Assembly: GCF_003626595.1 (NCBI RefSeq)
Contig: NZ_RBAK01000003.1
Location: forward strand, 372,001-436,000
Direction of reading: 5' to 3'
Origin: Micromonospora endolithica
Lineage (GTDB): Bacteria > Actinomycetota > Actinomycetes > Mycobacteriales > Micromonosporaceae
Length of the DNA: 64,000 bases
Made by a program: the position numbers and the translations under genes. This document shows positions 1 to 64,000 of the stretch, in pieces. Every line of letters starts with the position of its first letter. Position 1 is the stretch's first letter. The notes below the pieces were generated by a model. That model did no database searches and was not told the DNA's origin. It saw nothing but the letters and a program-made list of their open reading frames with translations.

Positions 1-797
1 CGGTGGTCGGCCCGCTGGCCGCCGGCCTGATCCTCGCCGGGTTCGGCACCGACGTCGGCCTGCCGATCGCGTACGCGCTGGACGCGGTGCTGTTCACCGG
101 GATGGTGGTGGCGACGCTGCGGCTGCCGGCGATGCCGCCCGAGCCGGTGGCCGACGGCGAGGCGCGGCGCGGCGGGCTGGCCGGGATCGTGGACGGCCTG
201 CGCTACCTGGCCACCACGCCGGTGCTGCTGCTGTCGTTCGCCATCGACCTGATCGCGATGATCCTGGCGATGCCCCGGGCGCTCTTCCCCGAGGTGGCCG
301 AGAGCCGGTTCGGCGGGGGCGCGGCGGTCGGCTGGCTCTACAGCGCGATCGCCATCGGCGCGATGCTCGGCGGACTCACCTCAGGCTGGATCGGCCGGAT
401 CCGCCGGCAGGGCGTCGCCCTGGTGGTCGCGGTGGTGGGCTGGGGGCTCGCCGTCGCCGCCGCCGGCCTGGCCGGCCAGCTCTGGCTGATGGTCCTGCTG
501 CTCGCCGTGGCCGGGGCCGCCGACCTGGTGAGCGCGGTGCTGCGCCAGTCCATGCTCCTGGTGTACGCCCCGGACCGGATGCGCGGCCGGCTCCAGGGCG
601 TGAACATCGTGGTGGTCGCGGGCGGTCCCCGCCTCGGTGACCTGCGGGCCGGCACGATGGCCGCCGGCTTCGGCGGTGGGGTGGCCTGGGTCGGCGGCGG
701 GCTCGGCGCGGCGGTGCTCGCGGTGGCGCTGGCGGTGGCGTTCCCGGCGCTGCTGCGCTACCGGGCGACCGCGGTCACCGGCCCCGACCGGGAATGA
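1..797 (+). CDS. MFS transporter, C-terminal part (5' end outside window)
   Basis: The last 264 residues of a major facilitator superfamily carrier, a membrane protein that usually exports small molecules by proton exchange; the substrate cannot be told. The reading frame is open from the left edge to TGA at 795-797. It shows about six to seven hydrophobic segments separated by short basic loops (GRIRRQ near residue 130, and DRMRGRLQG near 190, a loop like those of EntS-type exporters). It is truncated only by the window edge. A 68-bp gap separates it from the next gene, so co-transcription is possible but not shown. Confidence 0.85.
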   Translation, partial: VVGPLAAGLILAGFGTDVGLPIAYALDAVLFTGMVVATLRLPAMPPEPVADGEARRGGLAGIVDGLRYLATTPVLLLSFAIDLIAMILAMPRALFPEVAESRFGGGAAVGWLYSAIAIGAMLGGLTSGWIGRIRRQGVALVVAVVGWGLAVAAAGLAGQLWLMVLLLAVAGAADLVSAVLRQSMLLVYAPDRMRGRLQGVNIVVVAGGPRLGDLRAGTMAAGFGGGVAWVGGGLGAAVLAVALAVAFPALLRYRATAVTGPDRE

Positions 798-865
798 GCC
801 GCGGCTCAGGTCCGCTCCGTGGTCACGCCGAGCGGGCCGCGACGGTGGGCGGTTAAGGTCGCCGG

Positions 866-1795
866 ATGGACAATTCCGACCAGCGTCCCGCCTCGGGCGC
901 GCAGTGGACGATCTCCGCCGCCGGCCACGAGGCCGTCGTCGTCGAGGTGGGCGGCGGTCTGCGGACCTACCGGCACGGCGGCGTCGACTACCTCGACGGG
1001 TACGCCGAGGACGAGATCTGTCCCGGCTGCGCCGGGCAGGTGCTCGCGCCGTGGCCGAACCGGATCCGGGACGGCCAGTACTCCTGGGGTGACCGTGACC
1101 TGCAACTGACCCTCAGCGAGCCGGAGCGGGGCGTGGCGATCCACGGCCTGGTCAACTGGGTGCCATGGGGCCTGGAGGAGTGGACCGCGGACGCGGTGAC
1201 GGTCGGCTACCACCTGCCGCCGACGCCCGGCTACCCGTGGCCGCTGCGGCTACGGACCCGCTGGTCGGTCGGACCGGACGGGCTGCGGGCCGAGCACGAG
1301 GTGACCAACACCGGCGGGGAGCCGGCGCCGTTCGGGTTCGCCGTGCACCCGTACCTGCGGCTGCCCGGGGTGCCGGTGGACGACCTGGTGCTGGGGTTGC
1401 CGGCGCGCAGCCGGGTGCAGGTCGACTCGCGGCTGCTGCCGGTCGCGGTCAGCCCGGTGTCCGGCAGCGAGTACGACTGGACCAGCCCGCGCCGGATCGG
1501 CGGGGCGCAGCTCGACATGTGCTTCGGCGACGTGGTCCGCGACGACGACGGCGGTTCCGCGGTGAGCCTGGCCGCCCCGGACTCCTCGTCCGGCGTGCGG
1601 ATCTGGGCGGACCGGGAGTTCGGCTGGTGGCAGGTGTTCACCGGAGACGCCCTCACCGGCCAGCGGCACCGGCGCTCGGTGGCGATCGAGCCGATGACCT
1701 GCCCGCCGGACGCGTTCCGCTCCGGCCGGGACGTGGTCGCCCTGAAGCCCGGAGTCGCCTGGCGCGGTGTCTGGGGCGTACGGCCCGGGGTGTGA
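866..1795 (+). CDS. Aldose 1-epimerase family protein (galactose mutarotase-like)
   Basis: A 309-residue cytoplasmic enzyme expected to interconvert alpha and beta anomers of aldoses. The fold markers of the GalM family are in order: NRIRDGQYSW at 65-74, a first histidine in IHGLVNW (H93), a second in FAVHPYL (H161), an aspartate in AQLDMCF (D217) and the likely catalytic base in AIEPMTC (E275). The ATG at 866 is the first plausible start after the preceding stop. Length is normal for the family. The true sugar is unknown, and the genes beside it give no sugar context. It lies 9 bp before the nitroreductase gene, so the two may be co-transcribed. Confidence 0.88.
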   Translation: MDNSDQRPASGAQWTISAAGHEAVVVEVGGGLRTYRHGGVDYLDGYAEDEICPGCAGQVLAPWPNRIRDGQYSWGDRDLQLTLSEPERGVAIHGLVNWVPWGLEEWTADAVTVGYHLPPTPGYPWPLRLRTRWSVGPDGLRAEHEVTNTGGEPAPFGFAVHPYLRLPGVPVDDLVLGLPARSRVQVDSRLLPVAVSPVSGSEYDWTSPRRIGGAQLDMCFGDVVRDDDGGSAVSLAAPDSSSGVRIWADREFGWWQVFTGDALTGQRHRRSVAIEPMTCPPDAFRSGRDVVALKPGVAWRGVWGVRPGV

Positions 1796-1804
1796 GGGAG
1801 CGTC

Positions 1805-2407
1805 GTGGAGTTCGGTGAGGTGGTCCGGCGGCGCCGGATGGTGCGCAACTACGACCCGGACCGTCCCGTCCCGCCGGACGTGGTGGACCGCCTGCTGGAG
1901 CACGCGATCCGGGCCCCGTCCGCCGGGTTCGCGCAGGGCTGGGGCTTCCTGGTGCTGGAGAGCCCGGCCGACCGGGAGCGGTTCTGGTCGGTGGCCACCC
2001 CGGACGGCGGGGGGCGGGAGCGCTGGCTGGCCGGCATGCGCCGGGCTCCGTTGATCATCGTGCCGCACGCGAACCGCTCGGCGTACCTCGACCGGTACGC
2101 CGAGCGGGACAAGGGCTGGACGGACCGGTCGACCGAGCGCTGGCCGGTGCCGTACTGGTTCGTGGACACCGGCTTCGCCGCCCTGCTGATGCTGCTCACC
2201 GCGGTCGACGAGGGCCTGGGGGCGTGCTTCTTCGGCATCCCGCCGCAGCGGCTGGACGACTACCGGGCCGCCTTCGGGGTGCCACCGGACCACCAGCCCG
2301 TCGGAGCGATCACGGTGGGTTACCGTGCCCCTGACCACCGGTCACCGTCGCTGCGTCGCGGACGCCGCCCGGTGGACGAGGTGGTCCACCGGGGACGGTG
2401 GAGCTGA
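1805..2407 (+). CDS. Nitroreductase family protein
   Basis: A 200-residue FMN-dependent oxidoreductase of the nitroreductase superfamily. The N-terminus RRRRMVRNYDPDRPVP matches the flavin-phosphate binding RRSxR/F-x2-D-P segment (basic residues 8-14), followed by AIRAPSAGFAQGW, the usual APSA-x-N/Q substrate and flavin loop. The C-terminal part (GITVGYRAP-like AITVGYRAPD near 175) is also typical. Start is GTG 1805, preceded by GAGGGAG at a good distance. Physiological substrate unknown; members reduce quinones, nitro groups or F420-like substrates, or remodel ring compounds. Confidence 0.85.
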   Translation: MEFGEVVRRRRMVRNYDPDRPVPPDVVDRLLEHAIRAPSAGFAQGWGFLVLESPADRERFWSVATPDGGGRERWLAGMRRAPLIIVPHANRSAYLDRYAERDKGWTDRSTERWPVPYWFVDTGFAALLMLLTAVDEGLGACFFGIPPQRLDDYRAAFGVPPDHQPVGAITVGYRAPDHRSPSLRRGRRPVDEVVHRGRWS

Positions 2408-2596
2408 CCGGACGCGCAGGGTTCGTCCGGTGGTGAACCGGACGTCAGGTGGCGAAACTGACATCAGGGAGCAGAACGCGTCGTGCATCGGGCCGCTACG
2501 CTGGCACGGTCATCGGTGCCGCGGGTCGTGGTGCCACGCCGCGTCCCGGCCGGTGCCGTGGGGCGGCCCGGGCCACGGGGAGGGGAGCGTGCCGTC

Positions 2597-2902
2597 GTGA
2601 TCTTCAGAGCGGTCCGGGACGGGCGTCCCTATCCGGAGCACAACCTGACGCTCAAGCAGTGGGCGGACATCCCGCCGCGACCGCTGCGCCTGGACCAGTT
2701 GATCACCACCAAGCGGGAGCTGGCGCTGGACAAGCTGCTCGCCGAGGACTCCACCTTCTACGGTGACCTGTTCCCGCACGTGGTGCAGTGGAACGGCGGC
2801 CTCTACCTGGAGGACGGCCTGCACCGCGCGCTGCGGGCGGCCCTGCAGCAACGCAACCAGATCCACGCCCGGGTGCTCGTGCTCTCCGAGGCCGTGGAGT
2901 GA
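2597..2902 (+). CDS. Conserved actinobacterial protein, possible ParB/Srx-like fold
   Basis: A 101-residue soluble protein. I recognise the pattern (an N-terminal MIFRAVRDGRPYPEH, the middle RLDQLITTK, and a C-terminal YLEDGLHRALRAALQQRN) from widespread actinobacterial small proteins that some pipelines label as VapB-type antitoxins. The LEDGLHRA segment resembles the DGxHR motif of ParB/sulfiredoxin-like proteins, which is my reason for suggesting that fold. No toxin gene lies beside it. GTG 2597 is preferred over the upstream GTG at 2483 because an aggggag Shine-Dalgarno lies at 2581-2587 and family similarity begins at this methionine. Function not established. Confidence 0.7.
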   Translation: MIFRAVRDGRPYPEHNLTLKQWADIPPRPLRLDQLITTKRELALDKLLAEDSTFYGDLFPHVVQWNGGLYLEDGLHRALRAALQQRNQIHARVLVLSEAVE

Positions 2903-2923
2903 ACCTTCGTTAAGGTGGCCGGT

Positions 2924-4084
2924 ATGAGCCCTCTGGACCTGCTCGACCTGGACGCGTCGCTCACCTCCGAGGAGCGGCAGATCCGCGCCGTCGTGCGCCA
3001 GCTGGTCGACGACCGGGTACGCCCGCACGTCGCCGGCTGGTACGAGGAGGGCCAGGTCCCGGTCCGCGAGTTGGCCCGCGAGTTCGGCAAGCTCGGCCTG
3101 CTCGGCATGCACCTGACCGGGTACGGCTGCGCCGGCTCGTCGGCCGTCGCGTACGGGCTGGCCTGCCTGGAACTGGAGGCCGGCGACTCCGGCGTCCGGT
3201 CGCTGGTCTCGGTGCAGGGCTCGCTGGCCATGTACGCCATCTGGCGCTACGGCAGCGAGGAGCAGAAGCAGCGCTGGCTGCCGTCGATGGCCACCGGTGA
3301 GGCGATCGGCTGCTTCGGGCTGACCGAGCCGGACCACGGCTCCGACCCGGCGTCGATGGCCACCCGGGCCCGCCGCGACGGCGACGACTGGGTCCTGCAC
3401 GGCGGCAAGATGTGGATCACCAACGCTCCGGTCGCGGACGTCGCGGTGATCTGGGCGCGGACCGACGAGGGCGTACGCGGCTTCGCCGTACCGATGGACA
3501 CGCCCGGTGTGACGGCGCGCGAGATCCGGCGCAAGATGTCGCTGCGCGCCTCGGCCACCGGCGAGATCACTCTCGACGACGTCCGGCTCCCGGCGGACGC
3601 GCTGCTGCCCGGCGCGGCGGGGCTGAAGGCCCCGCTGAGCTGCCTGACCGAGGCCCGGCACGGCATCGTCTGGGGCGCGCTCGGCGCGGCCCGGGACTGC
3701 CTGGAGACGACCCTGACGTACGCGACCACCCGCACCCAGTTCGGCCGTCCGCTGGCCGGGTTCCAGCTCACCCAGGCCAAGCTCGCCGACATGGCCGTCG
3801 AGTGGAACAAGGGCTTCCTGCTCGCCCTCCAGTTGGGCCGGCTCGCCGACGCCGGGAAGTTGCGCCCCGAGCAGGTCAGCGTGGGCAAACTGAACAACGT
3901 CCGGGAGGCGCTCACCATCGCCCGCCAGTGCCGCACGATCCTCGGCGCGAACGGCGTGTCCGGCGAGTACCCGGTCATGCGGCACGCCAACAACCTGGAG
4001 AGCGTGCTGACCTACGAGGGCACCTCCGAGATCCACCAGCTGGTCATCGGGCAGCAGCTCACCGGGCTGTCCGCGTTCGCCTGA
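2924..4084 (+). CDS. Acyl-CoA dehydrogenase, glutaryl-CoA dehydrogenase-like
   Basis: A 386-residue FAD flavoenzyme that would oxidise an acyl-CoA thioester. The overall pattern, including SVQGSLAMYAIWRYGSEEQK, the CFGLTEPDHGSDP flavin/substrate loop and KMWITNAPVAD, is that of glutaryl-CoA dehydrogenases rather than short-chain enzymes. The catalytic base is the glutamate in TYEGTSEIHQ (E365). GCDH members oxidise and decarboxylate glutaryl-CoA in lysine/tryptophan breakdown; no other genes of that pathway are nearby, so substrate is inferred from similarity only. ATG 2924 is chosen; a GTG nine bases upstream is also possible. Confidence 0.87.
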   Translation: MSPLDLLDLDASLTSEERQIRAVVRQLVDDRVRPHVAGWYEEGQVPVRELAREFGKLGLLGMHLTGYGCAGSSAVAYGLACLELEAGDSGVRSLVSVQGSLAMYAIWRYGSEEQKQRWLPSMATGEAIGCFGLTEPDHGSDPASMATRARRDGDDWVLHGGKMWITNAPVADVAVIWARTDEGVRGFAVPMDTPGVTAREIRRKMSLRASATGEITLDDVRLPADALLPGAAGLKAPLSCLTEARHGIVWGALGAARDCLETTLTYATTRTQFGRPLAGFQLTQAKLADMAVEWNKGFLLALQLGRLADAGKLRPEQVSVGKLNNVREALTIARQCRTILGANGVSGEYPVMRHANNLESVLTYEGTSEIHQLVIGQQLTGLSAFA

Positions 4085-4194
4085 CCTGGGGTTTTGCTGG
4101 TTCGTGGGCCTTTCGGGCCGCTCGGCGAGCGGGTGTCGTACCGGGGCCGTACCGTCTGAATGAGACGACGTGTCTGACGAGGACGGAGAGGGCC

Positions 4195-4971
4195 ATGGCC
4201 CGCGACGCTGAGATCAACGAACCCACCAGGGAGTTTCCCGGCTACCCGACCGCCGACACGCTGAAGACACGGTCGGACGAGCCACCGCAGCCGCCCGAGC
4301 CCGGCGGTCCGGCTCCGTCCCGGCCGGCCGGTGGCCCACCGCGCGGCCTGCTGGCGGTGCTCGGCGCGGCGGCGCTGGCCGTGGTCATCCTGCTCGGCGT
4401 GCAGGCGACCGGGCTGCTGCCGGACTTCCGCAACCCGTTCGCCAAGGAGCAGACCGACCGCAGCCAGCCGCCGCTGCTCCAGTCGATCCAGGACCTGAGC
4501 CGTTACGTGGCCGCCGAGGGCAACTTCCAGGTGGTCGTCGACCTCCAGAACGACCGGCGCAACGTGCCGGACTGGCTGCTCAACGAGCGCACCTTGTTCG
4601 TCGGCGCGGGCAGCGTCGAGGCCTACGTCGACTTCACGAAGATCTCCGACGGCGCGATCGTCCAGTCGGCCGACGGTAAGTCGGTGGAGATCAAGCTGCC
4701 CGCACCGCAGCTCGGCAAGACCAACCTCGACCTGGAGAAGAGCTACGTCTTCGCCGAGGAGCGGGGGCTGCTCAACCGGGTCGGCGAGCTGGTCGGCGGC
4801 GACCCCAACCGGCAGCAGCAGGTCTACCAGCTCGCCGAGGAGCGGATCACCACCGCGGCCCGGGACAGCGGCCTCAACCAGCGGGCCGAGGAGAACACCC
4901 GCAAGATGCTGGAGGGACTGCTCCGCTCCCTGGGCTACGAGAAGGTCACCATCACCTACACCGCTCCCTGA
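4195..4971 (+). CDS. DUF4230 domain membrane-anchored protein
   Basis: A 258-residue protein with a proline-rich cytoplasmic N-terminus (about 1-50), one membrane segment (about 51-70) and an extracytoplasmic domain of roughly 185 residues. The segment after the anchor (QDLSRYVAAEGNFQVVVDL) and the regular acidic/amphipathic C-terminus match DUF4230, whose function is unknown. The gene stands alone: 110 bp upstream is non-coding and a strong hairpin (4993-5028) follows 21 bp after the stop. ATG 4195 follows GGAGAGGGCC, a fair ribosome site. Confidence 0.8.
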   Translation: MARDAEINEPTREFPGYPTADTLKTRSDEPPQPPEPGGPAPSRPAGGPPRGLLAVLGAAALAVVILLGVQATGLLPDFRNPFAKEQTDRSQPPLLQSIQDLSRYVAAEGNFQVVVDLQNDRRNVPDWLLNERTLFVGAGSVEAYVDFTKISDGAIVQSADGKSVEIKLPAPQLGKTNLDLEKSYVFAEERGLLNRVGELVGGDPNRQQQVYQLAEERITTAARDSGLNQRAEENTRKMLEGLLRSLGYEKVTITYTAP

Positions 4972-4992
4972 CCGCCGCACCCGTCAACGCCA

Positions 4993-5028
4993 CGGCGCCC
5001 GCCCCCGGAGTTCCGGGGACGGGCGCCG
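4993..5028. terminator. GC-rich hairpin after the DUF4230 gene
   Basis: Arms 4993-5008 and 5013-5028 pair at 15 of 16 positions around the loop AGTT. It begins 21 bp after the stop and has no U-tract, as is usual for actinobacterial intrinsic terminators. Confidence 0.7.
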
Positions 5029-5378
5029 CCGCGCGTCCGCCCGCAAGCGCCCGTTCGTTGGGCCCGCCCACCCGGTGCCCGCCGGCCGAGTCCCGGCCGC
5101 CTGCCCGCCTGCCTGCCCGCTGGCTGCCCGTCGGTCACCGGGCCGTCTGGCCACCGGCCGTCGGGTCGTCTGGCTGTCTGGCTGTCTGGCCGTCGGGTCG
5201 TCTGGCCACCGGGCCGTCTGGCTGTCTGGCCGTCTGGCCGCCGGGCCGCGTGACCACCGGCAGCCGGCCCGCGCGGCGGCCCGGCCAGCAGTTTCGGGGG
5301 AGTGTGGCCATTCTGGTCCCGGAGGCCGCTATTTCCCCGAAACTGCGGCCTCCGGGTCGCCTGGAGGCGGGGTGTGGC
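5029..5378. repeat. Non-coding stretch with degenerate short repeats and a nested inverted repeat
   Basis: No convincing gene in about 350 bp. From 5155 to 5250 the sequence is a run of degenerate 8-bp units related to CGTCTGGC. Beyond it, CAGTTTCGGGG at 5289-5299 pairs exactly with 5335-5345, and an overlapping pair based on CCCGGAGGCCGC (about 5318-5329 with 5345-5356) could form an alternative stem. The stretch separates the convergent DUF4230 and PspC genes. Confidence 0.55.
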
Positions 5379-5579
5379 TCAGTAGCGGGTGGCGTGGCGG
5401 TCCTCGTTGGGCATCAGGACCCACAGGACCAGGTAGACGATCACCTGGGTGCCGGGCAGCAGCAGCGACAGCAGGAACAGCAGCCGGATGAACCCGGCGG
5501 ACTTCCCGAAGCGCTGGGCCAGGCCGGCGCACACGCCGGCGATCATGCGTCCCTGACGGGGGCGGACAAGCCTGCTCAT
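5379..5579 (-). CDS. PspC domain small membrane protein
   Basis: A 66-residue protein of the phage-shock-protein C family. It has the basic N-terminus (MSRLVRPRQGR), the family motif IAGVCAGLAQRFG and one long hydrophobic segment (about residues 30-55) that ends LVLWVLMPNED. Such single-domain PspC proteins sit in the membrane and are linked to envelope stress. Start ATG is read at 5579-5577. It is a stand-alone gene facing DUF4230; nothing in its promoter region (repeat-rich 5580-6221) could be tied to a known regulator. Confidence 0.87.
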   Translation of the reverse strand: MSRLVRPRQGRMIAGVCAGLAQRFGKSAGFIRLLFLLSLLLPGTQVIVYLVLWVLMPNEDRHATRY

Positions 5580-5742
5580 CGTCGTACTCCCACTCTGCGG
5601 CGATCCGCCGCTCTGTCGTCAACGGTAGGAAGGGTCGGCCACCGCTCCCTCGGTCACAGGGAGGATCAGTGACCCGTCCACCCGTAGGTGCATACCCGGG
5701 CGCACCGCCCGCAACGCCTCCCCCGCGACTCCGCCGAGCGTG

Positions 5743-5821
5743 CAAGATCACGCTCGATCCGTGAAGTAGTGGCCTCGGACCGGGTCGGAGGGCACTACTT
5801 CACGGATCGAGCACGATCTTG
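5743..5821. repeat. Long intergenic inverted repeat (29-bp arms)
   Basis: Arm 5743-5771 (beginning CAAGATCACGCTCGATCC) is the reverse complement of 5793-5821 at 27 of 29 positions; both differences fall in one AC/GT dinucleotide. The 21-bp spacer is itself partly symmetrical. The position between divergent genes makes a terminator role unlikely; it looks like a dispersed genomic palindrome. Confidence 0.85.
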
Positions 5822-5976
5822 GCGCAGGGCGCGGGGCGCAGGGCGCGGGGCGCGGGGCGCGGGGCGCGGGGCGCGGGGCGCGGGGCGCGGGGCGCGGGGC
5901 GCGGGGCGCGGGGCGCGGGGCGCGGGGCGCGGGGTACGGGGTACGGGGTACGGGGTACGGGGTACGGGGTACGGGG
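5822..5976. repeat. Heptanucleotide tandem array (GCGGGGC then GGGGTAC)
   Basis: About twenty-two 7-bp units. The left part is GCGGGGC with a few GCAGGGC variants; at about 5931-5972 six units change to GGGGTAC, then the first type returns. Divergence increases rightwards to about 6105. One DNA strand is a continuous G-rich run. The array starts directly at the end of the inverted repeat. Confidence 0.9.
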
Positions 5977-6221
5977 CGCGGGGCCGCCGGGGGTGCGGGG
6001 CGCGGGCGTGGGACGTGAGGCGTGGGGGTGCGGGCCCCGGGGCCGCAGGGGTGCGGGGCCGCAGGGGTGCGGGGCGTGGGGTGCGGGGACGGGTGGGCGG
6101 GCGGGTTTAGTGCGGGTCGGGGGTGACCAGGGCGGGTAGGCTCGTCGGTCGGGCGCCCACACCCCGGGCGCCCGGACGTGCCGTCCTCCCACGACGAGGG
6201 CGGCGGCGAGGAAGTGCAGAC

Positions 6222-7592
6222 ATGATCAGCGTTTTCGACCTCTTCAGCGTCGGTGTCGGGCCGTCCAGCTCGCACACCGTCGGGCCGATGCGGGCGGCGC
6301 GGACGTTCGCCGCCGGGCTCAAGGCCGACGGGCTGCTCGCCGGCACCGCCCGGGTACGCGCCGAGCTCTTCGGCTCGCTGGGCGCCACCGGCCACGGCCA
6401 CGGCAGCGACCGGGCGGTCCTGCTCGGGCTGGCCGGCGAGGCGCCGGAGACGGTCGACACCGACACGGTCGACGCCCGGGTGACCCGGATCCGCGCCGAG
6501 CGGAGGCTGAGCCTGCTCGACGCGCACGAGGTGGACTTCGACCCGGACCGGGACCTGGTGCTGCACCGCCGGCGGTCGCTGCCGTACCACCCGAACGGGA
6601 TGACGTTCGCCGCGTACGACGCGGACGGGGCGGAGGTGCGGACGCGGACGTACTACTCGGTCGGCGGCGGGTTCGTGGTCGACGAGGCGGCGGCCGGGGC
6701 GGACCGGATCAAGCCGGACACCACCCGGGTGCGGTACCCGTTCTCGACCGGCGCGGAGCTGCTCGACGTGACCCGGGCGACCGGGCTGTCGATCAGCGAG
6801 GTGATGCTCGCCAACGAGCTGTCCTGGCGTACCGAGGGGGAGGTGCGCGCCGGGCTGCTGGAGATCTGGCGGGTGATGCGGGAGTGCGTGGCGCGCGGCT
6901 GCGAGCGGGACGGCGTACTCCCGGGGGGTCTGAAGGTCCGGCGGCGCGCGGCGGAGCTGCGGCGCGGCCTGGACGCGGAGGTCGACGCCACCGACCCGCT
7001 GCGGGTGATGGACTGGGTGACGCTGTTCGCCCTCGCGGTGAACGAGGAGAACGCGGCCGGCGGCCGGGTGGTCACCGCGCCCACCAACGGCGCGGCGGGG
7101 ATCATCCCGGCGGTGCTGCACTACTACACCCGCTTCATCGGGAACGCCGATGACGAGGGCGTGGTGCGGTTCCTGCTGGCCGCCGGCGCGATCGGCGTGC
7201 TGTTCAAGGAGAACGCGTCGATCTCCGGCGCGGAGGTGGGCTGCCAGGGTGAGGTCGGCTCGGCGTGCTCGATGGCCGCCGCCGGGCTGGCGGAGGCGCT
7301 GGGCGGCACCCCGGAGCAGGTGGAGAACGCCGCCGAGATCGGGATGGAGCACAACCTGGGCCTGACCTGCGACCCGGTCGGGGGCCTGGTGCAGATCCCC
7401 TGCATCGAGCGCAACGCGGTGGCTAGCATCAAGGCGATCACCGCCGCCCGGCTCGCGTTGCGCGGCGACGGCGTGCACCACGTCTCCCTGGACAAGGTCA
7501 TCAAGACGATGCGCGAGACCGGGGCGGACATGAAGGTCAAGTACAAGGAGACGGCACGCGGCGGCCTGGCCGTCAACGTGATCGAGTGCTGA
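6222..7592 (+). CDS. sdaA: L-serine ammonia-lyase (iron-sulfur type, single chain)
   Basis: A 456-residue cytoplasmic enzyme that deaminates L-serine to pyruvate and ammonia using a [4Fe-4S] cluster instead of PLP. The beta-domain motif SSSHTVGPM is at 15-23. Cysteines at 341, 383 and 394 have the 42- and 11-residue spacing I recall for the cluster ligands of bacterial L-serine dehydratases (in [15 protein letters not shown] and IPCIERN); a further cysteine is at 349. Length fits the fused alpha-beta form. Start ATG 6222 follows GGCGAGGAAG. It is followed after 37 bp by an exporter gene with no obvious functional link. Confidence 0.94.
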
Positions 7593-7629
7593 TCGGCGGT
7601 GTTCACGCGCTGGCCGGGCGGGAGGCGGC

Positions 7630-8457
7630 GTGACCTCGGGAGTCGGGGCGTTGTGGTCGCACCGCTCCGCGCTGCGCATCCTGGTCCGGCGCGACCTCGC
7701 GGTGAAGTACCAGCAGTCGGTGCTCGGGTACCTGTGGTCGCTGATCGAGCCGCTGGGTACCGGGGCGATCTACTTCTTCGTGTTCGGGGTGCTCTACGCC
7801 CGGGACACCACCCGCAACCTGGGCGACGCGGCCGACTCGTACCCGCTGTTCCTGATCACCGGCGTCTTCGCCTGGATGTGGACCAGCTCGGCGCTGAGCG
7901 AGGCGACCAACGCGCTCACCGGCCAGGCCCGGCTGATCACCACGATGAACATGCCCCGGCAGCTCTTCCCGATCGGCCGGGTCGCCGGCCGGGTCGCCGA
8001 GTACGCGGCCGGACTGCCCATCCTGGTCGCCGTGGCGATCGCGTACGCGGCGTACGGGCGGGTGCAGATCGGCTGGTCGGTGCTGGTGCTGCCGCTGGCG
8101 ATCGCCGTGCAGGGCACGCTGCTGGTCGGCCTGGCGTTGCTGCTGTCGGCGGCGAACGTGCTGATGCGCGACGTGGAGCGGTTCATGCGGCTGGTGATCC
8201 GGGTGCTCTTCTACGCCACGCCGATCATCTACCCGCTGAGCCTGGTGCGGGGCTCCGACCTGCCGGGCTGGGTGAAGGCCGGCTACGAGCTGAACCCGCT
8301 GGTCGGCATCTTCCAGTTGCACCACGCGGTCTGGTACCCGGACGAGTTCCCGGAGGCGCGGCTGCTGGCCACCACCGTCGCCGGCAGCGTGCTGGTGCTC
8401 GCCGCCGGCTGGTGGGCGTTCCGCCGGCTCGAACCGGCCGTGCTCAAGGAACTGTGA
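7630..8457 (+). CDS. ABC-2 type polysaccharide/teichoic-acid export permease (TagG/Wzm-like)
   Basis: A 275-residue integral membrane protein with about six hydrophobic helices. The N-terminal LVRRDLAVKYQQSVLGYLWSLIEPLG is the amphipathic segment shared by TagG, Wzm and RfbA permeases, and FMRLVIRVLFYATPIIYPL is the conserved fourth/fifth helix. It would form the channel that flips a lipid-linked glycopolymer across the membrane. GTG 7630 is supported by a GGGAGGCGGC ribosome site. The ATPase gene begins directly at the next base after its stop, so the pair is one transporter. Confidence 0.9.
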   Translation: MTSGVGALWSHRSALRILVRRDLAVKYQQSVLGYLWSLIEPLGTGAIYFFVFGVLYARDTTRNLGDAADSYPLFLITGVFAWMWTSSALSEATNALTGQARLITTMNMPRQLFPIGRVAGRVAEYAAGLPILVAVAIAYAAYGRVQIGWSVLVLPLAIAVQGTLLVGLALLLSAANVLMRDVERFMRLVIRVLFYATPIIYPLSLVRGSDLPGWVKAGYELNPLVGIFQLHHAVWYPDEFPEARLLATTVAGSVLVLAAGWWAFRRLEPAVLKEL

Positions 8458-9204
8458 ATGGCCGAGAAGATCATCGAGGCCGACGGGCTGGGCATCCGGT
8501 TCGTCCGGAACCGCCGGCGGCAGTTGCGGCTGCGGGAACTCTTCATCCACCGGGGGCGGCGGACCGGCGACGACGGCCGGTTCTGGCCGCTGCGCGACCT
8601 GACGTTCACCGTGCGGGCCGGGGAGACGGTCGGCGTGATCGGCCGCAACGGCACCGGCAAGAGCACCCTGCTGCGGCTGATCGCCGGGGTGCTGATCCCG
8701 GACGAGGGCGCGATCCGGGTCTCCGGTGACGTCGCGCCGCTGCTGGAACTGTCCGCCGGGTTCTCCAGCGACCTGACCGGCCGGGAGAACCTGTACCTTG
8801 TCGGCGGGCTGCACGGGCTGTCGTCGGCGTACCTGAAACGGCACTTCGACGAGATCGTGTCGTTCGCCGGTGAGCAGGTGGAACGCGCCATCGACTCGTC
8901 GGTACGGCACTACTCGTCGGGGATGAAGGTGCGGCTCGGCTTCGCGATCATCTCCCACCTGCCCCACCCGATCCTGCTGATGGACGAGGTGACGGCGGTC
9001 GGGGACGCGGAGTTCCGGCAGCGGTGCTATGCGACGATCGATCGTCTGCTCGGAGAGGGGCGCACCTTGGTTCTGGTGTCACACAACGAAAACGACCTGA
9101 CCCGGTTCTGCCGTCGGGGGTTCTACCTCGACGCGGGCCGGTTGATCGTCGACGGGACGATCGACGAGGCGCTGGCCGCGTACCACGGCGCGGTGGAGCG
9201 GTGA
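8458..9204 (+). CDS. ABC transporter ATPase for polymer export (TagH/Wzt-like)
   Basis: A 248-residue nucleotide-binding subunit. Walker A GRNGTGKST is at 62-70, the signature is YSSGMKVRL and Walker B is ILLMDEVTAVGD. The YSSGMK form of the signature and the extended region before Walker A are hallmarks of ATPases serving polysaccharide and teichoic acid export. It lacks the C-terminal carbohydrate-binding extension of some Wzt proteins. ATG 8458 abuts the permease stop, and its own stop overlaps the next gene by 4 bp, so it belongs to a tight operon (7630-13390). Confidence 0.92.
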   Translation: MAEKIIEADGLGIRFVRNRRRQLRLRELFIHRGRRTGDDGRFWPLRDLTFTVRAGETVGVIGRNGTGKSTLLRLIAGVLIPDEGAIRVSGDVAPLLELSAGFSSDLTGRENLYLVGGLHGLSSAYLKRHFDEIVSFAGEQVERAIDSSVRHYSSGMKVRLGFAIISHLPHPILLMDEVTAVGDAEFRQRCYATIDRLLGEGRTLVLVSHNENDLTRFCRRGFYLDAGRLIVDGTIDEALAAYHGAVER

Positions 9205-11183
9205 CCCTGGCGATCGTGCTCACCGCCGGTGGTCCGGCCGGGAGCGCATCCGGCGTCGACGGCCCTTTGGCCGAGCGGCTGGCCGAGCAGTGCCGGAAAG
9301 CCGGGGCGACCGAGGTACGCCGGGTCGCCGACCTGGACGAGCTGGCCGCCGTGGCCGCCACGGCAACCGGCCCGGTGCTGGTCACCGGCGCGGACCTGGT
9401 CGCGCACACCGCCGTGCTGCGGCACCTGCTCACCAGCCCGGTCGGGCCGACGGTGGCACTGGTGCTCAGCGACCCGCCGGGGCACGGCCGCACGACGGTC
9501 CGCGAGGAGCGGGGCCAGGTGGTCGCCGACGAGCTGGGCGGCGAGCCCACCGGCACGTTCGGTGGCGCGTTGCGGGTGGGCACCGCCGACCTGCCGGCGC
9601 TGGTCGCCGCCGCCCGGGAGGTGGCCGCCGGGGTGGTCACCGTGGGTGCCGCCGCGCCGGCCGGTGGGCAGCGGGCCTCCTCCGCGCTGGACCGGCTCTT
9701 CGCCGACCTCACCGCGCGCGGCACGCTGACCTTCGCCCATCGGGTACGCCTGCTTGTGGCGCACCGGGTCGCCGACGCCACCGAGCGGAGCGGCGCGGAG
9801 GCCGAGGTGGCCGCCGTCGACGAGGACCGGGCGGAGCTGCGGCTGTCGGTGAAGGAGCGGGACGACTTCTTCACCACGTACTTCGTCAGCACCTGGTCGC
9901 CGTACGTGACCAAGGTGTCGGCGCGGCTGGGCCTGACCCCGACCGTGGTCACGATGATCTCGATCCTGTTCGCGGTGGCGGCGGCGGTGCTGTTCGGCGT
10001 CGGCGACCGGCCGGCGCTGGTCCTCGGCGGGGTGCTGCTGTACCTGGGCTTCGTGCTGGACTGTGTCGACGGTCAGCTGGCCCGCTACACCCGGAACTTC
10101 AGCGCGTGGGGCGGCTGGCTGGACACGATGGCCGACCGGGCCAAGGAGTACGTGGTGTACGCCGGCCTCGGCTACGGCGCGACCGCCGCCGGACACCGGT
10201 ACGGGTGGGCGCTGGCGATCGCCGCGATGACCCTGCAGACCGTCCGGCACATGACCGACACCTGGTACGGGGCGCTGCACGACGAGGCGGCGCGCCGCCC
10301 GAAGACGACCGGCGGGGGCGGCGGCATCGGCGACCGGCTCAACGCCGCGTCGAACCGGGTGCAGTCGGACACGGGTTCGCTGTCGTACTGGCTGAAGCGG
10401 ACGGTGGTCTTCCCGATCGGCGAGCGGTGGGCGCTGATCGCGATCGCCGTGGCGCTGTTCAACCCGCTGGTCGCCCTGGTGGCGGTGCTGGTGTGGGGGA
10501 CGTTGGCGTTCACGTACACCGGGGCGTTGCGCACGCTGCGCGCCCGCTGGATGCGGGTCGGGGTGCTGGACACGGTCGACACCTCGCTGCACCGCGACGA
10601 CGGGCCGCTGGCCCGCCGGCTACCGACGCCGCGGTGGCGGCGACCGCTGGAGTCGGGGGTGTTCGCCGCGGCGGGGATGGCGGGGCTGCTGGTGCTCGCC
10701 CTGCTCGGCGGCGAGGCCGTCCCGCGCTGGGTGCCGCTGGCCGCCCTGGTGTGGCTGCTGCCCGCGGCCGGTATGGCGCGGGTGCCGCACGGTGGCGCGC
10801 TGGACTGGTTGGTGCCGGCCGCGCTGCGGGCCGCCGAGTACCTGTTCGCGATCGCCGTCGGGGTGGTCGGTGGGGTGCCCGCGTGGGTGATCTTCGGGTA
10901 CGTCTTCGTGCTGACCCTGCACCACTACGACCTGACCGCCCGGCTGGAGAAGCGTCAGGTGGCCCCGCCGCTGCACGACTTCACGCTGGGCTGGGAGGGG
11001 CGCTCGCTGGTGCTGGCACTGGCGGCGATAGCCGGAATTGCGGAGATCGGGATGGTTACACTCGGTGCGTACCTTCTCGTGTTTTTCGTGGCAAGTGTCG
11101 CCCTGGCCTGGGTGGTCCTGCCGGCCCGCGCCGCGCGCGTGACGGCCGGTCCGGTCGGTGCCGGAGGTGGCGCGCCGGGCTGA
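9201..11183 (+). CDS. CDP-alcohol phosphatidyltransferase with N-terminal extension (DUF5941-type)
   Basis: A 660-residue multi-pass membrane protein. The full CDP-alcohol phosphotransferase motif is present: D287-x2-D290-G-x2-A-R295, G304, D308 and D312, with correct spacing, so the enzyme should move a phospho-alcohol from a CDP donor to a lipid or polyol acceptor. About 220 soluble residues precede it; they look like a degenerate nucleotidyltransferase domain (LAIVLTAGG start) but lack clear catalytic residues. About 250 hydrophobic residues follow, which I match to DUF5941. GTG 9201 overlaps the preceding stop, the usual coupling in this operon. Probable role: building the polyol-phosphate linkage of the exported polymer. 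Confidence 0.85.
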   Translation: MTLAIVLTAGGPAGSASGVDGPLAERLAEQCRKAGATEVRRVADLDELAAVAATATGPVLVTGADLVAHTAVLRHLLTSPVGPTVALVLSDPPGHGRTTVREERGQVVADELGGEPTGTFGGALRVGTADLPALVAAAREVAAGVVTVGAAAPAGGQRASSALDRLFADLTARGTLTFAHRVRLLVAHRVADATERSGAEAEVAAVDEDRAELRLSVKERDDFFTTYFVSTWSPYVTKVSARLGLTPTVVTMISILFAVAAAVLFGVGDRPALVLGGVLLYLGFVLDCVDGQLARYTRNFSAWGGWLDTMADRAKEYVVYAGLGYGATAAGHRYGWALAIAAMTLQTVRHMTDTWYGALHDEAARRPKTTGGGGGIGDRLNAASNRVQSDTGSLSYWLKRTVVFPIGERWALIAIAVALFNPLVALVAVLVWGTLAFTYTGALRTLRARWMRVGVLDTVDTSLHRDDGPLARRLPTPRWRRPLESGVFAAAGMAGLLVLALLGGEAVPRWVPLAALVWLLPAAGMARVPHGGALDWLVPAALRAAEYLFAIAVGVVGGVPAWVIFGYVFVLTLHHYDLTARLEKRQVAPPLHDFTLGWEGRSLVLALAAIAGIAEIGMVTLGAYLLVFFVASVALAWVVLPARAARVTAGPVGAGGGAPG

Positions 11184-11200
11184 GACGAGGGACGGCCGGT

Positions 11201-13390
11201 GTGACCCTGATCAGCTTCGTCGTACCGGCCTACCGGGTGCAGGGCTATCTGCGGGAGTGCCTGGACTCGATCCTCGGGCAGCCGGAGACCGACATCGAGG
11301 TCATCGGCGTCGACGACTGCTCGCCCGACGACAGCGGCGACATCCTCGCCGAGTACGCGGCCCGCGACCCCCGGGTAGAGGTGATCCGGCTGCCGGAGAA
11401 CGTCGGTCTCGGTCCGGCCCGCAACGTCGGGCTGGACCGGGCCACCGGCCGGTACGTGTGGTTCGTCGACGCCGACGACTGGCTGGTCCCGGACTGCCTC
11501 ACCGCGGTCGCCGACCGGCTCCGTGCCACCCGCCCCGACGTACTCGTGGTGGACCACGTCCGGGCCTGGTGGAACGACACCACCACCCGCAGCGGGATGC
11601 GGGAGGTCTTCGCCGAGCCGGTCGGCCCGGAGACCTTCCGCCTGCGCGAGCGGCCGGCGGCGGCCCGGCTGCTGCACACCGCCTGGAACCGGTTGCTGCG
11701 CCGGCAGTTCCTGCTCGACAACGGGCTGCGCTTCTTCCCCGGCTGGTACGAGGACGTCTCGTTCAGCTACCCGGCGCTGCTGGCCGCCGAGCGGATCGGC
11801 GTACTCGACCTGGTGTGCGTCAACTACCGGCAGCGGCGCACCGGTGCGATCACCCGCACCCGGGGGGACCGCCACTTCGAGGTGTTCGACCAGTGGCACC
11901 GGGTGTTCCGGCTGATGGACGAGTGGGGCCCGGCGGTGGACGAGCTGCGGCCGGTCGTCTTCGAGCGGATGATCTGGCACTACCTGACCGTGCTCGTCAA
12001 CTCCGAACGGATCGCACCCGAGCTGCGGCCCCGGTTCTTCGCCCGGATCAGCGAGGACTACCGGCGCTGGCTGCCGCCGGGGGGCTATCCGGTCCCGGCC
12101 GGCGCGGAGGGGCTCAAGCACCGGCTGGTCGCCACCGGGCGGTGGCGGACGTTCCGCGCGCTGCGGACCGCGTACCTGGCCCGGGACGCGGCGGGGCGTC
12201 GGGTCCGGCGGGTGCGGCGGCGGGTGACCCCGGCGGCGCGGCGGACCGCCCGGCGGGGCCGGGACGTGGTGCTGCGCGAGTACTACCGGGCCGAGCTGCG
12301 CCGGCCGGTGGACCCGGCGCTGGCCGTCTACGCGGCCTACTGGTACCGGGGCTACGCCTGCAACCCGGCCGCGATCTACGAGGCCGCGCGGCGGCTGGCG
12401 CCGCAGATCCGTGGCGTGTGGATCGTGCGGCGGGACCGGGTGGGCACGCTGCCCGAGGGCGTCGAGTACGTGGTGGCCGGGACGCCCGCCGCGCACCGGG
12501 CGCTGGCGCGGGCCCGGTGGCTGGTCAACAACGTCAACTTCCCCGACCACGTACGCAAGCGGCCCGGCACCGTGCACGTGCAGACCCACCACGGCACCCC
12601 GATCAAGGTGATGGGGCTGGACCAGCAGCGCTACCCGGTGGGCGCGGCGGGCGTGGACTTCGCCGCGCTGCTGCGCCGGGTGGACCGGTGGGACTACAGC
12701 ATCACCTCGAACAGCTTCTCCACCCAGATGTGGGAGCGGGCGTACCCGGCCGAGTACACCACCCTGGAGGTGGGCTACCCGCGCAACGACCGGCTGGTCA
12801 CCGCCGGCACCGAGGAGGTGCTGCGGATCCGGGCCGAACTGGGGCTCGGCATCGGCGAGCAGGTCGTCCTGTACGCGCCGACGCACCGCGAGCACCTGCC
12901 CGGCTACCGGCCGCCGTTCGACCCGGACCGCCTGCTGGACGCCCTCGGCCCGACCGGGCGCCTGCTGATCCGCAGCCACTACTTCCACGACCGGGACCGG
13001 CGGGCCCTGCGCCAGGTCGACCGGGAACGGGTGCACGACGTCAGCGGTCACCCCCGGGTGGAGGATCTCTATCTGGCCGCCGACGTGCTGGTCACCGACT
13101 ACTCGTCGGCGATGTTCGACTACGCCGTGCTGGACCGGCCGATCGTCGTCTACGCGCCGGACCTCCAGGCGTACCGGCTGGCCCGGGGTGTCTACTTCGA
13201 CGTGACCGCCGAACCACCCGGCGCCGTCGCCCGTACCCCCGCCGAGTTGGTGGACCTGTTCCGGTCCGGCGCGGTACGCGGAGCGGAGGCGGAACGGGCG
13301 CGCCGGGCCTTCCGGGACCGTTTCTGCCGGCTGGACGACGGGCACGCCGCCGAGCGGGTGGTCCGCCGGGTCTTCCTCGAAGACGTGTAA
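11201..13390 (+). CDS. Bifunctional GT2 glycosyltransferase / CDP-glycerol glycerophosphotransferase (TagF-like)
   Basis: A 729-residue fusion. The first about 300 residues are a GT-A family 2 transferase: ISFVVPAYRVQGYLRECLDS at the start, VDDCSPDD, and DADD at 90-93 for metal-nucleotide binding. The last about 400 residues are a CDP-glycerol:poly(glycerophosphate) transferase: QTHHGTPIKVMG with H463/H464, SNSFST, VLYAPTHRE, and VTDYSSAMFDY with RGVYFD near the end. This combination extends and decorates teichoic-acid-type polymers at the inner membrane face. GTG 11201 lies 17 bp after the previous stop and closes the operon. Confidence 0.9.
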   Translation: MTLISFVVPAYRVQGYLRECLDSILGQPETDIEVIGVDDCSPDDSGDILAEYAARDPRVEVIRLPENVGLGPARNVGLDRATGRYVWFVDADDWLVPDCLTAVADRLRATRPDVLVVDHVRAWWNDTTTRSGMREVFAEPVGPETFRLRERPAAARLLHTAWNRLLRRQFLLDNGLRFFPGWYEDVSFSYPALLAAERIGVLDLVCVNYRQRRTGAITRTRGDRHFEVFDQWHRVFRLMDEWGPAVDELRPVVFERMIWHYLTVLVNSERIAPELRPRFFARISEDYRRWLPPGGYPVPAGAEGLKHRLVATGRWRTFRALRTAYLARDAAGRRVRRVRRRVTPAARRTARRGRDVVLREYYRAELRRPVDPALAVYAAYWYRGYACNPAAIYEAARRLAPQIRGVWIVRRDRVGTLPEGVEYVVAGTPAAHRALARARWLVNNVNFPDHVRKRPGTVHVQTHHGTPIKVMGLDQQRYPVGAAGVDFAALLRRVDRWDYSITSNSFSTQMWERAYPAEYTTLEVGYPRNDRLVTAGTEEVLRIRAELGLGIGEQVVLYAPTHREHLPGYRPPFDPDRLLDALGPTGRLLIRSHYFHDRDRRALRQVDRERVHDVSGHPRVEDLYLAADVLVTDYSSAMFDYAVLDRPIVVYAPDLQAYRLARGVYFDVTAEPPGAVARTPAELVDLFRSGAVRGAEAERARRAFRDRFCRLDDGHAAERVVRRVFLEDV

Positions 13391-13496
13391 TGGGACTGTT
13401 ACGAGCCGAACATGGCACGTTCACCCGATGTGCGAACCGAATGATGCTCGTCACAGTCATTGCCGGGGTTTGTCCGGCGAGCTGGGGGAGGAGACG

Positions 13497-14807
13497 GTGA
13501 CCACCGTCGCGCTCAAGGATGTGACAAAGGTTTTCAAGGACGGCACGCTCGCCGTCGACAAGGTCAATCTCGACGTCACCGACGGCGAGTTCATGGTCCT
13601 GCTCGGCCCGTCCGGCTGCGGCAAGTCCACCGTGCTGCGGATGGTCGCCGGCCTGGAGGACCCGACCTCCGGTGCGGTGCTGCTCAACGGCGAACTCGCC
13701 AACGACCTGCCGCCCCGCGAGCGCGGCGTCGCGATGGTCTTCCAGGACTTCGCCCTCTATCCGCACATGAGTGTTAACGAAAACATCGCGTTCCCACTCC
13801 GGCTGGCCGGACTCGAACCGGACCGGCGCGGTGAACGGGTCGCCGACGTGGCCAGCGCGTTGGGCATCGGCGACGTGCTCGCCCGCAAGCCCAGCCAACT
13901 CTCCGGCGGGCAGCGGCAACGCGTCGCGATGGGCCGGGCGATCGTCCGCCGGCCGGGGCTCTTCCTGATGGACGAGCCACTGTCCAACCTGGACAGCGGA
14001 CTGCGGGCCGAGCTGCGCGCGGAGATCTCCGGCCTCACCCGGGAACTGGGCGTCACCACGGTCTACGTCACCCACGACCAGGCCGAGGCGCTGACCATGG
14101 CCGACCGGGTCGCCATCATGCGCAAGGGCGTTCTCCAGGACGTCGGCACCCCCACCCAGGTCTACGGCCGCCCGGCCACCCTCTATGTGGCCGCCTTCCT
14201 GGGCAGCCCGCGGATGAACCTGCTGGAGGCGTCGGTCTACGTCCACCTCGACCGGTACGTCACCCTCACCCTCGGCGAGCAGGCCCTCTACCTGCCGTGG
14301 AACGACATCCGTACCCGGGCGGTCGCGCACTACCACGGGGAACGGATCGTGGTCGGCATGCGCGCGGAGGCGCTCACCCCGGTCTCCCCGGACAGCCCGG
14401 GCGACGTGCTCCAGGGTCGCATCCGCTACCTGGAGCACCACGGGCACGAGTCGCTGGCGTTCCTCGACATCGGTGCGACCGCCGTGGTCGTCGACGAGAT
14501 GGGCAGCGGCCCGGTGGAGACCCCGGAGTCCGGCCAGCGCGGCCTGCGCCGGTTCGGCCAGGTCATGCAGCGCTTCGCCGGTCGGTCCGGCGGCGAGAAC
14601 GAGGACGAGGACGGACCGCGCGGCGGCACCCGGACCAGCGTCCTGCACGACCCGGGCCGCCACCACCGCCGCCCGGCGGAACTCGCGGTCCGGCTGGCCC
14701 CGTACCCGGCGGTCAGCTCCGGTCACCCGATGGCGGTGCAGGTACGCATGGACGCCCTGCACTTCTTCGACGAGCGCGGCGACCGCATCGACGTCGGCTG
14801 GCGCTGA
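13497..14807 (+). CDS. Carbohydrate ABC importer ATPase (MsmK/UgpC family)
   Basis: A 436-residue ATPase for sugar importers. Walker A GPSGCGKST is at 37-45, followed by a Q-loop VFQDFALYPHM, signature LSGGQRQRVA, Walker B LFLMDEPLSNLD and H-loop YVTHDQAEA. Like MsmK/UgpC it continues into a C-terminal OB-fold regulatory region, here interrupted by a charged insert (about 345-385). GTG 13497 is well supported by GGGGGAGGAG five bases upstream. There are no permeases beside it; such ATPases are often shared, and it could energise the orphan sugar permeases at 56.3-58.1 kb, which have no ATPase of their own. That link is inference. Confidence 0.9.
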   Translation: MTTVALKDVTKVFKDGTLAVDKVNLDVTDGEFMVLLGPSGCGKSTVLRMVAGLEDPTSGAVLLNGELANDLPPRERGVAMVFQDFALYPHMSVNENIAFPLRLAGLEPDRRGERVADVASALGIGDVLARKPSQLSGGQRQRVAMGRAIVRRPGLFLMDEPLSNLDSGLRAELRAEISGLTRELGVTTVYVTHDQAEALTMADRVAIMRKGVLQDVGTPTQVYGRPATLYVAAFLGSPRMNLLEASVYVHLDRYVTLTLGEQALYLPWNDIRTRAVAHYHGERIVVGMRAEALTPVSPDSPGDVLQGRIRYLEHHGHESLAFLDIGATAVVVDEMGSGPVETPESGQRGLRRFGQVMQRFAGRSGGENEDEDGPRGGTRTSVLHDPGRHHRRPAELAVRLAPYPAVSSGHPMAVQVRMDALHFFDERGDRIDVGWR

Positions 14808-14809
14808 GG

Positions 14810-14868
14810 CGTAAGGAAGGGCACCCTTTTAACGCCTGGTGTAGAGGAAGGGCCCCTTCTTAACGCCC
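14810..14868. repeat. Palindromic intergenic repeat, family A copy 1
   Basis: Two related units, each near-palindromic around GGAAGGGNNCCCTT and flanked by GTAA/TTAAC, separated by GCCTGGTGT. It lies between convergent stops, and the TTA stop codon of the minus-strand gene (14860-14862) is inside it. Related copies are at 25188, 31750 and 46226. Confidence 0.85.
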
Positions 14869-15216
14869 GGGCTCGGGGAGGTCGGCGTCCGGCAGGGCTG
14901 GGCGGCGGTACAGGCCCCAGGCGACGAACCGGGCGAACAGGTCGCGCGGGCTCGGGCCGTCGTCCGGGTTGAGCCGGTACAGGTCCCGGGTCGCCTCGTA
15001 CAGCAGCCCGCACAGGTAGATCGACAGGCCGACCGGGTTGTCCGCGTACTCGGCCTTGAGTAGTAGGCGGGCGTGCGCGCACGGCCATGGCCGGCCGCAC
15101 GCGCGGCAGCACCACAGCGGACGCAGCGGGGTGTGCGGCGTGGCGTGCGGGGGGTACGGCCGGGGCCGGTCCGGTGGCGGTCCCTCGGCGGGGTGCGGAC
15201 GTTGCTGTCCGGTCAT
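14860..15216 (-). CDS. Conserved hypothetical protein with CxxC...C motif
   Basis: A 118-residue soluble protein. The proline-rich first 35 residues precede WCCRACGRPWPCAHAR, a cysteine-rich block that could bind zinc, then KAEYADNPVGLSIYLCGLL and a helical C-terminus with DLFARFVAWG. I recognise this layout from small actinobacterial proteins found beside Scr1-type regulators, as here (divergent from 15561), but no function is known to me. Start ATG at 15216-15214. Its stop codon is supplied by the palindromic repeat, so the last residues may have been changed by insertion of that element. Confidence 0.65.
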   Translation of the reverse strand: MTGQQRPHPAEGPPPDRPRPYPPHATPHTPLRPLWCCRACGRPWPCAHARLLLKAEYADNPVGLSIYLCGLLYEATRDLYRLNPDDGPSPRDLFARFVAWGLYRRPALPDADLPEPGR

Positions 15217-15560
15217 CGGGCTCCCTTCGCGGCGGCGGGGGCGGCTGCCCGCCGGGAAGTGGTCGGCCCGGGAGCCGGCCCGCGCAGGCTCCCGGATCCG
15301 GGGCCGTCCCGGCGGGGGGGATGCCGGGACGGCCCCGGTTCGGGCCGCCCCGGCACGGGGAATGCGGACGGTCCCGGGTCGGGGGCCGCTCCTGGGACGG
15401 GATCCGGGGCGGTCCCGGGCTGGATCCGCCCCGTCCCCGGTGGATGGGAGCGGATCCGCTGCGTGACAGTCTGGTGATGCCGCGACTACTGTCGGAAGGC
15501 GTTCGTGTTCGACCAGGCGAGTCGTGCGATCAGCCGTCCCCCGCGTGCAGAGGTGTGCAG
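15217..15560. other. Divergent promoter region with long hairpin
   Basis: No gene in 344 bp. A perfect 14-bp inverted repeat (arms 15300-15313 and 15323-15336, GGGGCCGTCCCGGC) dominates, and related fragments of GGGCCGTCCCGG recur up to about 15430. It lies between a minus-strand hypothetical gene and the plus-strand Scr1-type regulator and may be the regulator's binding region or a leader structure. Confidence 0.55.
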
Positions 15561-16361
15561 ATGTCCCGAATGCCGATGCTGGAATTGTTCGCCGGTGAGC
15601 TGCGCCGCCTGCGGGTGGACGCCGGGATGTCCCAGGAGGCGCTGGGCGAGCAGCTCAACTACTCCGCCTCGCTGGTGGCGGCGGTGGAGCAGTCACGCCG
15701 GCCACCCCGGGAGGAGTTCACCCAACGGTGCGACAGCGTCCTACAGGCCGGCGGCCTGCTGGTACGCATCAGGGAGGCGATCCTCCGGGAGAGCCTGATG
15801 CCGTGGTTCCGCGAGTGGGTGACCATCGAACAGGAGGCGGTGACGCTGCGGAGCTTCCAGCCGCTGGTGGTGCCGGGGCTACTGCAAACCGAGGGGTACG
15901 CGCGGGCGCTCTACGAGGGTGCGAGTCACCTGGCCGGCGACGAGGTCGAGCAACCGCTCGCGGCCCGGCTCGCGCGGCAGGCGGTCCTGGACCGGCCCAC
16001 ACCGCCGCAGTTCGTGGTGGTGCTCGACCAGGGCGTGCTGGAGCGGCCGATCGGCGGCGCACAGGTGATGCGCGAGCAACTGCTCCACCTGGTCGAGGTG
16101 GGGCAGCGACCCAGGGTGCACCTGCACGTGGTGCCGCGCGGCGTCGGCGCGTACCCGGGCGTGAACGGCGCGTTCGTGGTCGCGACACCGCCCGAGGGCG
16201 ACGACATCGTCTACCTGGACAACCAGTTGCAGGGCACCATTGTGGAGCGCACCGTGGACGTAAACTCGCTGCGGCAGACCTGGGAGTCTGTCCGGGCCGA
16301 GGCGCTGCCCCACGGGGCCACCCTCAGGATGATCTCGGAGGCGGCAGAGCAATGGACCTGA
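15561..16361 (+). CDS. XRE family regulator, Scr1-type (HTH + DUF5753)
   Basis: A 266-residue protein. Residues about 10-65 form a lambda-type helix-turn-helix (LRRLRVDAGMSQEALGEQLN, then SLVAAVEQSRRPP). The rest is the DUF5753 sensor-like domain typical of actinobacterial regulators that act with a DUF397 partner (WFREWVTIEQEA, VVPGLLQTEGYARAL, QGTIVERTVDV). ATG 15561 fits the family start. The DUF397 gene overlaps its 3' end by 10 bp, the usual layout. These pairs resemble toxin-antitoxin modules in organisation and influence development and antibiotic production in streptomycetes; the targets here are unknown. Confidence 0.92.
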   Translation: MSRMPMLELFAGELRRLRVDAGMSQEALGEQLNYSASLVAAVEQSRRPPREEFTQRCDSVLQAGGLLVRIREAILRESLMPWFREWVTIEQEAVTLRSFQPLVVPGLLQTEGYARALYEGASHLAGDEVEQPLAARLARQAVLDRPTPPQFVVVLDQGVLERPIGGAQVMREQLLHLVEVGQRPRVHLHVVPRGVGAYPGVNGAFVVATPPEGDDIVYLDNQLQGTIVERTVDVNSLRQTWESVRAEALPHGATLRMISEAAEQWT

Positions 16362-16540
16362 CCGGCGCGATCTGGCGGAAGAGCACCCGGAGCAGTGGCA
16401 ATCAGGGCGACTGCGTCGAAGTGGCGGACAACCTCCCCGGCGTGGTCGGCGTCCGGGACAGCAAGGACCGGCGGGGGCCGGCGTTGGCGTTCGACCCGGT
16501 GGCGTGGCGGGCGTTCGTGCAGTTCGCCAAGCGGCACTGA
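16352..16540 (+). CDS. DUF397 domain small protein (partner of Scr1-type regulator)
   Basis: A 62-residue protein. The typical DUF397 core is intact: WRKSTRSSGNQGDCVEVA, then VGVRDSKDRRGPALAF and WRAFVQFAKR. DUF397 proteins are small partners of XRE/DUF5753 regulators and are thought to modulate them by direct binding. It overlaps the regulator by 10 bp, so translation is probably coupled. The last 14 bp before its stop (16523-16536) are duplicated at 16548-16561, just after the stop. Confidence 0.93.
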   Translation: MDLTGAIWRKSTRSSGNQGDCVEVADNLPGVVGVRDSKDRRGPALAFDPVAWRAFVQFAKRH

Positions 16541-16573
16541 GGACGGCTTCGCCAAGCGGCAGCGAGAGCGGCC

Positions 16574-16605
16574 CGGGCGGGACGAACGGGTTGTCGTCCC
16601 GCCCG
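16574..16605. terminator. Hairpin between convergent DUF397 and esterase genes
   Basis: Arms 16574-16585 and 16594-16605 (CGGGCGGGACGA and its complement) pair perfectly around an 8-base loop. The position between two converging stops suits a bidirectional terminator. Confidence 0.75.
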
Positions 16606-16618
16606 AGGTCGATCTCGG

Positions 16619-18235
16619 TCACGAACGGTCGAGCCGCTTCCAGAACGAGTAGTGGTGGTCGTCCGTGAAGTCGGCCCGACACCACCGTCCGGGGGTCAGC
16701 GACCGCACGTACCTGCCGTGCCGAAGGTCGTCGCGGAACGCGGGCCACGCGTCCGGCCGCGCGGGTTCGGCGGTACGGGCGAAGCGGACCCAGGTGCTGG
16801 CGAGGCGCAGGCGCAGATCGAGCTGGGCGGGGGTCAACTCCTCGAAGATCGCCATGTCGAACAGGTACGCCAACTCCGACATGTGGTTCGCGCGCATCGG
16901 GAAGCTGGGACGGGGATAGCCGACGTACCACGGGGTGTCCTCCGCCGTGAACTCGTACAGGTGCGTCGGTGTCCAGCGGGACAGCATCCGCGCGGTGTCC
17001 AGGGTCGGTACGGACCAGAGCGCGTCGGTGAGGACGGTGGCGAACGCCTCCCCCGCGGAGACGTCGCCGGCCAGCGGATAGCGTCGGAGTACGGCGGGAG
17101 CGTCGGCGCCGAACTCGGCACGGATCGCCGGCGCGTACGCCTCGTCCCGCATCGGCGCGCCTCCAGGGGCCAGCTCCGCGCCGCCGATACGGCCGTTCTC
17201 CTCGTCGTGGTTGACGCCGAGGAGCACCGGTACCCGGTTGAACCGTCCGGTGCGCAGCGCCTCGCCCGGCGGCAACGGCAGCAGCGCGGTCCCGCTCACC
17301 GGGCGGGGTTCGCCGGCCGTCGCCTCGTACGCGTCCAGCAGCGTCGTGACCTCGGTGGCGCGCAGGCAGGTCGCGACGTCGGCGGCGGTGGCGCATCCGA
17401 CCGCCGCGATGACGCCGGCGCTCTCGGTCTCGGCCGCCGCCCGGGTCCGTGACCCGCCGGTGGCGCAAGGCGCGCTCTGCACGACGGCCCGGTCGAAGAG
17501 ACCGGCCGACACCGGTGAGGCCAGGTGGTCGCAGACGGCGTAGCCGCCACCGGACTGGCCCATGACGGTCACGTTGTCGGGGTCGCCACCGAACCCGCCG
17601 ATGTTGGTGCGGACCCACCGCAGGGCGGCCTGCTGGTCCTCCAGGGCGAGACTGCCCGATCCGTGGCGGGCGGCCGGCCCGTCCAGCGCGGCGTCGGTCA
17701 GGAACGCCATCACGCCGAGCCGGTAGTTCAGCGAGACGACCACCGCGCCGGCGGCCACGAGCGGGTTCGGCCGGTAGCTGTCGCCACTGCCCACCATCAT
17801 GCTGCCGCCGTGGATCCAGACGATCACCGGAAGATCCCGGGCGGGCCGGCGGGGTGCGGTGACGTTGAGGTAGAGGCAGTCCTCGACGGTGCTGGGGACG
17901 CCGATCGGGTAGCCGCTCTCCGCCTGGGGGCAGGCCGCACCGGGGGCCGTGGCGTCCCGGACGTCCTTCCAGGACCTCACCGGTTGGGGGGACGCCCACC
18001 GGAGATCGTCGATGGGCGGCGCCGCGTACGGGATGCCCTGAAAGCTGCGGACCTCGGCGTCGAGCACGCCGCGTACCTGACCGGCGGTGGTCCGGACCAC
18101 CGCGGGGTCGGGTCGGGCGTCGGCGTTCGCCGGGGGAACGGAGGCGGCGGCCGGTACGAGCAGCCCGGCGACGGCGATGACTGCCCGGAGCAGCCTCGAC
18201 CAGCGATCCGGCCGTGAATCCTGGTTGTCGCTCAT
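16619..18235 (-). CDS. Secreted type B carboxylesterase
   Basis: A 538-residue alpha/beta-hydrolase of the carboxylesterase/lipase type B family. A signal peptide is evident (basic start to residue 15, hydrophobic 17-33, cut near ANADA at 36-40). The nucleophile is S228 in VMGQSGGGYAV; the oxyanion-hole motif VIVWIHGG is at 138-144; GVNHDEENG and HMSELAYLF carry the acidic and histidine regions. Type B motif EDCLYLNV is at 119-125. It would hydrolyse esters outside the cell. The divergent TetR gene and a palindrome between them suggest repression by that regulator. Confidence 0.9.
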   Translation of the reverse strand: MSDNQDSRPDRWSRLLRAVIAVAGLLVPAAASVPPANADARPDPAVVRTTAGQVRGVLDAEVRSFQGIPYAAPPIDDLRWASPQPVRSWKDVRDATAPGAACPQAESGYPIGVPSTVEDCLYLNVTAPRRPARDLPVIVWIHGGSMMVGSGDSYRPNPLVAAGAVVVSLNYRLGVMAFLTDAALDGPAARHGSGSLALEDQQAALRWVRTNIGGFGGDPDNVTVMGQSGGGYAVCDHLASPVSAGLFDRAVVQSAPCATGGSRTRAAAETESAGVIAAVGCATAADVATCLRATEVTTLLDAYEATAGEPRPVSGTALLPLPPGEALRTGRFNRVPVLLGVNHDEENGRIGGAELAPGGAPMRDEAYAPAIRAEFGADAPAVLRRYPLAGDVSAGEAFATVLTDALWSVPTLDTARMLSRWTPTHLYEFTAEDTPWYVGYPRPSFPMRANHMSELAYLFDMAIFEELTPAQLDLRLRLASTWVRFARTAEPARPDAWPAFRDDLRHGRYVRSLTPGRWCRADFTDDHHYSFWKRLDRS

Positions 18236-18281
18236 GCTGCGTCTCCCTTCGACGGATGTGCGTCGAGGATAAAGAAACTTG

Positions 18282-18304
18282 GGCGAACGCGCAATGCGTT
18301 CGCC
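18282..18304. promoter_or_regulatory. Palindromic operator between esterase and TetR genes
   Basis: GGCGAACGC-N5-GCGTTCGCC is a perfect 9-bp inverted repeat, 50 bp before the TetR start and 46 bp before the esterase start. TetR proteins usually bind such sites and control the divergent gene as well as themselves. A smaller AGGC-GCTT-GCCT symmetry follows at 18307-18318. Confidence 0.75.
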
Positions 18305-18354
18305 TGAGGCGCTTGCCTAATTCGATCGCGCCAGAGCTTTGGTACGGTCGCCGC

Positions 18355-18933
18355 ATGGGCAACCGTGAAAAGCTGCTGGCCGGCGCGGCCCGGTGTCTGC
18401 GGGAGAAGGGGTACGACCGCACGACCGTCCGCGACATCGCCTCGGCCGCCGGGGTCAGCATGGCCGCCATCGGCTACCACTTCGGGTCCCGGGAGGCGCT
18501 GCTCAACCAGGCGCTGTTCGCGATGCTGGACGAGTGGGGCGACGCTATGGGTCGGGCCCTGGTCCCGGTCGACGACCCCGGGGGTGACCCGGTTCGGCAC
18601 TTCGCCCAGCTCTGGCGGAGCCTGATCGAGCAGTTCGCCACCCACCCCGACCTGTGGTTGGCCACGGTGGAGCTGTTCATGCAGGCCCAGCGGCAACCGG
18701 AGCTGCGCCCCCAGCTCGCCGACGGCGTTCGGCAGGGCAGTCGAGGGATGGCGGCGATCCTGGAGAGCGTGCCGGAGGGTGAGGTGCCGCCGGGGTCCGT
18801 TCGGACGCTCGGCGCGGTGCAGCTCGCCCTGATGTCCGGCGTGATGATCCAGTGCCTGAGTGACCCGGAGAATGCGCCCACCGCCGAGGAGGTCCTCGAC
18901 GGCCTCCGGGCGCTGTCGAAACTGGCCGGCTAA
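18355..18933 (+). CDS. TetR/AcrR family transcriptional regulator
   Basis: A 192-residue repressor-type regulator. The N-terminal helix-turn-helix is clear (REKLLAGAARCLREKGYDRT, then VRDIASAAGVSMAAIGYHFG with F/YHFGSREALL). The C-terminal part is a helical ligand domain with a TetR_C_6-like look; the ligand is unknown. It is divergent from the esterase gene across a 119-bp gap with a perfect palindrome at 18282-18304, which is its likely operator. Confidence 0.92.
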   Translation: MGNREKLLAGAARCLREKGYDRTTVRDIASAAGVSMAAIGYHFGSREALLNQALFAMLDEWGDAMGRALVPVDDPGGDPVRHFAQLWRSLIEQFATHPDLWLATVELFMQAQRQPELRPQLADGVRQGSRGMAAILESVPEGEVPPGSVRTLGAVQLALMSGVMIQCLSDPENAPTAEEVLDGLRALSKLAG

Positions 18934-19000
18934 CGGGGCGCAAGCGGATCTTGCCGATGGTGCGCTTGCCGGTCTAGTTACCGGCTAGTAACGTTCGGGC

Positions 19001-19468
19001 ATGACCATCGACTCGCGCCAGGTGGCGGCCGGCATGCTCGAAGCGGTGCCCTTCGCCCGTACGCTCGGCTTCGAATTCGTCGAGGTGGCCCCGGAGGCCG
19101 ACGGCGGCGTCCGGGCGGTCGTCCGGCTGCCCGACTCGCCGGCCACCCACAACCACGTCGGCGGGCCGCATGCCGGCGCGATGTTCACCCTCGGCGAGAC
19201 CGCGTCCGGCGCGGTCGTGCTCGCCGCGTTCGGGCACCTGCTGGACCGGGCCACGCCGCTCGCGGTGCGCGCCGACATCGCGTACCGCAAGCTCGCCATG
19301 GGTCCGGTGCTCGCGAAGGCCTGGCTGGGGTGCGCGGCGGCCGAGGTGATCGCGGAGCTGGACGCCGGGCAGCGACCGGAGTTTCCGGTACGCGTGGAGA
19401 TCGCCACCGAGGAGGGCAAGCCGACCGCGGAGATGACCGTGATCTGGACCCTGCGCCCGAACCGCTGA
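19001..19468 (+). CDS. Hotdog-fold thioesterase-like protein (DUF4442/PaaI-type)
   Basis: A 155-residue cytoplasmic protein. The core HNHVGGPHAGAMFTLGETASG (about 47-67) is the hotdog-fold substrate loop of PaaI/DUF4442 proteins, where the histidine and glutamate normally sit. Members hydrolyse acyl-CoA thioesters or act in acyl transfer. It may be co-transcribed with the TetR gene 67 bp upstream, though a short GTTAC-N6-GTAAC symmetry at 18977-18992 close to the start hints at its own control. Substrate unknown. Confidence 0.82.
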   Translation: MTIDSRQVAAGMLEAVPFARTLGFEFVEVAPEADGGVRAVVRLPDSPATHNHVGGPHAGAMFTLGETASGAVVLAAFGHLLDRATPLAVRADIAYRKLAMGPVLAKAWLGCAAAEVIAELDAGQRPEFPVRVEIATEEGKPTAEMTVIWTLRPNR

Positions 19469-19488
19469 CCGACTCGCGTCCGTGCTCT

Positions 19489-19531
19489 CCCTGGTCGTCG
19501 GCCTACCGCCGTCTCCGGCCGACGACCAGGG
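19489..19531. terminator. 15-bp perfect hairpin between convergent genes
   Basis: Arms 19489-19503 and 19517-19531 (CCCTGGTCGTCGGCC and its complement). The right arm lies inside the last codons of the minus-strand gene, so one structure may end both transcripts. Confidence 0.75.
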
Positions 19532-19709
19532 CGGCGGCGCAGAACAGCGCCAGGCCGGCGGCTCCGACCCCGGCGATGATGTTCAGTGGTCGGTCGAATC
19601 CCGTCCCGACCTGGGACAGGAAGACCAGCGACATGGTGACCAGCAGTGTCCATTGCTGCCAGCGGGGCATGCCGGCAACCCGTCCCGGGTCGCGCCCTCG
19701 GTCGCTCAT
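19503..19709 (-). CDS. Small two-helix membrane protein of unknown function
   Basis: A 68-residue protein: a basic, hydrophilic start (MSDRGRDPGRVAG), two predicted membrane segments (about 19-35 and 41-63) and the basic end GRRRR. ATG 19709 is preferred to upstream starts because the product then begins as a normal membrane-protein N-terminus. It is followed on the same strand by nothing; the gene at 19756-19974 lies 46 bp upstream and encodes a similar small membrane protein, so they may be one operon. I recognise no family. Confidence 0.55.
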   Translation of the reverse strand: MSDRGRDPGRVAGMPRWQQWTLLVTMSLVFLSQVGTGFDRPLNIIAGVGAAGLALFCAAALVVGRRRR

Positions 19710-19755
19710 CGGCTCGGTCTGCGCGTGACCCGCACCGCCACCGGCAGCTCGCCGC

Positions 19756-19974
19756 TCACATCCGTCCCCGATGCTTGGCCAGCGGGACCGCCGCCGCCGT
19801 GACGGCACCGAGCACCAGTCCGATGACGAGCATCCGGGTGCCGTTCGGGCCGCCGGTCGCCAGTAGGAACAGGCCCCGGATGGCGACGACGGCCGCCAGT
19901 ACGACGGAGCTGATGGCCAGCAGGCGCATGGTGTTCCGGCTGTACGGTCCCTCGCCGGTGGATGGGCGATCCAT
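19756..19974 (-). CDS. Small two-helix membrane protein of unknown function
   Basis: A 72-residue protein with a hydrophilic N-terminus (MDRPSTGEGPYSRN), two hydrophobic segments (about 17-38 and 44-64) and a basic tail KHRGRM. ATG at 19974-19972. It precedes the other small membrane gene by 46 bp on the same strand. No family recognised; the two could be a two-subunit membrane unit or unrelated. Confidence 0.5.
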   Translation of the reverse strand: MDRPSTGEGPYSRNTMRLLAISSVVLAAVVAIRGLFLLATGGPNGTRMLVIGLVLGAVTAAAVPLAKHRGRM

Positions 19975-20124
19975 GGCGGCTACCCCCTGTGCGTCGTGGT
20001 GGCGACGGTGCCATTCGTCGATGCCCGTCGCTACCCGGACGTGCCCGGGTCGCAAACATCGCGCTCGTGGCCGGTCCGGGTGGTGGGGCCGGTGTTTCGC
20101 CGCGACCCCACCACCCTCAGCTGG

Positions 20125-20424
20125 TCAGAAGCCTGCCAGCGTCTCCCTGGCCACCTGCCGCAGCGTTTCTTCGTCCGACCCACCGACCTCCGCCCGCAGG
20201 GCAGGATCGGCGACGAAGGCGTCGACCTCGGCGAAGAGCCGCTCCAGCGGCATCGCCACCGAGTCCTCGTGCGGATGCGGGTCGTACTTGAAGATGTTCA
20301 GGTAGATCACCTCGAACTCGCGGGCCGTCAGCCTCCCGTCGACGAAGGCCCGGATGGCCGCCAGGTGCGCGTAGACCGTGGGGGAGACCGGCGTCGCCTC
20401 CCACCATGCTTCAGCTTCCGCCAC
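20125..20424 (-). CDS. Probable colicin-D-type immunity protein
   Basis: A 99-residue acidic helical protein. The pattern AIRAFVDGRLTAREFEVIYL, then PLERLFAEVDAFVADPALR and an acidic ETLRQVARETL end, is that of the self-protective colicin-like immunity family that includes the colicin D immunity protein. It follows the toxin-like ORF on the same strand, overlapping its 3' end by 14 bp. GTG 20424 is chosen because GGAGG lies six bases before it; GTG 20466 would add 14 residues. Expected role: bind and block the adjacent tRNA-nuclease-like domain. The match is from memory of the family pattern. Confidence 0.65.
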   Translation of the reverse strand: MAEAEAWWEATPVSPTVYAHLAAIRAFVDGRLTAREFEVIYLNIFKYDPHPHEDSVAMPLERLFAEVDAFVADPALRAEVGGSDEETLRQVARETLAGF

Positions 20425-20653
20425 CCAGCCTCCGATCTCGTACGACGTAACCGAGTTGGGCTTCACTCATCGTCCATCCGGAGACGAACTCCCCGGTCGC
20501 GGTCTTCTGGATCACGACCTGTCGTGTCGTCCGGTTGTGGTTCAGGATGACCGGCTCGTCCGGCATCCGGGTGTAGGTGCCGGTGACCCGCAGCGTGCCA
20601 GGTGCGGCGACGAAGGCGTGCAGCGCGGCCTCGAAGGCATCGAACCCCGCCAC
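20411..20653 (-). CDS. Orphan colicin-D-like nuclease domain (toxin tip)
   Basis: An 80-residue ORF starting GTG at 20653. Its second half, TGTYTRMPDEPVILNHNRTT then VVIQKTATGEFVSGW and a terminal RRLGGGS, matches the C-terminal colicin D domain found at the ends of polymorphic toxins, which cleaves tRNA anticodon loops. A histidine (in ILNHNR) sits where the family often has H or N/Y residues. There is no secretion, translocation or repeat domain upstream: the next gene stops 39 bp before. It is either a miniature intracellular toxin or the remnant of a larger one. The partner immunity gene overlaps it. Confidence 0.6.
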   Translation of the reverse strand: MAGFDAFEAALHAFVAAPGTLRVTGTYTRMPDEPVILNHNRTTRQVVIQKTATGEFVSGWTMSEAQLGYVVRDRRLGGGS

Positions 20654-20692
20654 GCCCTGCGGAGCGTGACACCGAAGGCCGTACTCAGAAAT

Positions 20693-21169
20693 TCAGCGGT
20701 GCTGGCTGAGTGCCTTCGCGTTGCGGACCTCGTTGTCGCGGTCGCCGTTGCCGGTGAGGATCAGGGTCCGCAGGCTCTCCGTCACGTAGCCGCCCCACGC
20801 GGTCCGGCACACGTCGTAGCACTCGTAGTCGGAGGTCAGCCCGTGGTGGGTGAAGCGCAGCCGGGTGCCCTCGTCCTCGCGGGAGATGTCGAAGCTGATC
20901 CTCGTCCCGGTCCACTCGGTCTTGTCGTCGGTGAAGTTGAAGTGGTTCTCCAGGCAGTGCCAGACGATCCGCTGGTCGGGGACGAACTCGACGATCCGCA
21001 TCCGGCACCGGTGGATGTCCTGGTAGTGGTAGGTGAACTCGGCACCGGGCCGGTCGGTCGGCCCTTCGATGTCCCTGGACCACCAACCGCGGACGTCGGT
21101 CACCGCCGAGAAGACCTCGGCCGGGGTCCGGTCCACCACGAACGTGGTGGTGAAGCTGTCGTCGCTCAT
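20693..21169 (-). CDS. SRPBCC (START-like) domain protein
   Basis: A 158-residue protein of the SRPBCC/AHSA1 superfamily, a helix-grip fold with a hydrophobic cavity. It starts SDDSFTTTFVVDRTPAEVFSA and has the typical WWS-R and GTRISFDIS strands, ending with a long helix. ATG 21169 has an AAGGAG site six bases upstream; an in-frame ATG at 21184 would add five residues. It follows the ArsR gene by 11 bp and is probably the third gene of the 21931-20693 operon. Ligand unknown. Confidence 0.85.
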   Translation of the reverse strand: MSDDSFTTTFVVDRTPAEVFSAVTDVRGWWSRDIEGPTDRPGAEFTYHYQDIHRCRMRIVEFVPDQRIVWHCLENHFNFTDDKTEWTGTRISFDISREDEGTRLRFTHHGLTSDYECYDVCRTAWGGYVTESLRTLILTGNGDRDNEVRNAKALSQHR

Positions 21170-21180
21170 CTGCTGCTCCT

Positions 21181-21510
21181 TCATCTCAGGTGTTCCCGGA
21201 GGGCGGCCAGCGGGCCGTCCCAGTCGCGGGCCAGCGCGGCGAGGAACTGCTGCGCGACCCGCATCGGCTCGGACCGGAGGCGGTAGCGGACCCGGCGCCG
21301 TTCGCCGGGCTCGGCGGTGACCAGGCCGGCCTCGGCCAGCAGCCCGAGGTGCTTGGCGATCCCTTGCCGGGTGATCGGCAGGCGGGTGGCGAGATCCGTC
21401 GCGGTGGCCGGGCCGGCCTCGGCGAGGGCGGCCAGGATGGCGCGCCGGTTCGGGTCGGCCAGCGCCACGAACACGGCCTCGGCGACGGACTCCGACGCGC
21501 GGTCAGACAT
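21181..21510 (-). CDS. ArsR family transcriptional regulator
   Basis: A 109-residue winged helix-turn-helix repressor (LADPNRRAILAALAEAGPAT at the front, then TRLPITRQGIAKHLGLLAEA recognition region, then the beta-wing GERRRVRYRL). It lacks the metal-binding cysteine box of ArsR/SmtB sensors, as is normal for the branch that travels with SRPBCC genes. It overlaps the upstream SRPBCC gene by 8 bp. The repeated GCAAC/GTTGC sites before the operon (21950-21993) are the likely operators. Confidence 0.92.
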   Translation of the reverse strand: MSDRASESVAEAVFVALADPNRRAILAALAEAGPATATDLATRLPITRQGIAKHLGLLAEAGLVTAEPGERRRVRYRLRSEPMRVAQQFLAALARDWDGPLAALREHLR

Positions 21511-21931
21511 GGAGATAGGCGACCAGTTCGTCCAGCTCGCTGGCCCAGCCCTTGGTGTTGCCGCCGTACGCCCGGTCGTGCTCCTCGGGGGCGAGCTGGG
21601 CGAACCCGGTCTCGACCACGGTGAGGCTGGTGCCGTCGCCCTCCGGCGCGAGGGTGAACTCGACGTAGGTGCGGCGCGGGTCGTCCGCCGGCAGGCCGTG
21701 GATGCCCCACGTGTAGCCGAAGACCGTCTTCGGTTCGAGTCGCTCGATGCGCAGTCGGGCCGCGTCGCCGCTGTCCCAGGTCAACTGTGCGGTGCCGCCG
21801 ACCCGCAGGTCGACCTCGGCGCTGTCGCCGAACCAGGTGCCCAGTCCCTCGGCGGTGGTGATCGCGTCCCACACCCGGTCCAGCGGCCGGTCTATCCGTA
21901 CGGTGCGTTCGATCCGGTCGGGAAAGCCCAT
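21503..21931 (-). CDS. SRPBCC / AHSA1 family protein
   Basis: A 142-residue helix-grip protein. RIERTVRIDRPLDRVWDAIT at the start, GLGTWFGDSAEVDLRVGG and the C-terminal helix with GWASELDELVAYL are typical of the AHSA1-like group. Its adjacent ArsR gene is the family's common partner. First gene of a three-gene operon; its promoter region carries the GCAAC/GTTGC repeats. Function of such pairs is unknown. Confidence 0.88.
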   Translation of the reverse strand: MGFPDRIERTVRIDRPLDRVWDAITTAEGLGTWFGDSAEVDLRVGGTAQLTWDSGDAARLRIERLEPKTVFGYTWGIHGLPADDPRRTYVEFTLAPEGDGTSLTVVETGFAQLAPEEHDRAYGGNTKGWASELDELVAYLHV

Positions 21932-21949
21932 CGGATAACTCCTTCGATA

Positions 21950-21993
21950 GCAACCATTCAGTTGCCAAAAACTTATGGCAACCGCCTGGTTGC
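21950..21993. promoter_or_regulatory. Repeated operator-like half-sites before the ArsR/SRPBCC operon
   Basis: Within 44 bp: GCAAC-N6-GTTGC (21950-21965), TTGCCA-N8-TGGCAA (21962-21981) and GCAACC-N4-GGTTGC (21978-21993). The interlocking symmetry lies 19 to 62 bp upstream of the first gene, where a repressor would block the promoter. The divergent pgmB gene starts 59 bp to the right. Confidence 0.75.
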
Positions 21994-22051
21994 GTCAAGG
22001 CCTTCACCCGAAGTCGGTTTGCGTTCGGCGTCGCCTGGATAGATTCGTACC

Positions 22052-22816
22052 GTGCTGGGCCTACCTGCTCATGTGACCGCCTGTCTCTTCGACCTGGACG
22101 GTGTGCTGACGCAGACCGCCCGCGTCCACAACGCCGCCTGGACCGCAACCTTCGACGCGTTCCTGCAACGGCACGCCGCCGCCACCGGGCTGCCGTTCCG
22201 GCCGTTCGACCCCGGTCCGGACTACAACCGCTACGTCGACGGACGTCCCCGCGCCGACGGGGTCCGTGGCTTCCTCGCCTCGCGGGGGATCGTGCTGCCC
22301 GAGGGGCACCCCGACGACCCGCCGGACGCGGAGACCGTCAACGGCGTCGGCAACCGCAAGAACGTGCTGCTGCTGGACCAGCTGCGCACGCACGGGGTGG
22401 ACGTCTACCCGGGCTCGGTGGCGTACCTCAAGGAGGTGGCCGCCGCCGGCCTGCGCCGCGCGGTCGTCACGGCCAGCGCCAACGGTCAGGAGGTGATCGC
22501 CGCCGCCGGCCTGGAGCCCTTCATCGAGGCCCGGGTGGACGGCCTGGTCACCCGCGCCCGCGGCCTGCGCGGCAAACCCGCGCCGGACACCTTCCTGGCC
22601 GGCGCCGAACTGCTCGGCGTCGACCCGGCCAACGCCGTGGTCTTCGAGGACGCGCTCGCCGGGGTCGCCGCCGGCCGGGCCGGCGGATTCGGGTACGTGG
22701 TGGGCGTCGACCGGGTCGGCCAGGCCGCCGAGCTGCTGGCGCACGGCGCCGACGTGGTGGTCACCGACCTGGCCGACCTGCTGCACGTCGAGCCGCACAC
22801 CGGGGATCCCGCGTGA
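22052..22816 (+). CDS. pgmB: Beta-phosphoglucomutase family HAD hydrolase
   Basis: A 254-residue HAD-superfamily enzyme. Nucleophile and acid/base are D14 and D16 in LFDLDGVLT; the large cap carries the family-typical region with [15 protein letters not shown], then TASANGQEV (motif II), GKPAPDTFL (motif III lysine) and [13 protein letters not shown] (motif IV). It should convert beta-glucose 1-phosphate to glucose 6-phosphate. It overlaps the GH65 phosphorylase gene by 4 bp, the classical pairing in which the phosphorylase releases the substrate. GTG 22052 is the only close start. Confidence 0.92.
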
Positions 22817-25185
22817 TCCGGGAACGGGCGTACCCGGTCGAGCCCTGGCACGTCCGGGAGACCCGGCTCGACATGGACGTCCTGGCCCAGTCCGAGTCGG
22901 TCTTCGCCCTCTCCAACGGCCACTTCGGGCTGCGCGGCAACCTCGACGAGGGCGAACCGCACGGCCTGCCCGGCACCTACCTCAACTCCTTCTACGAGCT
23001 GCGTCCCCTCCCGTACGCCGAAGCGGGTTTCGGTTTTCCCGAGTCCGGCCAGACCGTCGTCAACGTCACCAACGGCAAGCTGATCCGGCTGCTGGTCGAC
23101 GACGAGCCGCTGGACGTCCGGTACGGCGAACTCCTCTCCCACGAGCGTGTCCTCGACATGCGCGCCGGCACCCTGCACCGGGAGATGCACTGGCGCTCCC
23201 CGGCCGGCCGCGAGGTGAAGGTCCGCAGCACCCGGATGGTGTCGTTCAGCCAGCGTTCGGTCGCGGCGATCAACTACGAGGTCGAGGCCGTCGACGTACC
23301 GCTGCGGCTCATCGTGCAGTCCGAGCTGGTCGCCAACGAGACGTTGCCGCCGCAGAGCAAGGACCCCCGGGTGGCGGCCGTGCTGGAGTCACCGCTGGCC
23401 GCCGAGGAGGAGCTGACCACCGCGGACGGCGGTCTGCTCATCCACCGCACCAAGGTCTCCGGGCTGCGGCTCGCCGCCGCGATGGACCACGAGATCAGCA
23501 CCACCGCCCGGACCACCGTCGAGTCCGAGGGATACCAGGACTGGGTCCGCACCACCGTCGCCTGCGTCCTCAAGCCCGGCGAGAAGCTGCGCGTGGTCAA
23601 GTACCTGACGTACGGCTGGTCCTCCCGCCGCTCGCTGCCGGCGCTGCGCGACCAGGTCGGCGCGGCCCTCGCCGCCGCCCGCCTGGACGGGTGGGAGGGG
23701 CTGCTCCGCGAGCAGCGCGAATACCTCGACGAGTTCTGGGACGCCGCCGACGTGGTCGTGGAGGGCGACCCCGAGGTCCAGCAGGCGGTCCGCTTCGGAC
23801 TTTTCCACGTCCTCCAGGCGGGCGCCCGCACCGAACGCCGGGCCATCTCCGCCAAGGGCCTCACCGGTCCCGGGTACGACGGCCACGCGTTCTGGGACAC
23901 CGAGATGTTCGTCCTGCCGGTGCTCACGTACACCTATCCCGTCGCGGTCCGCGACGCGCTGCACTGGCGGTACCGCACCCTGGAGACCGCCCGGGAACGG
24001 GCCCGGCTGTTCAACCTGGAGGGTGCCGCCTTCCCCTGGCGGACCATCGAGGGCGCCGAGTCCTCCGGCTACTGGCCGGCCGGCACCGCCGCCTTCCACA
24101 TCGCCGCCGACGTGGCCGACGCGGTACGCCGGTACGTGCTGGCCACCGAGGACACCGACCTGGAACGGGAGATCGGGCTGGAACTGCTGGTCGAGACCGC
24201 CCGGCTCTGGCGCTCGCTGGGCCACCACGACCGGCACGGCCAGTTCCACATCGACGGGGTCACCGGCCCCGACGAGTACACCGCGGTGAAGAACGACAAC
24301 ATCTACACCAACCTGATGGCCCAGCGGAACCTCGTCACCGCCGCCGACGCCGTGATGAAGTACCGGGACGAGGCGTTCCACCTCGGGGTCACCGACGAGG
24401 AGGCCGCCGCGTGGCGGGACGCCGCCGCGGCCATGCACCTGCCGTACGACGAGGAGATCGACGTCCACGAACAGGTGGAGGGCTTCACCCGGCTCCAGGA
24501 GTGGGACTTCGAGGGCACCCCGCCGGAGAAGTACCCGCTACTGCTGCACTACCCGTACTTCGACCTGTACCGCAAGCAGGTGATCAAGCAGGCCGACCTG
24601 GTGCTGGCCATGCACTGGCGGGGCGACGCCTTCACCCCCGACCAGAAGCTGCGTAACTTCCTCTACTACGAGCGGCGTACCGTCCGGGACTCGTCGCTGT
24701 CGGCGTGCACCCAGGCCGTCCTCGCCGCCGAGGTGGGTCATCCCGAGCTGGCCCACAGCTACCTGCGCGAGGCCGCGCTGATGGACCTGCACGACCTCAA
24801 CGAGAACACCCGCGACGGCGTACACATGGCCTCGCTGGCCGGGGCGTGGATCGCCCTCGTCGCCGGGTTCGGCGGGCTGCGCGACCACGACGGGGAACTG
24901 TCCTTCGCGCCCCGCCTCTCCAGCCGCCTCGCCGGTCTGGAGTTCTCCCTCCAGTGGCGTGGACTGCGGCTGCGCGTGGACGTACGCCCACACCAGACCA
25001 CGTACTCCCTGCGGCACGGCGGCCCGCAGGACCTGATCGAGCTTCGCCACCACGGTGAACTGATCACCGTCACCGCCGGTGAACCGGTGACCGTGCCGAT
25101 CCCGCCGGCCGAGGTGACCGGCCCGCCACCGGAACAGGCCCCCGGTCGCGCACCCCTCCTCCGCCTCCCCGAACGCGAGCAGTAA
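22813..25185 (+). CDS. Glycoside hydrolase family 65 disaccharide phosphorylase
   Basis: A 790-residue cytoplasmic enzyme. The N-terminal beta-sandwich carries [18 protein letters not shown]; the (alpha/alpha)6 barrel has [15 protein letters not shown] and the general acid E488 in [16 protein letters not shown]; a short C-terminal beta domain follows. Family members split trehalose, maltose, kojibiose or nigerose with phosphate. The beta-phosphoglucomutase gene directly before it strongly supports phosphorolysis to beta-glucose 1-phosphate; which disaccharide is used cannot be told by eye. The stop at 25183-25185 is followed by a palindromic repeat. Confidence 0.93.
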
Positions 25186-25187
25186 AT

Positions 25188-25256
25188 GTAAGGAAGGGGT
25201 GTAAGGAAGGGCCCCCTATTAACGCCTGGCGTGGTAAAAGGGACCCTTCCTCACAT
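25188..25256. repeat. Palindromic intergenic repeat, family A copy 2
   Basis: GTAAGGAAGGGG, then a second GTAAGGAAGGGCCCC unit, then TTAACGCCTGGCGTGG and the reverse arm GGGACCCTTCCTCAC. The first unit looks like a partial duplication. It lies between the GH65 stop (+) and a small minus-strand gene stopping at 25264. Confidence 0.85.
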
Positions 25257-25263
25257 CGGTCGG

Positions 25264-25446
25264 TCAGAGCGGGCGTCCCTGGGAGGGGCGGCCACCGGCG
25301 TCGCGCGGTGCCATCGCCCGCGGATCGTCGGCGGTACGCGCCTCAGCGGCCTCGTCCGCCCAGTCGCGGTTGCGCTCGGCGTCCTGTTCCGGTCGATCCC
25401 GCTCGGCGGGCTGCTGCCGGGATCCTCGCTGCTCCTGCTGCGCCAT
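25264..25446 (-). CDS. Small hydrophilic hypothetical protein
   Basis: A possible 60-residue, very hydrophilic and probably disordered protein, rich in Arg, Ala, Asp, Gln and Pro (start MAQQEQRGSRQQPAERDRPE). ATG 25446 has GAGG six bases upstream. It converges on the GH65 gene across the palindromic repeat. Its composition could also be chance in GC-rich DNA, so I give moderate confidence. No family recognised. Confidence 0.45.
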   Translation of the reverse strand: MAQQEQRGSRQQPAERDRPEQDAERNRDWADEAAEARTADDPRAMAPRDAGGRPSQGRPL

Positions 25447-25844
25447 GGCGATCCTCGCGATCCGTCGGGGCACTCGTCGCGCCGGTACGGTCTGCGGTCC
25501 CGCGTCGCCTACCCGGCGGGCATGCCGCCAAACGCCGCAAACCGTCCCCCACCCGCGACCGTCGCCACCCGCGACCCTCGCCACCCGCCACCCTTGCCGC
25601 GTGCCGGCCGTCCGCGCGTCGGCCGTCCGCGCGCCTCGACCACGGGCACCACGTGGGGACAGGACGGCGGATGACGGTGTGCGGAAGGGTTCGCGGGGAA
25701 GTCGGGAAGACCTGACGAGGCAAGGGGAGCTTGGCGGGTCGAGGGGGAGTCGGCGGGGCCAGGGAGAACCGGTGGGGCGGGGCAGGGGCTGTGGGTCCGG
25801 GCCGCACGGGTCACGGAGTGGGAGCGGGAAGTGGAGGTGGGGGC
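25447..25844. other. Intergenic region without clear gene
   Basis: Frames are open but their composition is unlike protein. Short imperfect repeats occur (CGCCACCC and CGACCCTC units at 25557-25595; CGTCCGCGCG twice at 25607-25633). From about 25680 the plus strand becomes rich in GGG/GAGG runs up to the next start. Promoters of both flanking genes must lie here, but I could not define them. Confidence 0.4.
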
Positions 25845-26513
25845 GTGGACGTGCGGAGTCGTACGGTGACGATTCCGGCCGGTGCGGTGGAGCTGCCGGC
25901 CGACCTGCTGGTCCCGGAGCCGGCGACCGGGGTGGTGCTCTTCGCGCACGGAAGCGGCAGTTCGCGGCACAGTCCGCGCAACGTGGCGGTGGCGCACGTG
26001 CTCAACCGCAGTGCCCTCGCCACGGTGCTCGTCGACCTGCTGACTCCTGCCGAGGACCAGGTGGATGAGCGTACGGCCGAGCTGCGCTTCGACATCGACC
26101 TGCTCGCCGGCCGGCTGGCCGGGATCGTCGACTGGCTCGCCGCGGAGGAACCGTACCGGGCGTTGCCGGTCGGGCTGTTCGGGGCGAGCACCGGGGCCGC
26201 CGCCGCCCTGGTCGCCGCCGCGGAGCGGCCCGGACTGGTCCGCGCGGTGGTGTCCCGGGGTGGGCGGCCCGATCTGGCCGGCCCGGCCCTCGGCCGGGTA
26301 CGCGCGCCGACGCTCCTGCTCGTCGGCGGCCGGGACGAAGAGGTCATCGCGCTCAACGAGCAGGCCCAGGACGCCCTGCCCGACGACGCCGAGCTGACCG
26401 TCATCCCGGGGGCCACCCATCTCTTCGAGGAACCCGGCACCCTGGAGCAGGTCGCGCACGAGGCTGCCACCTGGTTCACCACCCACCTTCCCGAACGCAC
26501 CCACTTCGGTTGA
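25845..26513 (+). CDS. Dienelactone-hydrolase-like alpha/beta hydrolase
   Basis: A 222-residue cytoplasmic alpha/beta hydrolase. The oxyanion region is FAHGSGSS (34-40), the nucleophile S115 in LFGASTGAAA, the acid D164 in VGGRDEEV and the base H192 in PGATHLF. Proteins of this type accompany phosphoribosyltransferase or dienelactone hydrolase domains; the substrate is unknown. GTG 25845 is chosen because GGAGG lies seven bases upstream; upstream sequence in frame is low-complexity glycine-rich. The stop codon lies in the following inverted repeat. Confidence 0.85.
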   Translation: MDVRSRTVTIPAGAVELPADLLVPEPATGVVLFAHGSGSSRHSPRNVAVAHVLNRSALATVLVDLLTPAEDQVDERTAELRFDIDLLAGRLAGIVDWLAAEEPYRALPVGLFGASTGAAAALVAAAERPGLVRAVVSRGGRPDLAGPALGRVRAPTLLLVGGRDEEVIALNEQAQDALPDDAELTVIPGATHLFEEPGTLEQVAHEAATWFTTHLPERTHFG

Positions 26514-26568
26514 TCGTGGCGTTGTCGTGGCGGAACGCCGAGACGGACCACGACAACACCATGATCAA
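26510..26568. terminator. Inverted repeat between convergent genes
   Basis: 21-bp arms 26510-26530 and 26548-26568 (beginning TTGATCGTGGCGTTG) pair at 19 of 21 positions around a 17-base loop. The hydrolase stop codon (26511-26513) is in the left arm. Sequence type suggests a dispersed genomic palindrome acting as a terminator. Confidence 0.75.
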
Positions 26569-26585
26569 CGCTCGTCGGCGGGGGG

Positions 26586-27734
26586 TCACTCCGCGGCGGT
26601 GGCGGGGGGAGTGGCGGGGGCGGGGGGTGAGGCGGCATCCCGGCTCTTCTGGACGGTGTCGATGACGCGCCAGACGACCGCCGTGATGGGGACCGCGACG
26701 AAGGCGCCGGCGATGCCGGCGATGAGGGTGCCGGCGGTGACGGCGACCAGGATGACGGCCGGGTGCAGGCGTACCTGGCGCTTCATGATCAGCGGTTCGA
26801 GCAGGTTGCCCTCGATCTGCTGCACGGCGATGACGGCGGCCAGCACGAGCAGCGCGGTCACCGGTCCCTTCGCGGCCAGTGCCACGAGCACGGCCACCGT
26901 GCCAGCGACCGTCGCACCGATGATCGGGATGAACCCGCCGAGGAAGGTGATCAACGCCAGCGGGAGGGCCAGCGGCACTCTGAGCACCACCAGTGCGATC
27001 CCGATGCCGATCGCGTCGATGGCCGCGATCATCATGGTGCCCCGGCTGTACGCGCCGAGCGTGCGCCACCCGTTGCGTCCCGCCTGCGCGGTGACCTCCC
27101 GGCGCGGGCCGGTCATCCGGTCCAGCACCCAGCGCCACATCGACCGGCCGTCCTTGAGCAGGAAGAACAGCAGGACCAGCGCGAGCAGCGTGGAGCCGAC
27201 CACCTCGGCGGCGGTGCGCGCGCCGGAGACCGGGTCGAGTCCGCCGCCGCCCTGGCTCAGCCCGCGCCGGGCCTGGTCGATGATCCGGTCGAGTTGCTGA
27301 TCGGTGATCGGCAGCGTGGAGGTCACGAAGTCCCGGGTGCGGTCGACGCCCTGGATCAGTTCCTTGCTCAGGTCGCTGAACTGGCCGGCGGTCAGGTTCC
27401 ACACCAGGGTGCCGGCCCCGACCAGGATGCCGAGCAGCAGCAGGATGGTGAGCAGGGCGGCCAGCGAACCGGGCAGCCGCAGTCGGCGCAACGCCAGCTG
27501 CACCGGGTCGAGCAGGGCGGTGAGGAAGAACGTGACCGCGACCGCGATGGCCAGCGGGGCGAGGAGCACGACGGCCCGGCCCAGCAGGTACAGGGCGAGG
27601 ACGAACACGATCAGGCACCCGCTCCACAGCACCGCGGAGCGGACCAGCCAGGGCAGCCCCGCCCAGGTCTGGCGGGGGCCGGCGCCCCCGACCGCTGTCA
27701 CGCCGGACGTCCGCCCGGCACCGTTGTCGACCAC
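26586..27734 (-). CDS. AI-2E family transporter
   Basis: A 382-residue membrane protein of the AI-2 exporter (TqsA/PerM) superfamily. It has paired helices at the start (about 30-85), a soluble amphipathic middle region (about 120-200), and a conserved second half with ALITFLGGFIPIIGATVAGT and QQIEGNLLEPLIMKRQVRLHP, the best-known family signature. The proline/alanine C-terminal tail is not conserved. Members export autoinducer-2 or act as Na+/H+ antiporters, so transport substrate is open. Start GTG 27734 follows GAGGAGGACC on the coding strand. Confidence 0.9.
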   Translation of the reverse strand: MVDNGAGRTSGVTAVGGAGPRQTWAGLPWLVRSAVLWSGCLIVFVLALYLLGRAVVLLAPLAIAVAVTFFLTALLDPVQLALRRLRLPGSLAALLTILLLLGILVGAGTLVWNLTAGQFSDLSKELIQGVDRTRDFVTSTLPITDQQLDRIIDQARRGLSQGGGGLDPVSGARTAAEVVGSTLLALVLLFFLLKDGRSMWRWVLDRMTGPRREVTAQAGRNGWRTLGAYSRGTMMIAAIDAIGIGIALVVLRVPLALPLALITFLGGFIPIIGATVAGTVAVLVALAAKGPVTALLVLAAVIAVQQIEGNLLEPLIMKRQVRLHPAVILVAVTAGTLIAGIAGAFVAVPITAVVWRVIDTVQKSRDAASPPAPATPPATAAE

Positions 27735-27849
27735 GTCGGTCCTCCTCGATGTCGGGCGAGTCGGTACCCGATCGGCACGCCTCCGACACCCGCGCCGGGC
27801 GCGTCGCCGACATACACGCTAGGCGCGCCGCCCGGTCGGCGGCGCGGGA

Positions 27850-29334
27850 TCAGCCGATACCGGGCCACGCCGCGACGTAGCCACCGCCGGCGGTGGACTG
27901 CACCGCCCGCGCGCGGTGGAACGGGCCCTTGTCGACCTCCGCGACGGCGGCGGCCACCCCGGACCCGGCGGCCATCCCCCGTACCGCGCCGGCTCCGCCG
28001 TCGGTGAAGACCACCCAGGACGTACGCCGTCGCAGGTCCGCCGACAGCACCAGCACCCAGGCGTCACCTCCGGCGTACGCGGCCAGCCGGCGGCCACCGA
28101 GGGTGATCCGGGACCGGTCGGCGATCTGGTACGCGGACACCCCGCCGGCGTAGACCCGGCCCGACTCGTCGGCGGTGATCGCGTACGGCTTGATGGTGTT
28201 GCCCTTGTCGCCCTTGCTGTCGATCCGGCTGATCACCACCTGCCCGGCGAGCTGCCGTCCGGTGGCCGGGTCGAGGCGGGCCAGGTAGGTGTAGTGCGCG
28301 TTCGAGGTGTTGAACGCCTGGGTGAACTTGTCGATGACCACGTTCGGTGCGGGCCGGCTCGGATCGGCGGCCGACCGGGCGAAGATGGTGTTGCCGCCGG
28401 CGGTCTGCCCGGCCAGATAGAGCTTCCCGTCCCGGCCCATCGCCACCCGGTCGGCCCGGCTGTCCGCGCACAGGTCGCCGAGCCGGTCGGCCGGATGGTC
28501 GTACGCCCGCCAGCGCAGTTTGCCGCGCCGGTCGTACGCGTGCACGTAGGCGATCTGCACCGGTACGCACGGGCCCGCGGAGACCTGCCGGAAACCGCTG
28601 ACGAACACCAGTCCGGCCCGGTCGTCCACGGCCACGTCGCTGACCGTACGCCCGGCGGGTCGGATGGTGGCCAGGGTGGCGCCCCTCAGGTCGTACACGG
28701 TGACGGTCGGGCCGGAGACGGCGGCGACCGTGCCGGCGGCCCCGACCGCGACGCGCGTGGCGCCCCGGCCGCGCTGCCAGCGGGCCGTGCCGGCCGTCGC
28801 GTCGAGCAACCAGACGCCCCGGTCGGTGGCCACCGCGATCTCGCCGCCGTCCCGCCGGACCTCCAGGTCCTCGACGGTTCCGGCGAGCCGGGTGGTGCCG
28901 AGCAGACGCCGCCCGGTGCCGTCGAGTCGCAGTACCGCGCCCGTCCCGCCCCGGCCGAGGGTCGTCGTGGCACCCCCGCTGAGGCCGGTGAACCGCCCGC
29001 CGACGACGATCTCGCAGCGGGGTGAGACGTCCACCGCGTTGGCGGCGTCGTCGGCGTTCCGCCCGAGGTACGACGCGGCGGTCGGGTCCAGTGAGTTGGC
29101 CGACCGGGGTGCCGGGCGGGGCTCCGGGCAGTCGGTCGGGGCGGCACCGAACCCGCTGGCCACCTTCGGGGTGCCGGCCCGCGTCGGCGTGCTGGCCGCC
29201 GGCGGCGCGGACGAGGCCGAACCGGGGCCGGACCAGTGCGCGGTGTCGGCGGCCGGCTCGGCCTGGCAGGCGGTGAGTGTCAGCAACGCCAGCGCCGCGG
29301 CGGTCCACCGCGGCCGGCGGCGCGTTCCCTGCAC
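27850..29334 (-). CDS. Putative beta-propeller lipoprotein
   Basis: A 494-residue exported lipoprotein. The signal is clear: RRRPRW, hydrophobic AAALALLTLTA and a lipobox ending at C23. After a Pro/Ser/Thr linker (about 30-65) come repeated blade-like beta segments (for example GGRFTGL, VEDLEVRRDGG, VSDVAVDDRAG, KLYLAGQTAGG, RVYAGGVSAY), as in PQQ-like or SBBP-type propellers. Its role is unknown; such proteins are common on actinomycete surfaces. GTG 29334 is chosen because a GGGAGGGG site is five bases upstream and it places the signal peptide at the very start. Confidence 0.75.
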   Translation of the reverse strand: MQGTRRRPRWTAAALALLTLTACQAEPAADTAHWSGPGSASSAPPAASTPTRAGTPKVASGFGAAPTDCPEPRPAPRSANSLDPTAASYLGRNADDAANAVDVSPRCEIVVGGRFTGLSGGATTTLGRGGTGAVLRLDGTGRRLLGTTRLAGTVEDLEVRRDGGEIAVATDRGVWLLDATAGTARWQRGRGATRVAVGAAGTVAAVSGPTVTVYDLRGATLATIRPAGRTVSDVAVDDRAGLVFVSGFRQVSAGPCVPVQIAYVHAYDRRGKLRWRAYDHPADRLGDLCADSRADRVAMGRDGKLYLAGQTAGGNTIFARSAADPSRPAPNVVIDKFTQAFNTSNAHYTYLARLDPATGRQLAGQVVISRIDSKGDKGNTIKPYAITADESGRVYAGGVSAYQIADRSRITLGGRRLAAYAGGDAWVLVLSADLRRRTSWVVFTDGGAGAVRGMAAGSGVAAAVAEVDKGPFHRARAVQSTAGGGYVAAWPGIG

Positions 29335-29484
29335 GGCGTCCCCTCCCGGTCGGTCGCGGGAGGATCGTACGCCGGTTCGCCGTCGTCTCCGATGTCGCCC
29401 GGCCCGGTCTGTCCGGTCTTCCGGCGTTTGCGGTCCCAGGTCGAGGGAACGCAGAAACGGAACCCCGATGCGAGGAGGATTGCC

Positions 29485-29670
29485 GTGAGCGACTTCATGG
29501 ACAAGGCCAAGGACATGGCCGACAAGCACGACAAGCAGGTCGACCAGGGCATGGACAAGGCCGGCGACATGGCCGACAAGCGCACCGGCGGCAAGTACGA
29601 CGAGCAGATCGACAAGGGCGTGGACGCGGCGCAGGCCCGTACCGGCGAGGGTGACACCTCCCCCCGCTGA
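29485..29670 (+). CDS. MT0933-like antitoxin family protein
   Basis: A 61-residue hydrophilic helical protein, MSDFMDKAKDMADKHDKQVD then GMDKAGDMADKRTGGKYDEQ. Regular lysine/aspartate heptads and the KTGGKY-like block match the MT0933 (Rv0909-type) antitoxin family. In mycobacteria the partner is an SRPBCC-like toxin; no such gene adjoins here, so the antitoxin activity is doubtful and a stress or DNA-binding role is possible. GTG 29485 follows GAGGAGG at 29473-29478. A strong hairpin follows its stop. Confidence 0.85.
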   Translation: MSDFMDKAKDMADKHDKQVDQGMDKAGDMADKRTGGKYDEQIDKGVDAAQARTGEGDTSPR

Positions 29671-29682
29671 CGACTCACCACG

Positions 29683-29721
29683 ACGCTCCCGGGCCGCCGC
29701 GACGCGGTGACCCGGGAGCGT
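29683..29721. terminator. Hairpin between antitoxin-like and hemerythrin genes
   Basis: ACGCTCCCGGG at 29683-29693 pairs perfectly with 29711-29721. It lies 12 bp after the plus-strand stop and 15 bp from the minus-strand stop, so it can terminate both. Confidence 0.75.
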
Positions 29722-29735
29722 TCGTACGCGGGTGG

Positions 29736-30338
29736 TCAGCTCTCCTTGTCGCGGAGTTCCTCCATCGAGGTGGGACGGCCGCTCAGGGCGTCCCGGACCC
29801 GGTCGACCAGGCCGGTGCCGGGGCCGAGCAGCTTGTTCGCCGGCGGGCGGTCCGGCGCGGCCGGGTGCGGGCGGGTCGGTGCCGTCCGCTTGGCGGCCTG
29901 GACCTTCCCGGCCAGCTCGACCATCTCCTCCCGGGCCACCGCGGCGCGCAGCCGGGGGAAGAGTTCGGACTCCTCGTCCCGCACGTGGTGCCGGATCGTG
30001 CTGGTCAGCTGTGCCAGCAGCTCGTCGAAGCGGGGGTCGGACGCGTCGAGCGACTCCAACTCCTTCATGGTGCGCTCGGCGTCGGCGTGCTCGGAGATCT
30101 CGTGCTCGGCGAGCTGGTCCCCGTCGGGCAGCGCCTTGCGGGCGGTCGGGTAGACGTACATCTCCTCGGCGACCGCGTGCCGGACCAGCTCGGCGATCAT
30201 CACGTCGGCCAGATGGCGGCGGTGCTCCGGAGTGCCCTGGCGGCTCTCCAACTCGACGAAGAGGACTTCCACCTCGCGGTGGTCGGCGACCAGGATGTCG
30301 ACGACATCCTGGTCGGTGGCGGTCTGTGGATTGCTCAT
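29736..30338 (-). CDS. Hemerythrin HHE domain protein
   Basis: A 200-residue cytoplasmic protein. Residues about 10-145 form the four-helix HHE domain, with candidate di-iron ligands in ADHREVE, AELVRHAVAEEMYVYP, HEISEHADAERTM and TIRHHVRDEESELFP. Such proteins sense or store oxygen, NO or iron. The last 50 residues are a flexible, proline-containing tail. ATG at 30338. Next to a small stress-type protein but convergent with it, so not co-regulated by operon. Confidence 0.9.
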   Translation of the reverse strand: MSNPQTATDQDVVDILVADHREVEVLFVELESRQGTPEHRRHLADVMIAELVRHAVAEEMYVYPTARKALPDGDQLAEHEISEHADAERTMKELESLDASDPRFDELLAQLTSTIRHHVRDEESELFPRLRAAVAREEMVELAGKVQAAKRTAPTRPHPAAPDRPPANKLLGPGTGLVDRVRDALSGRPTSMEELRDKES

Positions 30339-30494
30339 GTCGGGCCCCTTACCGGTTGCGGTCGGTCGGTGTCGGCCCTCCTACCCGGCCACCGCCGACC
30401 GAACCCACCACCGTCGATCGGACCGTTGTCGCCGTCGCCGTTCTGCCGTACGCTCGCCTCGGCCCGCCCTCACGGTCTCCAGTGAGGAGCAGTC

Positions 30495-31748
30495 ATGCCC
30501 ATGAACCGCCTGCTGACCCTCGGGGTCGGCGCGCTGACGGCGGTCGCGCTGAGCGTTCCCCTGGCCGCGGCCCCCGCCTCGGCCACCTCGTCGCACCACC
30601 GCTCGGGTGGCAGCCTCGTGCTGGTCGGCGGTGCGCTCGCCGACGACAACGCCGCCATCTACGGCGACATCGTCCGACTCGCCGGTGGCGCCGGGAAGGC
30701 CCGCATCGGCATCTTCACCGCCGGGGCGCCGACCCCGGCCGAGGACCCGGACGCGGACACCCCGGACTGCAACAACTCGGTCTGCAACGGCGACTACTAC
30801 GCCAACCTGTTCAAGACCTACGGCGTCGCCGACGCGCAGTGGATCCCGATCGACGTCGACCACCCGGAGAAGGCCGACGACCCGGCGGTGGTGGCCCAGA
30901 TCAACTCGATGACCGGCTTCTTCTTCGGCGGGGGTGACCAGTACCGGTACGTCACCACGATGACCCGGGGCACCGCACAGCGCGACTCGGCCGCGCTGGC
31001 CGCGGTCCGGCGCAAGCTGCGCACCGGCGCGGTCGTCGCCGGCACCAGCGCCGGCGCGCAGATCATGGCCGGCCGCGACATGATCACCGGCGGTTCGGTC
31101 GACCCCGGCCTGCGGGACGGGTCGAAGCCCGGCTACTTCGACGACTCGACCGTCCTCGGGTACCTGCCCAAGGGCGGGTTCGGCTTCTTCCGCGACGGCC
31201 TGCTGGACACCCACTTCTCCCGGCGCGGCCGGGAGGCCCGCTCCATCCGGCTCGCCACCGACACCCGCAACAAGCGGGTGTTCGGTCTGGACGAGAACAC
31301 CGCGCTGGAGGTGACCCACGTCGGCTCGCGGCACCAGAAGCTGCGGGTGATCGGCGAGCGTGGGGTGACCGTGCTGGACCTGCGGCGGGCGCGGACCACC
31401 GCCGGGCCCGTCTGGGGCGTGGAGGGCGTGCGGTGGACCCGGCTGACCGAGGGCGACCGGTACCGGTCGGACCGCTGGCAGCCGATCTTCGCTGCCGGTA
31501 AGAAGCGGGTCGTCGGGGCGCCGGGCTGCGCGGCCACGCCGACCGAGGACGTCTTCTGGAACTACGGACTGGTCACCAACGCCGAGGCGCTGATCGCCAA
31601 CGCCGGCTGCGCGTCGGTCGTCGACGTGTCCTACGAGGACGACCCGCGGTGGCAGGCGACGCTGACCCGGGGACGGGACTTCGCCGCGTACCGGGCCGGG
31701 GAGTCGACCTCGTTCACCGGCGTGGTGATCGGCATCGGCGCCGCCTGA
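30495..31748 (+). CDS. Secreted cyanophycinase-like S51 peptidase (copy 1)
   Basis: A 417-residue protein with a standard signal peptide (cut near PASATSS at 28-34). The mature part is a cyanophycinase/S51 serine peptidase: LVLVGGALADDN, FFFGGGDQYRYV, the nucleophile S185 in VVAGTSAGAQIM, and LDTHFSRRGREARSIRLA. Cyanophycinases cut the Asp-Arg polymer cyanophycin to beta-Asp-Arg; extracellular versions let bacteria feed on it. The start ATG follows GAGGAGCAGTC. A second S51-type gene is 0.4 kb downstream and an amino-acid importer with an M20 peptidase follows, which may be a pathway. Confidence 0.9.
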   Translation: MPMNRLLTLGVGALTAVALSVPLAAAPASATSSHHRSGGSLVLVGGALADDNAAIYGDIVRLAGGAGKARIGIFTAGAPTPAEDPDADTPDCNNSVCNGDYYANLFKTYGVADAQWIPIDVDHPEKADDPAVVAQINSMTGFFFGGGDQYRYVTTMTRGTAQRDSAALAAVRRKLRTGAVVAGTSAGAQIMAGRDMITGGSVDPGLRDGSKPGYFDDSTVLGYLPKGGFGFFRDGLLDTHFSRRGREARSIRLATDTRNKRVFGLDENTALEVTHVGSRHQKLRVIGERGVTVLDLRRARTTAGPVWGVEGVRWTRLTEGDRYRSDRWQPIFAAGKKRVVGAPGCAATPTEDVFWNYGLVTNAEALIANAGCASVVDVSYEDDPRWQATLTRGRDFAAYRAGESTSFTGVVIGIGAA

Positions 31749-31749
31749 C

Positions 31750-31808
31750 GCGTAAGGAAGGGCCCCTTGTTAACGCATAGTGTTGTACAAGGGGCCCTTC
31801 CTAACACT
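31750..31808. repeat. Palindromic intergenic repeat, family A copy 3
   Basis: The best-preserved copy: CGTAAGGAAGGGCCCCTTG, a short spacer with TTAACGCATAGTGTTG, then TACAAGGGGCCCTTCCTAA. It lies directly between the cyanophycinase stop and the stop (31801-31803, inside the repeat) of a phosphotransferase fragment on the other strand. Confidence 0.9.
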
Positions 31809-31968
31809 CGCGCAGGATCGCGGCCAACGTGTGGCGGGCGGTCGCGGACATGACCGGGTTCGTGTCCACGTAGTACGCCAGGCACCCGATCGCCTGCGCC
31901 AGCGCCCAGCCGCGCCCGCGCGCCCACGTCGCGTCGTCGACGTCGACCTGGTCGTCGTGCATGCGCAT
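31801..31968 (-). pseudogene. C-terminal remnant of an aminoglycoside phosphotransferase-like protein
   Basis: A 55-codon frame from ATG 31968 to TAG in the repeat. It reads MRMHDDQVDVDDATWARGRG, then WALAQAIGCLAYYVDTNPVM, which matches the extreme C-terminus of APH/phosphotransferase family proteins (TWARGRGWAL...TNP). The upstream frame shows no kinase motifs, so about 80 per cent of the gene is gone. It is probably a relic, with the palindromic repeat at its 3' end; a tiny expressed protein cannot be excluded. Confidence 0.7.
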
Positions 31969-32060
31969 CGGTCGATCGTGGCAGTCGGGTGGTGTGCCGG
32001 GCGAGCGAATTCCCCGGGTCGGGCGGGACCGTCGGGCACCGAGCGGCTCGTCATCAAGAT

Positions 32061-32074
32061 GTAACAGGGGTTAC
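32061..32074. promoter_or_regulatory. GTAAC/GTTAC inverted repeat before second cyanophycinase-like gene
   Basis: GTAAC-AGGG-GTTAC, centred 74 bp upstream of ATG 32142. The same half-sites form palindromes before the ABC importer at 34829-34872. It may be an operator of the RpiR regulator encoded at 33861. Confidence 0.55.
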
Positions 32075-32141
32075 GTATTGAGCATGGAACTTAATGGATG
32101 TAACTTCTGTTTCATCGATCCGTGGCCCCTCGGAGGTGCCC

Positions 32142-33584
32142 ATGTTCCCTGTCCGCAACCCCCTGCGTACCCGTCTCGCGGTGCTCGTCGCCGCGAGTCT
32201 CGTCGCCACCGTGGCGCCGGTCGGGGTGACCGCCGCGCACGCCCAGGTCATCCGGGACCGGCAGGGCAGCTCGACCGACGTGAGCCGGGCGAGCTGGTCC
32301 GGCCCGGCGTACACGATGAACGGCTCGGGCGGCGTCGTGTCCGCCACCATGACGCAGGCCATCAACGCGATCCGCGGCGGCAGCGGCACGATCGACGTGG
32401 CGGTTGTCGCCGCGTCCGACGGCGGCACCCCCGAGTGCGACGACATCATCGGCCTGGCGAACGTCAACTCGTGCACCACGCTGACCCTGACCAGCGCCAA
32501 CGACGGCAACAACAGCCAGGTGAACACCGACATCCGCAACGCGGAGTTCGTCTACTTCGCCGGCGGCAACCAGTGCAACTACGCCGCCTGGAAGGGCACC
32601 GCGCTGGAGGCGTCCGTCGAGTCGGTGGTGGCCAAGGGTGGCGGGGTCGGCGGCGGCAGTGCCGGGCACCACATCAACAGCGACATCGTGTACGACGCCT
32701 GCGCGGCCAGCGCCACCTCGGCGATCGCGCTGGACAACCCGTACGACCGCTCGATGACCTTCACCACCGGCATGTTCCGCTGGGCGAACTACGCCAACAC
32801 GATCAACGACTCGCACTTCCAGGAGCGCGACCGGATGGGCCGCTCGATGGCGTTCGTCGCGCGGGCCGTCAAGGACGGTCGCACCAGCGGTGGCGCGGCC
32901 TGGGGCGTCGGGGTCAACGAGGGTGCCTCGCTGTTCATCAACAAGTCCGGGCTGGCCACGCTGAGCGGCTCGAACGCGTACGTGGTCCTCGGCGACCACC
33001 AGCCCGAGGTGGCCGTCTCCGGTCAGCCGCTGACGTACTCGAACTTCAAGATCTGGAAGCTCGCCAACGGCCAGACCTACAACTTCGCCAACCGGCCCAC
33101 CTGCGGCTACTACCTGAAGAGCGTGACCAACGGGGTGCCGAGCAGCAACCTCTACAGCGGTACCCCGGTCACCGACTGCTCGACCAACCCGCCACCGCCC
33201 CCGCCCGGTGGTGGCTCGTCGTACGCCGAGGTCGAGCCGAACGACAGCCGCAACGCCGCCAACGACGTCACCGGCAACAGCTACCCGCTGACCGTCACCG
33301 GCGACATGAAGAGCACCAGCGACCGGGACTACTTCAAGGTCAGTCTCAACAGTGGACAGACGCTGACCGTGAACTGCGCCGTCCCCACCGCCTACGACGC
33401 CGACCTCTACCTGCTGAACTCGAACGGGAGCACGGCCACCCGCTCGGTCAACGACGGGGCGGGCACCGACGAGTCGGCCTCGCTGACGAGGACGTCGTCC
33501 GGATCGGCCACCTACTACGTCGAGCTGGAGGCGTACTCCGGCTCCGGCACGGCCGACTACTCCTGCACCGTCGCCAAGTCCTGA
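32142..33584 (+). CDS. Secreted cyanophycinase-like S51 peptidase with C-terminal PPC domain (copy 2)
   Basis: A 480-residue exported protein. Signal peptide to about AAHAQ (residues 35-40). The S51-like domain spans about 60-345: FVYFAGGNQCNYAAWKG and the nucleophile S173 in GGGVGGGSAGHH, in place of the usual GTSAGA. A proline hinge (PPPPPPGGG, about 349-357) leads to a pre-peptidase C-terminal (PPC) beta domain with EVEPNDSRNAAND and DRDYFKVSL. PPC domains help secreted peptidases fold or bind substrate. ATG 32142 has CGGAGG upstream. Substrate may be cyanophycin or a related peptide; the altered nucleophile elbow needs testing. Confidence 0.82.
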   Translation: MFPVRNPLRTRLAVLVAASLVATVAPVGVTAAHAQVIRDRQGSSTDVSRASWSGPAYTMNGSGGVVSATMTQAINAIRGGSGTIDVAVVAASDGGTPECDDIIGLANVNSCTTLTLTSANDGNNSQVNTDIRNAEFVYFAGGNQCNYAAWKGTALEASVESVVAKGGGVGGGSAGHHINSDIVYDACAASATSAIALDNPYDRSMTFTTGMFRWANYANTINDSHFQERDRMGRSMAFVARAVKDGRTSGGAAWGVGVNEGASLFINKSGLATLSGSNAYVVLGDHQPEVAVSGQPLTYSNFKIWKLANGQTYNFANRPTCGYYLKSVTNGVPSSNLYSGTPVTDCSTNPPPPPPGGGSSYAEVEPNDSRNAANDVTGNSYPLTVTGDMKSTSDRDYFKVSLNSGQTLTVNCAVPTAYDADLYLLNSNGSTATRSVNDGAGTDESASLTRTSSGSATYYVELEAYSGSGTADYSCTVAKS

Positions 33585-33698
33585 TTCCACCCGAGCCGGA
33601 AGGCGCGTCCTCCTCATCCCCCCGGGAGGACGCGTCTTCCGCGCGTCCGCTGTCGCTTCCTGCCGCGCCCGGTGTCGGCACCCCCACACCCTCCCACG

Positions 33699-33775
33699 CC
33701 CCCTTTGCTCTGCTTCAACCCACGCACCGGATCTCGGCCGTTTCCGTTGCGCCAGTTGAAGCAGTGCAAAGGGGG
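33699..33775. repeat. Intergenic inverted repeat (21-bp arms)
   Basis: Arms 33699-33719 and 33755-33775 (left arm CCCCCTTTGCTCTGCTTCAA plus C) pair at 20 of 21 positions around a 35-base loop. It lies 115 bp after the S51/PPC stop and 86 bp before the RpiR gene, so it may end the upstream transcript. Its sequence differs from repeat family A. Confidence 0.8.
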
Positions 33776-33860
33776 GCGGGCAAGGGGGTGCGGGGCGGTT
33801 GGTGGGCGACCGCTTCGATGTCCGGGCCGGGTGGCGCCGGTCGGCCGCTACGCTCAGCGC

Positions 33861-34811
33861 GTGTCGACCTCTGATCTTGCCGGCGAGCCGGGCACGGGTG
33901 CGGGCGCCGGTCGGGCCCACTCCGGCTCCGATGACGCCGTCCCCTCCGCCGATTCGCCCGGGGTGGGTGTGGCGGCGCTGATCCGCCAGCGGCTGGGCGA
34001 GTGCAGCCCGGCCGAGCGCCGGGTCGCCCGCGCGCTGCTGGCCTCGTACCCGGCCGCCGGTCTGGGCACGGTCGCCTCGCTGGCCGAGCGGGCCGAGGTG
34101 AGTGCCCCGACCGTGCTGCGGTTCCTCAGCCGGCTCGGCTTCGGCGGCTACCCGGAGTTCCAGCGCGCGCTGCGCGACGAACTGGCCGAGCGGGAGACCT
34201 CGCCGCTGACCGCGTACCGGGCGGCGGAGCGGACCGGCGCGCCTCCGGCGGGGGCGCTGCCCCGGGCGGCGGCGACCCTGCCGGACGCGGTGGCCGGGAC
34301 GTTGGCCGAGCTGCCCCAGGGCGAGCTGGACGCGGCGGTCCGTCTCTTCGCCGACCAGCAGCTACGGGTGACCGCGGCGGGCGGCCGGTTCTCCGGGCTG
34401 CTCGCGCACTACCTGGTGCTGCACCTGATGCAGGTACGCGGGGGAAGCCGAGTGTTGCCGTCCACCCCGGTGGAGCGCACCGACATGCTCGTCGACGTGG
34501 GTCGGCGGGACCTCTTCGCCCTGTTCGACTTCCGCCGGTACGAGGAGCCCACGCTGGCCCTGGCCCGGGAGGTCACCGCACGGGGCGCCCGGGTGGTCCT
34601 GTTCACCGACCGGTGGTTGTCCCCGGTGGCCGGGCTCGCCGAGGTGGTGCTGCCCAGCCGGGTCGAGTCGCCCTCGCCGTACGACAGTTTCGTTCCGACG
34701 TTGGCCCTGGTGGAGACGCTGGTGGCGGCGTTGATCGACCGGCTCGGGCCGGCCGCCGGCAAGCGCCTGAAGGCGATGGAGCAGGCCCAGCAGACGTACG
34801 GGGGAAGCTGA
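33861..34811 (+). CDS. RpiR/MurR family transcriptional regulator (HTH + SIS)
   Basis: A 316-residue regulator. After a low-complexity N-terminus (about 1-35) comes the RpiR helix-turn-helix (CSPAERRVARALLASYPAAG, SLAERAEVSAPTVLRFLSRL, GFGGYPEFQRAL), then a SIS sugar-phosphate-type ligand domain (AAGGRFSGLLAHYL..., DFRRYEEPTLALAREV, GARVVLFTDRWLSPVA). RpiR proteins normally sense phosphosugars, but they also control amino-acid and N-acyl-sugar importers. GTG 33861 starts the family-like part. It lies directly before the importer operon and the GTTAC palindromes, its likely sites. Confidence 0.9.
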   Translation: MSTSDLAGEPGTGAGAGRAHSGSDDAVPSADSPGVGVAALIRQRLGECSPAERRVARALLASYPAAGLGTVASLAERAEVSAPTVLRFLSRLGFGGYPEFQRALRDELAERETSPLTAYRAAERTGAPPAGALPRAAATLPDAVAGTLAELPQGELDAAVRLFADQQLRVTAAGGRFSGLLAHYLVLHLMQVRGGSRVLPSTPVERTDMLVDVGRRDLFALFDFRRYEEPTLALAREVTARGARVVLFTDRWLSPVAGLAEVVLPSRVESPSPYDSFVPTLALVETLVAALIDRLGPAAGKRLKAMEQAQQTYGGS

Positions 34812-34828
34812 GCGACACCCGATGTGGC

Positions 34829-34872
34829 GTTACAGAAAACTGTAACCCCATCGAGATCGTAACGTGCGTTAC
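34829..34872. promoter_or_regulatory. Two palindromic operators before the ABC importer
   Basis: GTTACAGAAAACTGTAAC (34829-34846, 7-bp arms) and GTAACGTGCGTTAC (34859-34872, 6-bp arms) lie 41 to 85 bp upstream of ATG 34914. They share the half-site GTTACAG/GTAAC, so one dimeric regulator, most simply the adjacent RpiR protein, may bind both. Confidence 0.75.
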
Positions 34873-34913
34873 AGTCCGGGGGCTGGTTCGACTGGCACCC
34901 GGAAGGACACCCC

Positions 34914-35861
34914 ATGCGCATCCGTCACCTTGCCCTGGCCACCACGGCCACGGCCCTCCTCGCCGTCACCGCCGGCTGCGGCGGCGACTCCTCCTCCACC
35001 GCCGCGACCGGCGACGAGGTCAAGACCGTCACCGTCACCATCGCGGGTGTCGGTGAGGTCACCACCGACGCCAACCTGGCCCGGAAGGTCCCCGGCGACG
35101 TCCGGGACCGCGGCACCCTGACCGTGGCGACCAACGCCCCCTACGAGCCCTTCATCGACTTCGCCGAGGAGGGGCGCACCGACGCGTTCAAGGGCCTGGA
35201 CCACGACCTGTTCATGGCCGCCTCCGCGCGGCTCGGCATCAAGGCCACCTTCACCCAGCAGCCGTTCGACGGACTGGTCCCGGGGCTGCAGGCCGCCAAG
35301 TACGACGCCATCGCCGGCGGCATCACCGACAAGAAGGAACGCCAGCAGGTCGCCACCTTCGTCGACTACTCCGCCTCCGGCACCGGCTTCCTGGTCAAGA
35401 CCGGCAACCCGCTCGCCGTGAAGACCGTCGCCGACCTGTGCGGGCGCAAGGTGGCCGTGCAGAAGGCGAGCAACCAGGCGAAGAACCTGGCCGACTACAG
35501 CAAGTCCGACTGTGCCGGCCGGGCGATCGAGGTCAAGGAGTACCCGGAGAACCCGCAGGCGGTGCAGGCGCTGATCGCCGGCAACGTCGACGTGGTCGCC
35601 GCCACCAAGGTCAACCTGGTGGACATCGCACCCGGTCTCGCCGGCAAGGCCGACCTGGTCGAGGACCCGTCCGCCCCGAACGGCTGGCTGGCCAGCCCCA
35701 ACGGCTTCGGCTTCCTCAAGGCCCAGAAGGAACTGGCCCAGGCGTACCAGGCCGCGGTGCAGTCGCTGATCGACGACGGCACCTACACCAAGATCCTCGC
35801 CCAGTGGAAGCAGGAGCCGATCGCGATCAAGCAGGCCACCATCGACCAGGCCATCGACTGA
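34914..35861 (+). CDS. Amino-acid-type ABC importer substrate-binding lipoprotein
   Basis: A 315-residue exported lipoprotein with signal peptide and lipobox VTAGC (C22). It is a family 3 solute-binding protein: LTVATNAPYEPFIDF, DHDLFMAASARLGIKATF, FDGLVPGLQAAKYDAIAGG and a late KAQKELAQAYQAAV. These proteins bind amino acids, opines or small peptides at the outer membrane face of the cytoplasmic membrane. An about 40-residue spacer precedes the fold. A stable hairpin after its stop separates it from the permease gene and may give it a higher transcript level. Confidence 0.92.
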   Translation: MRIRHLALATTATALLAVTAGCGGDSSSTAATGDEVKTVTVTIAGVGEVTTDANLARKVPGDVRDRGTLTVATNAPYEPFIDFAEEGRTDAFKGLDHDLFMAASARLGIKATFTQQPFDGLVPGLQAAKYDAIAGGITDKKERQQVATFVDYSASGTGFLVKTGNPLAVKTVADLCGRKVAVQKASNQAKNLADYSKSDCAGRAIEVKEYPENPQAVQALIAGNVDVVAATKVNLVDIAPGLAGKADLVEDPSAPNGWLASPNGFGFLKAQKELAQAYQAAVQSLIDDGTYTKILAQWKQEPIAIKQATIDQAID

Positions 35862-35887
35862 CCTCGGCGGAGGCGACTCCCTGAACC

Positions 35888-35950
35888 GCGGTCGCCGGGC
35901 GCCCTTTCGACACCGTGAGGGCGGGCCCGGAAGGCGCGCCCGGCGACCGC
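35888..35950 (+). promoter_or_regulatory. Intra-operon stem-loop after the binding-protein gene
   Basis: Perfect 14-bp arms GCGGTCGCCGGGCG (35888-35901) and complement (35937-35950). It lies between binding-protein and permease genes of one operon, a common site for partial termination or mRNA protection that raises binding-protein output. Confidence 0.65.
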
Positions 35951-35960
35951 CGCACCACAC

Positions 35961-36009
35961 TTCGTTCGCGACTGCGGGGCTCCGCTGCGCCGCACTCCTC
36001 GCGCTCACC
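35961..36009 (-). repeat. Inverted single copy of the 59-bp repeat (family B)
   Basis: The reverse complement of 35961-36009 matches the first 49 bp of the tandem unit at 37694, with one difference (GCGGCG-C-AGCGG against GCGGCG-A-AGCGG). It lies 24 bp before the permease gene. Confidence 0.9.
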
Positions 36010-36033
36010 CGGCCCCGCCGCTGGAGGCACTCA

Positions 36034-36888
36034 ATGACGAGCGACACCGAGACGGTACGGGTGGTCCCCGTACGGCACTACGGGCGCTGGCTGACCGCGA
36101 TCCTCGTGGTCGGCGTGGCGGCCCTCTTCCTCCGGGCGCTGCTGGACAGCCCCAACCTCGAACCCGCCACCATCGGCGAGTACCTGTTCAAGGACTACAT
36201 CCTCGACGGCGTGGTCACCACGCTCTGGTTGACCCTGCTGGCGATGGTGCTCGGTACCGTCGGTGGCGTCCTGCTCGCCGTCATGCGGCTGTCGGCCAAC
36301 CCCGTGCTGCGCGGCGTCTCCTGGGCCTTCATCTGGATCTTCCGGGGCACCCCGCTGCTGGTGCAGATCATCTTCTTCGGCTTCCTCGGCGCGCTGTTCC
36401 CCCGGATCACGTTCAGCCTGCCGTTCACCGACCTGGTCCTGTTCGACAAGCCGACCAGCGTCGTGGTCACCGGCACCGTCGCCGCCGTGCTCGCCCTGTC
36501 GCTCAACGAGATGGCGTACGCCGCCGAGGTGATCCGGGGCGGTATCCTCGCCGTCGACGCGGGGCAGACCGAGGCCGCCGCAGCTCTCGGCATGAGCCCC
36601 GCGCTGACCCTGCGTCGGGTGGTCCTGCCCCAGGCGATGCGCGTCATCATCCCGCCGATGGGCAACGAGACCATCACCATGCTCAAGTCCACCGCACTGG
36701 TGTCGATCATTGCCGGCCGTGACCTGATGACCGCCGTGCAGACCGTCTACCAGGGCAACTACAAGGTGATCCCGCTGCTCGTCGTGGCGGCGATCTGGTA
36801 CCTGGCGCTGGTCAGCCTGCTGTCCGCCGGCCAGTGGGCGATCGAGCGCCGGTTCGGCCGCGGTTTCGCCCGGGGAGGAGTCCGATGA
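36034..36888 (+). CDS. Amino acid ABC transporter permease
   Basis: A 284-residue HisM/GlnP-type permease. Helices begin near residues 22, 62, 92 and later. The conserved region [18 protein letters not shown] and the EAA loop region [19 protein letters not shown] then [17 protein letters not shown] confirm the polar amino acid family. As the only permease gene it probably acts as a homodimer. ATG 36034 follows GGAGGCACTCA. It overlaps the ATPase gene by 4 bp. Confidence 0.94.
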
Positions 36889-37697
36889 CCACGCAAGCCA
36901 CCACCGGCGGAGCCGAGGCGCCGGCTGCCGTCCAGACACGGCCGATGGTGCGGGCCGAGGGCGTCACCAAGAAGTTCGGACCGGTCGAGGTGCTCAAGGG
37001 CATCGACATGACCGTCGCCCCGGGCGAGGTCGCCTGCCTGCTCGGCCCCTCCGGCTCGGGCAAGTCCACCTTCCTGCGCTGCATCAACCACCTGGAACGC
37101 ATCGACGGCGGGCAGCTCTGGGTCGACGGCGACCTGGTCGGCTACCGCCGCCAGGGTGACAAGCTCTACGAGCTGAAGGCCCGCGAGGTGGCCCGCCGCC
37201 GCCGGGACATCGGCATGGTCTTCCAACGGTTCAACCTCTTCCCGCACCTCACCGCGCTCGGCAACGTCATCGAGGCACCGGTACGCGTTCTCGGTACCCC
37301 CCGCGACCGCGCCCGCGCCGAGGCGTCGGCCCTGCTGGAACGGGTGGGACTGGCCGAGAAGGCGAACAGCTACCCGGGACAGCTCTCCGGCGGCCAGCAG
37401 CAACGGGTCGCGATCGCCCGCGCGCTGGCCATGCACCCGAAGCTGATGCTCTTCGACGAGCCGACCTCGGCACTCGACCCGGAACTCGTCGGCGACGTGC
37501 TCGACGTGATGAAGAGCCTCGCCGCCGACGGCATGACGATGGTCGTGGTCACCCACGAGATGGGGTTCGCCCGCGAGGTCGCCGACTCGGTCGCCTTCCT
37601 CGACGGCGGTGTGGTGGTCGAGTCCGGCCCACCGGGCGAGGTGCTCGGCAACCCGACGCACGCCCGCACCCGCGCCTTCCTGGACAAGGTCCTGTGA
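36885..37697 (+). CDS. Amino acid ABC transporter ATPase
   Basis: A 270-residue ATPase of the polar amino acid (GlnQ/HisP) group. Walker [12 protein letters not shown]-loop [11 protein letters not shown], signature [15 protein letters not shown], Walker [16 protein letters not shown] and H-loop [15 protein letters not shown] are all intact. A 20-residue hydrophilic extension precedes the usual start. GGGGAGGAG at 36872-36880 supports ATG 36885. The TGA stop is within the first tandem repeat unit, so repeat growth started at the end of this gene. Confidence 0.95.
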
Positions 37698-37928
37698 GCG
37701 CGAGGAGTGCGGCGAAGCGGAGCCCCGCAGTCGCGAACGAAAGGGCAGCTCGGTGAGCGCGAGGAGTGCGGCGAAGCGGAGCCCCGCAGTCGCGAACGAA
37801 AGGGCAGCTCGGTGAGCGCGAGGAGTGCGGCGAAGCGGAGCCCCGCAGTCGCGAACGAAAGGGCAGCTCGGTGAGCGCGAAGGAGTGCGGCGAAGCGCAG
37901 CCCCGCAGTCGCGAACGACAGCAGCGCG
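37694..37928 (+). repeat. Tandem 59-bp repeat, four copies (family B)
   Basis: Units begin at 37694, 37753, 37812 and 37871, each starting GTGAGCGCGAGGAGTGCGGC and ending AAAGGGCAGCTCG in the first three. The fourth has one inserted A, one A-to-C style change in the middle and an altered end that runs into the M20 start codon (37929). Each unit carries GTGAGC and GAGGAGTG, so it resembles a translation start. An inverted copy lies at 35961-36009. Confidence 0.95.
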
Positions 37929-39113
37929 GTGAGTGCGGTCGGCGGCGCCGAGCTGCTCGCGGCGGCCGGGGGCCGGCTCGCCGCGTACCACGAGCGCCTC
38001 GCGCGGCTGGTCGGCGTCGACTCCGGGTCCGGACACGTGGACGGCCTGCGGCAGGTCGCCGACCTGGTGCAGACCTGGTGCCTGGAGGCCGGCATGGCGG
38101 TGGAACGCGAACCGGTCGCCGACCCGTCCGGCCGGCCGCTCGGCGACGTGCTAATCGGTCGGCGGCGGGGCCGGGGTCGACGGCGCATCCTGCTCGCCGG
38201 TCACCTGGACACCGTCTTCCCGCCCGGCACGGCCGCCGCCCGACCCTTCCGGGTGCAGGACGGCCGGGCGTACGGCCCGGGGGTCAGCGACGACAAGGGC
38301 GGCGTGCTCGCCGGCCTGGCCGCCGTCGAGGTCCTGGTCGCGCTCGACCGCGAGGAGTACGGCGAGCTGGTGCTGGTCTGCACCCCGGACGAGGAGATCG
38401 GGTCGACGGGCAGCCGCCCGTTGCTGCGTACCCTCGGGTCCGTGGCCGACGTGGCACTGTGCCTGGAGTGCGCCCGGGACAACGGTGACCTGGTGTCGGC
38501 CCGCAAAGGCGTCGCGGACCTGGAGGTGACGCTGCGCGGCCGGGCCGCGCACGCGGGCATCGAGCCGGAACGCGGGGCGAACGCGCTGCTCGCCGCGGCC
38601 CGGCTGACCGTCGCCCTGGACGCGCTCAACGGCCGGTGGCCCGGCGTCACCGTGAACGTCGGCCACCTCGCCTCCGGCGACCGGCCGAACGTCGTCCCGG
38701 ACCGGGCCCGCATGCTGGTGGACCTGCGCGCCTGGCACACCCGGGAGTACGAGGCGGCGCTCGCCGAGATCCGCCGGCTGGTCGCCGAGCCGCAGGTCTC
38801 CGGGGTACGCGCCGAGGTGGCCGTGCACGCGCCCACCCCGCCGTGGGAGCCGGGACCGGCCGGGCAGCGGCTCACCGAGCTGGCCGCCAAGGTCGGTGCC
38901 GGGTTGGGCGTACCCGTGTCGCACACCGCGACCGGCGGCTGCGCCGACGCGAACCTGCTCGCCGAGGCCGGCGCGGCGGTGCTCGACGGGCTCGGCCCGG
39001 TCGGCGGAGCCGACCACAGTCCGTCGGAGTGGCTGGACCTGGACTCCGTCGTCCCGCGGACAGCGCTGCTCGCCGGCCTGATCGACGAGGTCAGCCGGGC
39101 GGACCGGGACTGA
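37929..39113 (+). CDS. M20 family metallopeptidase
   Basis: A 394-residue zinc peptidase of the M20/ArgE/DapE/CPG2 family. Metal and catalytic residues are in place: H92 and D94 in GHLDTVFP, D121-D122 in GVSDDKGG, E155-E156 in PDEEIGS, and the last ligand in GADHSPSEW. The middle lid domain begins at LEVTLRGRAAHAGIEPERGANA. It has no signal peptide, so it acts in the cytoplasm, probably on dipeptides or acylated amino acids brought in by the importer just upstream. GTG 37929 directly follows the tandem repeats, whose GAGGAG or GCAGCG sequence would serve as a weak ribosome site. Confidence 0.93.
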   Translation: MSAVGGAELLAAAGGRLAAYHERLARLVGVDSGSGHVDGLRQVADLVQTWCLEAGMAVEREPVADPSGRPLGDVLIGRRRGRGRRRILLAGHLDTVFPPGTAAARPFRVQDGRAYGPGVSDDKGGVLAGLAAVEVLVALDREEYGELVLVCTPDEEIGSTGSRPLLRTLGSVADVALCLECARDNGDLVSARKGVADLEVTLRGRAAHAGIEPERGANALLAAARLTVALDALNGRWPGVTVNVGHLASGDRPNVVPDRARMLVDLRAWHTREYEAALAEIRRLVAEPQVSGVRAEVAVHAPTPPWEPGPAGQRLTELAAKVGAGLGVPVSHTATGGCADANLLAEAGAAVLDGLGPVGGADHSPSEWLDLDSVVPRTALLAGLIDEVSRADRD

Positions 39114-39129
39114 TCCCGGGCGGACGCGC

Positions 39130-39161
39130 GAGAGCCGGTCCCCGTCCGGGGACCGGCTCTC
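39130..39161. terminator. Perfect 14-bp terminator hairpin
   Basis: GAGAGCCGGTCCCC (39130-39143), loop GTCC, and exact complement 39148-39161. It is 17 bp after the M20 stop and 16 bp from the C39 stop on the other strand. Confidence 0.88.
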
Positions 39162-39176
39162 GTGGTCGTCGCGCGA

Positions 39177-39842
39177 TCAGGCGGAGTAGCCGCGCTCGGC
39201 GATCCAGTTGGCGACCTTCTCCAGCGTCATCCAGTACTCGCCCTCGGGCGCCGCCGGGTCGGCGATCCGGAGCAGGTCACCGCCGTCGCGGTAGCCGACC
39301 AGGGTCAGGTAGTGGCCGCCCTCGTACGAGTGCGGGTTGCCGGCGGTGTCGACCGCGGTGCCCTTGATGTTGGCCACCACCGGGCGGCCGGCTTCCAGCG
39401 CGTCGCGCACGTCAGCCCGGAGCCGGTCCACCTCCGCCGGCTTGGCCACCGGGCCCGGGATCTCGGTCGTCTCGTAGCCGGCGCCGGTCAGCTCGTTGAG
39501 CACCCGGGTGATGTCCAGTGCCGAGTCGGTGCCGGCCTCGGTGGTACCCAGCATCTTCGCGACCTGGTCCTGGGTCAGCGCCTTGCCCTTCGCGGACAGG
39601 GCGATCCGGGTCGCCGCCGGCCCGCAGTAGTAGAAGTTCGGCTGAGCCTGGTACTCGACGCCCAGCCGGCGCTCGGCCTTGTCGGCCTTGTCGGCTCGGG
39701 CGGTGCTGCCGGTGGTCGTGGTGCCGGGTGGCGCGATGGTGGTGGGCGCGGCGTGCGCGGCGGCGGCCGGGCCGGCGATGCACCCGCCGGCCACCAGCAG
39801 GCCGGCGACGGACAGACCGCTCTTCTGCATGATCGGATTCAT
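39177..39842 (-). CDS. Secreted C39-family cysteine peptidase-like protein
   Basis: A 221-residue exported protein. Signal peptide MNPIMQKSGLSVAGLLVAGG with cleavage near AHAAP. The papain-like triad of the C39_2 family is visible: C73 in NFYYCGPAA, H177 in YEGGHYLTLVGY and D195 in RIADPA. Related secreted proteins are processing or cell-wall-linked peptidases; the target is unknown. ATG at 39842 is chosen since the signal peptide then begins properly. Its leader shares a 16-base element and a related signal peptide with the gene at 40850, so the two may be co-controlled. Confidence 0.85.
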   Translation of the reverse strand: MNPIMQKSGLSVAGLLVAGGCIAGPAAAAHAAPTTIAPPGTTTTGSTARADKADKAERRLGVEYQAQPNFYYCGPAATRIALSAKGKALTQDQVAKMLGTTEAGTDSALDITRVLNELTGAGYETTEIPGPVAKPAEVDRLRADVRDALEAGRPVVANIKGTAVDTAGNPHSYEGGHYLTLVGYRDGGDLLRIADPAAPEGEYWMTLEKVANWIAERGYSA

Positions 39843-40074
39843 CAGTCGGGCTCCGTTCGGGGGTCTGACGCCTCCGGGGGGCGGAGGCGGCAAGCACCGG
39901 GAAGGGCGCTCGGCTTCACCGGTCCGACGGCAGGTGGTGACCGCCCGCCGGCTTACCGGGGGTGCAACCGCCCTGCTTCCGACTTCATTCCGGTGCTGCT
40001 GGGCCAGGTTCCCGGTGCCGCTGGGCGGGAAGGGGCCTCCCCCGAGGGTGGAACCGGACGGCTCGCGCGTCCGG
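39843..40074 (-). promoter_or_regulatory. Structured 5' leader of the C39 gene
   Basis: 230 bases without a gene. On the coding strand a hairpin (CGCCTCC with GGAGGCG, 39869-39889) lies 26 bases before the start, followed by GACCCCCGAACGGAGC (39850-39865), also present before the 40850 gene. I compared it by eye with cobalamin and cyclic-di-AMP riboswitch consensus sequences and found no convincing match. Confidence 0.4.
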
Positions 40075-40482
40075 TCAGAGACTGCCCAACAGGCGCGTCA
40101 CGGTGATCTCGATGACGACCCGCTCCGGGTTGGGGCGCGGGGTCCGGTACCGCTCGGCGTACCGGCGCTCGGCCTCGGCCACGGCCGGCGCGTCGGAGCG
40201 GACCACCGCCCGGCCCTCGATCGTCAACCAGCGCCGCCCGTCGACGTGACACACCGCCACCGGCGTTCCGTCCGGGCCGGCCGCCGCGACATGCCGCGCC
40301 TTGCGGGACGTGCCGCTGGTGATCACCCGTGCGAGGTTCGCCCCGGCGTCGAAGGTGACCCCCACCGGTACGACGTGCGGGGTGCCGTCCGCCCGCAGGG
40401 TGGTCAGAGTCGCCAGGTGGCGCTCCCGGCAGAACGCGGTGACCCGCTCGTCGTACGGGTCCAACCGATGGTCACCCGGCAT
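40075..40482 (-). CDS. PPOX-class (pyridoxamine 5'-phosphate oxidase-like) flavin/F420 protein
   Basis: A 135-residue split-barrel protein. [20 protein letters not shown], then [25 protein letters not shown] and [19 protein letters not shown] follow the PPOX-class F420-dependent oxidoreductase pattern; F420 use is likely in actinomycetes but not proven. ATG at 40482. It precedes the C39 gene on the same strand with a 232-bp gap, so they are probably separate units. Confidence 0.88.
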
Positions 40483-40849
40483 TCACGTCCCCTGTCTCAC
40501 GGCGCAGCCCCGATCATGGCACGGCGGGTGGCCTGTGCCCCAATCTGGGTTGGTTGTCCGGTTCGGGGTGTGGTCGGGGGCACCCCGGTGGCGGAATGCC
40601 GGCCGGGCCGGGGTCGTTACACCATGCGGACGATCGAGTAGCACCCCCGACCTGCGGTTCTCCGCAGGGTCCGAAGGGGGCCCCGGGCCCCTCCGGGAAT
40701 GGGGGTGGCCGGCCGGTCGTTGGATCCCCCCGACGCCACGCACCGGGCATCCCCCTGCTCGTGACACGCGTGCGCCGAATCTTCTTCCGAACGCCCACGC
40801 CCTTTCCCCCTGTGGTGTGGGTTGTCGACCCCCGAATGGAGCTTCTGTG
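40483..40849. promoter_or_regulatory. Long leader of the secreted lysozyme-like gene
   Basis: 367 bases with no gene. It contains CCTGCGG-TTCT-CCGCAGG (40650-40667), a GGGGGCCCC/GGGCCCCTC symmetry just after it, and GACCCCCGAATGGAGC (40827-40842) before the start. The length and structure suggest an RNA-based control element of the plus-strand gene, but I could not assign it to a known class. Confidence 0.45.
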
Positions 40850-41437
40850 ATGAACACGATCATGCGTAAGAGCGTTCTGGGTATTGCTGGTCTGGCCTTC
40901 GCCGGTGGCATGTTCGCCGGCCCCGCCACCGCCCACGCCGCCCCGTCGGTGCAGTCCCCGCCCGTCGCGGTGGCGGTGCAGGCCGACAAGCCCGACACGG
41001 GCAAGTTGATCCCGCACGGTGTGCAGGGCGCGCAGTCGCGGATCGACCTGTCCGACGAGCAGACGGCCAATGTCAAGGCGATCATCGCCGCGACGAAGAA
41101 GGCCGGCATGGACGAGCGCGCCGCGGTCGTGTCGATCGCGACGGCGTTGCAGGAGTCGAAGCTGGAGAACCTGGGTCACCTGGGTGACCGCAACGACCAC
41201 GACTCGCAGGGCCTGTTCCAGCAGCGCCCGTCCTCCGGTTGGGGCACGGTGGAGCAGATCACCGACCCCGAGTACTCCACCCTGGCGTTCCTCAAGGGCC
41301 TCAAGCAGGTCGACGGCTGGCAGGACATGCCCCTGACCGACGCCGCGCAGACCGTGCAGGTGTCGGCCTACCCCGACCACTACGCCCAGTGGGAGCAGCA
41401 GGCCGCCGACCTCGTCGCCCAGCACTGGAACAACTGA
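40850..41437 (+). CDS. Secreted lysozyme/transglycosylase-like protein
   Basis: A 195-residue exported protein with signal peptide MNTIMRKSVLGIAGLAFAGG and cleavage near AHAAP. The conserved part (about 70-190) carries VVSIATALQESKLENL with a candidate catalytic glutamate E102 and NDHDSQGLFQQRPSSGWGT, a pattern shared by secreted actinobacterial proteins with a lysozyme-like fold. It may cleave peptidoglycan. Preceded by a long structured leader, as is common for wall-hydrolase genes, and followed by a very strong terminator at 41465-41504. Confidence 0.75.
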   Translation: MNTIMRKSVLGIAGLAFAGGMFAGPATAHAAPSVQSPPVAVAVQADKPDTGKLIPHGVQGAQSRIDLSDEQTANVKAIIAATKKAGMDERAAVVSIATALQESKLENLGHLGDRNDHDSQGLFQQRPSSGWGTVEQITDPEYSTLAFLKGLKQVDGWQDMPLTDAAQTVQVSAYPDHYAQWEQQAADLVAQHWNN

Positions 41438-41464
41438 CAGCTTTCCTCGTAAGGGGGAACAAAG

Positions 41465-41504
41465 GCCGCTGGCCGGCACCCGAACCCGGGTGCCGGCCAG
41501 CGGC
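41465..41504. terminator. Perfect 17-bp terminator hairpin
   Basis: Arms GCCGCTGGCCGGCACCC (41465-41481) and complement (41488-41504), loop GAACCC, 28 bp after the stop of the lysozyme-like gene. Confidence 0.9.
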
Positions 41505-41518
41505 GTCTGTGCGTGCAG

Positions 41519-41563
41519 ATCTTGGACAGTTACCGTCCCGCCGGAACAGAAACTGTCCAAGAT
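41519..41563. repeat. Intergenic inverted repeat (13-bp arms)
   Basis: ATCTTGGACAGTT (41519-41531) pairs perfectly with AACTGTCCAAGAT (41551-41563). It is AT-richer than its surroundings, lies 15 bp after the terminator hairpin and resembles a dispersed palindrome or a protein-binding site; 195 bp remain before the next gene. Confidence 0.75.
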
Positions 41564-41758
41564 TCACGTTGACGCTCCGCCCGGGCCGGCGATCGTGCGG
41601 TTTCGGTCGGCGCGGAAGACGCGGATCGGGCAGGACGACGACACCAAGCGCAAGATCGCGAAGCGGCACGGTGCGGGCTGCGGCCGGGCGGGCGGGAAGG
41701 GTGATCCGGGAGCGTCATCGACGCGTATCTCCCCGTGGGGACCGTGAAAGGGGAGACG

Positions 41759-42628
41759 ATGCCGGTGCCGGGGCAGCAGGAGAACGGAAAACGCCACGAC
41801 CGGCCGCCGTGGCCCTGCCGTGCGCGGGTGCTCATCGCCGCCGCCGTCGTGGTGCTCACGCTCGGCGTGGTGGCCGTGGTGGTGACGCTCTCCGACCCGC
41901 AGCGGCTCGGCATCGCCTTCTCCGGCGGCCAACCCGCCGTACCCCGCCCACCGGGCGCCGCCACCCCGCCGGGCGGCCTGGGTGCGGCGGCCGAGGCGTC
42001 GGCGCAGGAGTCCGACCTGGCCGAGGTGCGGACGGCACCGTTGGCCGGGCGGCGAGCGGCGACCTTCGAACTCGTCGACGGCCTGACCCGGCTCGACCTG
42101 CGGGTGGCGGACCTGGGCGAGGAGTGGTACCGGATCGGCACGCCGACCGGGAGCTCCCTGCGGCCCGAGCCCACCGTCCGCGGCGACGCGGTGCGGTTGC
42201 GGTTCGCCCCGAGCGGACGATCCGGTCCGGGTACGGCGGAGGTGGTGCTGAACACCCGCGTGACCTGGCGGCTGCGGCTCGCCGGTGGGGTGACCGAGCA
42301 GCGCCTGGACCTCGCCGGGGCGCGACTGGCCGGGGTGGAACTGGCCGGCGGTACGAACCACACGGAGTTGCGTCTGCCGGAGATCACCGGCTCGTCGACG
42401 GTGCGGCTCACCGGCGGGGTGAACCGCCTCGACGTGCGGGTGCCGGCCAGCGTGCCGGTACGGGTCCGGGTCGCCACCGGCGCCGGCTCGGTCAGCGTCC
42501 ACGGCGACCGGACCGACGGGGTGGGCGCCGGTGCGCTGCTCGGCTCGCCGGGTTGGGACCGGTCCGCCGACCGCCTGTACCTCGACCTGGTCGCCGGGGC
42601 GAACACCGTCACCGTCGGCGCCGGCTGA
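41759..42628 (+). CDS. Single-pass membrane protein with beta-helical outer domain
   Basis: A 289-residue protein: 25 hydrophilic residues, one membrane segment (about 26-48), a Pro/Ala-rich linker and an outer region (about 90-289) of short repeating beta strands with alternating hydrophobic residues (LRLAGGVTEQRLDLAGARL, then HTELRLPEITGSSTVRL and GGVNRLDVRVPASVPVRVRV), as in DUF4097-like solenoids. No function known. ATG 41759 with GGGGA upstream is preferred; GTG 41735 would add eight residues. Confidence 0.65.
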   Translation: MPVPGQQENGKRHDRPPWPCRARVLIAAAVVVLTLGVVAVVVTLSDPQRLGIAFSGGQPAVPRPPGAATPPGGLGAAAEASAQESDLAEVRTAPLAGRRAATFELVDGLTRLDLRVADLGEEWYRIGTPTGSSLRPEPTVRGDAVRLRFAPSGRSGPGTAEVVLNTRVTWRLRLAGGVTEQRLDLAGARLAGVELAGGTNHTELRLPEITGSSTVRLTGGVNRLDVRVPASVPVRVRVATGAGSVSVHGDRTDGVGAGALLGSPGWDRSADRLYLDLVAGANTVTVGAG

Positions 42629-42736
42629 CCGTCCACGCCACCCCGGCCGGGCTGCGGCTGGCCGTCAGACTGGTGGCGGACCGGAGGTGGGCCTGACCGC
42701 CGGCTTCCCGCCGGTCCTCGGGCGTACAGTCGGGCC

Positions 42737-43708
42737 GTGGAGCGTACCGAGAAGATGCCGGCGCAGACCCGACCACCCGGCGTGGCGGCGGTCGATCCCG
42801 GCAGCGTGCTGCTGCCGGGCCACGACGTGCCGTTGGGGCGGTACACGACGGTGCGCCGGCTGCTGCCGCAGCGGCAGCGGCGGATGGTCGGCGCGTGGTG
42901 CTTCGTGGACCACTTCGGCCCGGACGACGTGGTGCAGCGGCCCGGCATGGAGGTGCCGCCGCACCCGCACACCGGCCTGCAGACGGTGACCTGGCTGCTC
43001 GACGGGGAGATTCTGCACCGCGACAGCCTCGGCAACGTGCAGCCGATCCGGCCCGGCCAGCTCAACGTGATGACCTCCGGGCACGGCATCGCCCACTCGG
43101 AGCGGTCCCCGCGGGAGCGCCCGCCGTTGATGCACGGCGTGCAGCTCTGGGTGGCCCTGCCGGACCCGGCGCGGGCCGGCCCGGCGGACTTCGCCCACCA
43201 CGCCGACCTGCCCCGCTTCGCCAACGGCGATCTGGACGTCACCCTGCTGGTCGGGGAGTTGTCCGGGGAGCGGTCGCCGGCCGTGGTGCACACCCCGCTG
43301 CTCGGCGCGCAGCTGGAGCTGCGGGGTGCGGCGCCGGCGACGCTGCCACTGCGGCGCGATTTCGAGTACGGGCTGCTGGCCGTCTCCGGCGCCGCCGAGG
43401 TGGACGGGTTGAGCCTCACCCCCGGGGCGCTGCTCTACCTCGGCGCCGGCCGGACCGCGCTGACCGTGCACGGTGCGCCGGGCAGCCGGCTGCTGCTGCT
43501 CGGCGGCACGCCGTTCGAGGAGCCGCTGGTCATGTGGTGGAACTTCGTCGGTCGCTCCCACGAGGAGGTGGTGGCCGCCCGGGAGGACTGGATGGCCGGG
43601 CGGCGCTTCGGTGCCGTCACCGACGACCCGGCGCCGCCGCTGCCCGCTCCGGACCTGCCCACCACCCGGCTCAAGGCCCGCGACCGGGCCGGCAACCGGC
43701 ACGGCTGA
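42737..43708 (+). CDS. Pirin family protein
   Basis: A 323-residue bicupin. The N-terminal metal site is complete: H76 and H78 in PPHPHTGLQTVTW, H120 and E122 in TSGHGIAHSE, the same spacing as in human pirin. The C-terminal pirin domain ends EEPLVMWWNFVGRSHEE. Bacterial pirins act as quercetin dioxygenases or modulate central metabolism enzymes; the role here is open. GTG 42737 or ATG 42755 may be the start. No operon partner. Confidence 0.92.
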   Translation: MERTEKMPAQTRPPGVAAVDPGSVLLPGHDVPLGRYTTVRRLLPQRQRRMVGAWCFVDHFGPDDVVQRPGMEVPPHPHTGLQTVTWLLDGEILHRDSLGNVQPIRPGQLNVMTSGHGIAHSERSPRERPPLMHGVQLWVALPDPARAGPADFAHHADLPRFANGDLDVTLLVGELSGERSPAVVHTPLLGAQLELRGAAPATLPLRRDFEYGLLAVSGAAEVDGLSLTPGALLYLGAGRTALTVHGAPGSRLLLLGGTPFEEPLVMWWNFVGRSHEEVVAAREDWMAGRRFGAVTDDPAPPLPAPDLPTTRLKARDRAGNRHG

Positions 43709-43786
43709 CGGCGGCCGATCCCGGCTGCGGGCCGGGCGCGCACCGCGACGCAGGCGTGGCCGCCGCCCGGGCGGGTAGTCGCCGGC

Positions 43787-44452
43787 ATGCCGACCAGTGT
43801 CATCGCCCGTACCGAGGACAGGAAGCGCCTGGCCCGCCGGCTCGCCGGCGAGGGGCGCGGGTTCGCCGAGCAGTACGGCTTCCGGGTCACCAACAACCCG
43901 TCGAGCCTGTTCCAGGTCCTCTGCCTGGCGGTGCTGCTGGCCCGACGGGGCGACTTCCGGCTGGCCGTGGACGGCGGGCACGCGCTGCCGGCCAACGGGT
44001 GGGACAGCGCCGCCCGGCTGGCCCGGTCGACGCAGACCGAGCGGGCCCGGGTGTTGCGCGGGTCCGGCCAGCGGGGCGACGTCGACGCCCTCGCCGACAC
44101 CCTGGGAGACCTGGCCCGTACGGTCGTCGAGCGGTACCGCGGGGACCTGCGTCGCCTGCGCGCGCTCGCCCACCACGACCCGGCCCGGGAGCGGGAGCTG
44201 CTCACCGCGCTTCCCGGGGTGGACGGCGAGGTGGCGGACCTGTTCCTGCGGGAGGCGCAGGCGCTGTGGCGGGAGGTGGCGCCGGTCGCCGACAAGCGGG
44301 CGCTCACCGCGGCCCGCCGGCTCGGGCTCGGCCGGACCGCCGACGACCTGGCCGCGCTGGCCGGCGGCGGGGAGTCGGAGCGGCTCGCCTGGCTGGTGGG
44401 GGCGCTCGCCCGGGTCGACCTGGAGAAGCGGTACGCGGAGCTGGACACCTGA
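43787..44452 (+). CDS. Endonuclease III/HhH-GPD-like protein
   Basis: A 221-residue protein. VTNNPSSLFQVLCLAVLLAR is like the first helices of HhH-GPD DNA glycosylases; TALPGVDGEVADLFLREAQ (140-158) is the helix-hairpin-helix, and D169 follows at about the position of the catalytic aspartate (VADKRAL). The lysine of bifunctional EndoIII and the C-terminal Fe-S cysteines are absent. It may be a monofunctional base-excision enzyme or a non-catalytic relative. ATG 43787 follows GTAGTCGCC and lacks a strong ribosome site. Confidence 0.75.
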   Translation: MPTSVIARTEDRKRLARRLAGEGRGFAEQYGFRVTNNPSSLFQVLCLAVLLARRGDFRLAVDGGHALPANGWDSAARLARSTQTERARVLRGSGQRGDVDALADTLGDLARTVVERYRGDLRRLRALAHHDPARERELLTALPGVDGEVADLFLREAQALWREVAPVADKRALTAARRLGLGRTADDLAALAGGGESERLAWLVGALARVDLEKRYAELDT

Positions 44453-44669
44453 GGCGGGAACGTGCTTCCGCCCACAGTTCCGAAACTGTTACCCGTTCGG
44501 ATGATGGCATGTCATATGCTGGGCGCGGCAGTGATGCCCACCCGGTTCGGGTGAACATCAACCGCCTGGTGGTGCGTCCCGGTTCGGGGCGCGGCATCGG
44601 GGACAGGTTCGTGGGGTGGCGCCCCGGGACGCGATTCGCGACCCGGGGCGCCCGCCTGTCCGGTCCCGC

Positions 44670-45311
44670 TCACCGGGCCAGACCGGCCAGCAGGTTCACC
44701 GTCACCGCGATGACGAAGGCCCCGAACAGGTACGACAGCATCGAGTGCCCCAGCACCGTACGGCGCATCTCGCTGCTGGTCAGCGACGTGTCGGACACCT
44801 GGAAGGTGGCCCCCACGGTGAACGCCAGGTACGCGAAGTCGGCATAGCGGGGTGGCGCGGCCTGGTTGAAGTCCACCCCGCCGTCCGGTCCGGTGTAGTA
44901 GATCCGCGCGTACCGGGCGGCGAACACGGTGTGCACGACCAGCCAGGACAGCAGGACGCTGAGCACACCCACCCCGCCGTACAGGTCCCGCCCGAACGCG
45001 GTCGCCGCCCCGTGCGCGTTGGTCACCACGAACCCCACCGCGAGCAGGCTGGCCAGGCAGGCGGTCAGCAGCAGCACGTCGCGTACCGCCCGGTTGGGGT
45101 CTTCGCGGACCGACAGCCGGGCGGTCCGCGCGGCGTCCAGCGGCCACAGCTTGTGCCACACCAGCAGCAGCCAGCTCAGCGCGGCGGCGTCCCACCCCAC
45201 CAGCGGGGCCAGCAACGGGCCGTCCAGCACCCCGGTCAACCCGCCGGCCAGCACGCCGACCAGGCCCATGACGGCGAGCTGGCGGGCGGCCGGCGGGAAC
45301 CGGTCAGGCAT
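44670..45311 (-). CDS. DUF1345 family membrane protein
   Basis: A 213-residue protein with about five to six hydrophobic segments. The DUF1345 signature is in the second half: YTGPDGGVDFNQAAPPRYAD, then FAYLAFTVGATFQVSDTSLT, followed by MRRTVLGHSMLSYLFGA. Function unknown, though the late region resembles a two-helix ion-channel turn. ATG 45311 chosen; the upstream in-frame sequence overlaps the DUF2795 gene and is not conserved. Its 5' end lies 25 bp after the DUF2795 gene, so the two probably share a transcript. Confidence 0.88.
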   Translation of the reverse strand: MPDRFPPAARQLAVMGLVGVLAGGLTGVLDGPLLAPLVGWDAAALSWLLLVWHKLWPLDAARTARLSVREDPNRAVRDVLLLTACLASLLAVGFVVTNAHGAATAFGRDLYGGVGVLSVLLSWLVVHTVFAARYARIYYTGPDGGVDFNQAAPPRYADFAYLAFTVGATFQVSDTSLTSSEMRRTVLGHSMLSYLFGAFVIAVTVNLLAGLAR

Positions 45312-45336
45312 CCGGCCCGCGCCCGTCACGCACCGC

Positions 45337-45609
45337 TCAGATGCCGCGCAGGTGCTGCGACACCCGCTGGTGCTTCTTGTCCCGCGCCTGCATCGCCCGC
45401 TGGGCCGGGCCCACCTCCGGCGCGGCCTCGATGCCCGCCGAGCGGGCGACCTCGGTGCCGTTGGCGTAGTCGACCGGCGGCAGCGCGCGCAACGCCCGCA
45501 GCACGTCCGGCGGGGCGCCCTCCCGTTCGGCCTCACGTACCACGTCGTCCTTCTCGGCCGGGTAGTCAAGGCTCGACAGGTACTGCAACACGTCGGCGTA
45601 CGTCGCCAT
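45337..45609 (-). CDS. DUF2795 domain protein
   Basis: A 90-residue hydrophilic protein. MATYADVLQYLSSLDYPAEK then DDVVREAEREGAPPDVLRAL and LPPVDYANGTEVARSAG is the DUF2795 core. It is a widespread small actinobacterial family of unknown function, often in stress regulons. ATG at 45609. A promoter resembling the stress sigma-B/F type and half of an inverted repeat lie directly upstream. Confidence 0.9.
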   Translation of the reverse strand: MATYADVLQYLSSLDYPAEKDDVVREAEREGAPPDVLRALRALPPVDYANGTEVARSAGIEAAPEVGPAQRAMQARDKKHQRVSQHLRGI

Positions 45610-45648
45610 GGTGTCGGCTCCTCGCGGCATCGATGCGGTCACGACCGG

Positions 45649-45734
45649 CGGCGGTTACCCGTCCGGGCGGGTCTCACGCGCCGCCAGCGGCGAAATCGCC
45701 GCCGTTTTCCGGCCCCGATCGCGGGTAACCGCCG
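45649..45734. promoter_or_regulatory. Divergent sigma-B/F-like promoters in an inverted repeat
   Basis: CGGCGGTTACCCG (45649-45661) and CGGGTAACCGCCG (45722-45734) are perfect complements. On the plus strand GTTT (45704-45707), 15 bases and GGGTA (45723-45727) fit the GNNT-N14-16-GGGTA pattern of actinobacterial stress sigma factors; on the minus strand GCGT, 15 bases and GGGTA (at 45660-45656) fit as well. They face DUF2267 and DUF2795. Confidence 0.6.
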
Positions 45735-45765
45735 GCCCCGAGACCAGCGGCACAGAGGAGTACGC

Positions 45766-46170
45766 ATGAACTACGACACCTTCGTCGACCAGGTGGCCCG
45801 CCGTACCGGCAGGTCGGCGGAGCAGGCGGTGGAGCTGACCCGCGCGACGCTGGAGACGCTCGCCGACCGGCTCACCGGCGGGGAGATCCTGGACCTGGCC
45901 GCCCAGTTGCCGGCGCCGTTGCAGGTGGTGGTGAAGGGCGGCGCCGAGGCGGCGGACCGGTTCGGCGCGCAGGAGTTCCTGGAGCGGGTGGCGTTCCGCG
46001 CCCGGGTGGACGAGGCGACGGCCCGCGACGGCACCCGGGCGGTCTTCGTCACGCTCCGGGAGGCGATCACCGGCGGCGAGTTCGACGACGTGGCGGTGCA
46101 GTTTCCCCGTGACTACCGGGACCTGGTGGAGCCGGCGATGGCCCCCGGGGCGACCCTGCGCTACTCCTGA
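45766..46170 (+). CDS. DUF2267 domain protein
   Basis: A 134-residue helical protein. Repeated half-domains are seen: MNYDTFVDQVARRTGRSAEQ then ATLETLADRLTGGEILDLAA, and QEFLERVAFRARVDEATARD then REAITGGEFDDVAVQFP with YRDLVEP. DUF2267 proteins have unknown function and resemble the coronamic-acid helix bundle type; many are stress-induced. ATG 45766 follows AGAGGAG. A promoter of stress-sigma type lies 39 bp upstream and is shared divergently with DUF2795. Confidence 0.9.
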   Translation: MNYDTFVDQVARRTGRSAEQAVELTRATLETLADRLTGGEILDLAAQLPAPLQVVVKGGAEAADRFGAQEFLERVAFRARVDEATARDGTRAVFVTLREAITGGEFDDVAVQFPRDYRDLVEPAMAPGATLRYS

Positions 46171-46225
46171 CCGCCCGCGCCGTGTCGCGCCGCGCCGCCG
46201 CGCCTCGCCGCGCCGCCGTGTCGCG

Positions 46226-46284
46226 GTGTTAGGAAGGGACCCTTGTACAACGCCAGGCGTTAAGCGGGGGCCCTTCCTCACACC
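46226..46284. repeat. Palindromic intergenic repeat, family A copy 4
   Basis: GTGTTAGGAAGGGACCCTTG, then TACAACGCCAGGCGTTAAGC and the arm GGGGGCCCTTCCTCACACC. It lies between the DUF2267 stop (+) and the CoA-transferase stop (minus strand, 46285-46287), directly abutting the latter. Confidence 0.88.
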
Positions 46285-47451
46285 TCAGGCGACGGCGCCG
46301 GCGGCCCGCAGCTCGGCGGTGCGGGCCGGGTCGAAACCGGCCTCGGCCAGCAGCTCGTCGGTGTGTTCGCCGGGTTGCGGCGGTGGGCGGCGCAGCGCCG
46401 TGGGGGTGCCGGAGAAGCGCGGTGCCGGCGCGGGCTGGGTCACCCCGTCCCGTTCGGTGAACGTGCCCCGGGCGGCCAGGTGCGGGTGCTCCGGCGCCTC
46501 GGTCCAGTCCAGTACGGGCGCCACGCAGGCGTCCGAGGCGGACAGCAACGCCGTCCACTCGTCCCGGGTGCGGGTACGGAAGAGCCGCGCCCACGCCTCG
46601 CGCAGCGCCGGCCAGTTCGCCGGGTCGGTACGGTCCAGGTCCTCGCCGGGGTGCGGCGGGAAGCCGGTACGCCGGACCAGTTCGTCGTAGAAGCGCGGCT
46701 CCAGCGCACCCACCGCGAGGTGCCGCCCGTCGGCGCACTCGTACGTGTCGTAGAAGGGCGCGCCGCCGTCGAGCAGGTTCACCCCGCGCGGGTCCTGCCA
46801 CATTCCCAGCCGGCGCAGCGCGTGGATCTGCGTGCTCAGCACCGCCACGCCGTCCACGATGGCCGCGTCGACCACCTGACCGGGCGCGCCGCCGCGCACC
46901 GCGTACAGGGCGGAGACCAGACCCAGGGCGAGCATCATGCCGCCGCCGCCGAAGTCCCCGAGCAGGTTCAGCGGCGGCACCGGGCGCTCGCCGGCCCGGC
47001 CGATGCCGTGCAGCGCACCGGTCAACGCCAGGTAGTCGATGTCGTGCCCGGCGTACGGGGCGGCCGGGCCGTCCTGACCCCATCCGGTCATCCGCCCGTA
47101 CACCAGGCGGGGGTTCACCGCGTGGCACTCGGCCGGGCCGAGACCGAGCCGCTCGGTCACCCCCGGCCGGAATCCCTCGACCAGCGCGTCGGCGCCGGCG
47201 ACCAGCGCGAGCACCACCTCCCGGCCGCCGGGCGACTTCAGGTCCACCCCGATCGAGCGGCGTCCCCGGTTGAGCAGGTCCGGGTGCGGGGTGCCGAAGG
47301 CGGCCGGGTCCACGTCGCCCACCCGGTCCACCCGGACCACGTCCGCGCCCAGGTCGGCCAGCATCATCGCGGTGAACGGGCCGGGGCCGATACCGGCCAG
47401 CTCGACCACCCGTACGCCGGCAAGGGGACCGATGGCCGCGTCGTCCGTCAT
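46285..47451 (-). CDS. CaiB/BaiF family CoA transferase (alpha-methylacyl-CoA racemase-like)
   Basis: A 388-residue enzyme. GPLAGVRVVELAGIGPGPFT with MMLADLGADVVRVDR at the start, RGRRSIGVDLKSPGG, YGRMTGWGQDGPAAPYAGHD and DGRHLAVGALEPRFYDEL are typical of the racemase branch (AMACR/Mcr), where the histidine and aspartate of AGHDIDYL act as acid/base. It would invert 2-methylacyl-CoA esters in branched-chain fatty acid breakdown. ATG at 47451-47449. No neighbouring lipid gene. Confidence 0.92.
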   Translation of the reverse strand: MTDDAAIGPLAGVRVVELAGIGPGPFTAMMLADLGADVVRVDRVGDVDPAAFGTPHPDLLNRGRRSIGVDLKSPGGREVVLALVAGADALVEGFRPGVTERLGLGPAECHAVNPRLVYGRMTGWGQDGPAAPYAGHDIDYLALTGALHGIGRAGERPVPPLNLLGDFGGGGMMLALGLVSALYAVRGGAPGQVVDAAIVDGVAVLSTQIHALRRLGMWQDPRGVNLLDGGAPFYDTYECADGRHLAVGALEPRFYDELVRRTGFPPHPGEDLDRTDPANWPALREAWARLFRTRTRDEWTALLSASDACVAPVLDWTEAPEHPHLAARGTFTERDGVTQPAPAPRFSGTPTALRRPPPQPGEHTDELLAEAGFDPARTAELRAAGAVA

Positions 47452-47613
47452 CGGGCCACCATAGGCGCTCGGGCTACCGCCCGGTAAGGGTCGCCGCGCC
47501 GCCGGCCGGGGTCGGGTCCGTCGAAGGGTGCGCCCGGCGTACATCGAAAGCGGGAGGCGGATCTCGGCGGCCGGCAGGAGGTCCGGGCCCGCCGGCGTTG
47601 CGACGCTGGGAGG

Positions 47614-48849
47614 GTGAAACCGACGACCGCGCCGCACGCCACCGACGCCGCCGCACCCACCGACGCCGCCGCACCCACCGGCACTGCGCCGCGCCGGCTG
47701 CCCCTGCCGGACGTGCTGCGCGGGGTGGCCATCCTCGGCACCCTCGGCACCAACGTGTGGATCTTCGCCGTCCCCGGCGGGGAGGCCCGGTTCCTGGTCG
47801 ACGTCGCCGCGATCTCGGCGAGCCCCGCCGGCGGCTGGTCCGCCGCCGCGGTGGTGGAGACCGCGTTCCGCTTCCTGGCCAACGGCAAGTTCCTGGCCCT
47901 GCTGACCATCCTGTTCGGCGTCGGCCTGGCCATCCAGCACCGCGCCGCGACGTCCCGGGGCCGGTCCTGGCCCGGCCGGTACGGCTGGCGGGCACTGCTG
48001 TTGTTCGTCGAGGGCACCCTGCACTTCCTGCTGGTGTTCGCCTTCGACGTGCTGATGGGGTACGCGGTGGTGGCGCTGCTGGTGGCGTGGCTGCTCGCCC
48101 GGTCGCCGCGGGTGCAGCGCGTGGTCCTGTACGCCGCCGGTGCCCTGCACGTGGCGCTGATGGGTCTGCTCACCCTGGCCCTGGCCGCCGCGCCGGTGAC
48201 CGCGCCGCAGGACGCCGCCGACGTCGACGCCGCCGTCCGGATCTTCAACGCCGGATCCTGGGCCGACCAGGTCGCGTTCCGGCTGGACAACGCGGTGGCC
48301 CTGCGGGCCGAGCCGATCCTCAGCTTCGCGTTGCTGGTCTTCCTGTTCCTGCTCGGCGTACGGCTGTTCCGGGCCGGCGCGTTCGACCCCGACGGGCGGG
48401 GCCCCGCCCTGCGCCGCCGACTGACCGTGGTCGGCCTCGGCGTCGGGCTGCCGGTCAACCTGGCGACCACCCTCGCCGGACCGGAGTTCTTCCTGCTGGA
48501 CCGGTACGTCTGCGCGCCGGTGACCGCGCTGGGCTACCTGGGACTGGTCGGCGTCGTGCTGGACCGGGTGCGCCGGCCGGGTCCGGTGACGGCCGGCCTG
48601 AGCGCGGTGGGGCGTACCGCCCTGTCCTGCTACGTCGCGCAGAACGTCCTGTGCGTGCTGGTCTGCTACGGCTGGGGCCTGGGCCTGGCGCAGACCTGGC
48701 GGGGCGCCGCGCCGTGGTGGGTGCTCGGCCTCTGGACGGCGGTGGCGCTCGCCCTCGTCGGTGGGGCGCGCTGGTGCCTGCGCCGGTACGGCCACGGTCC
48801 GCTGGAGGGCCTCCAGCGCGTCGCGCTGCGTCGCCTGTCCGCGGCCTGA
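47614..48849 (+). CDS. DUF418 family membrane protein
   Basis: A 411-residue protein with about nine to ten membrane segments. LPLPDVLRGVAILGTLGTNV and the C-terminal AVGRTALSCYVAQNVLCVLV match the DUF418 family, thought to be envelope transporters or acyltransferase-like proteins. The N-terminal 27 residues include the DNA-level duplication that encodes DAAAPTDAAAPTG. GTG 47614 follows GGGAGG. Divergent from the CoA-transferase across 162 bp. Confidence 0.88.
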   Translation: MKPTTAPHATDAAAPTDAAAPTGTAPRRLPLPDVLRGVAILGTLGTNVWIFAVPGGEARFLVDVAAISASPAGGWSAAAVVETAFRFLANGKFLALLTILFGVGLAIQHRAATSRGRSWPGRYGWRALLLFVEGTLHFLLVFAFDVLMGYAVVALLVAWLLARSPRVQRVVLYAAGALHVALMGLLTLALAAAPVTAPQDAADVDAAVRIFNAGSWADQVAFRLDNAVALRAEPILSFALLVFLFLLGVRLFRAGAFDPDGRGPALRRRLTVVGLGVGLPVNLATTLAGPEFFLLDRYVCAPVTALGYLGLVGVVLDRVRRPGPVTAGLSAVGRTALSCYVAQNVLCVLVCYGWGLGLAQTWRGAAPWWVLGLWTAVALALVGGARWCLRRYGHGPLEGLQRVALRRLSAA

Positions 48850-48958
48850 CCGCGTCGTGCCTGGTGGCGGGCCGTCCGGCGGGCCTTCCGGCACGGGGCG
48901 CGTGATCCGGCGCGCCCCGTTTGCCGCATCGTTTCGGCCTGCCCTAACCTTGTCCCGA

Positions 48959-49076
48959 CGAGGGGAGTACTTCCCAGAACCACTCCGGTCAGTACGGCGG
49001 GTCTCAGAGCGCGCCTCGGATGGTTGCCCGCGAAAAGTGGGTGAAGGAGACCTCGAACATGACACGGTGTTCGAGG
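48959..49076 (+). promoter_or_regulatory. yybP-ykoY-type manganese riboswitch before terC
   Basis: The leader starts CGAGGGGAGTAC and ends GTGGGTGAAGGAGACCTCG, the two conserved ends of the yybP-ykoY aptamer; CGAGG 48959-48963 can pair with CCTCG 49051-49055 as stem P1. The same CCTCGAACA (49051-49059) also pairs perfectly with TGTTCGAGG (49068-49076), which includes the start of the ribosome site GAGGAGG (49073-49079). This gives two exclusive states, so translation of TerC should rise when metal closes P1. Confidence 0.82.
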
Positions 49077-49083
49077 AGGCCCC

Positions 49084-50100
49084 ATGTCCGAATTGTCGCT
49101 TGCTGCCACCGAGATCAACTCGGTGGGTACCCCCATGCTCTGGGGTGTCACCATCGCCGGCGTGCTCGCCCTGCTGGTGCTGGACTTCCTGGTCACCCGC
49201 CGCCCGCACGAGGTGTCGCTGCGCGAGGCGCTGGGCTGGTCGGCGTTCTACATCGCCCTCCCGTTGGCCTTCGGCGCCTGGATCTGGGCCGAGTTCGGCT
49301 CGAAGCAGGGCTTCGACTACCTCACCGGCTACCTGGTGGAGAAGTCGCTCTCGGTCGACAACCTGTTCGTCTTCATGCTGCTGTTGGCCGCGTTCGCGGT
49401 ACCGGCCGTGCTCGCCCAGCGGGTGCTGCTCTACGGCATCGCCGGGGCGCTGGTGCTGCGCGCGGTCTTCATCGCCCTCGGTGCCGCCGCCCTGCAGACC
49501 CTGGACTTCGCCTTCCTGCTCTTCGCGGTCATCCTGCTCGTCACGGCGGTGAAGCTGCTGCGTGACGCCCTCTCCGGGCACCAGCAGGAGGTCGACATCA
49601 ACAAGATGCGGTCGGTGAAGCTGCTGCGCCGGTTCATGCCGGTGGTCGACGAGTACCAGGGCACCAGGCTGACCGTCCGGGTGGCCGGCAAGCGGGCGCT
49701 CACCCCGCTGGCGCTGGTCACGGTGGCCGTGCTCGCCACCGACGTGGTCTTCGCCGTCGACTCGGTGCCGGCCGTCTACGGCATCACCGAGGACCCCTAC
49801 CTGGTCTTCGCCACCAACGCGTTCGCCCTGCTCGGCCTGCGGGCGCTCTACTTCGTCCTGCACGCCGCGCTGAGCCGGCTGGTGCACCTCAGTTACGGCC
49901 TGGCCGTCATCCTGGCGTTCATCGGCGTCAAGCTTGGCCTGCACTGGGCGCACGGCATCTGGTCGGGCGTGCCGGAGATCCCCACCGAGCTTTCCCTCGC
50001 CGTCATCGTCGCCGTTCTGGTGGTCGTCACCCTGACCAGCCTGCGCGCCACCCGCAATCCGGCCACGCCGGAGAAGGACGTGGTCGTCGACCACCGGTGA
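49084..50100 (+). CDS. TerC family integral membrane protein
   Basis: A 338-residue protein with about nine membrane helices. LTGYLVEKSLSVDNLFVFML and the second acidic helix VLATDVVFAVDSVPAVYGIT carry the paired aspartates and asparagine characteristic of TerC/Alx proteins. This group (with Alx and MeeF/MeeY) exports Mn2+ or loads metals onto exported proteins. A probable manganese riboswitch in its leader supports a metal role rather than tellurite resistance. ATG 49084 follows GAGGAGG at 49073-49079. Confidence 0.94.
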   Translation: MSELSLAATEINSVGTPMLWGVTIAGVLALLVLDFLVTRRPHEVSLREALGWSAFYIALPLAFGAWIWAEFGSKQGFDYLTGYLVEKSLSVDNLFVFMLLLAAFAVPAVLAQRVLLYGIAGALVLRAVFIALGAAALQTLDFAFLLFAVILLVTAVKLLRDALSGHQQEVDINKMRSVKLLRRFMPVVDEYQGTRLTVRVAGKRALTPLALVTVAVLATDVVFAVDSVPAVYGITEDPYLVFATNAFALLGLRALYFVLHAALSRLVHLSYGLAVILAFIGVKLGLHWAHGIWSGVPEIPTELSLAVIVAVLVVVTLTSLRATRNPATPEKDVVVDHR

Positions 50101-50166
50101 GGTCGCCGGCGGCCGGTTTCCGGCCGAGGGGGCGCGGGTGGGCGTCCGGGGTGGTACGACTGACGG

Positions 50167-50766
50167 ATGGGAATCGTGTCACCGGGCTTCCAGGGCCGGC
50201 CCCGCACCGCGGAGCCGGCCCTGCCGCCGGGGCAGTACCTGACCGAGGACTTCCCCGTCCTGTCCGCCGGGCCCACCCCGAGGGTCCCGCTGGACACGTG
50301 GGAGTTCGTCATCGCCACCGAGACCGGCACCGAGTTCCGCTGGACGTGGGACGAGCTGATGGCGCTGCCGCAGGAGACGCCGACGGTGGACATCCACTGC
50401 GTCACCCACTGGTCCAAGCTGGGGACCTCCTGGCGCGGCGTCTCGCTGGACACCCTGCTGGAGGGGGTGGACACCGCCGCGGACTACGCGCAGGCCCACT
50501 CGTACGGCGGCTACACCACCAACCTGCCGCTGGACGACCTGCGCGACGGTCAGGCCTGGGTGGTGCACACCTACGACGGCGAGCCGCTGCCCGGCGAGCA
50601 CGGCGGCCCGGCGCGACTGCTGGTGCCGCACCTCTATTTCTGGAAGTCCGCCAAGTGGGTGCGTGGCGTCCGGTTGACCGTCGAGGACGAGCCGGGCTTC
50701 TGGGAGACCGCCGGCTACCACGACTACGGCGACCCGTGGCGCGAGCAGCGGTACCAGGGTGACTGA
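50167..50766 (+). CDS. Molybdopterin-dependent oxidoreductase (sulfite-oxidase fold)
   Basis: A 199-residue single-domain protein of the sulfite oxidase/MsrP superfamily. The molybdenum-ligating cysteine is C78 in VDIHCVTHWSKLGTSWRGV; GGYTTNLPLDDL and the LYFWKSAKWVRGVRL basic end are family markers. It lacks a signal peptide and dimerisation domain, so it is a small cytoplasmic form. It overlaps the following flavin reductase gene by 8 bp; the reductase should pass NAD(P)H electrons to it. Substrate unknown. Confidence 0.92.
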   Translation: MGIVSPGFQGRPRTAEPALPPGQYLTEDFPVLSAGPTPRVPLDTWEFVIATETGTEFRWTWDELMALPQETPTVDIHCVTHWSKLGTSWRGVSLDTLLEGVDTAADYAQAHSYGGYTTNLPLDDLRDGQAWVVHTYDGEPLPGEHGGPARLLVPHLYFWKSAKWVRGVRLTVEDEPGFWETAGYHDYGDPWREQRYQGD

Positions 50767-51538
50767 GCCGGCCGTGGTGGCGCAGACCCCGGCGCGCGCC
50801 CCGGCGCGGTGGCGGGTCGGCCGGCTGGTCGAGCGCCGGGTGGAGACCCCGAACGCGCAGACGCTGGTGCTGGAACTGCCGGACTGGCCGGGGCACCTGC
50901 CCGGGCAGCACGTGGACGTGCGGCTCACCGCGCCGGACGGCTATCAGGCGGCCCGGTCGTACTCGGTGGCCGGTCCGGCCGTCGACGGCCCGGGCGGACC
51001 GCGCATCGAGCTGACCGTGCAGCGGGTGCCCGACGGGGAGGTCTCGCCCTACCTGATCGACGTCTACCGCGAGGGCGACCCGGTCGAGGTGCGCGGGCCG
51101 CTCGGCGGCTGGTTCGTCTGGCGACCGCAGGAGACCGCGCCGGTGCTGCTGGTGGCGGGCGGCTCGGGCGTCGTACCCCTGATGGCCATGATCCGCGCCC
51201 GCCGTGCCGCCGGCAGCCGGGTGCCGTTCCGGCTGCTCTACTCGGTGCGGACGCCGGCCGACGTGATCTACGCCGACGAGCTGCGCCGCCGCGCCCGCGA
51301 CGACCTCGGCCTCGACGTGGCGTACGTGTACACCCGCGAGGCGCCCGACGGCTGGCGGGGCGAGCCGCACCGGATCGGTCTGGCCGACGTCAACAACCAC
51401 GGCTGGCCGCCCGACCTGGAACCACTCTGCTACGTGTGCGGGCCGACCGGGTTCGTGGAGACGGCCGCCGACCTGCTGGTCGGGCTCGGCCACCAGACCC
51501 GGCGGGTGAAGACCGAACGGTTCGGCCCCACCGGCTGA
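50759..51538 (+). CDS. Ferredoxin-reductase-type FAD oxidoreductase
   Basis: A 259-residue flavoprotein of the FNR superfamily. The FAD part has RPSYSVAG-like ARSYSVAGPA, then VSPYLIDVYREGD and the GPLGG-F loop; the NAD part begins VLLVAGGSGVVPLMAMIR and ends YVCGPTGFVETAAD. It has no ferredoxin domain. Coupled by overlap to the molybdoenzyme gene, so it is its probable electron donor. GTG 50759. The DUF6510 gene downstream is often part of the same set. Confidence 0.92.
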   Translation: MTEPAVVAQTPARAPARWRVGRLVERRVETPNAQTLVLELPDWPGHLPGQHVDVRLTAPDGYQAARSYSVAGPAVDGPGGPRIELTVQRVPDGEVSPYLIDVYREGDPVEVRGPLGGWFVWRPQETAPVLLVAGGSGVVPLMAMIRARRAAGSRVPFRLLYSVRTPADVIYADELRRRARDDLGLDVAYVYTREAPDGWRGEPHRIGLADVNNHGWPPDLEPLCYVCGPTGFVETAADLLVGLGHQTRRVKTERFGPTG

Positions 51539-51589
51539 CATCGACCGTCACCCGGGGCGCGGACCGTCGCGACGGACAAGGAGAGCGCG

Positions 51590-51871
51590 ATGACCGAACT
51601 GTCGTACCTGGACGGCAACATGCTCGACGGCCCGCTGCGGGAGCTGTTCGCCGTCGACCTGAGCACCGCCACCGGCCGGTGCGACCACTGCGGCACGGTC
51701 GGCCCGATGGCCGGGCTCCAGGTCTACGCGCACGCCCCGGGGCTGGTGGGCCGCTGCCCGACCTGCGTCGAGGTGATGCTGCGCCTGGTCCGGGCCCCCG
51801 ACCGGGCCTGGCTGGACCTGCGCGGCACCACGTTCCTCCAGGTCCCCATGCCCGTCCAGACCCCCCGCTGA
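51590..51871 (+). CDS. DUF6510 zinc-ribbon-like protein
   Basis: A 93-residue protein. Four cysteines in two CxxC pairs, C31/C34 (RCDHCGT) and C56/C59 (GRCPTCVEV), can bind one zinc or a metal centre. LDGNMLDGPLRELFAVDLS at the start and RAWLDLRGTTFLQVP at the end are the family pattern. It follows the molybdoenzyme/reductase pair by 51 bp with its own GGAGAGCG site, and is probably a member of that operon. Role unknown. Confidence 0.88.
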   Translation: MTELSYLDGNMLDGPLRELFAVDLSTATGRCDHCGTVGPMAGLQVYAHAPGLVGRCPTCVEVMLRLVRAPDRAWLDLRGTTFLQVPMPVQTPR

Positions 51872-51901
51872 CCACCCCGCACCGGGCGGGGGAGGAGGGG
51901 G

Positions 51902-52825
51902 TCAGGGTAGGTCGTCCCGGTGCGGTGGGTCGGCGCCGGCGCGGGTGCAGGTCAGGGCCGCTACGGTCGTCGCCCGGTCCAGTACCGCCGTGAGCTGCCC
52001 GGCGGTCAGCCCGTCGAGCGCCCCGGGAGTCACCGCGCCCGCCGAGGCGAGGGCGTCGAGCAGACCGGCGGTGAACGCGTCGCCGGCGCCGACGGTGTCC
52101 ACCACGGTCACCCGCCGCGCCGGGTGGTGCGCCTCGACGGTCGCGGTGCGGGCGTAGGAGCCGGCCGCGCCCCGGGTGACCACCACCAGGCGTACGCCCT
52201 CCTCGCCCAGCCGGCGCGCGGCGGTCGGCACCGGCTCGCCCGGGAAGAGCCAGGCGAGGTCCTCGTCGCTGGCCTTGACCAGGTGCGCGTGCCGCGCCAG
52301 GGCGAGCAGCCGGCGCCGGGCGGCGACCGGGTCGGCGAGCATCGCCGGGCGTACGTTCGGGTCGAGGCTGACCAGCACCCGACCGGCCGCGTACTCCCGG
52401 GCCAGCAGGTCGGCCACCAGGTCCGCGCCGGGCGGTAGCAGGGCGGCCAGCGAGCCGGTGTGCAGCACCCGGGTGCCGGCGGGCAGCGTGGCCAGCTCCT
52501 CCGGTGTCCAGTGCCAGTCGGCGGTGCCGTCGAGGTGGAAGTCGTAGTCGGCCGCCCCGGTGTCGCCGACCGAGACGACCGCCAGGGTGGCGGGGCGGTC
52601 GTCGTACACGGCCGCATCGAGGTCCACGCCGTTGGTCGCGGCGTGGTCACGCAGTCGCCGGCCGAGGGCGGTACGCGAGAAGCGGGCCAGCATCGCGGTG
52701 CGGCGACCCAGCCGGGCCAACCCCACCGCGACGTTGAGCGGGCTACCGCCGGGATGGGCGGCGAAGAGGCCGTCGCGGCCGGCGGGCGCGAGGTCGACGA
52801 CGGCCTCACCGAGCACGGCGAACAC
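51902..52825 (-). CDS. PfkB family carbohydrate kinase, probable fructokinase
   Basis: A 307-residue ribokinase-type sugar kinase. HPGGSPLNVAVGLARLG (24-40) binds the sugar; DTVGAGDAFTAGLL carries the anion hole and catalytic base D249. It should phosphorylate fructose (to fructose 6-phosphate), which fits the fructan genes upstream on the same strand. GTG 52825 lies two bases after the stop of the preceding gene; longer starts would overlap it. Last gene of the minus-strand fructan operon. Confidence 0.9.
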   Translation of the reverse strand: MFAVLGEAVVDLAPAGRDGLFAAHPGGSPLNVAVGLARLGRRTAMLARFSRTALGRRLRDHAATNGVDLDAAVYDDRPATLAVVSVGDTGAADYDFHLDGTADWHWTPEELATLPAGTRVLHTGSLAALLPPGADLVADLLAREYAAGRVLVSLDPNVRPAMLADPVAARRRLLALARHAHLVKASDEDLAWLFPGEPVPTAARRLGEEGVRLVVVTRGAAGSYARTATVEAHHPARRVTVVDTVGAGDAFTAGLLDALASAGAVTPGALDGLTAGQLTAVLDRATTVAALTCTRAGADPPHRDDLP

Positions 52826-52827
52826 GC

Positions 52828-53889
52828 TCAGGCCCCCGCCGCCACGGCCTCGGCCTGTGCCTGGGTGGGCGCCGGCGGCCCGGCCTGTCCCCGGTCGGGG
52901 GCGACGTCGCGCCGGCCGTGCACCGAGTACGGGGTGCCGGGGGCGGCGTCGCCGAGCAGCACCACCCCGTCGACGACCCGCACCGGGATCGGGTCGCTCA
53001 GCTCCCCGACGAAGCGGCCCCGCTCGTCGTGGTGCAGGAACGCCAGCAGTTGCCACTGCCCGGCCGGGTCACGGACCAGCCGGCCGCTGTACAGGCTGTC
53101 GTCGGTGAGCCGCTGGGCGCGGGCGGCGTCGAACGGGCCGAGCAGCGAGTCACCGGGCACCGCCCACACCCCGCAGGCGGCGGCGTCCCGGCAGCGCTCG
53201 GCGAGGTGGTCACGCAGGCAGGAGAAGATCAGCAGCGGCTGGCCGTCGACGATCTCGACCTGGGGTACCTCCAGGTGGCCGAAGCCGCTGCCGGGTGCGG
53301 TGACCGGCGGCTGCGCGGTCCAGCTCACCAGGTCCTGCGAGCGGGCGTGGCCGATCACGCCCCGGTCGTCGGCCGGTCCCTCGTTTGCCCGCGCGGTGAT
53401 CAGCATGTGCCAGCCGTCGCCGGCCGGGTCGGGGAACACCCACGGGTCCCGCCACGCCTCGTCGTGCCAGGTGGAGTCGCCGTACCGCTCGTACCAGCGG
53501 CCGGCGGCGCTCAGCACCGGCGAGGCCGGGTGCCGCTCCCAGGTCAGCAGGTCCGTCGAGGTGGCCAGGCCGATCCGCTGCACCAGGGCCCGCTCGGTGC
53601 TGCCGGCACCGGTGTAGAACAGGTACCACCGCTGGTCGGGGCCCTGGACCACCGAGCCGGTCCAGGTGGCGATGTCGTCGAACGCGGGCCGGTCGTCGGG
53701 CACCAGCGCGTCGGCGACCTGCGTCCACTCCCGCAGGTCGGTGGAGACGGCGTGGCCGACACCGACCCGCCAGTGCCGGCGGTCCGGGTCGCCCAGCGCC
53801 CGCGAGGCACGAAGGAAGAACAGGTGGTACGTGTCGCCCTCGCGGGCGAACCAGAAGTCCCAGATCCAGGCGTCGGGCAGTCGCAGCAC
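52828..53889 (-). CDS. Clan GH-J (GH32/GH68-like) beta-fructosidase-like protein
   Basis: A 353-residue protein with no signal peptide. Five-bladed propeller fructosidase motifs are seen: nucleophile D11 in AWIWDFWFA, D148 of the RDP motif in WRDPWVF, and a late glutamate in HLEVPQVEI as possible acid/base. It lacks the C-terminal sandwich of secreted GH32 enzymes. Likely action: cleavage of short beta-fructosides such as inulobiose in the cytoplasm. GTG 53889 has a GAGGAAGAGG site eight bases upstream. Located between a LacI gene and the fructokinase in one operon. Confidence 0.82.
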   Translation of the reverse strand: MLRLPDAWIWDFWFAREGDTYHLFFLRASRALGDPDRRHWRVGVGHAVSTDLREWTQVADALVPDDRPAFDDIATWTGSVVQGPDQRWYLFYTGAGSTERALVQRIGLATSTDLLTWERHPASPVLSAAGRWYERYGDSTWHDEAWRDPWVFPDPAGDGWHMLITARANEGPADDRGVIGHARSQDLVSWTAQPPVTAPGSGFGHLEVPQVEIVDGQPLLIFSCLRDHLAERCRDAAACGVWAVPGDSLLGPFDAARAQRLTDDSLYSGRLVRDPAGQWQLLAFLHHDERGRFVGELSDPIPVRVVDGVVLLGDAAPGTPYSVHGRRDVAPDRGQAGPPAPTQAQAEAVAAGA

Positions 53890-54056
53890 GGTGGTTACCT
53901 CTTCCTCGTCCGTCGCGGCGCGGCGGCGGATCGCGTCGGCCGCGTGGGTCGCGGCGGGGGTGCGTCGGCGCCGCGTGGGTAGCGGCGGGGGTGCGTCGGG
54001 CGCGCGAGCCGGCGGGGCCGGGTCGCGGGGTGTCCGCCGTGGGGGCGGGGTTCGGG

Positions 54057-55088
54057 TCAGCGGGGCGGGGCGACGGAGTCCCGGCGTACCAGTGGGCAGG
54101 GCATGACGACCTGCGCGGCGGTGCGCCGGCGGGCCCCCTTGGGCTGGTCGAGCAGGTCGACCATGGTCTGCACCGCCCACGCCCCCATCTCGTAGTGCGG
54201 CAGCGCGACGGTGGTCAGCCCCGGGTACAACCCCTCGGCGATCAGCTCCTGGTTGTCGAAGCCGACCACCGACAGGTCACCGGGAATGCTCAACCCCAGC
54301 TCGGCGGCCGCCCGCCAGGCGCCCATCGCCATCCGGTCGTTGAAGCAGAACAGCGCGGTGGGCCGGTCGGGGCCCGACAGCAGGTCCCGGGCGGCCCGGT
54401 GACCGCCGTGGCTGTCCGACACCTCGGCCCGTACCAGGTCCGGCCGGAACGGCACGCCGGCCGCCTCCAGGGCCTGCCGGTAGCCGGCCAGCCGGCCCCG
54501 GGTGGCCGGGATGTCGTCCACGTTGGTGACGAAGCCGATCCGGCGGTGACCGTGGGCGAGCAGCTCGGCCGTCGCCACCCGGCCGCCGCCCGGCTCGTCC
54601 GGGACCACCGACGGCACCGCCAGGTCGGCGCTGGTCGCGTCGAGCAACACCACCGGCATCGGCCGCAGCTCCTCGGGAACCGCGACGACCTGGTGGTACA
54701 TCGTGGCGTAGAGCACGCCGTCGACCCGGTGCTGGTGCAGCGCCTGGATCTCCCGCCGTTCCACCTCGGGGTCGCCCCCGGTGGTGAGCAGCATGAGCAC
54801 CCAGCCGCGCGCCGAAGCGGTCTCCTGCGCGCCGAGGATGATCCGGCCGGCGTGCGGGGTGGTGGCGATGACGTCGCTGAGCAGCCCGAGGGTGTGCGAA
54901 CGCTGCAGCCGCAGCCCGCGGGCCAGCCCGTTCGCCGCGTAGCCGAGCCGGCGGGCCGCCGACTCGACACGCTCGCGGGTGTCCGGGCTGACCCGGGTGC
55001 CGGACTTGTTGTTGAGGACGTGGGACACGGTGGTCACCGAGACGCCCGCCGCGGCGGCGACGTCCCGGATGCTCGCCTTCTGCCCCAT
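54057..55088 (-). CDS. LacI family transcriptional regulator (fructan locus, copy 1)
   Basis: A 343-residue repressor. The LacI helix-turn-helix is SIRDVAAAAGVSVTTVSHVL; the hinge is YAANGLARGLR; the rest is a periplasmic-binding-protein fold with LGLLSDVIATTPHAGRI and VVGFDNQELIAEGLYPGLTT. It probably senses a fructo-saccharide and controls the operon it lies in. Its start is 72 bp downstream of the GH172-like gene on the same strand. A partly symmetrical CCGGTC-containing stretch (55138-55160) may be an internal site. Confidence 0.93.
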   Translation of the reverse strand: MGQKASIRDVAAAAGVSVTTVSHVLNNKSGTRVSPDTRERVESAARRLGYAANGLARGLRLQRSHTLGLLSDVIATTPHAGRIILGAQETASARGWVLMLLTTGGDPEVERREIQALHQHRVDGVLYATMYHQVVAVPEELRPMPVVLLDATSADLAVPSVVPDEPGGGRVATAELLAHGHRRIGFVTNVDDIPATRGRLAGYRQALEAAGVPFRPDLVRAEVSDSHGGHRAARDLLSGPDRPTALFCFNDRMAMGAWRAAAELGLSIPGDLSVVGFDNQELIAEGLYPGLTTVALPHYEMGAWAVQTMVDLLDQPKGARRRTAAQVVMPCPLVRRDSVAPPR

Positions 55089-55160
55089 CAGCTCACCATC
55101 GCAGTGTTCGCGCGGGTCCGGTCGTCCGGAGTGGACGGCCGGTCAACGGTATCGGACCGG

Positions 55161-56288
55161 TCACTCGTCCCACAGGCCGTGCTCGGGCCAGCGCCGCGGC
55201 AGGCGGTCGGCCACCGGCGGCAGGTCCGGCAGCGGCTTGTGCGGGTGGTGCTGGTACCAGTACGCGACGGAGGAGAAGTCGTTGCCCTGGTCGTTGGCGT
55301 GCCCGTGCTCGATCGTCACCTTGATCGACTTCGAGAACCGCACCGGGTCCTCGATGTGGAACCGGTACATGCTCCACAGGCCGAAGTGCTCCTGCGGGCT
55401 GCTGGCCAGGCTGATGCCGTGGTACGGCCCGGCGTACGCGCCGCTGGGGAAGCCCCACGCGGCGTTGAAGTAGTCCTCGGTGCCGGTGCCGTGCAGCGAC
55501 GGCGGCCACTCCTCACCGTCGATGAAGATCATGTCGTCGCCCTCGCCCGGCCAGGTGTACGGCTGGTTGGAGGCGTTGTGGTTGTCGATGCTCAGCACGC
55601 AGCCGACGTAGTGCCCGGCGCCGCCGTCGGTGTCCAGGATGACGTAGTTGTCCGCGCCGGTCAGGTTGGTGCCGGGCAGGTCCCACGGGGCGGGCACCTC
55701 GCCCGGGGCGAGCCCGTTCGGCACCGGGGTGCACGGCTTCTCCTGCCGGTAGTACGCGTGGAAGTACGCCACGTCGTCCGGCTTCGCCTCGTCGGTCAGG
55801 TCGTAGTCGACGTAGTAGAAGAGGTTCTCGATCGGCTTGTCGCTCTCGTTGCGGATCACGATCTTCGCGGAGCTGCCGAACGGCATCGGGAAGTACGAGT
55901 TCATCGCGGCGGCGAACGGGCCCTTCGGGCCGCGGCGCGGGCCGAACACCATGCTCAGCGGCAGCGACACGTAGTGCGTGCAGGTGGCGTGCCCGACGCC
56001 GAAGAAGTCACCCAGCGGGCTGCGGACGCTCGGGTTCTCCTCGCCGTCCCAGTACATCTCGATGACCAACTTGCGCAGGTACTTCTCGGAGTAGCAGCGG
56101 GTGGTCAGCCAGATGTGCTCGATGACGCCGGTGCCGGTGATGTCGGCGAGCACGTGCGTCTCCCCGGGCGGCACGACGGCGAAATCCCGGTTGCCGCCGG
56201 TGCGGTCCCAGCTCGACTCGCGCTTGGAGCGGCCGGCCTTGACCCGGGTGAGACCCGCGAGGGGACTCGTGGGGCGCCAGAACGACAT
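55161..56288 (-). CDS. DUF2961 / GH172-type enzyme, probable difructose anhydride hydrolase
   Basis: A 375-residue cytoplasmic protein. The DUF2961 region is clear: SRKRESSWDRTGGNRDF-like start, LADITGTGVIEHIWLT, GDFFGVGHATCTHYVSLPL, and the conserved LHGTGTEDYFNAAWGF with E271. The family is now GH172, whose founder synthesises and hydrolyses difructose dianhydride I; others cut alpha-D-fructo- or arabinofuranosides. I place only one catalytic glutamate with confidence. Lying between a sugar importer and a fructosidase-like gene, it probably opens imported difructose anhydride to inulobiose. ATG at 56288 with GGAACC site. Confidence 0.85.
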   Translation of the reverse strand: MSFWRPTSPLAGLTRVKAGRSKRESSWDRTGGNRDFAVVPPGETHVLADITGTGVIEHIWLTTRCYSEKYLRKLVIEMYWDGEENPSVRSPLGDFFGVGHATCTHYVSLPLSMVFGPRRGPKGPFAAAMNSYFPMPFGSSAKIVIRNESDKPIENLFYYVDYDLTDEAKPDDVAYFHAYYRQEKPCTPVPNGLAPGEVPAPWDLPGTNLTGADNYVILDTDGGAGHYVGCVLSIDNHNASNQPYTWPGEGDDMIFIDGEEWPPSLHGTGTEDYFNAAWGFPSGAYAGPYHGISLASSPQEHFGLWSMYRFHIEDPVRFSKSIKVTIEHGHANDQGNDFSSVAYWYQHHPHKPLPDLPPVADRLPRRWPEHGLWDE

Positions 56289-56328
56289 GGTGGTTCCTTT
56301 CTGGGGGTTGTGCGAGGGGGAGCGGCGG

Positions 56329-57165
56329 TCAGCCCTTGACCGCGCCGAGGCTGAGCCCGGCGACGATCCGGCGTTGCAGCAGCAGCGTCAGGACGACCGC
56401 GGGTACGGAGTAGAGGGTGGCCAGGGCCGTCATCGGGCCCCAGTCCAGGCCGAACTGGCTCTGGAAGTTGGCGATCGCGATCGGGGTGGTCTGCGCCCGG
56501 ATCGAGGTGAGCAGCAGGGCGAAGAGGAACTCGTTCCAGGAGGCGAGGAAGGCGAAGATCGCGGTGACCGCCACGCCGCCGGAGACCACCGGGAGGATCA
56601 CCCTCCGCAGCGCCCCGAACCGCCCGCATCCGTCGACCAGGGCGGCCTCCTCGATCTCCCGGGGTACGCCCTCGAAGAAGCTGGCCAGCAGCCAGATCGA
56701 CAGCGGCAGCGCCACCGTGGTCTGGGCCAGGGCCAGGCCGGTGGGGGTGTCGGTGAGGTTGACCGCGCCGAGGATGGTGACCAGCGGGATGCCGATCGCC
56801 ACGGCCGGGGCCATCCGGACCAGCAGCGAGCCGGCCATCAGCAGCCGTCCGGTGCGGGTGCGGTACCGGGTGATCGCCCAGGCCGCCGGGATGGCCAGCG
56901 CCATGGACAGCAACGTGGCGATCACCGCCGTGCTGACGCTGTTGACGAACGAGGCGGTGACACCGGGCCGGTTCAGCGCGGTGACGTAGTTGTCCAGGCT
57001 GAACCGTTCGGGCAGCACGGTCGGCGGCACCGCGATGGCGTCCACCGCCGGCTTGAACGAGGTGAGGACGAGGTAGGCGAAGGGGAACCCGTAGAGCAGC
57101 ACGACCGCGACGGCGGCGGCCCAGAGCAGCCCGGTCCTGATCCTGGCGGCGAGCAGGTGGGACAT
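56329..57165 (-). CDS. Sugar ABC importer permease (MalG-like)
   Basis: A 278-residue permease with six membrane segments. The EAA loop is REIEEAALVDGCGRFGALRR, and FLASWNEFLFALLLT and a final RRIVAGLSLGAVKG are typical of CUT1 inner subunits. ATG 57165 overlaps the stop of the other permease gene by 3 bp. No ATPase is encoded in the operon; the MsmK-like protein at 13497 could serve it. Confidence 0.94.
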   Translation of the reverse strand: MSHLLAARIRTGLLWAAAVAVVLLYGFPFAYLVLTSFKPAVDAIAVPPTVLPERFSLDNYVTALNRPGVTASFVNSVSTAVIATLLSMALAIPAAWAITRYRTRTGRLLMAGSLLVRMAPAVAIGIPLVTILGAVNLTDTPTGLALAQTTVALPLSIWLLASFFEGVPREIEEAALVDGCGRFGALRRVILPVVSGGVAVTAIFAFLASWNEFLFALLLTSIRAQTTPIAIANFQSQFGLDWGPMTALATLYSVPAVVLTLLLQRRIVAGLSLGAVKG

Positions 57166-58133
57166 CAGGACTCCTTGCCCGGCCGCCAGATGGTCAGTAC
57201 CGCGACCATCGCGACCGCCATCATCACGATCATGAACAGGGTGCTGGTGGCGGCGGCCGTGCCGGGGTCGTTGTAGCTGACCATCGTCTTGTAGATGGTC
57301 AGGCTCAACGTCTCCGACGCGGACTGCGGGCCGCCGTCGGTCTGGATCAGGATCACGTCGAACGCGCGGGCGGCGTCGACGCCCCGGATGATCAGGGCCA
57401 CCGCGATCACCGGCCGCAGCAGCGGCAGCGTCACGCTGACCAGCAGGCGCAGGCCCCGCGCGCCGTCGAGGCGGGCCGCCTCGTACAGGTCCGGCGGGAT
57501 GGCCTGGAGGCCGGCGTACAGGACCAGGGTCATGAACGAGGTGGTGAGCCAGATGTCCGGCAGCGCCACCGAGAAGAGCACCAGGTCCGGGTCGCTGAGC
57601 CAGGAGACGTCGCCGGGGTTGTCCAGGATCCCGACCCGGGTGAGCAGTTCGTTGACGATGCCGACGTTGTCGATCATCAGGAACCGCCAGAGCAGGCCGG
57701 CGACCACCGGCGCGATCATCAGCGGGTAGAGGAACAGCGTCTGCAGGATCCGGGCCCTCGGTCCGAGCCGGTGGAACAACAGCGCCACCGCCAGGCCGAG
57801 CACCAGCTCGGCGGTGACCACGATGACCGTGTACGCCAGGGTCCGCCCGGCCGCCGCCCGGATCGCCGGGTCGGTCAGCGCGGTGACGTAGTTGTCCAGC
57901 CCGGCGAAGCCGCGCCCGTCGCCGAGCCCGGACCCGGTGTAGAGGCTGTCGACCGCCAGCTTGACCAGCGGCCAGCCGACCAGCGCCAGCAGCACCACCA
58001 CGGCCGGCGCGGCGAGCAGGGTGGCGTACCCGGCGTCCGACAGCCCACGGCGGGTCCGGGGCCGCCGCCCGCCGGCTGGAGCCGGTGCGGGCGGGGCGGT
58101 CCGCGGTGGTGCTGCCTGCGCTGCCGGGCTCAC
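57165..58133 (-). CDS. Sugar ABC importer permease (MalF-like)
   Basis: A 322-residue permease with a Pro-rich cytoplasmic tail (about 1-30) and six membrane segments. The EAA motif is in PPDLYEAARLDGARGLRLLV and the CUT1-type core is TLFLYPLMIAPVVAGLLWRF. GTG 58133 overlaps the binding-protein stop by 4 bp (GTGA), so translation is coupled. The longer upstream frame runs antisense-like through the binding-protein gene and was not used. Confidence 0.94.
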   Translation of the reverse strand: MSPAAQAAPPRTAPPAPAPAGGRRPRTRRGLSDAGYATLLAAPAVVVLLALVGWPLVKLAVDSLYTGSGLGDGRGFAGLDNYVTALTDPAIRAAAGRTLAYTVIVVTAELVLGLAVALLFHRLGPRARILQTLFLYPLMIAPVVAGLLWRFLMIDNVGIVNELLTRVGILDNPGDVSWLSDPDLVLFSVALPDIWLTTSFMTLVLYAGLQAIPPDLYEAARLDGARGLRLLVSVTLPLLRPVIAVALIIRGVDAARAFDVILIQTDGGPQSASETLSLTIYKTMVSYNDPGTAAATSTLFMIVMMAVAMVAVLTIWRPGKES

Positions 58134-59446
58134 TTGATGATGCCCTCGATCTGGGTACGGGCGGCCTTCAGCAACGCGGCGTAGTCCGCGCCCGGGGTCA
58201 GCGCCTTCTGGATGGTGGGCACCAGGACGCTGTCCACGATCCGCTGCCAGTGCGGGCTGGCCGGGCGCGGCCGGGTGGCGCTGGCGTTGAGGGTGGTCAG
58301 CAGCGGGCCGAACGACTCGAAGCCGGGCTTGTCGGCGAAGGACTGGTAGGCCGACTTGCGGGCGGCCAGGCCGAGGGTCGTCTCGATGCTCAGGGCGTTG
58401 TCGTCGTACGCGGCCTTGATGAACTGCTTGGCCAGGTCGTTCTTCGCGCCGTCCTTCGGCGCGGACAGGTACCAGGGTCCGGGGATGCCGGCGACCCCGG
58501 CGGTGCCGCCGATCATCGGGGCCGCGCCGACCTTGCCGGCCACCTTCGCGTCGGCCGGGATCTGCCGGTACGCGTGCGCCCAGAACCGGGTCATCGCGGT
58601 CTGTCCCTGGTTGAACAGGTTCTGCGCGGCGTTCCAGTCGGTCTGCGCCGCGCCGGCCGGGGCGACCTTGTGCTTGTTGTTCAGGTCGGCGTAGAAGGCC
58701 AGCGCGGCCAGGTGCTGGGCGTTGTCGACGATGACGCTGCCACCGTCGTCGAGCACCACACCGGGGGAGCCGGCCTGCAGGACGTGCGCCAGCCACTCGG
58801 TCTCCACCGCGCCCTTGACGTCGGTGCCCCAGAGCTTCTGGTCCGGGCGGGTGAAGAAGACGGCGATGTCGGTGAACTGCTGCCAGGTGGTGGGCGGGGC
58901 GAGCGGGTAGCCGTACTTCGTCTGGAAGGCGGCCTTCTCCTTCGGGTCCTCGAAGAGGTCCTTGCGGTAGAAGAGGATCTCGCTGTTGGTCCAGACCGGC
59001 ATGCCGACGAACGAGCCGCCGGACTGCGCCTCCTGCACCAGCGCGGGGAAGAGGTCACCCTTGACCTCGGGGGTGAACAGGTCGTCGAGGCCGGCGAGCT
59101 TTCCGGCGAACAGCGGCAGCCACACCGCGTCGACGGCGCAGACGTCGAAGGACGGTTTGCCGTTGGACAGCTCGCTGGTCAGCCGGTTGAACAGTCCTTC
59201 GTACGGCAGCTCGACCAGGGTGACCGTGGCGCCGGTGGCCTGCTGGAACTTGTCCACGATCGGCTGGAGCTCGATCTTGCCGCCGCCCTCGCAGGCCACG
59301 GTCAGGGTCTTGGCGTCGCCGGATCCGCCGGTGGAGGTCCCGCCGGCGCCGCAGGCGGCGGTGCCGAGCAGGGCCGCCGCGCCGGCGCCGGCGGTGAGTC
59401 CGAGGAAGCCGCGTCGGGGGAGTCCGACGGTACGGGTGAGGGTCAT
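58130..59446 (-). CDS. Sugar ABC importer solute-binding Tat lipoprotein
   Basis: A 438-residue extracellular solute-binding protein (family 1). Twin arginines R11-R12 (LPRRGFLGL), a hydrophobic core and a lipobox ending at C32 suggest Tat export and lipid anchoring. The mature part has KIELQPIVDKFQQATGATVT, LPYEGLFNRLTSELSNGKPS and MPVWTNSEILFYRKDLFE. First gene of the minus-strand operon. Context points to a fructo-oligosaccharide or difructose anhydride as ligand. Operators lie 77-104 bp upstream. Confidence 0.94.
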   Translation of the reverse strand: MTLTRTVGLPRRGFLGLTAGAGAAALLGTAACGAGGTSTGGSGDAKTLTVACEGGGKIELQPIVDKFQQATGATVTLVELPYEGLFNRLTSELSNGKPSFDVCAVDAVWLPLFAGKLAGLDDLFTPEVKGDLFPALVQEAQSGGSFVGMPVWTNSEILFYRKDLFEDPKEKAAFQTKYGYPLAPPTTWQQFTDIAVFFTRPDQKLWGTDVKGAVETEWLAHVLQAGSPGVVLDDGGSVIVDNAQHLAALAFYADLNNKHKVAPAGAAQTDWNAAQNLFNQGQTAMTRFWAHAYRQIPADAKVAGKVGAAPMIGGTAGVAGIPGPWYLSAPKDGAKNDLAKQFIKAAYDDNALSIETTLGLAARKSAYQSFADKPGFESFGPLLTTLNASATRPRPASPHWQRIVDSVLVPTIQKALTPGADYAALLKAARTQIEGIIK

Positions 59447-59522
59447 CGTCCGCTCCGTTCAAGGGGTCGTCCGGGCACGTGGGGGCGCGCGCCGGAGCGC
59501 GTGGTGGTGGCCGGGGCACGAA

Positions 59523-59550
59523 TGCCAAAACCTTTTGGCAAAAGCTTTTG
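59523..59550. promoter_or_regulatory. Twin LacI-type operators before the fructan importer operon
   Basis: TGCCAAAACCTTTTGGCA (59523-59540, 8-bp arms) overlaps the perfect palindrome CAAAAGCTTTTG (59539-59550). They share TTTTGGCA, a half-site typical of LacI-family boxes, and lie between the LacI gene stop (59604) and the binding-protein start (59446). Confidence 0.82.
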
Positions 59551-59603
59551 GCAGAGCGTAGGAGCGCCCTGCGTGTCGGTCAAGTGTCGTTTCGGTAAAG
59601 CCG

Positions 59604-60614
59604 TCAGACGGACGCGCGCGGCACCAACGGGCACGCCAGGGCGGTGACGCCCGGCGCCGGGTCCCCGGCGACCAGGCGGTCGACGGCGTACCGGCCCATC
59701 TCCCGGTAGGGCAGCGCCACCGTGCTCAGCGCGGGGCGGAGATGGGCGGCGATCTCCTCGCGGTTGTCGAAGCCGATCACCGCGACGTCGTCCGGAACGC
59801 GCAGCCCGCGCTCCCGCAGCAGGTCGTACGCGCCCATCGCCATCCAGTCGTTCGCGCAGAACAGCGCGGTGGGCGGGTCGGGCAGGTCGAGCAGGTCGGC
59901 GGCCCGCGCGTACCCGGACTCCTGCCACCAGTCCCCGACCCGCACCAGACGCTCGTCGACGGTCAGCCCGGCCGCCGCGTGGGCGTCCCGCCAGCCCGCC
60001 AGCCGACCGGCGGAGGCCGGGTAGTCCGGCGGGCCGTTGACCAGGCCGACGCGGCGGTGCCCGGCCTCGATCAGCGTGGCGGTGGCGAGCCGTCCGCCCT
60101 GGCGCTCGTCCGGCACGACGGCGGGCAACCGCCGCTGGGCGTCGGCGCAGTTGACCAGCACGGTGGGCGGCAGGCCCCCCAGGTCGCCGTCGAGCGTCAG
60201 TTCCCGGTGGTGGTCGGTGGCGAGGAGCAGCCCCTCGGCCTGCCAGCGGATCATGGTGGCGGCGGTGTCGAGCATCGACTCCCCGACGCCGTCGGTGTCG
60301 ACGATCAACAGGGTCCGCCCGTGCCGCGTCGCGGCCTCCTGCGCGCCGGAGATGATGCCGACCGCGTACGGGGTGGTGGCGATGGCGTCGGTCACCAGGC
60401 CGAGGACACCGCTGCGGCGCGAGCGCAGGCCCCGGGCCAGCTCGTTCGGGCGGAAGCCGAGCTGCGCGACGGCGGCCCAGACCTTCGCCCGGGTGGCCTC
60501 CGGGATCGCCACGTCGGTGACCTCGTTGACCACGAACGACACCGTCGTGCGGGAGACGCCGGCCAGTCGCGCCACGTCCCGCTGGGACGGCCGCGCCGAC
60601 CGGTCGCTCGTCAC
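59604..60614 (-). CDS. LacI family transcriptional regulator (fructan locus, copy 2)
   Basis: A 336-residue repressor. Helix-turn-helix SQRDVARLAGVSRTTVSFVV, hinge region FRPNELARGLRSRRSGV and a sugar-binding core with LGLVTDAIATTPYAVGI and VIGFDNREEIAAHLRPALST. It is about as close to the copy at 54057 in layout as typical paralogues. It sits between the two fructan operons, divergent from the GH91 gene, and could bind TAACACGTGTTA (60672) or the sites at 59523. Start ATG/GTG near 60614. Confidence 0.93.
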   Translation of the reverse strand: MTSDRSARPSQRDVARLAGVSRTTVSFVVNEVTDVAIPEATRAKVWAAVAQLGFRPNELARGLRSRRSGVLGLVTDAIATTPYAVGIISGAQEAATRHGRTLLIVDTDGVGESMLDTAATMIRWQAEGLLLATDHHRELTLDGDLGGLPPTVLVNCADAQRRLPAVVPDERQGGRLATATLIEAGHRRVGLVNGPPDYPASAGRLAGWRDAHAAAGLTVDERLVRVGDWWQESGYARAADLLDLPDPPTALFCANDWMAMGAYDLLRERGLRVPDDVAVIGFDNREEIAAHLRPALSTVALPYREMGRYAVDRLVAGDPAPGVTALACPLVPRASV

Positions 60615-60644
60615 CGGCCGAGCCTATCGGTCGGCGTCAGTGTC

Positions 60645-60683
60645 TTGACAGCGTCCGGTGGGGGCGAGTACTAACACGTGTTA
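60645..60683 (+). promoter_or_regulatory. Promoter with overlapping LacI-type operator before the GH91 gene
   Basis: TTGACA (60645-60650), 18 bases, TACTAA (60669-60674) make a vegetative-type promoter. The perfect palindrome TAACACGTGTTA (60672-60683) overlaps the -10 box and start site, a classic repressor position. It differs in sequence from the operators at 59523, so the two LacI proteins may each have their own site. Confidence 0.75.
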
Positions 60684-60760
60684 ACGCCCGGTTGCCCGGT
60701 TGTTTCCCGCTCTCCCCGACCGTTCCGGCCCCCGCCGGCACCCCACCCCAGGAGAGTTCC

Positions 60761-60967
60761 ATGAGCGATCGTCACCTGCCCCGCCGTACCCTGCTGCGGG
60801 CCCTCTGCCTCGGCGCCGCCGCCGTGCCGGCCGCCACCGTCGCCGCCCCGGCCCGTGCCGCCGCGCGGCCGGCCGGGGCCCGCACCGTCACCGACGCGAC
60901 CCACGCCACCGCCCCGACCCCGGCCCGCCCCGCCCGCGCGCACCGGACGCTCATCGGCGTCCTCTGA
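60761..60967 (+). CDS. Tat signal peptide ORF, probably detached from the GH91 enzyme
   Basis: A 68-codon frame with GGAGAG upstream of ATG 60761. It encodes RHLPRRTLLRALCLGAAAV, then PAATVAAPARAAARPAGA, a textbook twin-arginine signal with AxA cleavage (near residue 33), and ends at TGA after a Pro/Ala/Thr/His-rich tail. No domain follows. Such a leader is expected on an extracellular inulin fructotransferase, and that enzyme's gene begins 79 bp downstream in another frame without a signal. Either a frameshift split one precursor or this is a separate tiny exported peptide. Confidence 0.7.
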   Translation: MSDRHLPRRTLLRALCLGAAAVPAATVAAPARAAARPAGARTVTDATHATAPTPARPARAHRTLIGVL

Positions 60968-61046
60968 CACCCGCGCCACCCGACCGGCCCCCGCCACCGC
61001 CCGGGCCGGCGGTGAACCCTGCCCACCACCACCGCGAGGGAGTCCC

Positions 61047-62252
61047 ATGTCCACCGTGTACGACGTGACCACCTGGACCGTGCCCGGCAACCCGGCCGTC
61101 ACCTGCTACACCGACGTCGGCGCCGTGATCAACAGCATCATCGCCGACATCAAGGCCAACCAGCCCAACCAGTGGAGCAAGCCCGGCGCGGTGATCTACC
61201 TGCCGCCCGGCGACTATCCCCTGAGGACCCGGGTGACCATCGACGTCAGCTACCTGACGATCAAGGGTTCCGGGCACGGCTTCACCTCCTCCAGCATCCG
61301 CTACAACTCCGGCGACACGTCGTCCTGGTGGGAGATCTGGCCCGGCGGCAGCCGGATCCGGGTGGAGAACACCGACGGTCGCGCCGAGGCCTTCCGGGTG
61401 GCGCGCGCCGGCAACCCCCGGCTCAGCTCGGTGGTGTTCGAGAATTTCTGCCTCGACGGGGTCTCCTTCACCGGCAACCAGAACTCCTACCGCAACGGGC
61501 GGGTCGGCATCCTGGTCGACACCGCCAACGACGCGTTCCGCATCGAGCGGATGGGCTTCGTCTACCTGGAACGCGCCCTGGTCGTCCGCGACGCCGACGC
61601 GCTCAGCGTCAGCGGCAACTTCATCGCCGAGTGCGGCAACTGCGTGGAGCTGATCGGCTCCGGGCAGGCGTCCAAGGTGACCGACAACCTGATCGGCGCC
61701 GGCTACGTCGGACGGTCCGTCTTCGCCGAGGGCCACGAGGGCCTGCTGGTCACCGCGAACAACATCTTCCCGCGGGGGGCGAGTCTGATCCACCTGAAGA
61801 ACACCAACCGGTCGTCGATCAGCGCCAACCGGCTGCACGGGTTCTACCCCGGCATGATCGTCTTCGAGGGGCTCAACAAGGAGAACCTGGTCAGCGGCAA
61901 CCACCTCCGCCGCGAGGCGGAGCCCTGGGGACCGATGCAGCCGTACGGCAACGGCCGCGACGACCTCTTCGGCGTCATCCAGATCCGCGGCGACAACAAC
62001 TTCGTCACCGGCAACATGATCGCCTGGTACGTCGACCCGACGAAGATCAGGCCGGTCGGCGCGACCCCGACGATGGTCCTGGTCGCCTCGGGCACCGGCA
62101 ACGTCGTGGCCACCAACCACATGGTGACCAACGTCGCCGCCAAGCACGTCGTGCTGGACGCCACCACCGTCGGCACCCGCGTGCTGGACAGCGGCACCGC
62201 CGCGCAGTTCCAGGCGTACACCACCAACCACGCCTTCCGGGCGACGCCGTGA
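61047..62252 (+). CDS. GH91 inulin fructotransferase (difructose-anhydride-forming)
   Basis: A 401-residue right-handed beta-helix enzyme. I recognise it from the close pattern of Arthrobacter/Bacillus inulin fructotransferases: YDVTTWTVPGNPAV, VINSIIADIKANQ, RAGNPRLSSVVFENFCLDGV, GFVYLERALVVRDADALSVS, FIAECGNCVEL and AEGHEGLLVTANNIFPRGAS. Asp184 and Glu195 have the 11-residue spacing of the catalytic pair described for a Bacillus enzyme. It would release DFA I or III from inulin; which one I cannot say, and the related cytoplasmic DFA III hydrolases are an alternative. The start lies only four codons before the conserved domain and no signal peptide is attached. It overlaps the GH32 gene by 4 bp. 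Confidence 0.88.
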   Translation: MSTVYDVTTWTVPGNPAVTCYTDVGAVINSIIADIKANQPNQWSKPGAVIYLPPGDYPLRTRVTIDVSYLTIKGSGHGFTSSSIRYNSGDTSSWWEIWPGGSRIRVENTDGRAEAFRVARAGNPRLSSVVFENFCLDGVSFTGNQNSYRNGRVGILVDTANDAFRIERMGFVYLERALVVRDADALSVSGNFIAECGNCVELIGSGQASKVTDNLIGAGYVGRSVFAEGHEGLLVTANNIFPRGASLIHLKNTNRSSISANRLHGFYPGMIVFEGLNKENLVSGNHLRREAEPWGPMQPYGNGRDDLFGVIQIRGDNNFVTGNMIAWYVDPTKIRPVGATPTMVLVASGTGNVVATNHMVTNVAAKHVVLDATTVGTRVLDSGTAAQFQAYTTNHAFRATP

Positions 62253-64000
62253 GGTCGCGTACCCGGCGCGGGGTGTGGCTCGCCCTCGTCGCGACCGTGG
62301 TGGCGCTGCTGCCGGGCGTGCCGGCGACGGCCGGCACTCCCGGCGACTACCCGGAGTTCCCCTACCCGGTGACCGCCTACACCGAGCCGCAGCGCGGCCA
62401 GTTCCACTTCAGCCCGCGCGGCGGATGGATGAACGACATCAACGCGCCGCTCTACCACAACGGCCTCTACCACGTGTTCTACCAGCACAACCCGCACGGG
62501 CTGGGCTGGGACACCATGCACTGGGGCCACGCCACCAGCCCCGACCTCGTGCACTGGACGCAGAAGCCGGTCGCCCTGGAACCGGGCGTGCACCCGGGCG
62601 ACCTGTGGTCCGGCGGGGGAGTGGTGGACACCGCCAACACCTCGGGCTTCAAGACCGGCGCCGACGCCCCGATCGTGGTGTTCACCGGCACCAACGGGGT
62701 CAGCGTCGCCTACAGCAACGACGGCGGGCGGACCTTCCAGAATCACGACGGTGGCCGCAAGGTGCTCAGCATGCCGGCCAACAGCCGCGACCCGAAGGTG
62801 TTCTGGCACGCGCCGACCGGCCGCTGGGTGATGGTGGTCTGGTCCGACAACGGCGGCAACGCCGCCCTCTTCTACACCTCACCCAACCTCCGCGACTGGA
62901 CCTACCGCAGCCGGTACGCCGCCGACTGGCTGCTGGAGTGCCCGGACCTGTTCGCCCTGCCGGTCGACGGCACCGGCCCGACCCGCTGGGTGCTCACCGA
63001 CGCCAGCGGCGAGTACGTGGTGGGCGGCTTCGACGGCACCACCTTCACCACCGGCCAGCCCGCCCCGCTGCGGATGGACCAGGGGCACAACAGCTACTTC
63101 GGCACCTTCTACGCCGGCCTGACCTTCGAGAACATGCCCGACGGGCGGGTCGTGCAGATGGCCTGGCAACCGGGCAACGCCGGCAGCGTCTGGACCGGCA
63201 ACGCGACCGTGCCGGCGCAGCTGGGCCTGCGCACCTACCCGGAGGGGATCCGGCTGACCCGGTTCCCGGTCGCCGAACTGGCCACCCTGCGTACCGGCAC
63301 GCAGACCTGGACCGGCCGGACGGTCACCGCCGACCCGGCGACCGACCCGCTCGCCGGGGTGAAGGCCGACACCTACGAGCTGGTGGCCGAGTTCGACACC
63401 GCCGCCAGCACCGCCACCCGCTTCGGCTTCGACCTGCACACCCGCGCCGACGGCACGTACGACCGGCGGGTCGCGTACGACCGCGCCGCGCAGACCCTGT
63501 ACGGGGCACCGCTCGCCCCGGTCGGCGGGCGGGTGAAGGTCCGGATCCTGGTCGACCGGGGGCAGTTGGAGATCTTCGGCAACGACGGCAAACTGTCCTG
63601 GACCGACAACGTCGCGTTCGACTCGGCCCCGGCCAGCCAGGGCGTCCGGCTGTTCGCCGAGGGCGGTTCGGTCCGCGTGGTGTCGCTGGCCCTGCACCGC
63701 ATCGGCTCCACCTGGGGGCGCGGCGAGTCCACGCTGGAGAGCAACCTTCCCGGCCCGTGGCGGGCGGCCGGCGGCACCTGGACCGACGTCACCGGCGGCA
63801 AGCGCGGCGACGCTACCGGCGACGGCTTCTACCTGAGCGCCGCCAGCGCCGGTGACGTCAGCTACGAGGCGGACCTGCGGCTGGACACCGCCGCCGCGGC
63901 GGGCATCACGTTCCGGGCCAGCGCCGACGGCGGCGCGCACTACACCGCCAACATCGACGCGGCCGGTCTGGTGAAGCTGTGGCGACCGGGCCGGGACATC
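62249..64000 (+). CDS. Secreted GH32 fructanase (levanase/inulinase), 3' end outside window
   Basis: 584 codons are visible and the frame is open at the edge. Signal peptide (RSRTRRGVWLALVATVVALL to about residue 31). GH32 propeller: nucleophile D63 in WMNDINAPLYHNGLYHVFYQ, transition-state stabiliser D181 in NSRDPKVFWH, acid/base E230 in LLECPDLF. WMNDINA replaces the common WMNDPNG. A beta-sandwich spans about 370-495; a further beta domain begins near 505 and is cut off. It should hydrolyse inulin or levan to fructose outside the cell. GTG 62249 overlaps the GH91 stop. Confidence 0.93.
   Translation, partial: MRSRTRRGVWLALVATVVALLPGVPATAGTPGDYPEFPYPVTAYTEPQRGQFHFSPRGGWMNDINAPLYHNGLYHVFYQHNPHGLGWDTMHWGHATSPDLVHWTQKPVALEPGVHPGDLWSGGGVVDTANTSGFKTGADAPIVVFTGTNGVSVAYSNDGGRTFQNHDGGRKVLSMPANSRDPKVFWHAPTGRWVMVVWSDNGGNAALFYTSPNLRDWTYRSRYAADWLLECPDLFALPVDGTGPTRWVLTDASGEYVVGGFDGTTFTTGQPAPLRMDQGHNSYFGTFYAGLTFENMPDGRVVQMAWQPGNAGSVWTGNATVPAQLGLRTYPEGIRLTRFPVAELATLRTGTQTWTGRTVTADPATDPLAGVKADTYELVAEFDTAASTATRFGFDLHTRADGTYDRRVAYDRAAQTLYGAPLAPVGGRVKVRILVDRGQLEIFGNDGKLSWTDNVAFDSAPASQGVRLFAEGGSVRVVSLALHRIGSTWGRGESTLESNLPGPWRAAGGTWTDVTGGKRGDATGDGFYLSAASAGDVSYEADLRLDTAAAAGITFRASADGGAHYTANIDAAGLVKLWRPGRDI

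Follow-up and report, generated by a model that had tools for sequence, protein, structure and literature searches.

The locus considered here raises the question of whether seven neighboring genes of Micromonospora endolithica form a unit for scavenging cyanophycin, a nitrogen-storage polymer made by other microbes, and, if so, which enzyme would finish its breakdown. Within the window (the whole 64,000-nucleotide stretch of DNA that was analyzed), the original prediction had listed two secreted S51 peptidases, an RpiR regulator, an ABC importer, and an M20 peptidase at 30495-39113; all seven genes were found at their noted places, with secretion judged by eye from signal-like N-termini, without a predictor. 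The features are as follows.

30495..31748, plus strand: S51a, a secreted-looking cyanophycinase-like serine peptidase of 417 aa (Pfam S51, NCBIfam cyanophycinase, PDB sequence matches)
31755..31805, no strand: strong hairpin just past the stop codon of S51a, resembling a terminator or else a dispersed repeat element (folding energy)
32061..32074, no strand: GTAAC-N4-GTTAC palindrome before S51b, putative operator, GTAACAGGGGTTAC
32094..33584, plus strand: S51b, a secreted-looking protein of predicted cyanophycinase fold with a C-terminal PPC domain (probable true start 32142)
33672..34811, plus strand: RpiR-type regulator, HTH_6 and SIS (Pfam; probable true start GTG 33861)
34829..34846, no strand: everted half-sites GTTAC-N8-GTAAC before the importer genes (sequence)
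34859..34872, no strand: GTAAC-N4-GTTAC palindrome before the importer genes, putative operator, GTAACGTGCGTTAC
34914..35861, plus strand: family-3 solute-binding protein, SBP_bac_3 (Pfam)
36034..36888, plus strand: ABC importer permease, BPD_transp_1 (Pfam, NCBIfam)
36834..37697, plus strand: ABC importer ATPase, ABC_tran (Pfam, NCBIfam)
37694..37937, no strand: 59-bp unit repeated in tandem (4.2 copies) between ATPase and M20, outside the conserved unit
37929..39113, plus strand: M20 peptidase, carboxypeptidase G2 (CPG2)-like, putative beta-Asp-Arg dipeptidase (Pfam, NCBIfam, comparison)

Two of these genes have likely starts downstream of those of the longest open reading frames. S51b probably begins at ATG 32142, which lies behind a GGAGGT, and two aligned relatives (L062 and L078) have no start codon in place of the upstream ATG; the RpiR gene probably begins at GTG 33861, its homologues being 281-355 aa long. 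Both HTH_6 and SIS exceed the Pfam cut-off in the RpiR protein. The importer is of the polar-amino-acid type, and its binding protein carries a lipobox-like Cys22 (read by eye).

Of 150 family genomes, 17 contain orthologues of S51a, and exactly these contain orthologues of S51b and M20; the S51a count leaves out 20 genomes, 19 of them with matches of 34-41 percent identity (E 1e-18 to 7e-11) and one (G020) with two short fragments only. All 19 carriers whose loci were compared have all seven genes; five window genes that flank the locus are found next to it again in just two of the 18 other carriers. From Micromonospora to Streptomyces, 67 of 76 distinct loci hold all seven genes in ten arrangements, with the binding protein, permease, ATPase, and M20 genes always adjacent in that order. 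Among named loci, 61 of 71 are complete; the named set was found through S51b, which biases the share of 67 in 76 upward. That unrelated peptidase and transport genes became neighbors by chance is hardly credible: S51, M20, and ABC genes are each common, and the 13 M20 paralogues that were examined lack the S51, RpiR, binding-protein, and permease neighbors seen in the cassette, but the shared 17-genome distribution and the reshuffled yet complete cassettes rule such clustering out, and a palindrome bound to the locus speaks against it as well. The seven genes are one inherited unit, which soil actinomycetes mostly retain or lose as a whole.

This palindrome, GTAAC/GTTAC, had been predicted before the second S51 gene and the importer, and it was located there at 32061-32074 and 34859-34872. 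The two sites are the only matches to GTAACN{2,8}GTTAC in the 64 kb, against 0.02 expected; GTAACN4GTTAC has four sites in the 7-Mb genome, two of them at the locus, and the control pattern has none. Across 81 distinct loci, every one of the 36 exact sites lies at the start of a cassette gene, and the exact palindrome is found in 19 of 26 Micromonosporaceae loci versus 8 of 55 others. A longer palindrome with at most one mismatch is absent from 47 of 99 stretches, two of which are without the full cassette. In 13 of the 45 loci outside the Micromonosporaceae set, S51b and the binding-protein gene diverge from a region with GTTAC-N6-GTAAC, and the search for a better palindrome in non-Micromonosporaceae intergenic regions yielded mostly GC-rich repeats. 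The palindrome belongs to the cassette unit, and the conservation of the site suggests that the RpiR protein would control the S51b and importer promoters through GTAAC-N4-GTTAC. A wide regulon was considered and rejected, as the two other genomic sites, one inside a peptide-binding-protein-like ORF and one just before a desaturase-like ORF (both labeled by eye), do not point to Arg or Asp metabolism.

The case for cyanophycin as the substrate begins with the S51 proteins. S51a scores 31 bits against the Pfam S51 model (cut-off 23.9), and S51b, which also matches a PPC domain, scores 19.5 bits, below that cut-off. Against the NCBIfam cyanophycinase model TIGR02069 they reach 109.8 and 50.4 bits, respectively, both under the curated cut-off of 126.6, and they are therefore called cyanophycinase-like and not certified equivalogs. 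The PDB sequence matches of S51a are cyanophycinases only. The predicted model of S51b (mean pLDDT 79.5) has a cyanophycinase fold: its best structural matches are cyanophycinases (3en0, Z 24.0, rmsd 2.7 over 248 residues), followed by the actinobacterial S51-like peptidase 6nqc (Z 19.2) and PepE 1fy2 (Z 15.0).

The comparison extends to catalytic and binding residues. In counts that include some genomes twice (88 S51a and 87 S51b proteins), the GxSAG serine motif is present in 87/88 S51a and 87/87 S51b, and the D-x-H motif of the following catalytic His in 87/88 and 86/87. With pocket roles taken from the accessible part of PMC3235067, both window proteins have all the binding residues in CphB numbering (Gln101, Asp172, Arg178, Arg180, and Arg183). 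Equivalents of all three Arg residues occur in 86 of 87 S51b proteins, and those of Arg180 and Arg183 in 87 of 88 S51a proteins, that of Arg178 being read in only 28 of the 88. Two other S51 proteins of the same genome are without the Arg pocket motif. The triad Glu, read by eye, is E267 in the window S51a, Pro in Catellatospora-type S51a members, and variable in some S51b proteins. As far as the accessible text of PMC3235067 describes it, CphE of Pseudomonas alcaligenes is likewise a secreted S51 protein with GxSAG, Gln, Asp-Thr-His, and Arg pocket residues, and S51a shares its Thr before the catalytic His. Unlike CphE, most S51a relatives are without an Arg178 equivalent, and S51b is more distant and mostly equipped with a PPC domain.

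The scores below the equivalog cut-off would also suit S51 enzymes whose substrate is not cyanophycin but a different polymer rich in aspartate, or Asp-X peptides, on which the cassette would then feed. Such a diet would accord with the weak additional matches of 11 of 28 S51a members to the dipeptidase PepE and with the presence of the poly(aspartic acid) hydrolase 7ljh, at rank 16, among the structural neighbors of the M20 protein; it is nonetheless improbable, given that all members scanned (28/28 S51a and 46/46 S51b) match the cyanophycinase model and that two or three pocket Arg residues are conserved. By fold and pocket residues, the two secreted S51 enzymes would cut cyanophycin outside the cell to beta-Asp-Arg.

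The ABC importer would then take up the dipeptide, as its linkage and a replaced ligand residue suggest: Thr231 of the binding protein occupies the aligned ligand position held in AncQR by Asp, which presumably holds the free alpha-amino group. Another role for the importer, RpiR protein, and M20 enzyme would be to serve a broader range of N-acylated or isopeptide-linked amino acids, such as other beta-aspartyl dipeptides, with S51 as one source of several. Seven further class-level importer-M20 loci bear on this point, with S51a present in five of the genomes and S51b nearby in only two; G490 and G544 keep RpiR, importer, and M20, with S51a missing from the whole genome and S51b from the vicinity of the locus. 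Such relatives without one or both S51 genes weigh against a strict tie to cyanophycin, and breadth would also fit the binding proteins of the aligned Streptomycetaceae-type loci, which are strongly divergent between families (35-45 percent identity), and the second binding-protein gene of some Streptomyces loci. We nevertheless consider this broader role unlikely in view of the presence of both S51 genes in most distinct loci, a share inflated by the search through S51b, and of the same palindrome before S51b and the importer.

The enzyme for the last step is the most unusual member of the cassette. The original prediction had pointed to CphZ for comparison with the M20 protein, but a kinship of the two is contradicted by family membership: the window protein matches only Peptidase_M20, M20_dimer, and, weakly, M28 in Pfam, and for CphZ enzymes the accessible part of PMC10206079 gives M14 or succinylglutamate desuccinylase/aspartoacylase annotations. 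It has no PF01112 match, and TIGR01975 is absent among the best 25 of its 60 NCBIfam matches.

Its closest likeness is to CPG2 (Foldseek E 5.4e-39, about 30 percent identity), with which it shares the fold and the metal and catalytic residues. His92, Asp121, Glu155, Glu156, Glu180, and His363 are kept in 76 distinct sequences, with one gap at His363, and they align with His112, Asp141, Glu175, Glu176, Glu200, and His385 of CPG2, which we take to be its metal and catalytic residues. The difference lies in Lys208 and Arg324, to which we ascribe a role in Glu binding in CPG2. The Arg324 position, paired with Thr303 of the window protein in four of four MAFFT alignments, is Cys, Thr, or Ala in all 76 locus proteins, in contrast to Arg in all 13 paralogues, and this loss makes glutamate release by the locus enzyme appear unlikely. 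No Lys stands at the Lys208 position, which pairs with Asp187 in two of seven alignments, with Leu188 in one, and with nothing in four (the permuted-CPG2 alignment not counted). A clean Lys208-to-Asp187 swap was rejected, since only the 6xj5 and profile alignments, and not the other five, show it, and the pairing has been withdrawn as firm evidence. In the M20 tree, the 76 locus proteins group in a clade of their own (support 0.756), separate from the 13 paralogues; the Micromonosporaceae group within the tree is weakly supported (0.485).

Other enzymes for the same step were sought in the carriers. IaaA (PF01112) is found in none of the 19 carrier genomes and IadA (TIGR01975) in none over the cut-off, with IadA-like matches far below it in 16 of the 19; CphZ-type enzymes elsewhere in the genomes were sought only with PF04952, a 76-position model. 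Cyanophycin synthetase is over its curated cut-off in three of the 19 carriers, and nowhere in this genome, which extends the predicted absence from the locus.

Taken together, a cassette for scavenging cyanophycin, with outside release of beta-Asp-Arg, import, M20 cleavage, and RpiR control, is the reading that we regard as likely. The idea of a scavenging unit under common control and without its own synthetase is supported by the shared distribution, the seven genes reshuffled across genera, the pocket residues, the locus-bound palindrome, and the lack of IaaA or over-cut-off IadA in the carriers tested. The cytosolic M20 enzyme would split the dipeptide into Asp and Arg, as suggested by linkage, by that same lack, and by the lost glutamate-pocket Arg. 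On balance, we lean toward regarding it as a further class of cyanophycin-dipeptide hydrolase, unrelated to IadA, IaaA, and CphZ, that arose in actinomycetes from a CPG2-like ancestor. Its glutamate pocket would have been remade, through loss of Arg324 and fixation of the acidic residues Asp187, Asp197, and Asp362, to release Arg and not Glu, and its companions would be an importer dedicated to it and two secreted cyanophycinases that differ from each other.

A comparable arrangement is that of CphZ/AotO, an enzyme of metallopeptidase type that adjoins an ABC importer for amino acids and allows beta-Asp-Arg to be used after its import; in Pseudomonas it reportedly sits with the aot operon. CphZ is of the M14/AstE-AspA type by the annotation given in the available part of PMC10206079, in contrast to the M20 enzyme of the cassette. 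The same source cites Ben Hania and others for a cyanophycin utilization locus that combines a cyanophycinase, a transporter, and a dipeptidase with no synthetase. The cassette resembles it in these gene types and differs in its two different S51 genes, RpiR regulator, ABC importer, and M20 enzyme in place of IadA or IaaA; by gene content, it appears to be a new variant of that locus, and its dipeptidase is a candidate for a new family. PMC10206079 notes that certain groups of cyanophycin users (Firmicutes, Bacteroidota) have yet to be assigned an enzyme for the dipeptidase step, and the cassette names a concrete candidate from a different protein family in actinomycetes. Enzymes of this type have perhaps not been connected with cyanophycin breakdown before: titles and abstract starts, with most subscription journals outside their scope, showed no recognized earlier report of the locus or of an M20 cyanophycin dipeptidase, and the accessible parts of PMC12661447, PMC4415585, PMC6920838, PMC11078827, and PMC8880816 do not describe the cassette. 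If correct, the proposal would account for the completion of cyanophycin degradation in carriers that have neither IaaA nor IadA. Cyanophycin would then be a nitrogen source common to many soil actinomycetes and not only a private store, and the cassette would provide enzymes for turning it into Asp and Arg.

Separately, the stretch at 31745-31820 around the hairpin behind S51a has a folding energy of -46.6 kcal/mol (z -9.2), and sequence similar to the hairpin recurs elsewhere in the window.

Seven genes, recognised from open reading frames and Pfam/NCBIfam matches and all on the plus strand, form a real and well-delimited cassette at window positions 30495-39113. The two S51 peptidases, RpiR regulator, ABC importer and M20 peptidase that the original prediction placed here are all present; the importer is of the binding-protein-dependent, polar-amino-acid type.

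30495-31748, plus strand: first S51 peptidase gene (S51a)
32061-32074: putative operator
32094-33584, plus strand: second S51 peptidase gene (S51b), longest reading frame, with a PPC domain at the C-terminal end
33672-34811, plus strand: RpiR regulator gene, longest reading frame
34859-34872: putative operator
34914-35861, plus strand: importer binding-protein gene
36034-36888, plus strand: importer permease gene
36834-37697, plus strand: importer ATPase gene
37929-39113, plus strand: M20 peptidase gene

The longest frames of S51b and RpiR are most likely too long, with the true starts at ATG 32142 and GTG 33861, respectively.

The seven genes are one unit. Among 150 genomes of the same family, M20 orthologues were detected in 18 (E 1e-60 or better), S51b in 17 (E 1e-10 or better, the weakest at 1.4e-145) and orthologue-grade S51a in 17 (E 2e-96 or better); 20 further genomes with weaker or fragmentary S51 matches, G020 among them, were left out of the S51a count. 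The same 17 genomes hold all three, and the eighteenth M20 match is a C-terminal fragment in genome G163 (locus L076). This fragment and two short S51a fragments in G020 (entry G020:C1:4478159-4478430) look like decayed remnants of lost cassettes. Of the carriers, the window and 18 others (16 of the 17, plus G024 and G022) were laid out, and all 19 contain the seven genes, the M20 gene of G022 being cut by a contig end. When five flanking window genes served as queries, any of them recurred beside the locus in only two of the 18 other carriers (L060 and L062). In the carrier genome G170, a further S51a copy (L077), diverged at about 48 percent, lies elsewhere with the rest of the cassette not nearby.

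When the S51b alignment was used to scan named genomes, it yielded 71 loci in Micromonospora, Catellatospora, Dactylosporangium, Hamadaea, Streptomyces, Kitasatospora, Streptacidiphilus and Microtetraspora, and all seven genes occur in 61 of them. Such a scan is blind to loci without S51b and therefore overstates its retention. After the family and named sets were merged and duplicates removed, 67 of 76 distinct loci were complete, in ten arrangements; in five of the nine incomplete ones (L105, L117, L127, L142 and L146) the absent genes would fall past the end of the stretch or contig. Binding protein, permease, ATPase and M20 keep a fixed order, adjacent among the seven, in all 67 complete loci, and it is S51a, S51b and RpiR whose position varies around this block. 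A second binding-protein gene (36-39 percent identical) lies next to the cassette in six Streptomyces loci (L116, L125, L126, L135, L147 and L150), and in some loci there are two RpiR genes as well.

At class level, 394 genomes were searched with M20. Nine matches are strong, at E 3e-131 or better, and another 26 places match more weakly, with E between 1e-60 and 1e-78. Seven strong places, new to the analysis, were examined for neighbours: M20 adjoins the three importer genes in all seven and RpiR in six, S51a is present in five of the genomes, and S51b was found in two of the seven locus neighbourhoods searched. One locus (L185) is a complete seven-gene cassette, and another (L186) is cut by a contig end. 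Genomes G490 and G544 have no S51a genome-wide at E 1e-3 and no S51b near the importer-M20 locus; of all the evidence, this speaks most strongly against a strict link between the cassette and cyanophycin. None of the 13 weaker places examined (of 26) lies near the cassette's S51a, S51b, RpiR, binding protein or permease, and S51a is absent from all 12 genomes of this kind that were searched.

A sequence search of the PDB with S51a matched cyanophycinases only. S51b falls under the Pfam S51 cut-off and as a single sequence found no PDB match; its profile matches cyanophycinase 7uqv (E 2.6e-5), and its predicted structure (pLDDT 79.5) has cyanophycinases as best matches (Foldseek E 2.5e-11), with Z 24.0 to 3en0 versus 19.2 to the actinobacterial peptidase 6nqc and 15.0 to PepE 1fy2. 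Collagen-binding domains match the C-terminal domain of the model. PMC3235067 names Ser132, Gln101, Asp172, Gln173, Arg178, Arg180 and Arg183 as critical in the cyanophycinase CphB, and gives Thr instead of Gln173 in CphE; S51a resembles CphE in having Thr there. With some genomes counted twice, equivalents of all three arginines are kept in 86 of 87 S51b proteins and those of Arg180 and Arg183 in 87 of 88 S51a proteins, while an Arg178 equivalent was read in only 28 of the 88, window S51a included. This arginine pocket motif is absent from the window genome's two other S51 proteins. The NCBIfam cyanophycinase model matches every S51a (28/28) and S51b (46/46) protein scanned; the window's pair score below its cut-off and are therefore named cyanophycinase-like.

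The M20 protein is nearest, by sequence and by fold, to carboxypeptidase G2 (CPG2), and its metal and catalytic residues are conserved across 76 distinct sequences. In CPG2, whose numbering we presume to be anchored on His112, Lys208 and Arg324 are taken to hold the glutamate of the substrates. Thr303 of M20 pairs with Arg324 in four of four MAFFT alignments; all 76 locus proteins have Cys, Thr or Ala here, and 13 of 13 paralogues have Arg. No Lys stands opposite Lys208, whose partner is uncertain: Asp187 in two of seven alignments, Leu188 in one and none in four. Asp187 is Asp in 74 of 76 proteins (Ala in L144, Ser in L182), as are Asp197 and Asp362 (74 of 76 each), and the paralogues carry other residues at all three positions. 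That the glutamate-type pocket is not kept can be stated firmly, and the pocket may have been remade for arginine. In the binding protein, Arg143, presumably the family's arginine for the ligand carboxylate, is kept; the Asp of AncQR, which we take to hold the ligand's free amino group, is replaced by Thr231 in 27 of 27 aligned proteins. This is consistent with a ligand with an acylated amino group, as in beta-Asp-Arg, and is no proof of it.

Known dipeptidases for beta-Asp-Arg were sought in the 19 carriers. IaaA (PF01112) occurs in none; IadA exceeds its cut-off (331 bits) in none, with matches of 21-25 bits in 16; and PF04952 matches none, a weak test for CphZ because that model has 76 positions. 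Cyanophycin synthetase scores above cut-off in three (G083, G120 and G173), and G129 has two adjacent partial matches. The window's genome yields none in the profile search, in agreement with the earlier claim that no synthetase is seen in the window. In G083 and G120 the synthetase adjoins a separate S51 gene, 36-38 percent identical, which suggests that these two genomes store and scavenge cyanophycin by different systems.

Scavenging clusters are described in PMC10206079 as a cyanophycinase with IadA or IaaA and transporters; the paper also notes a cyanophycin dipeptide hydrolase annotated as M14 or succinylglutamate desuccinylase/aspartoacylase, regards the dipeptidases used by Firmicutes and Bacteroidota as yet to be discovered, and finds IadA and/or IaaA in all 35 CphA1-bearing Actinomycetota genomes of its count. 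The carriers differ from those genomes in having neither IaaA nor an over-cut-off IadA. In a literature search whose coverage left out many journals, no report was found of the cassette or of an M20 enzyme in beta-Asp-Arg cleavage. The cassette most likely serves cyanophycin scavenging, and its M20 enzyme is a candidate for a new class of beta-Asp-Arg dipeptidase.

Palindromes had been noted before the second S51 gene and the importer, and GTAACN{2,8}GTTAC indeed has its only two window matches upstream of S51b and of the importer (0.02 expected), with four in the 7-Mb genome. Counted with duplicates, 98 loci hold 49 sites, every one of them with a four-base spacer and placed no further than 350 bases upstream of, or 90 bases inside, the start of a cassette gene. 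With duplicates removed, 36 of 36 sites lie in this start region, spread over 27 of 81 loci (19 of 26 in Micromonosporaceae versus 8 of 55 in others). In 99 stretches (1.95 Mb), TGTAACN4GTTACA with up to one mismatch has 96 sites, every one at the start of a cassette gene; 47 of the stretches lack a site. When two mismatches are allowed, 14 sites fall away from such starts. RpiR would be the natural candidate to bind the palindrome.

Other repeats were also observed in the window. A very stable hairpin at 31755-31805 is built on AAGGGCCCCTTGTTAAC. Sequences resembling it are found again near 14.8, 25.2 and 46.2 kb, so the hairpin is possibly a dispersed repeat. An inverted repeat, TTTGCTCTGCTTCAA ... 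TTGAAGCAGTGCAAAGG, was seen by eye at 33690-33790, between S51b and RpiR. Between the ATPase gene and the M20 gene of the window stands a 59-bp tandem repeat (37694-37937; 4.2 copies, 96 percent); in relatives such as loci L060 and L061 these genes abut.
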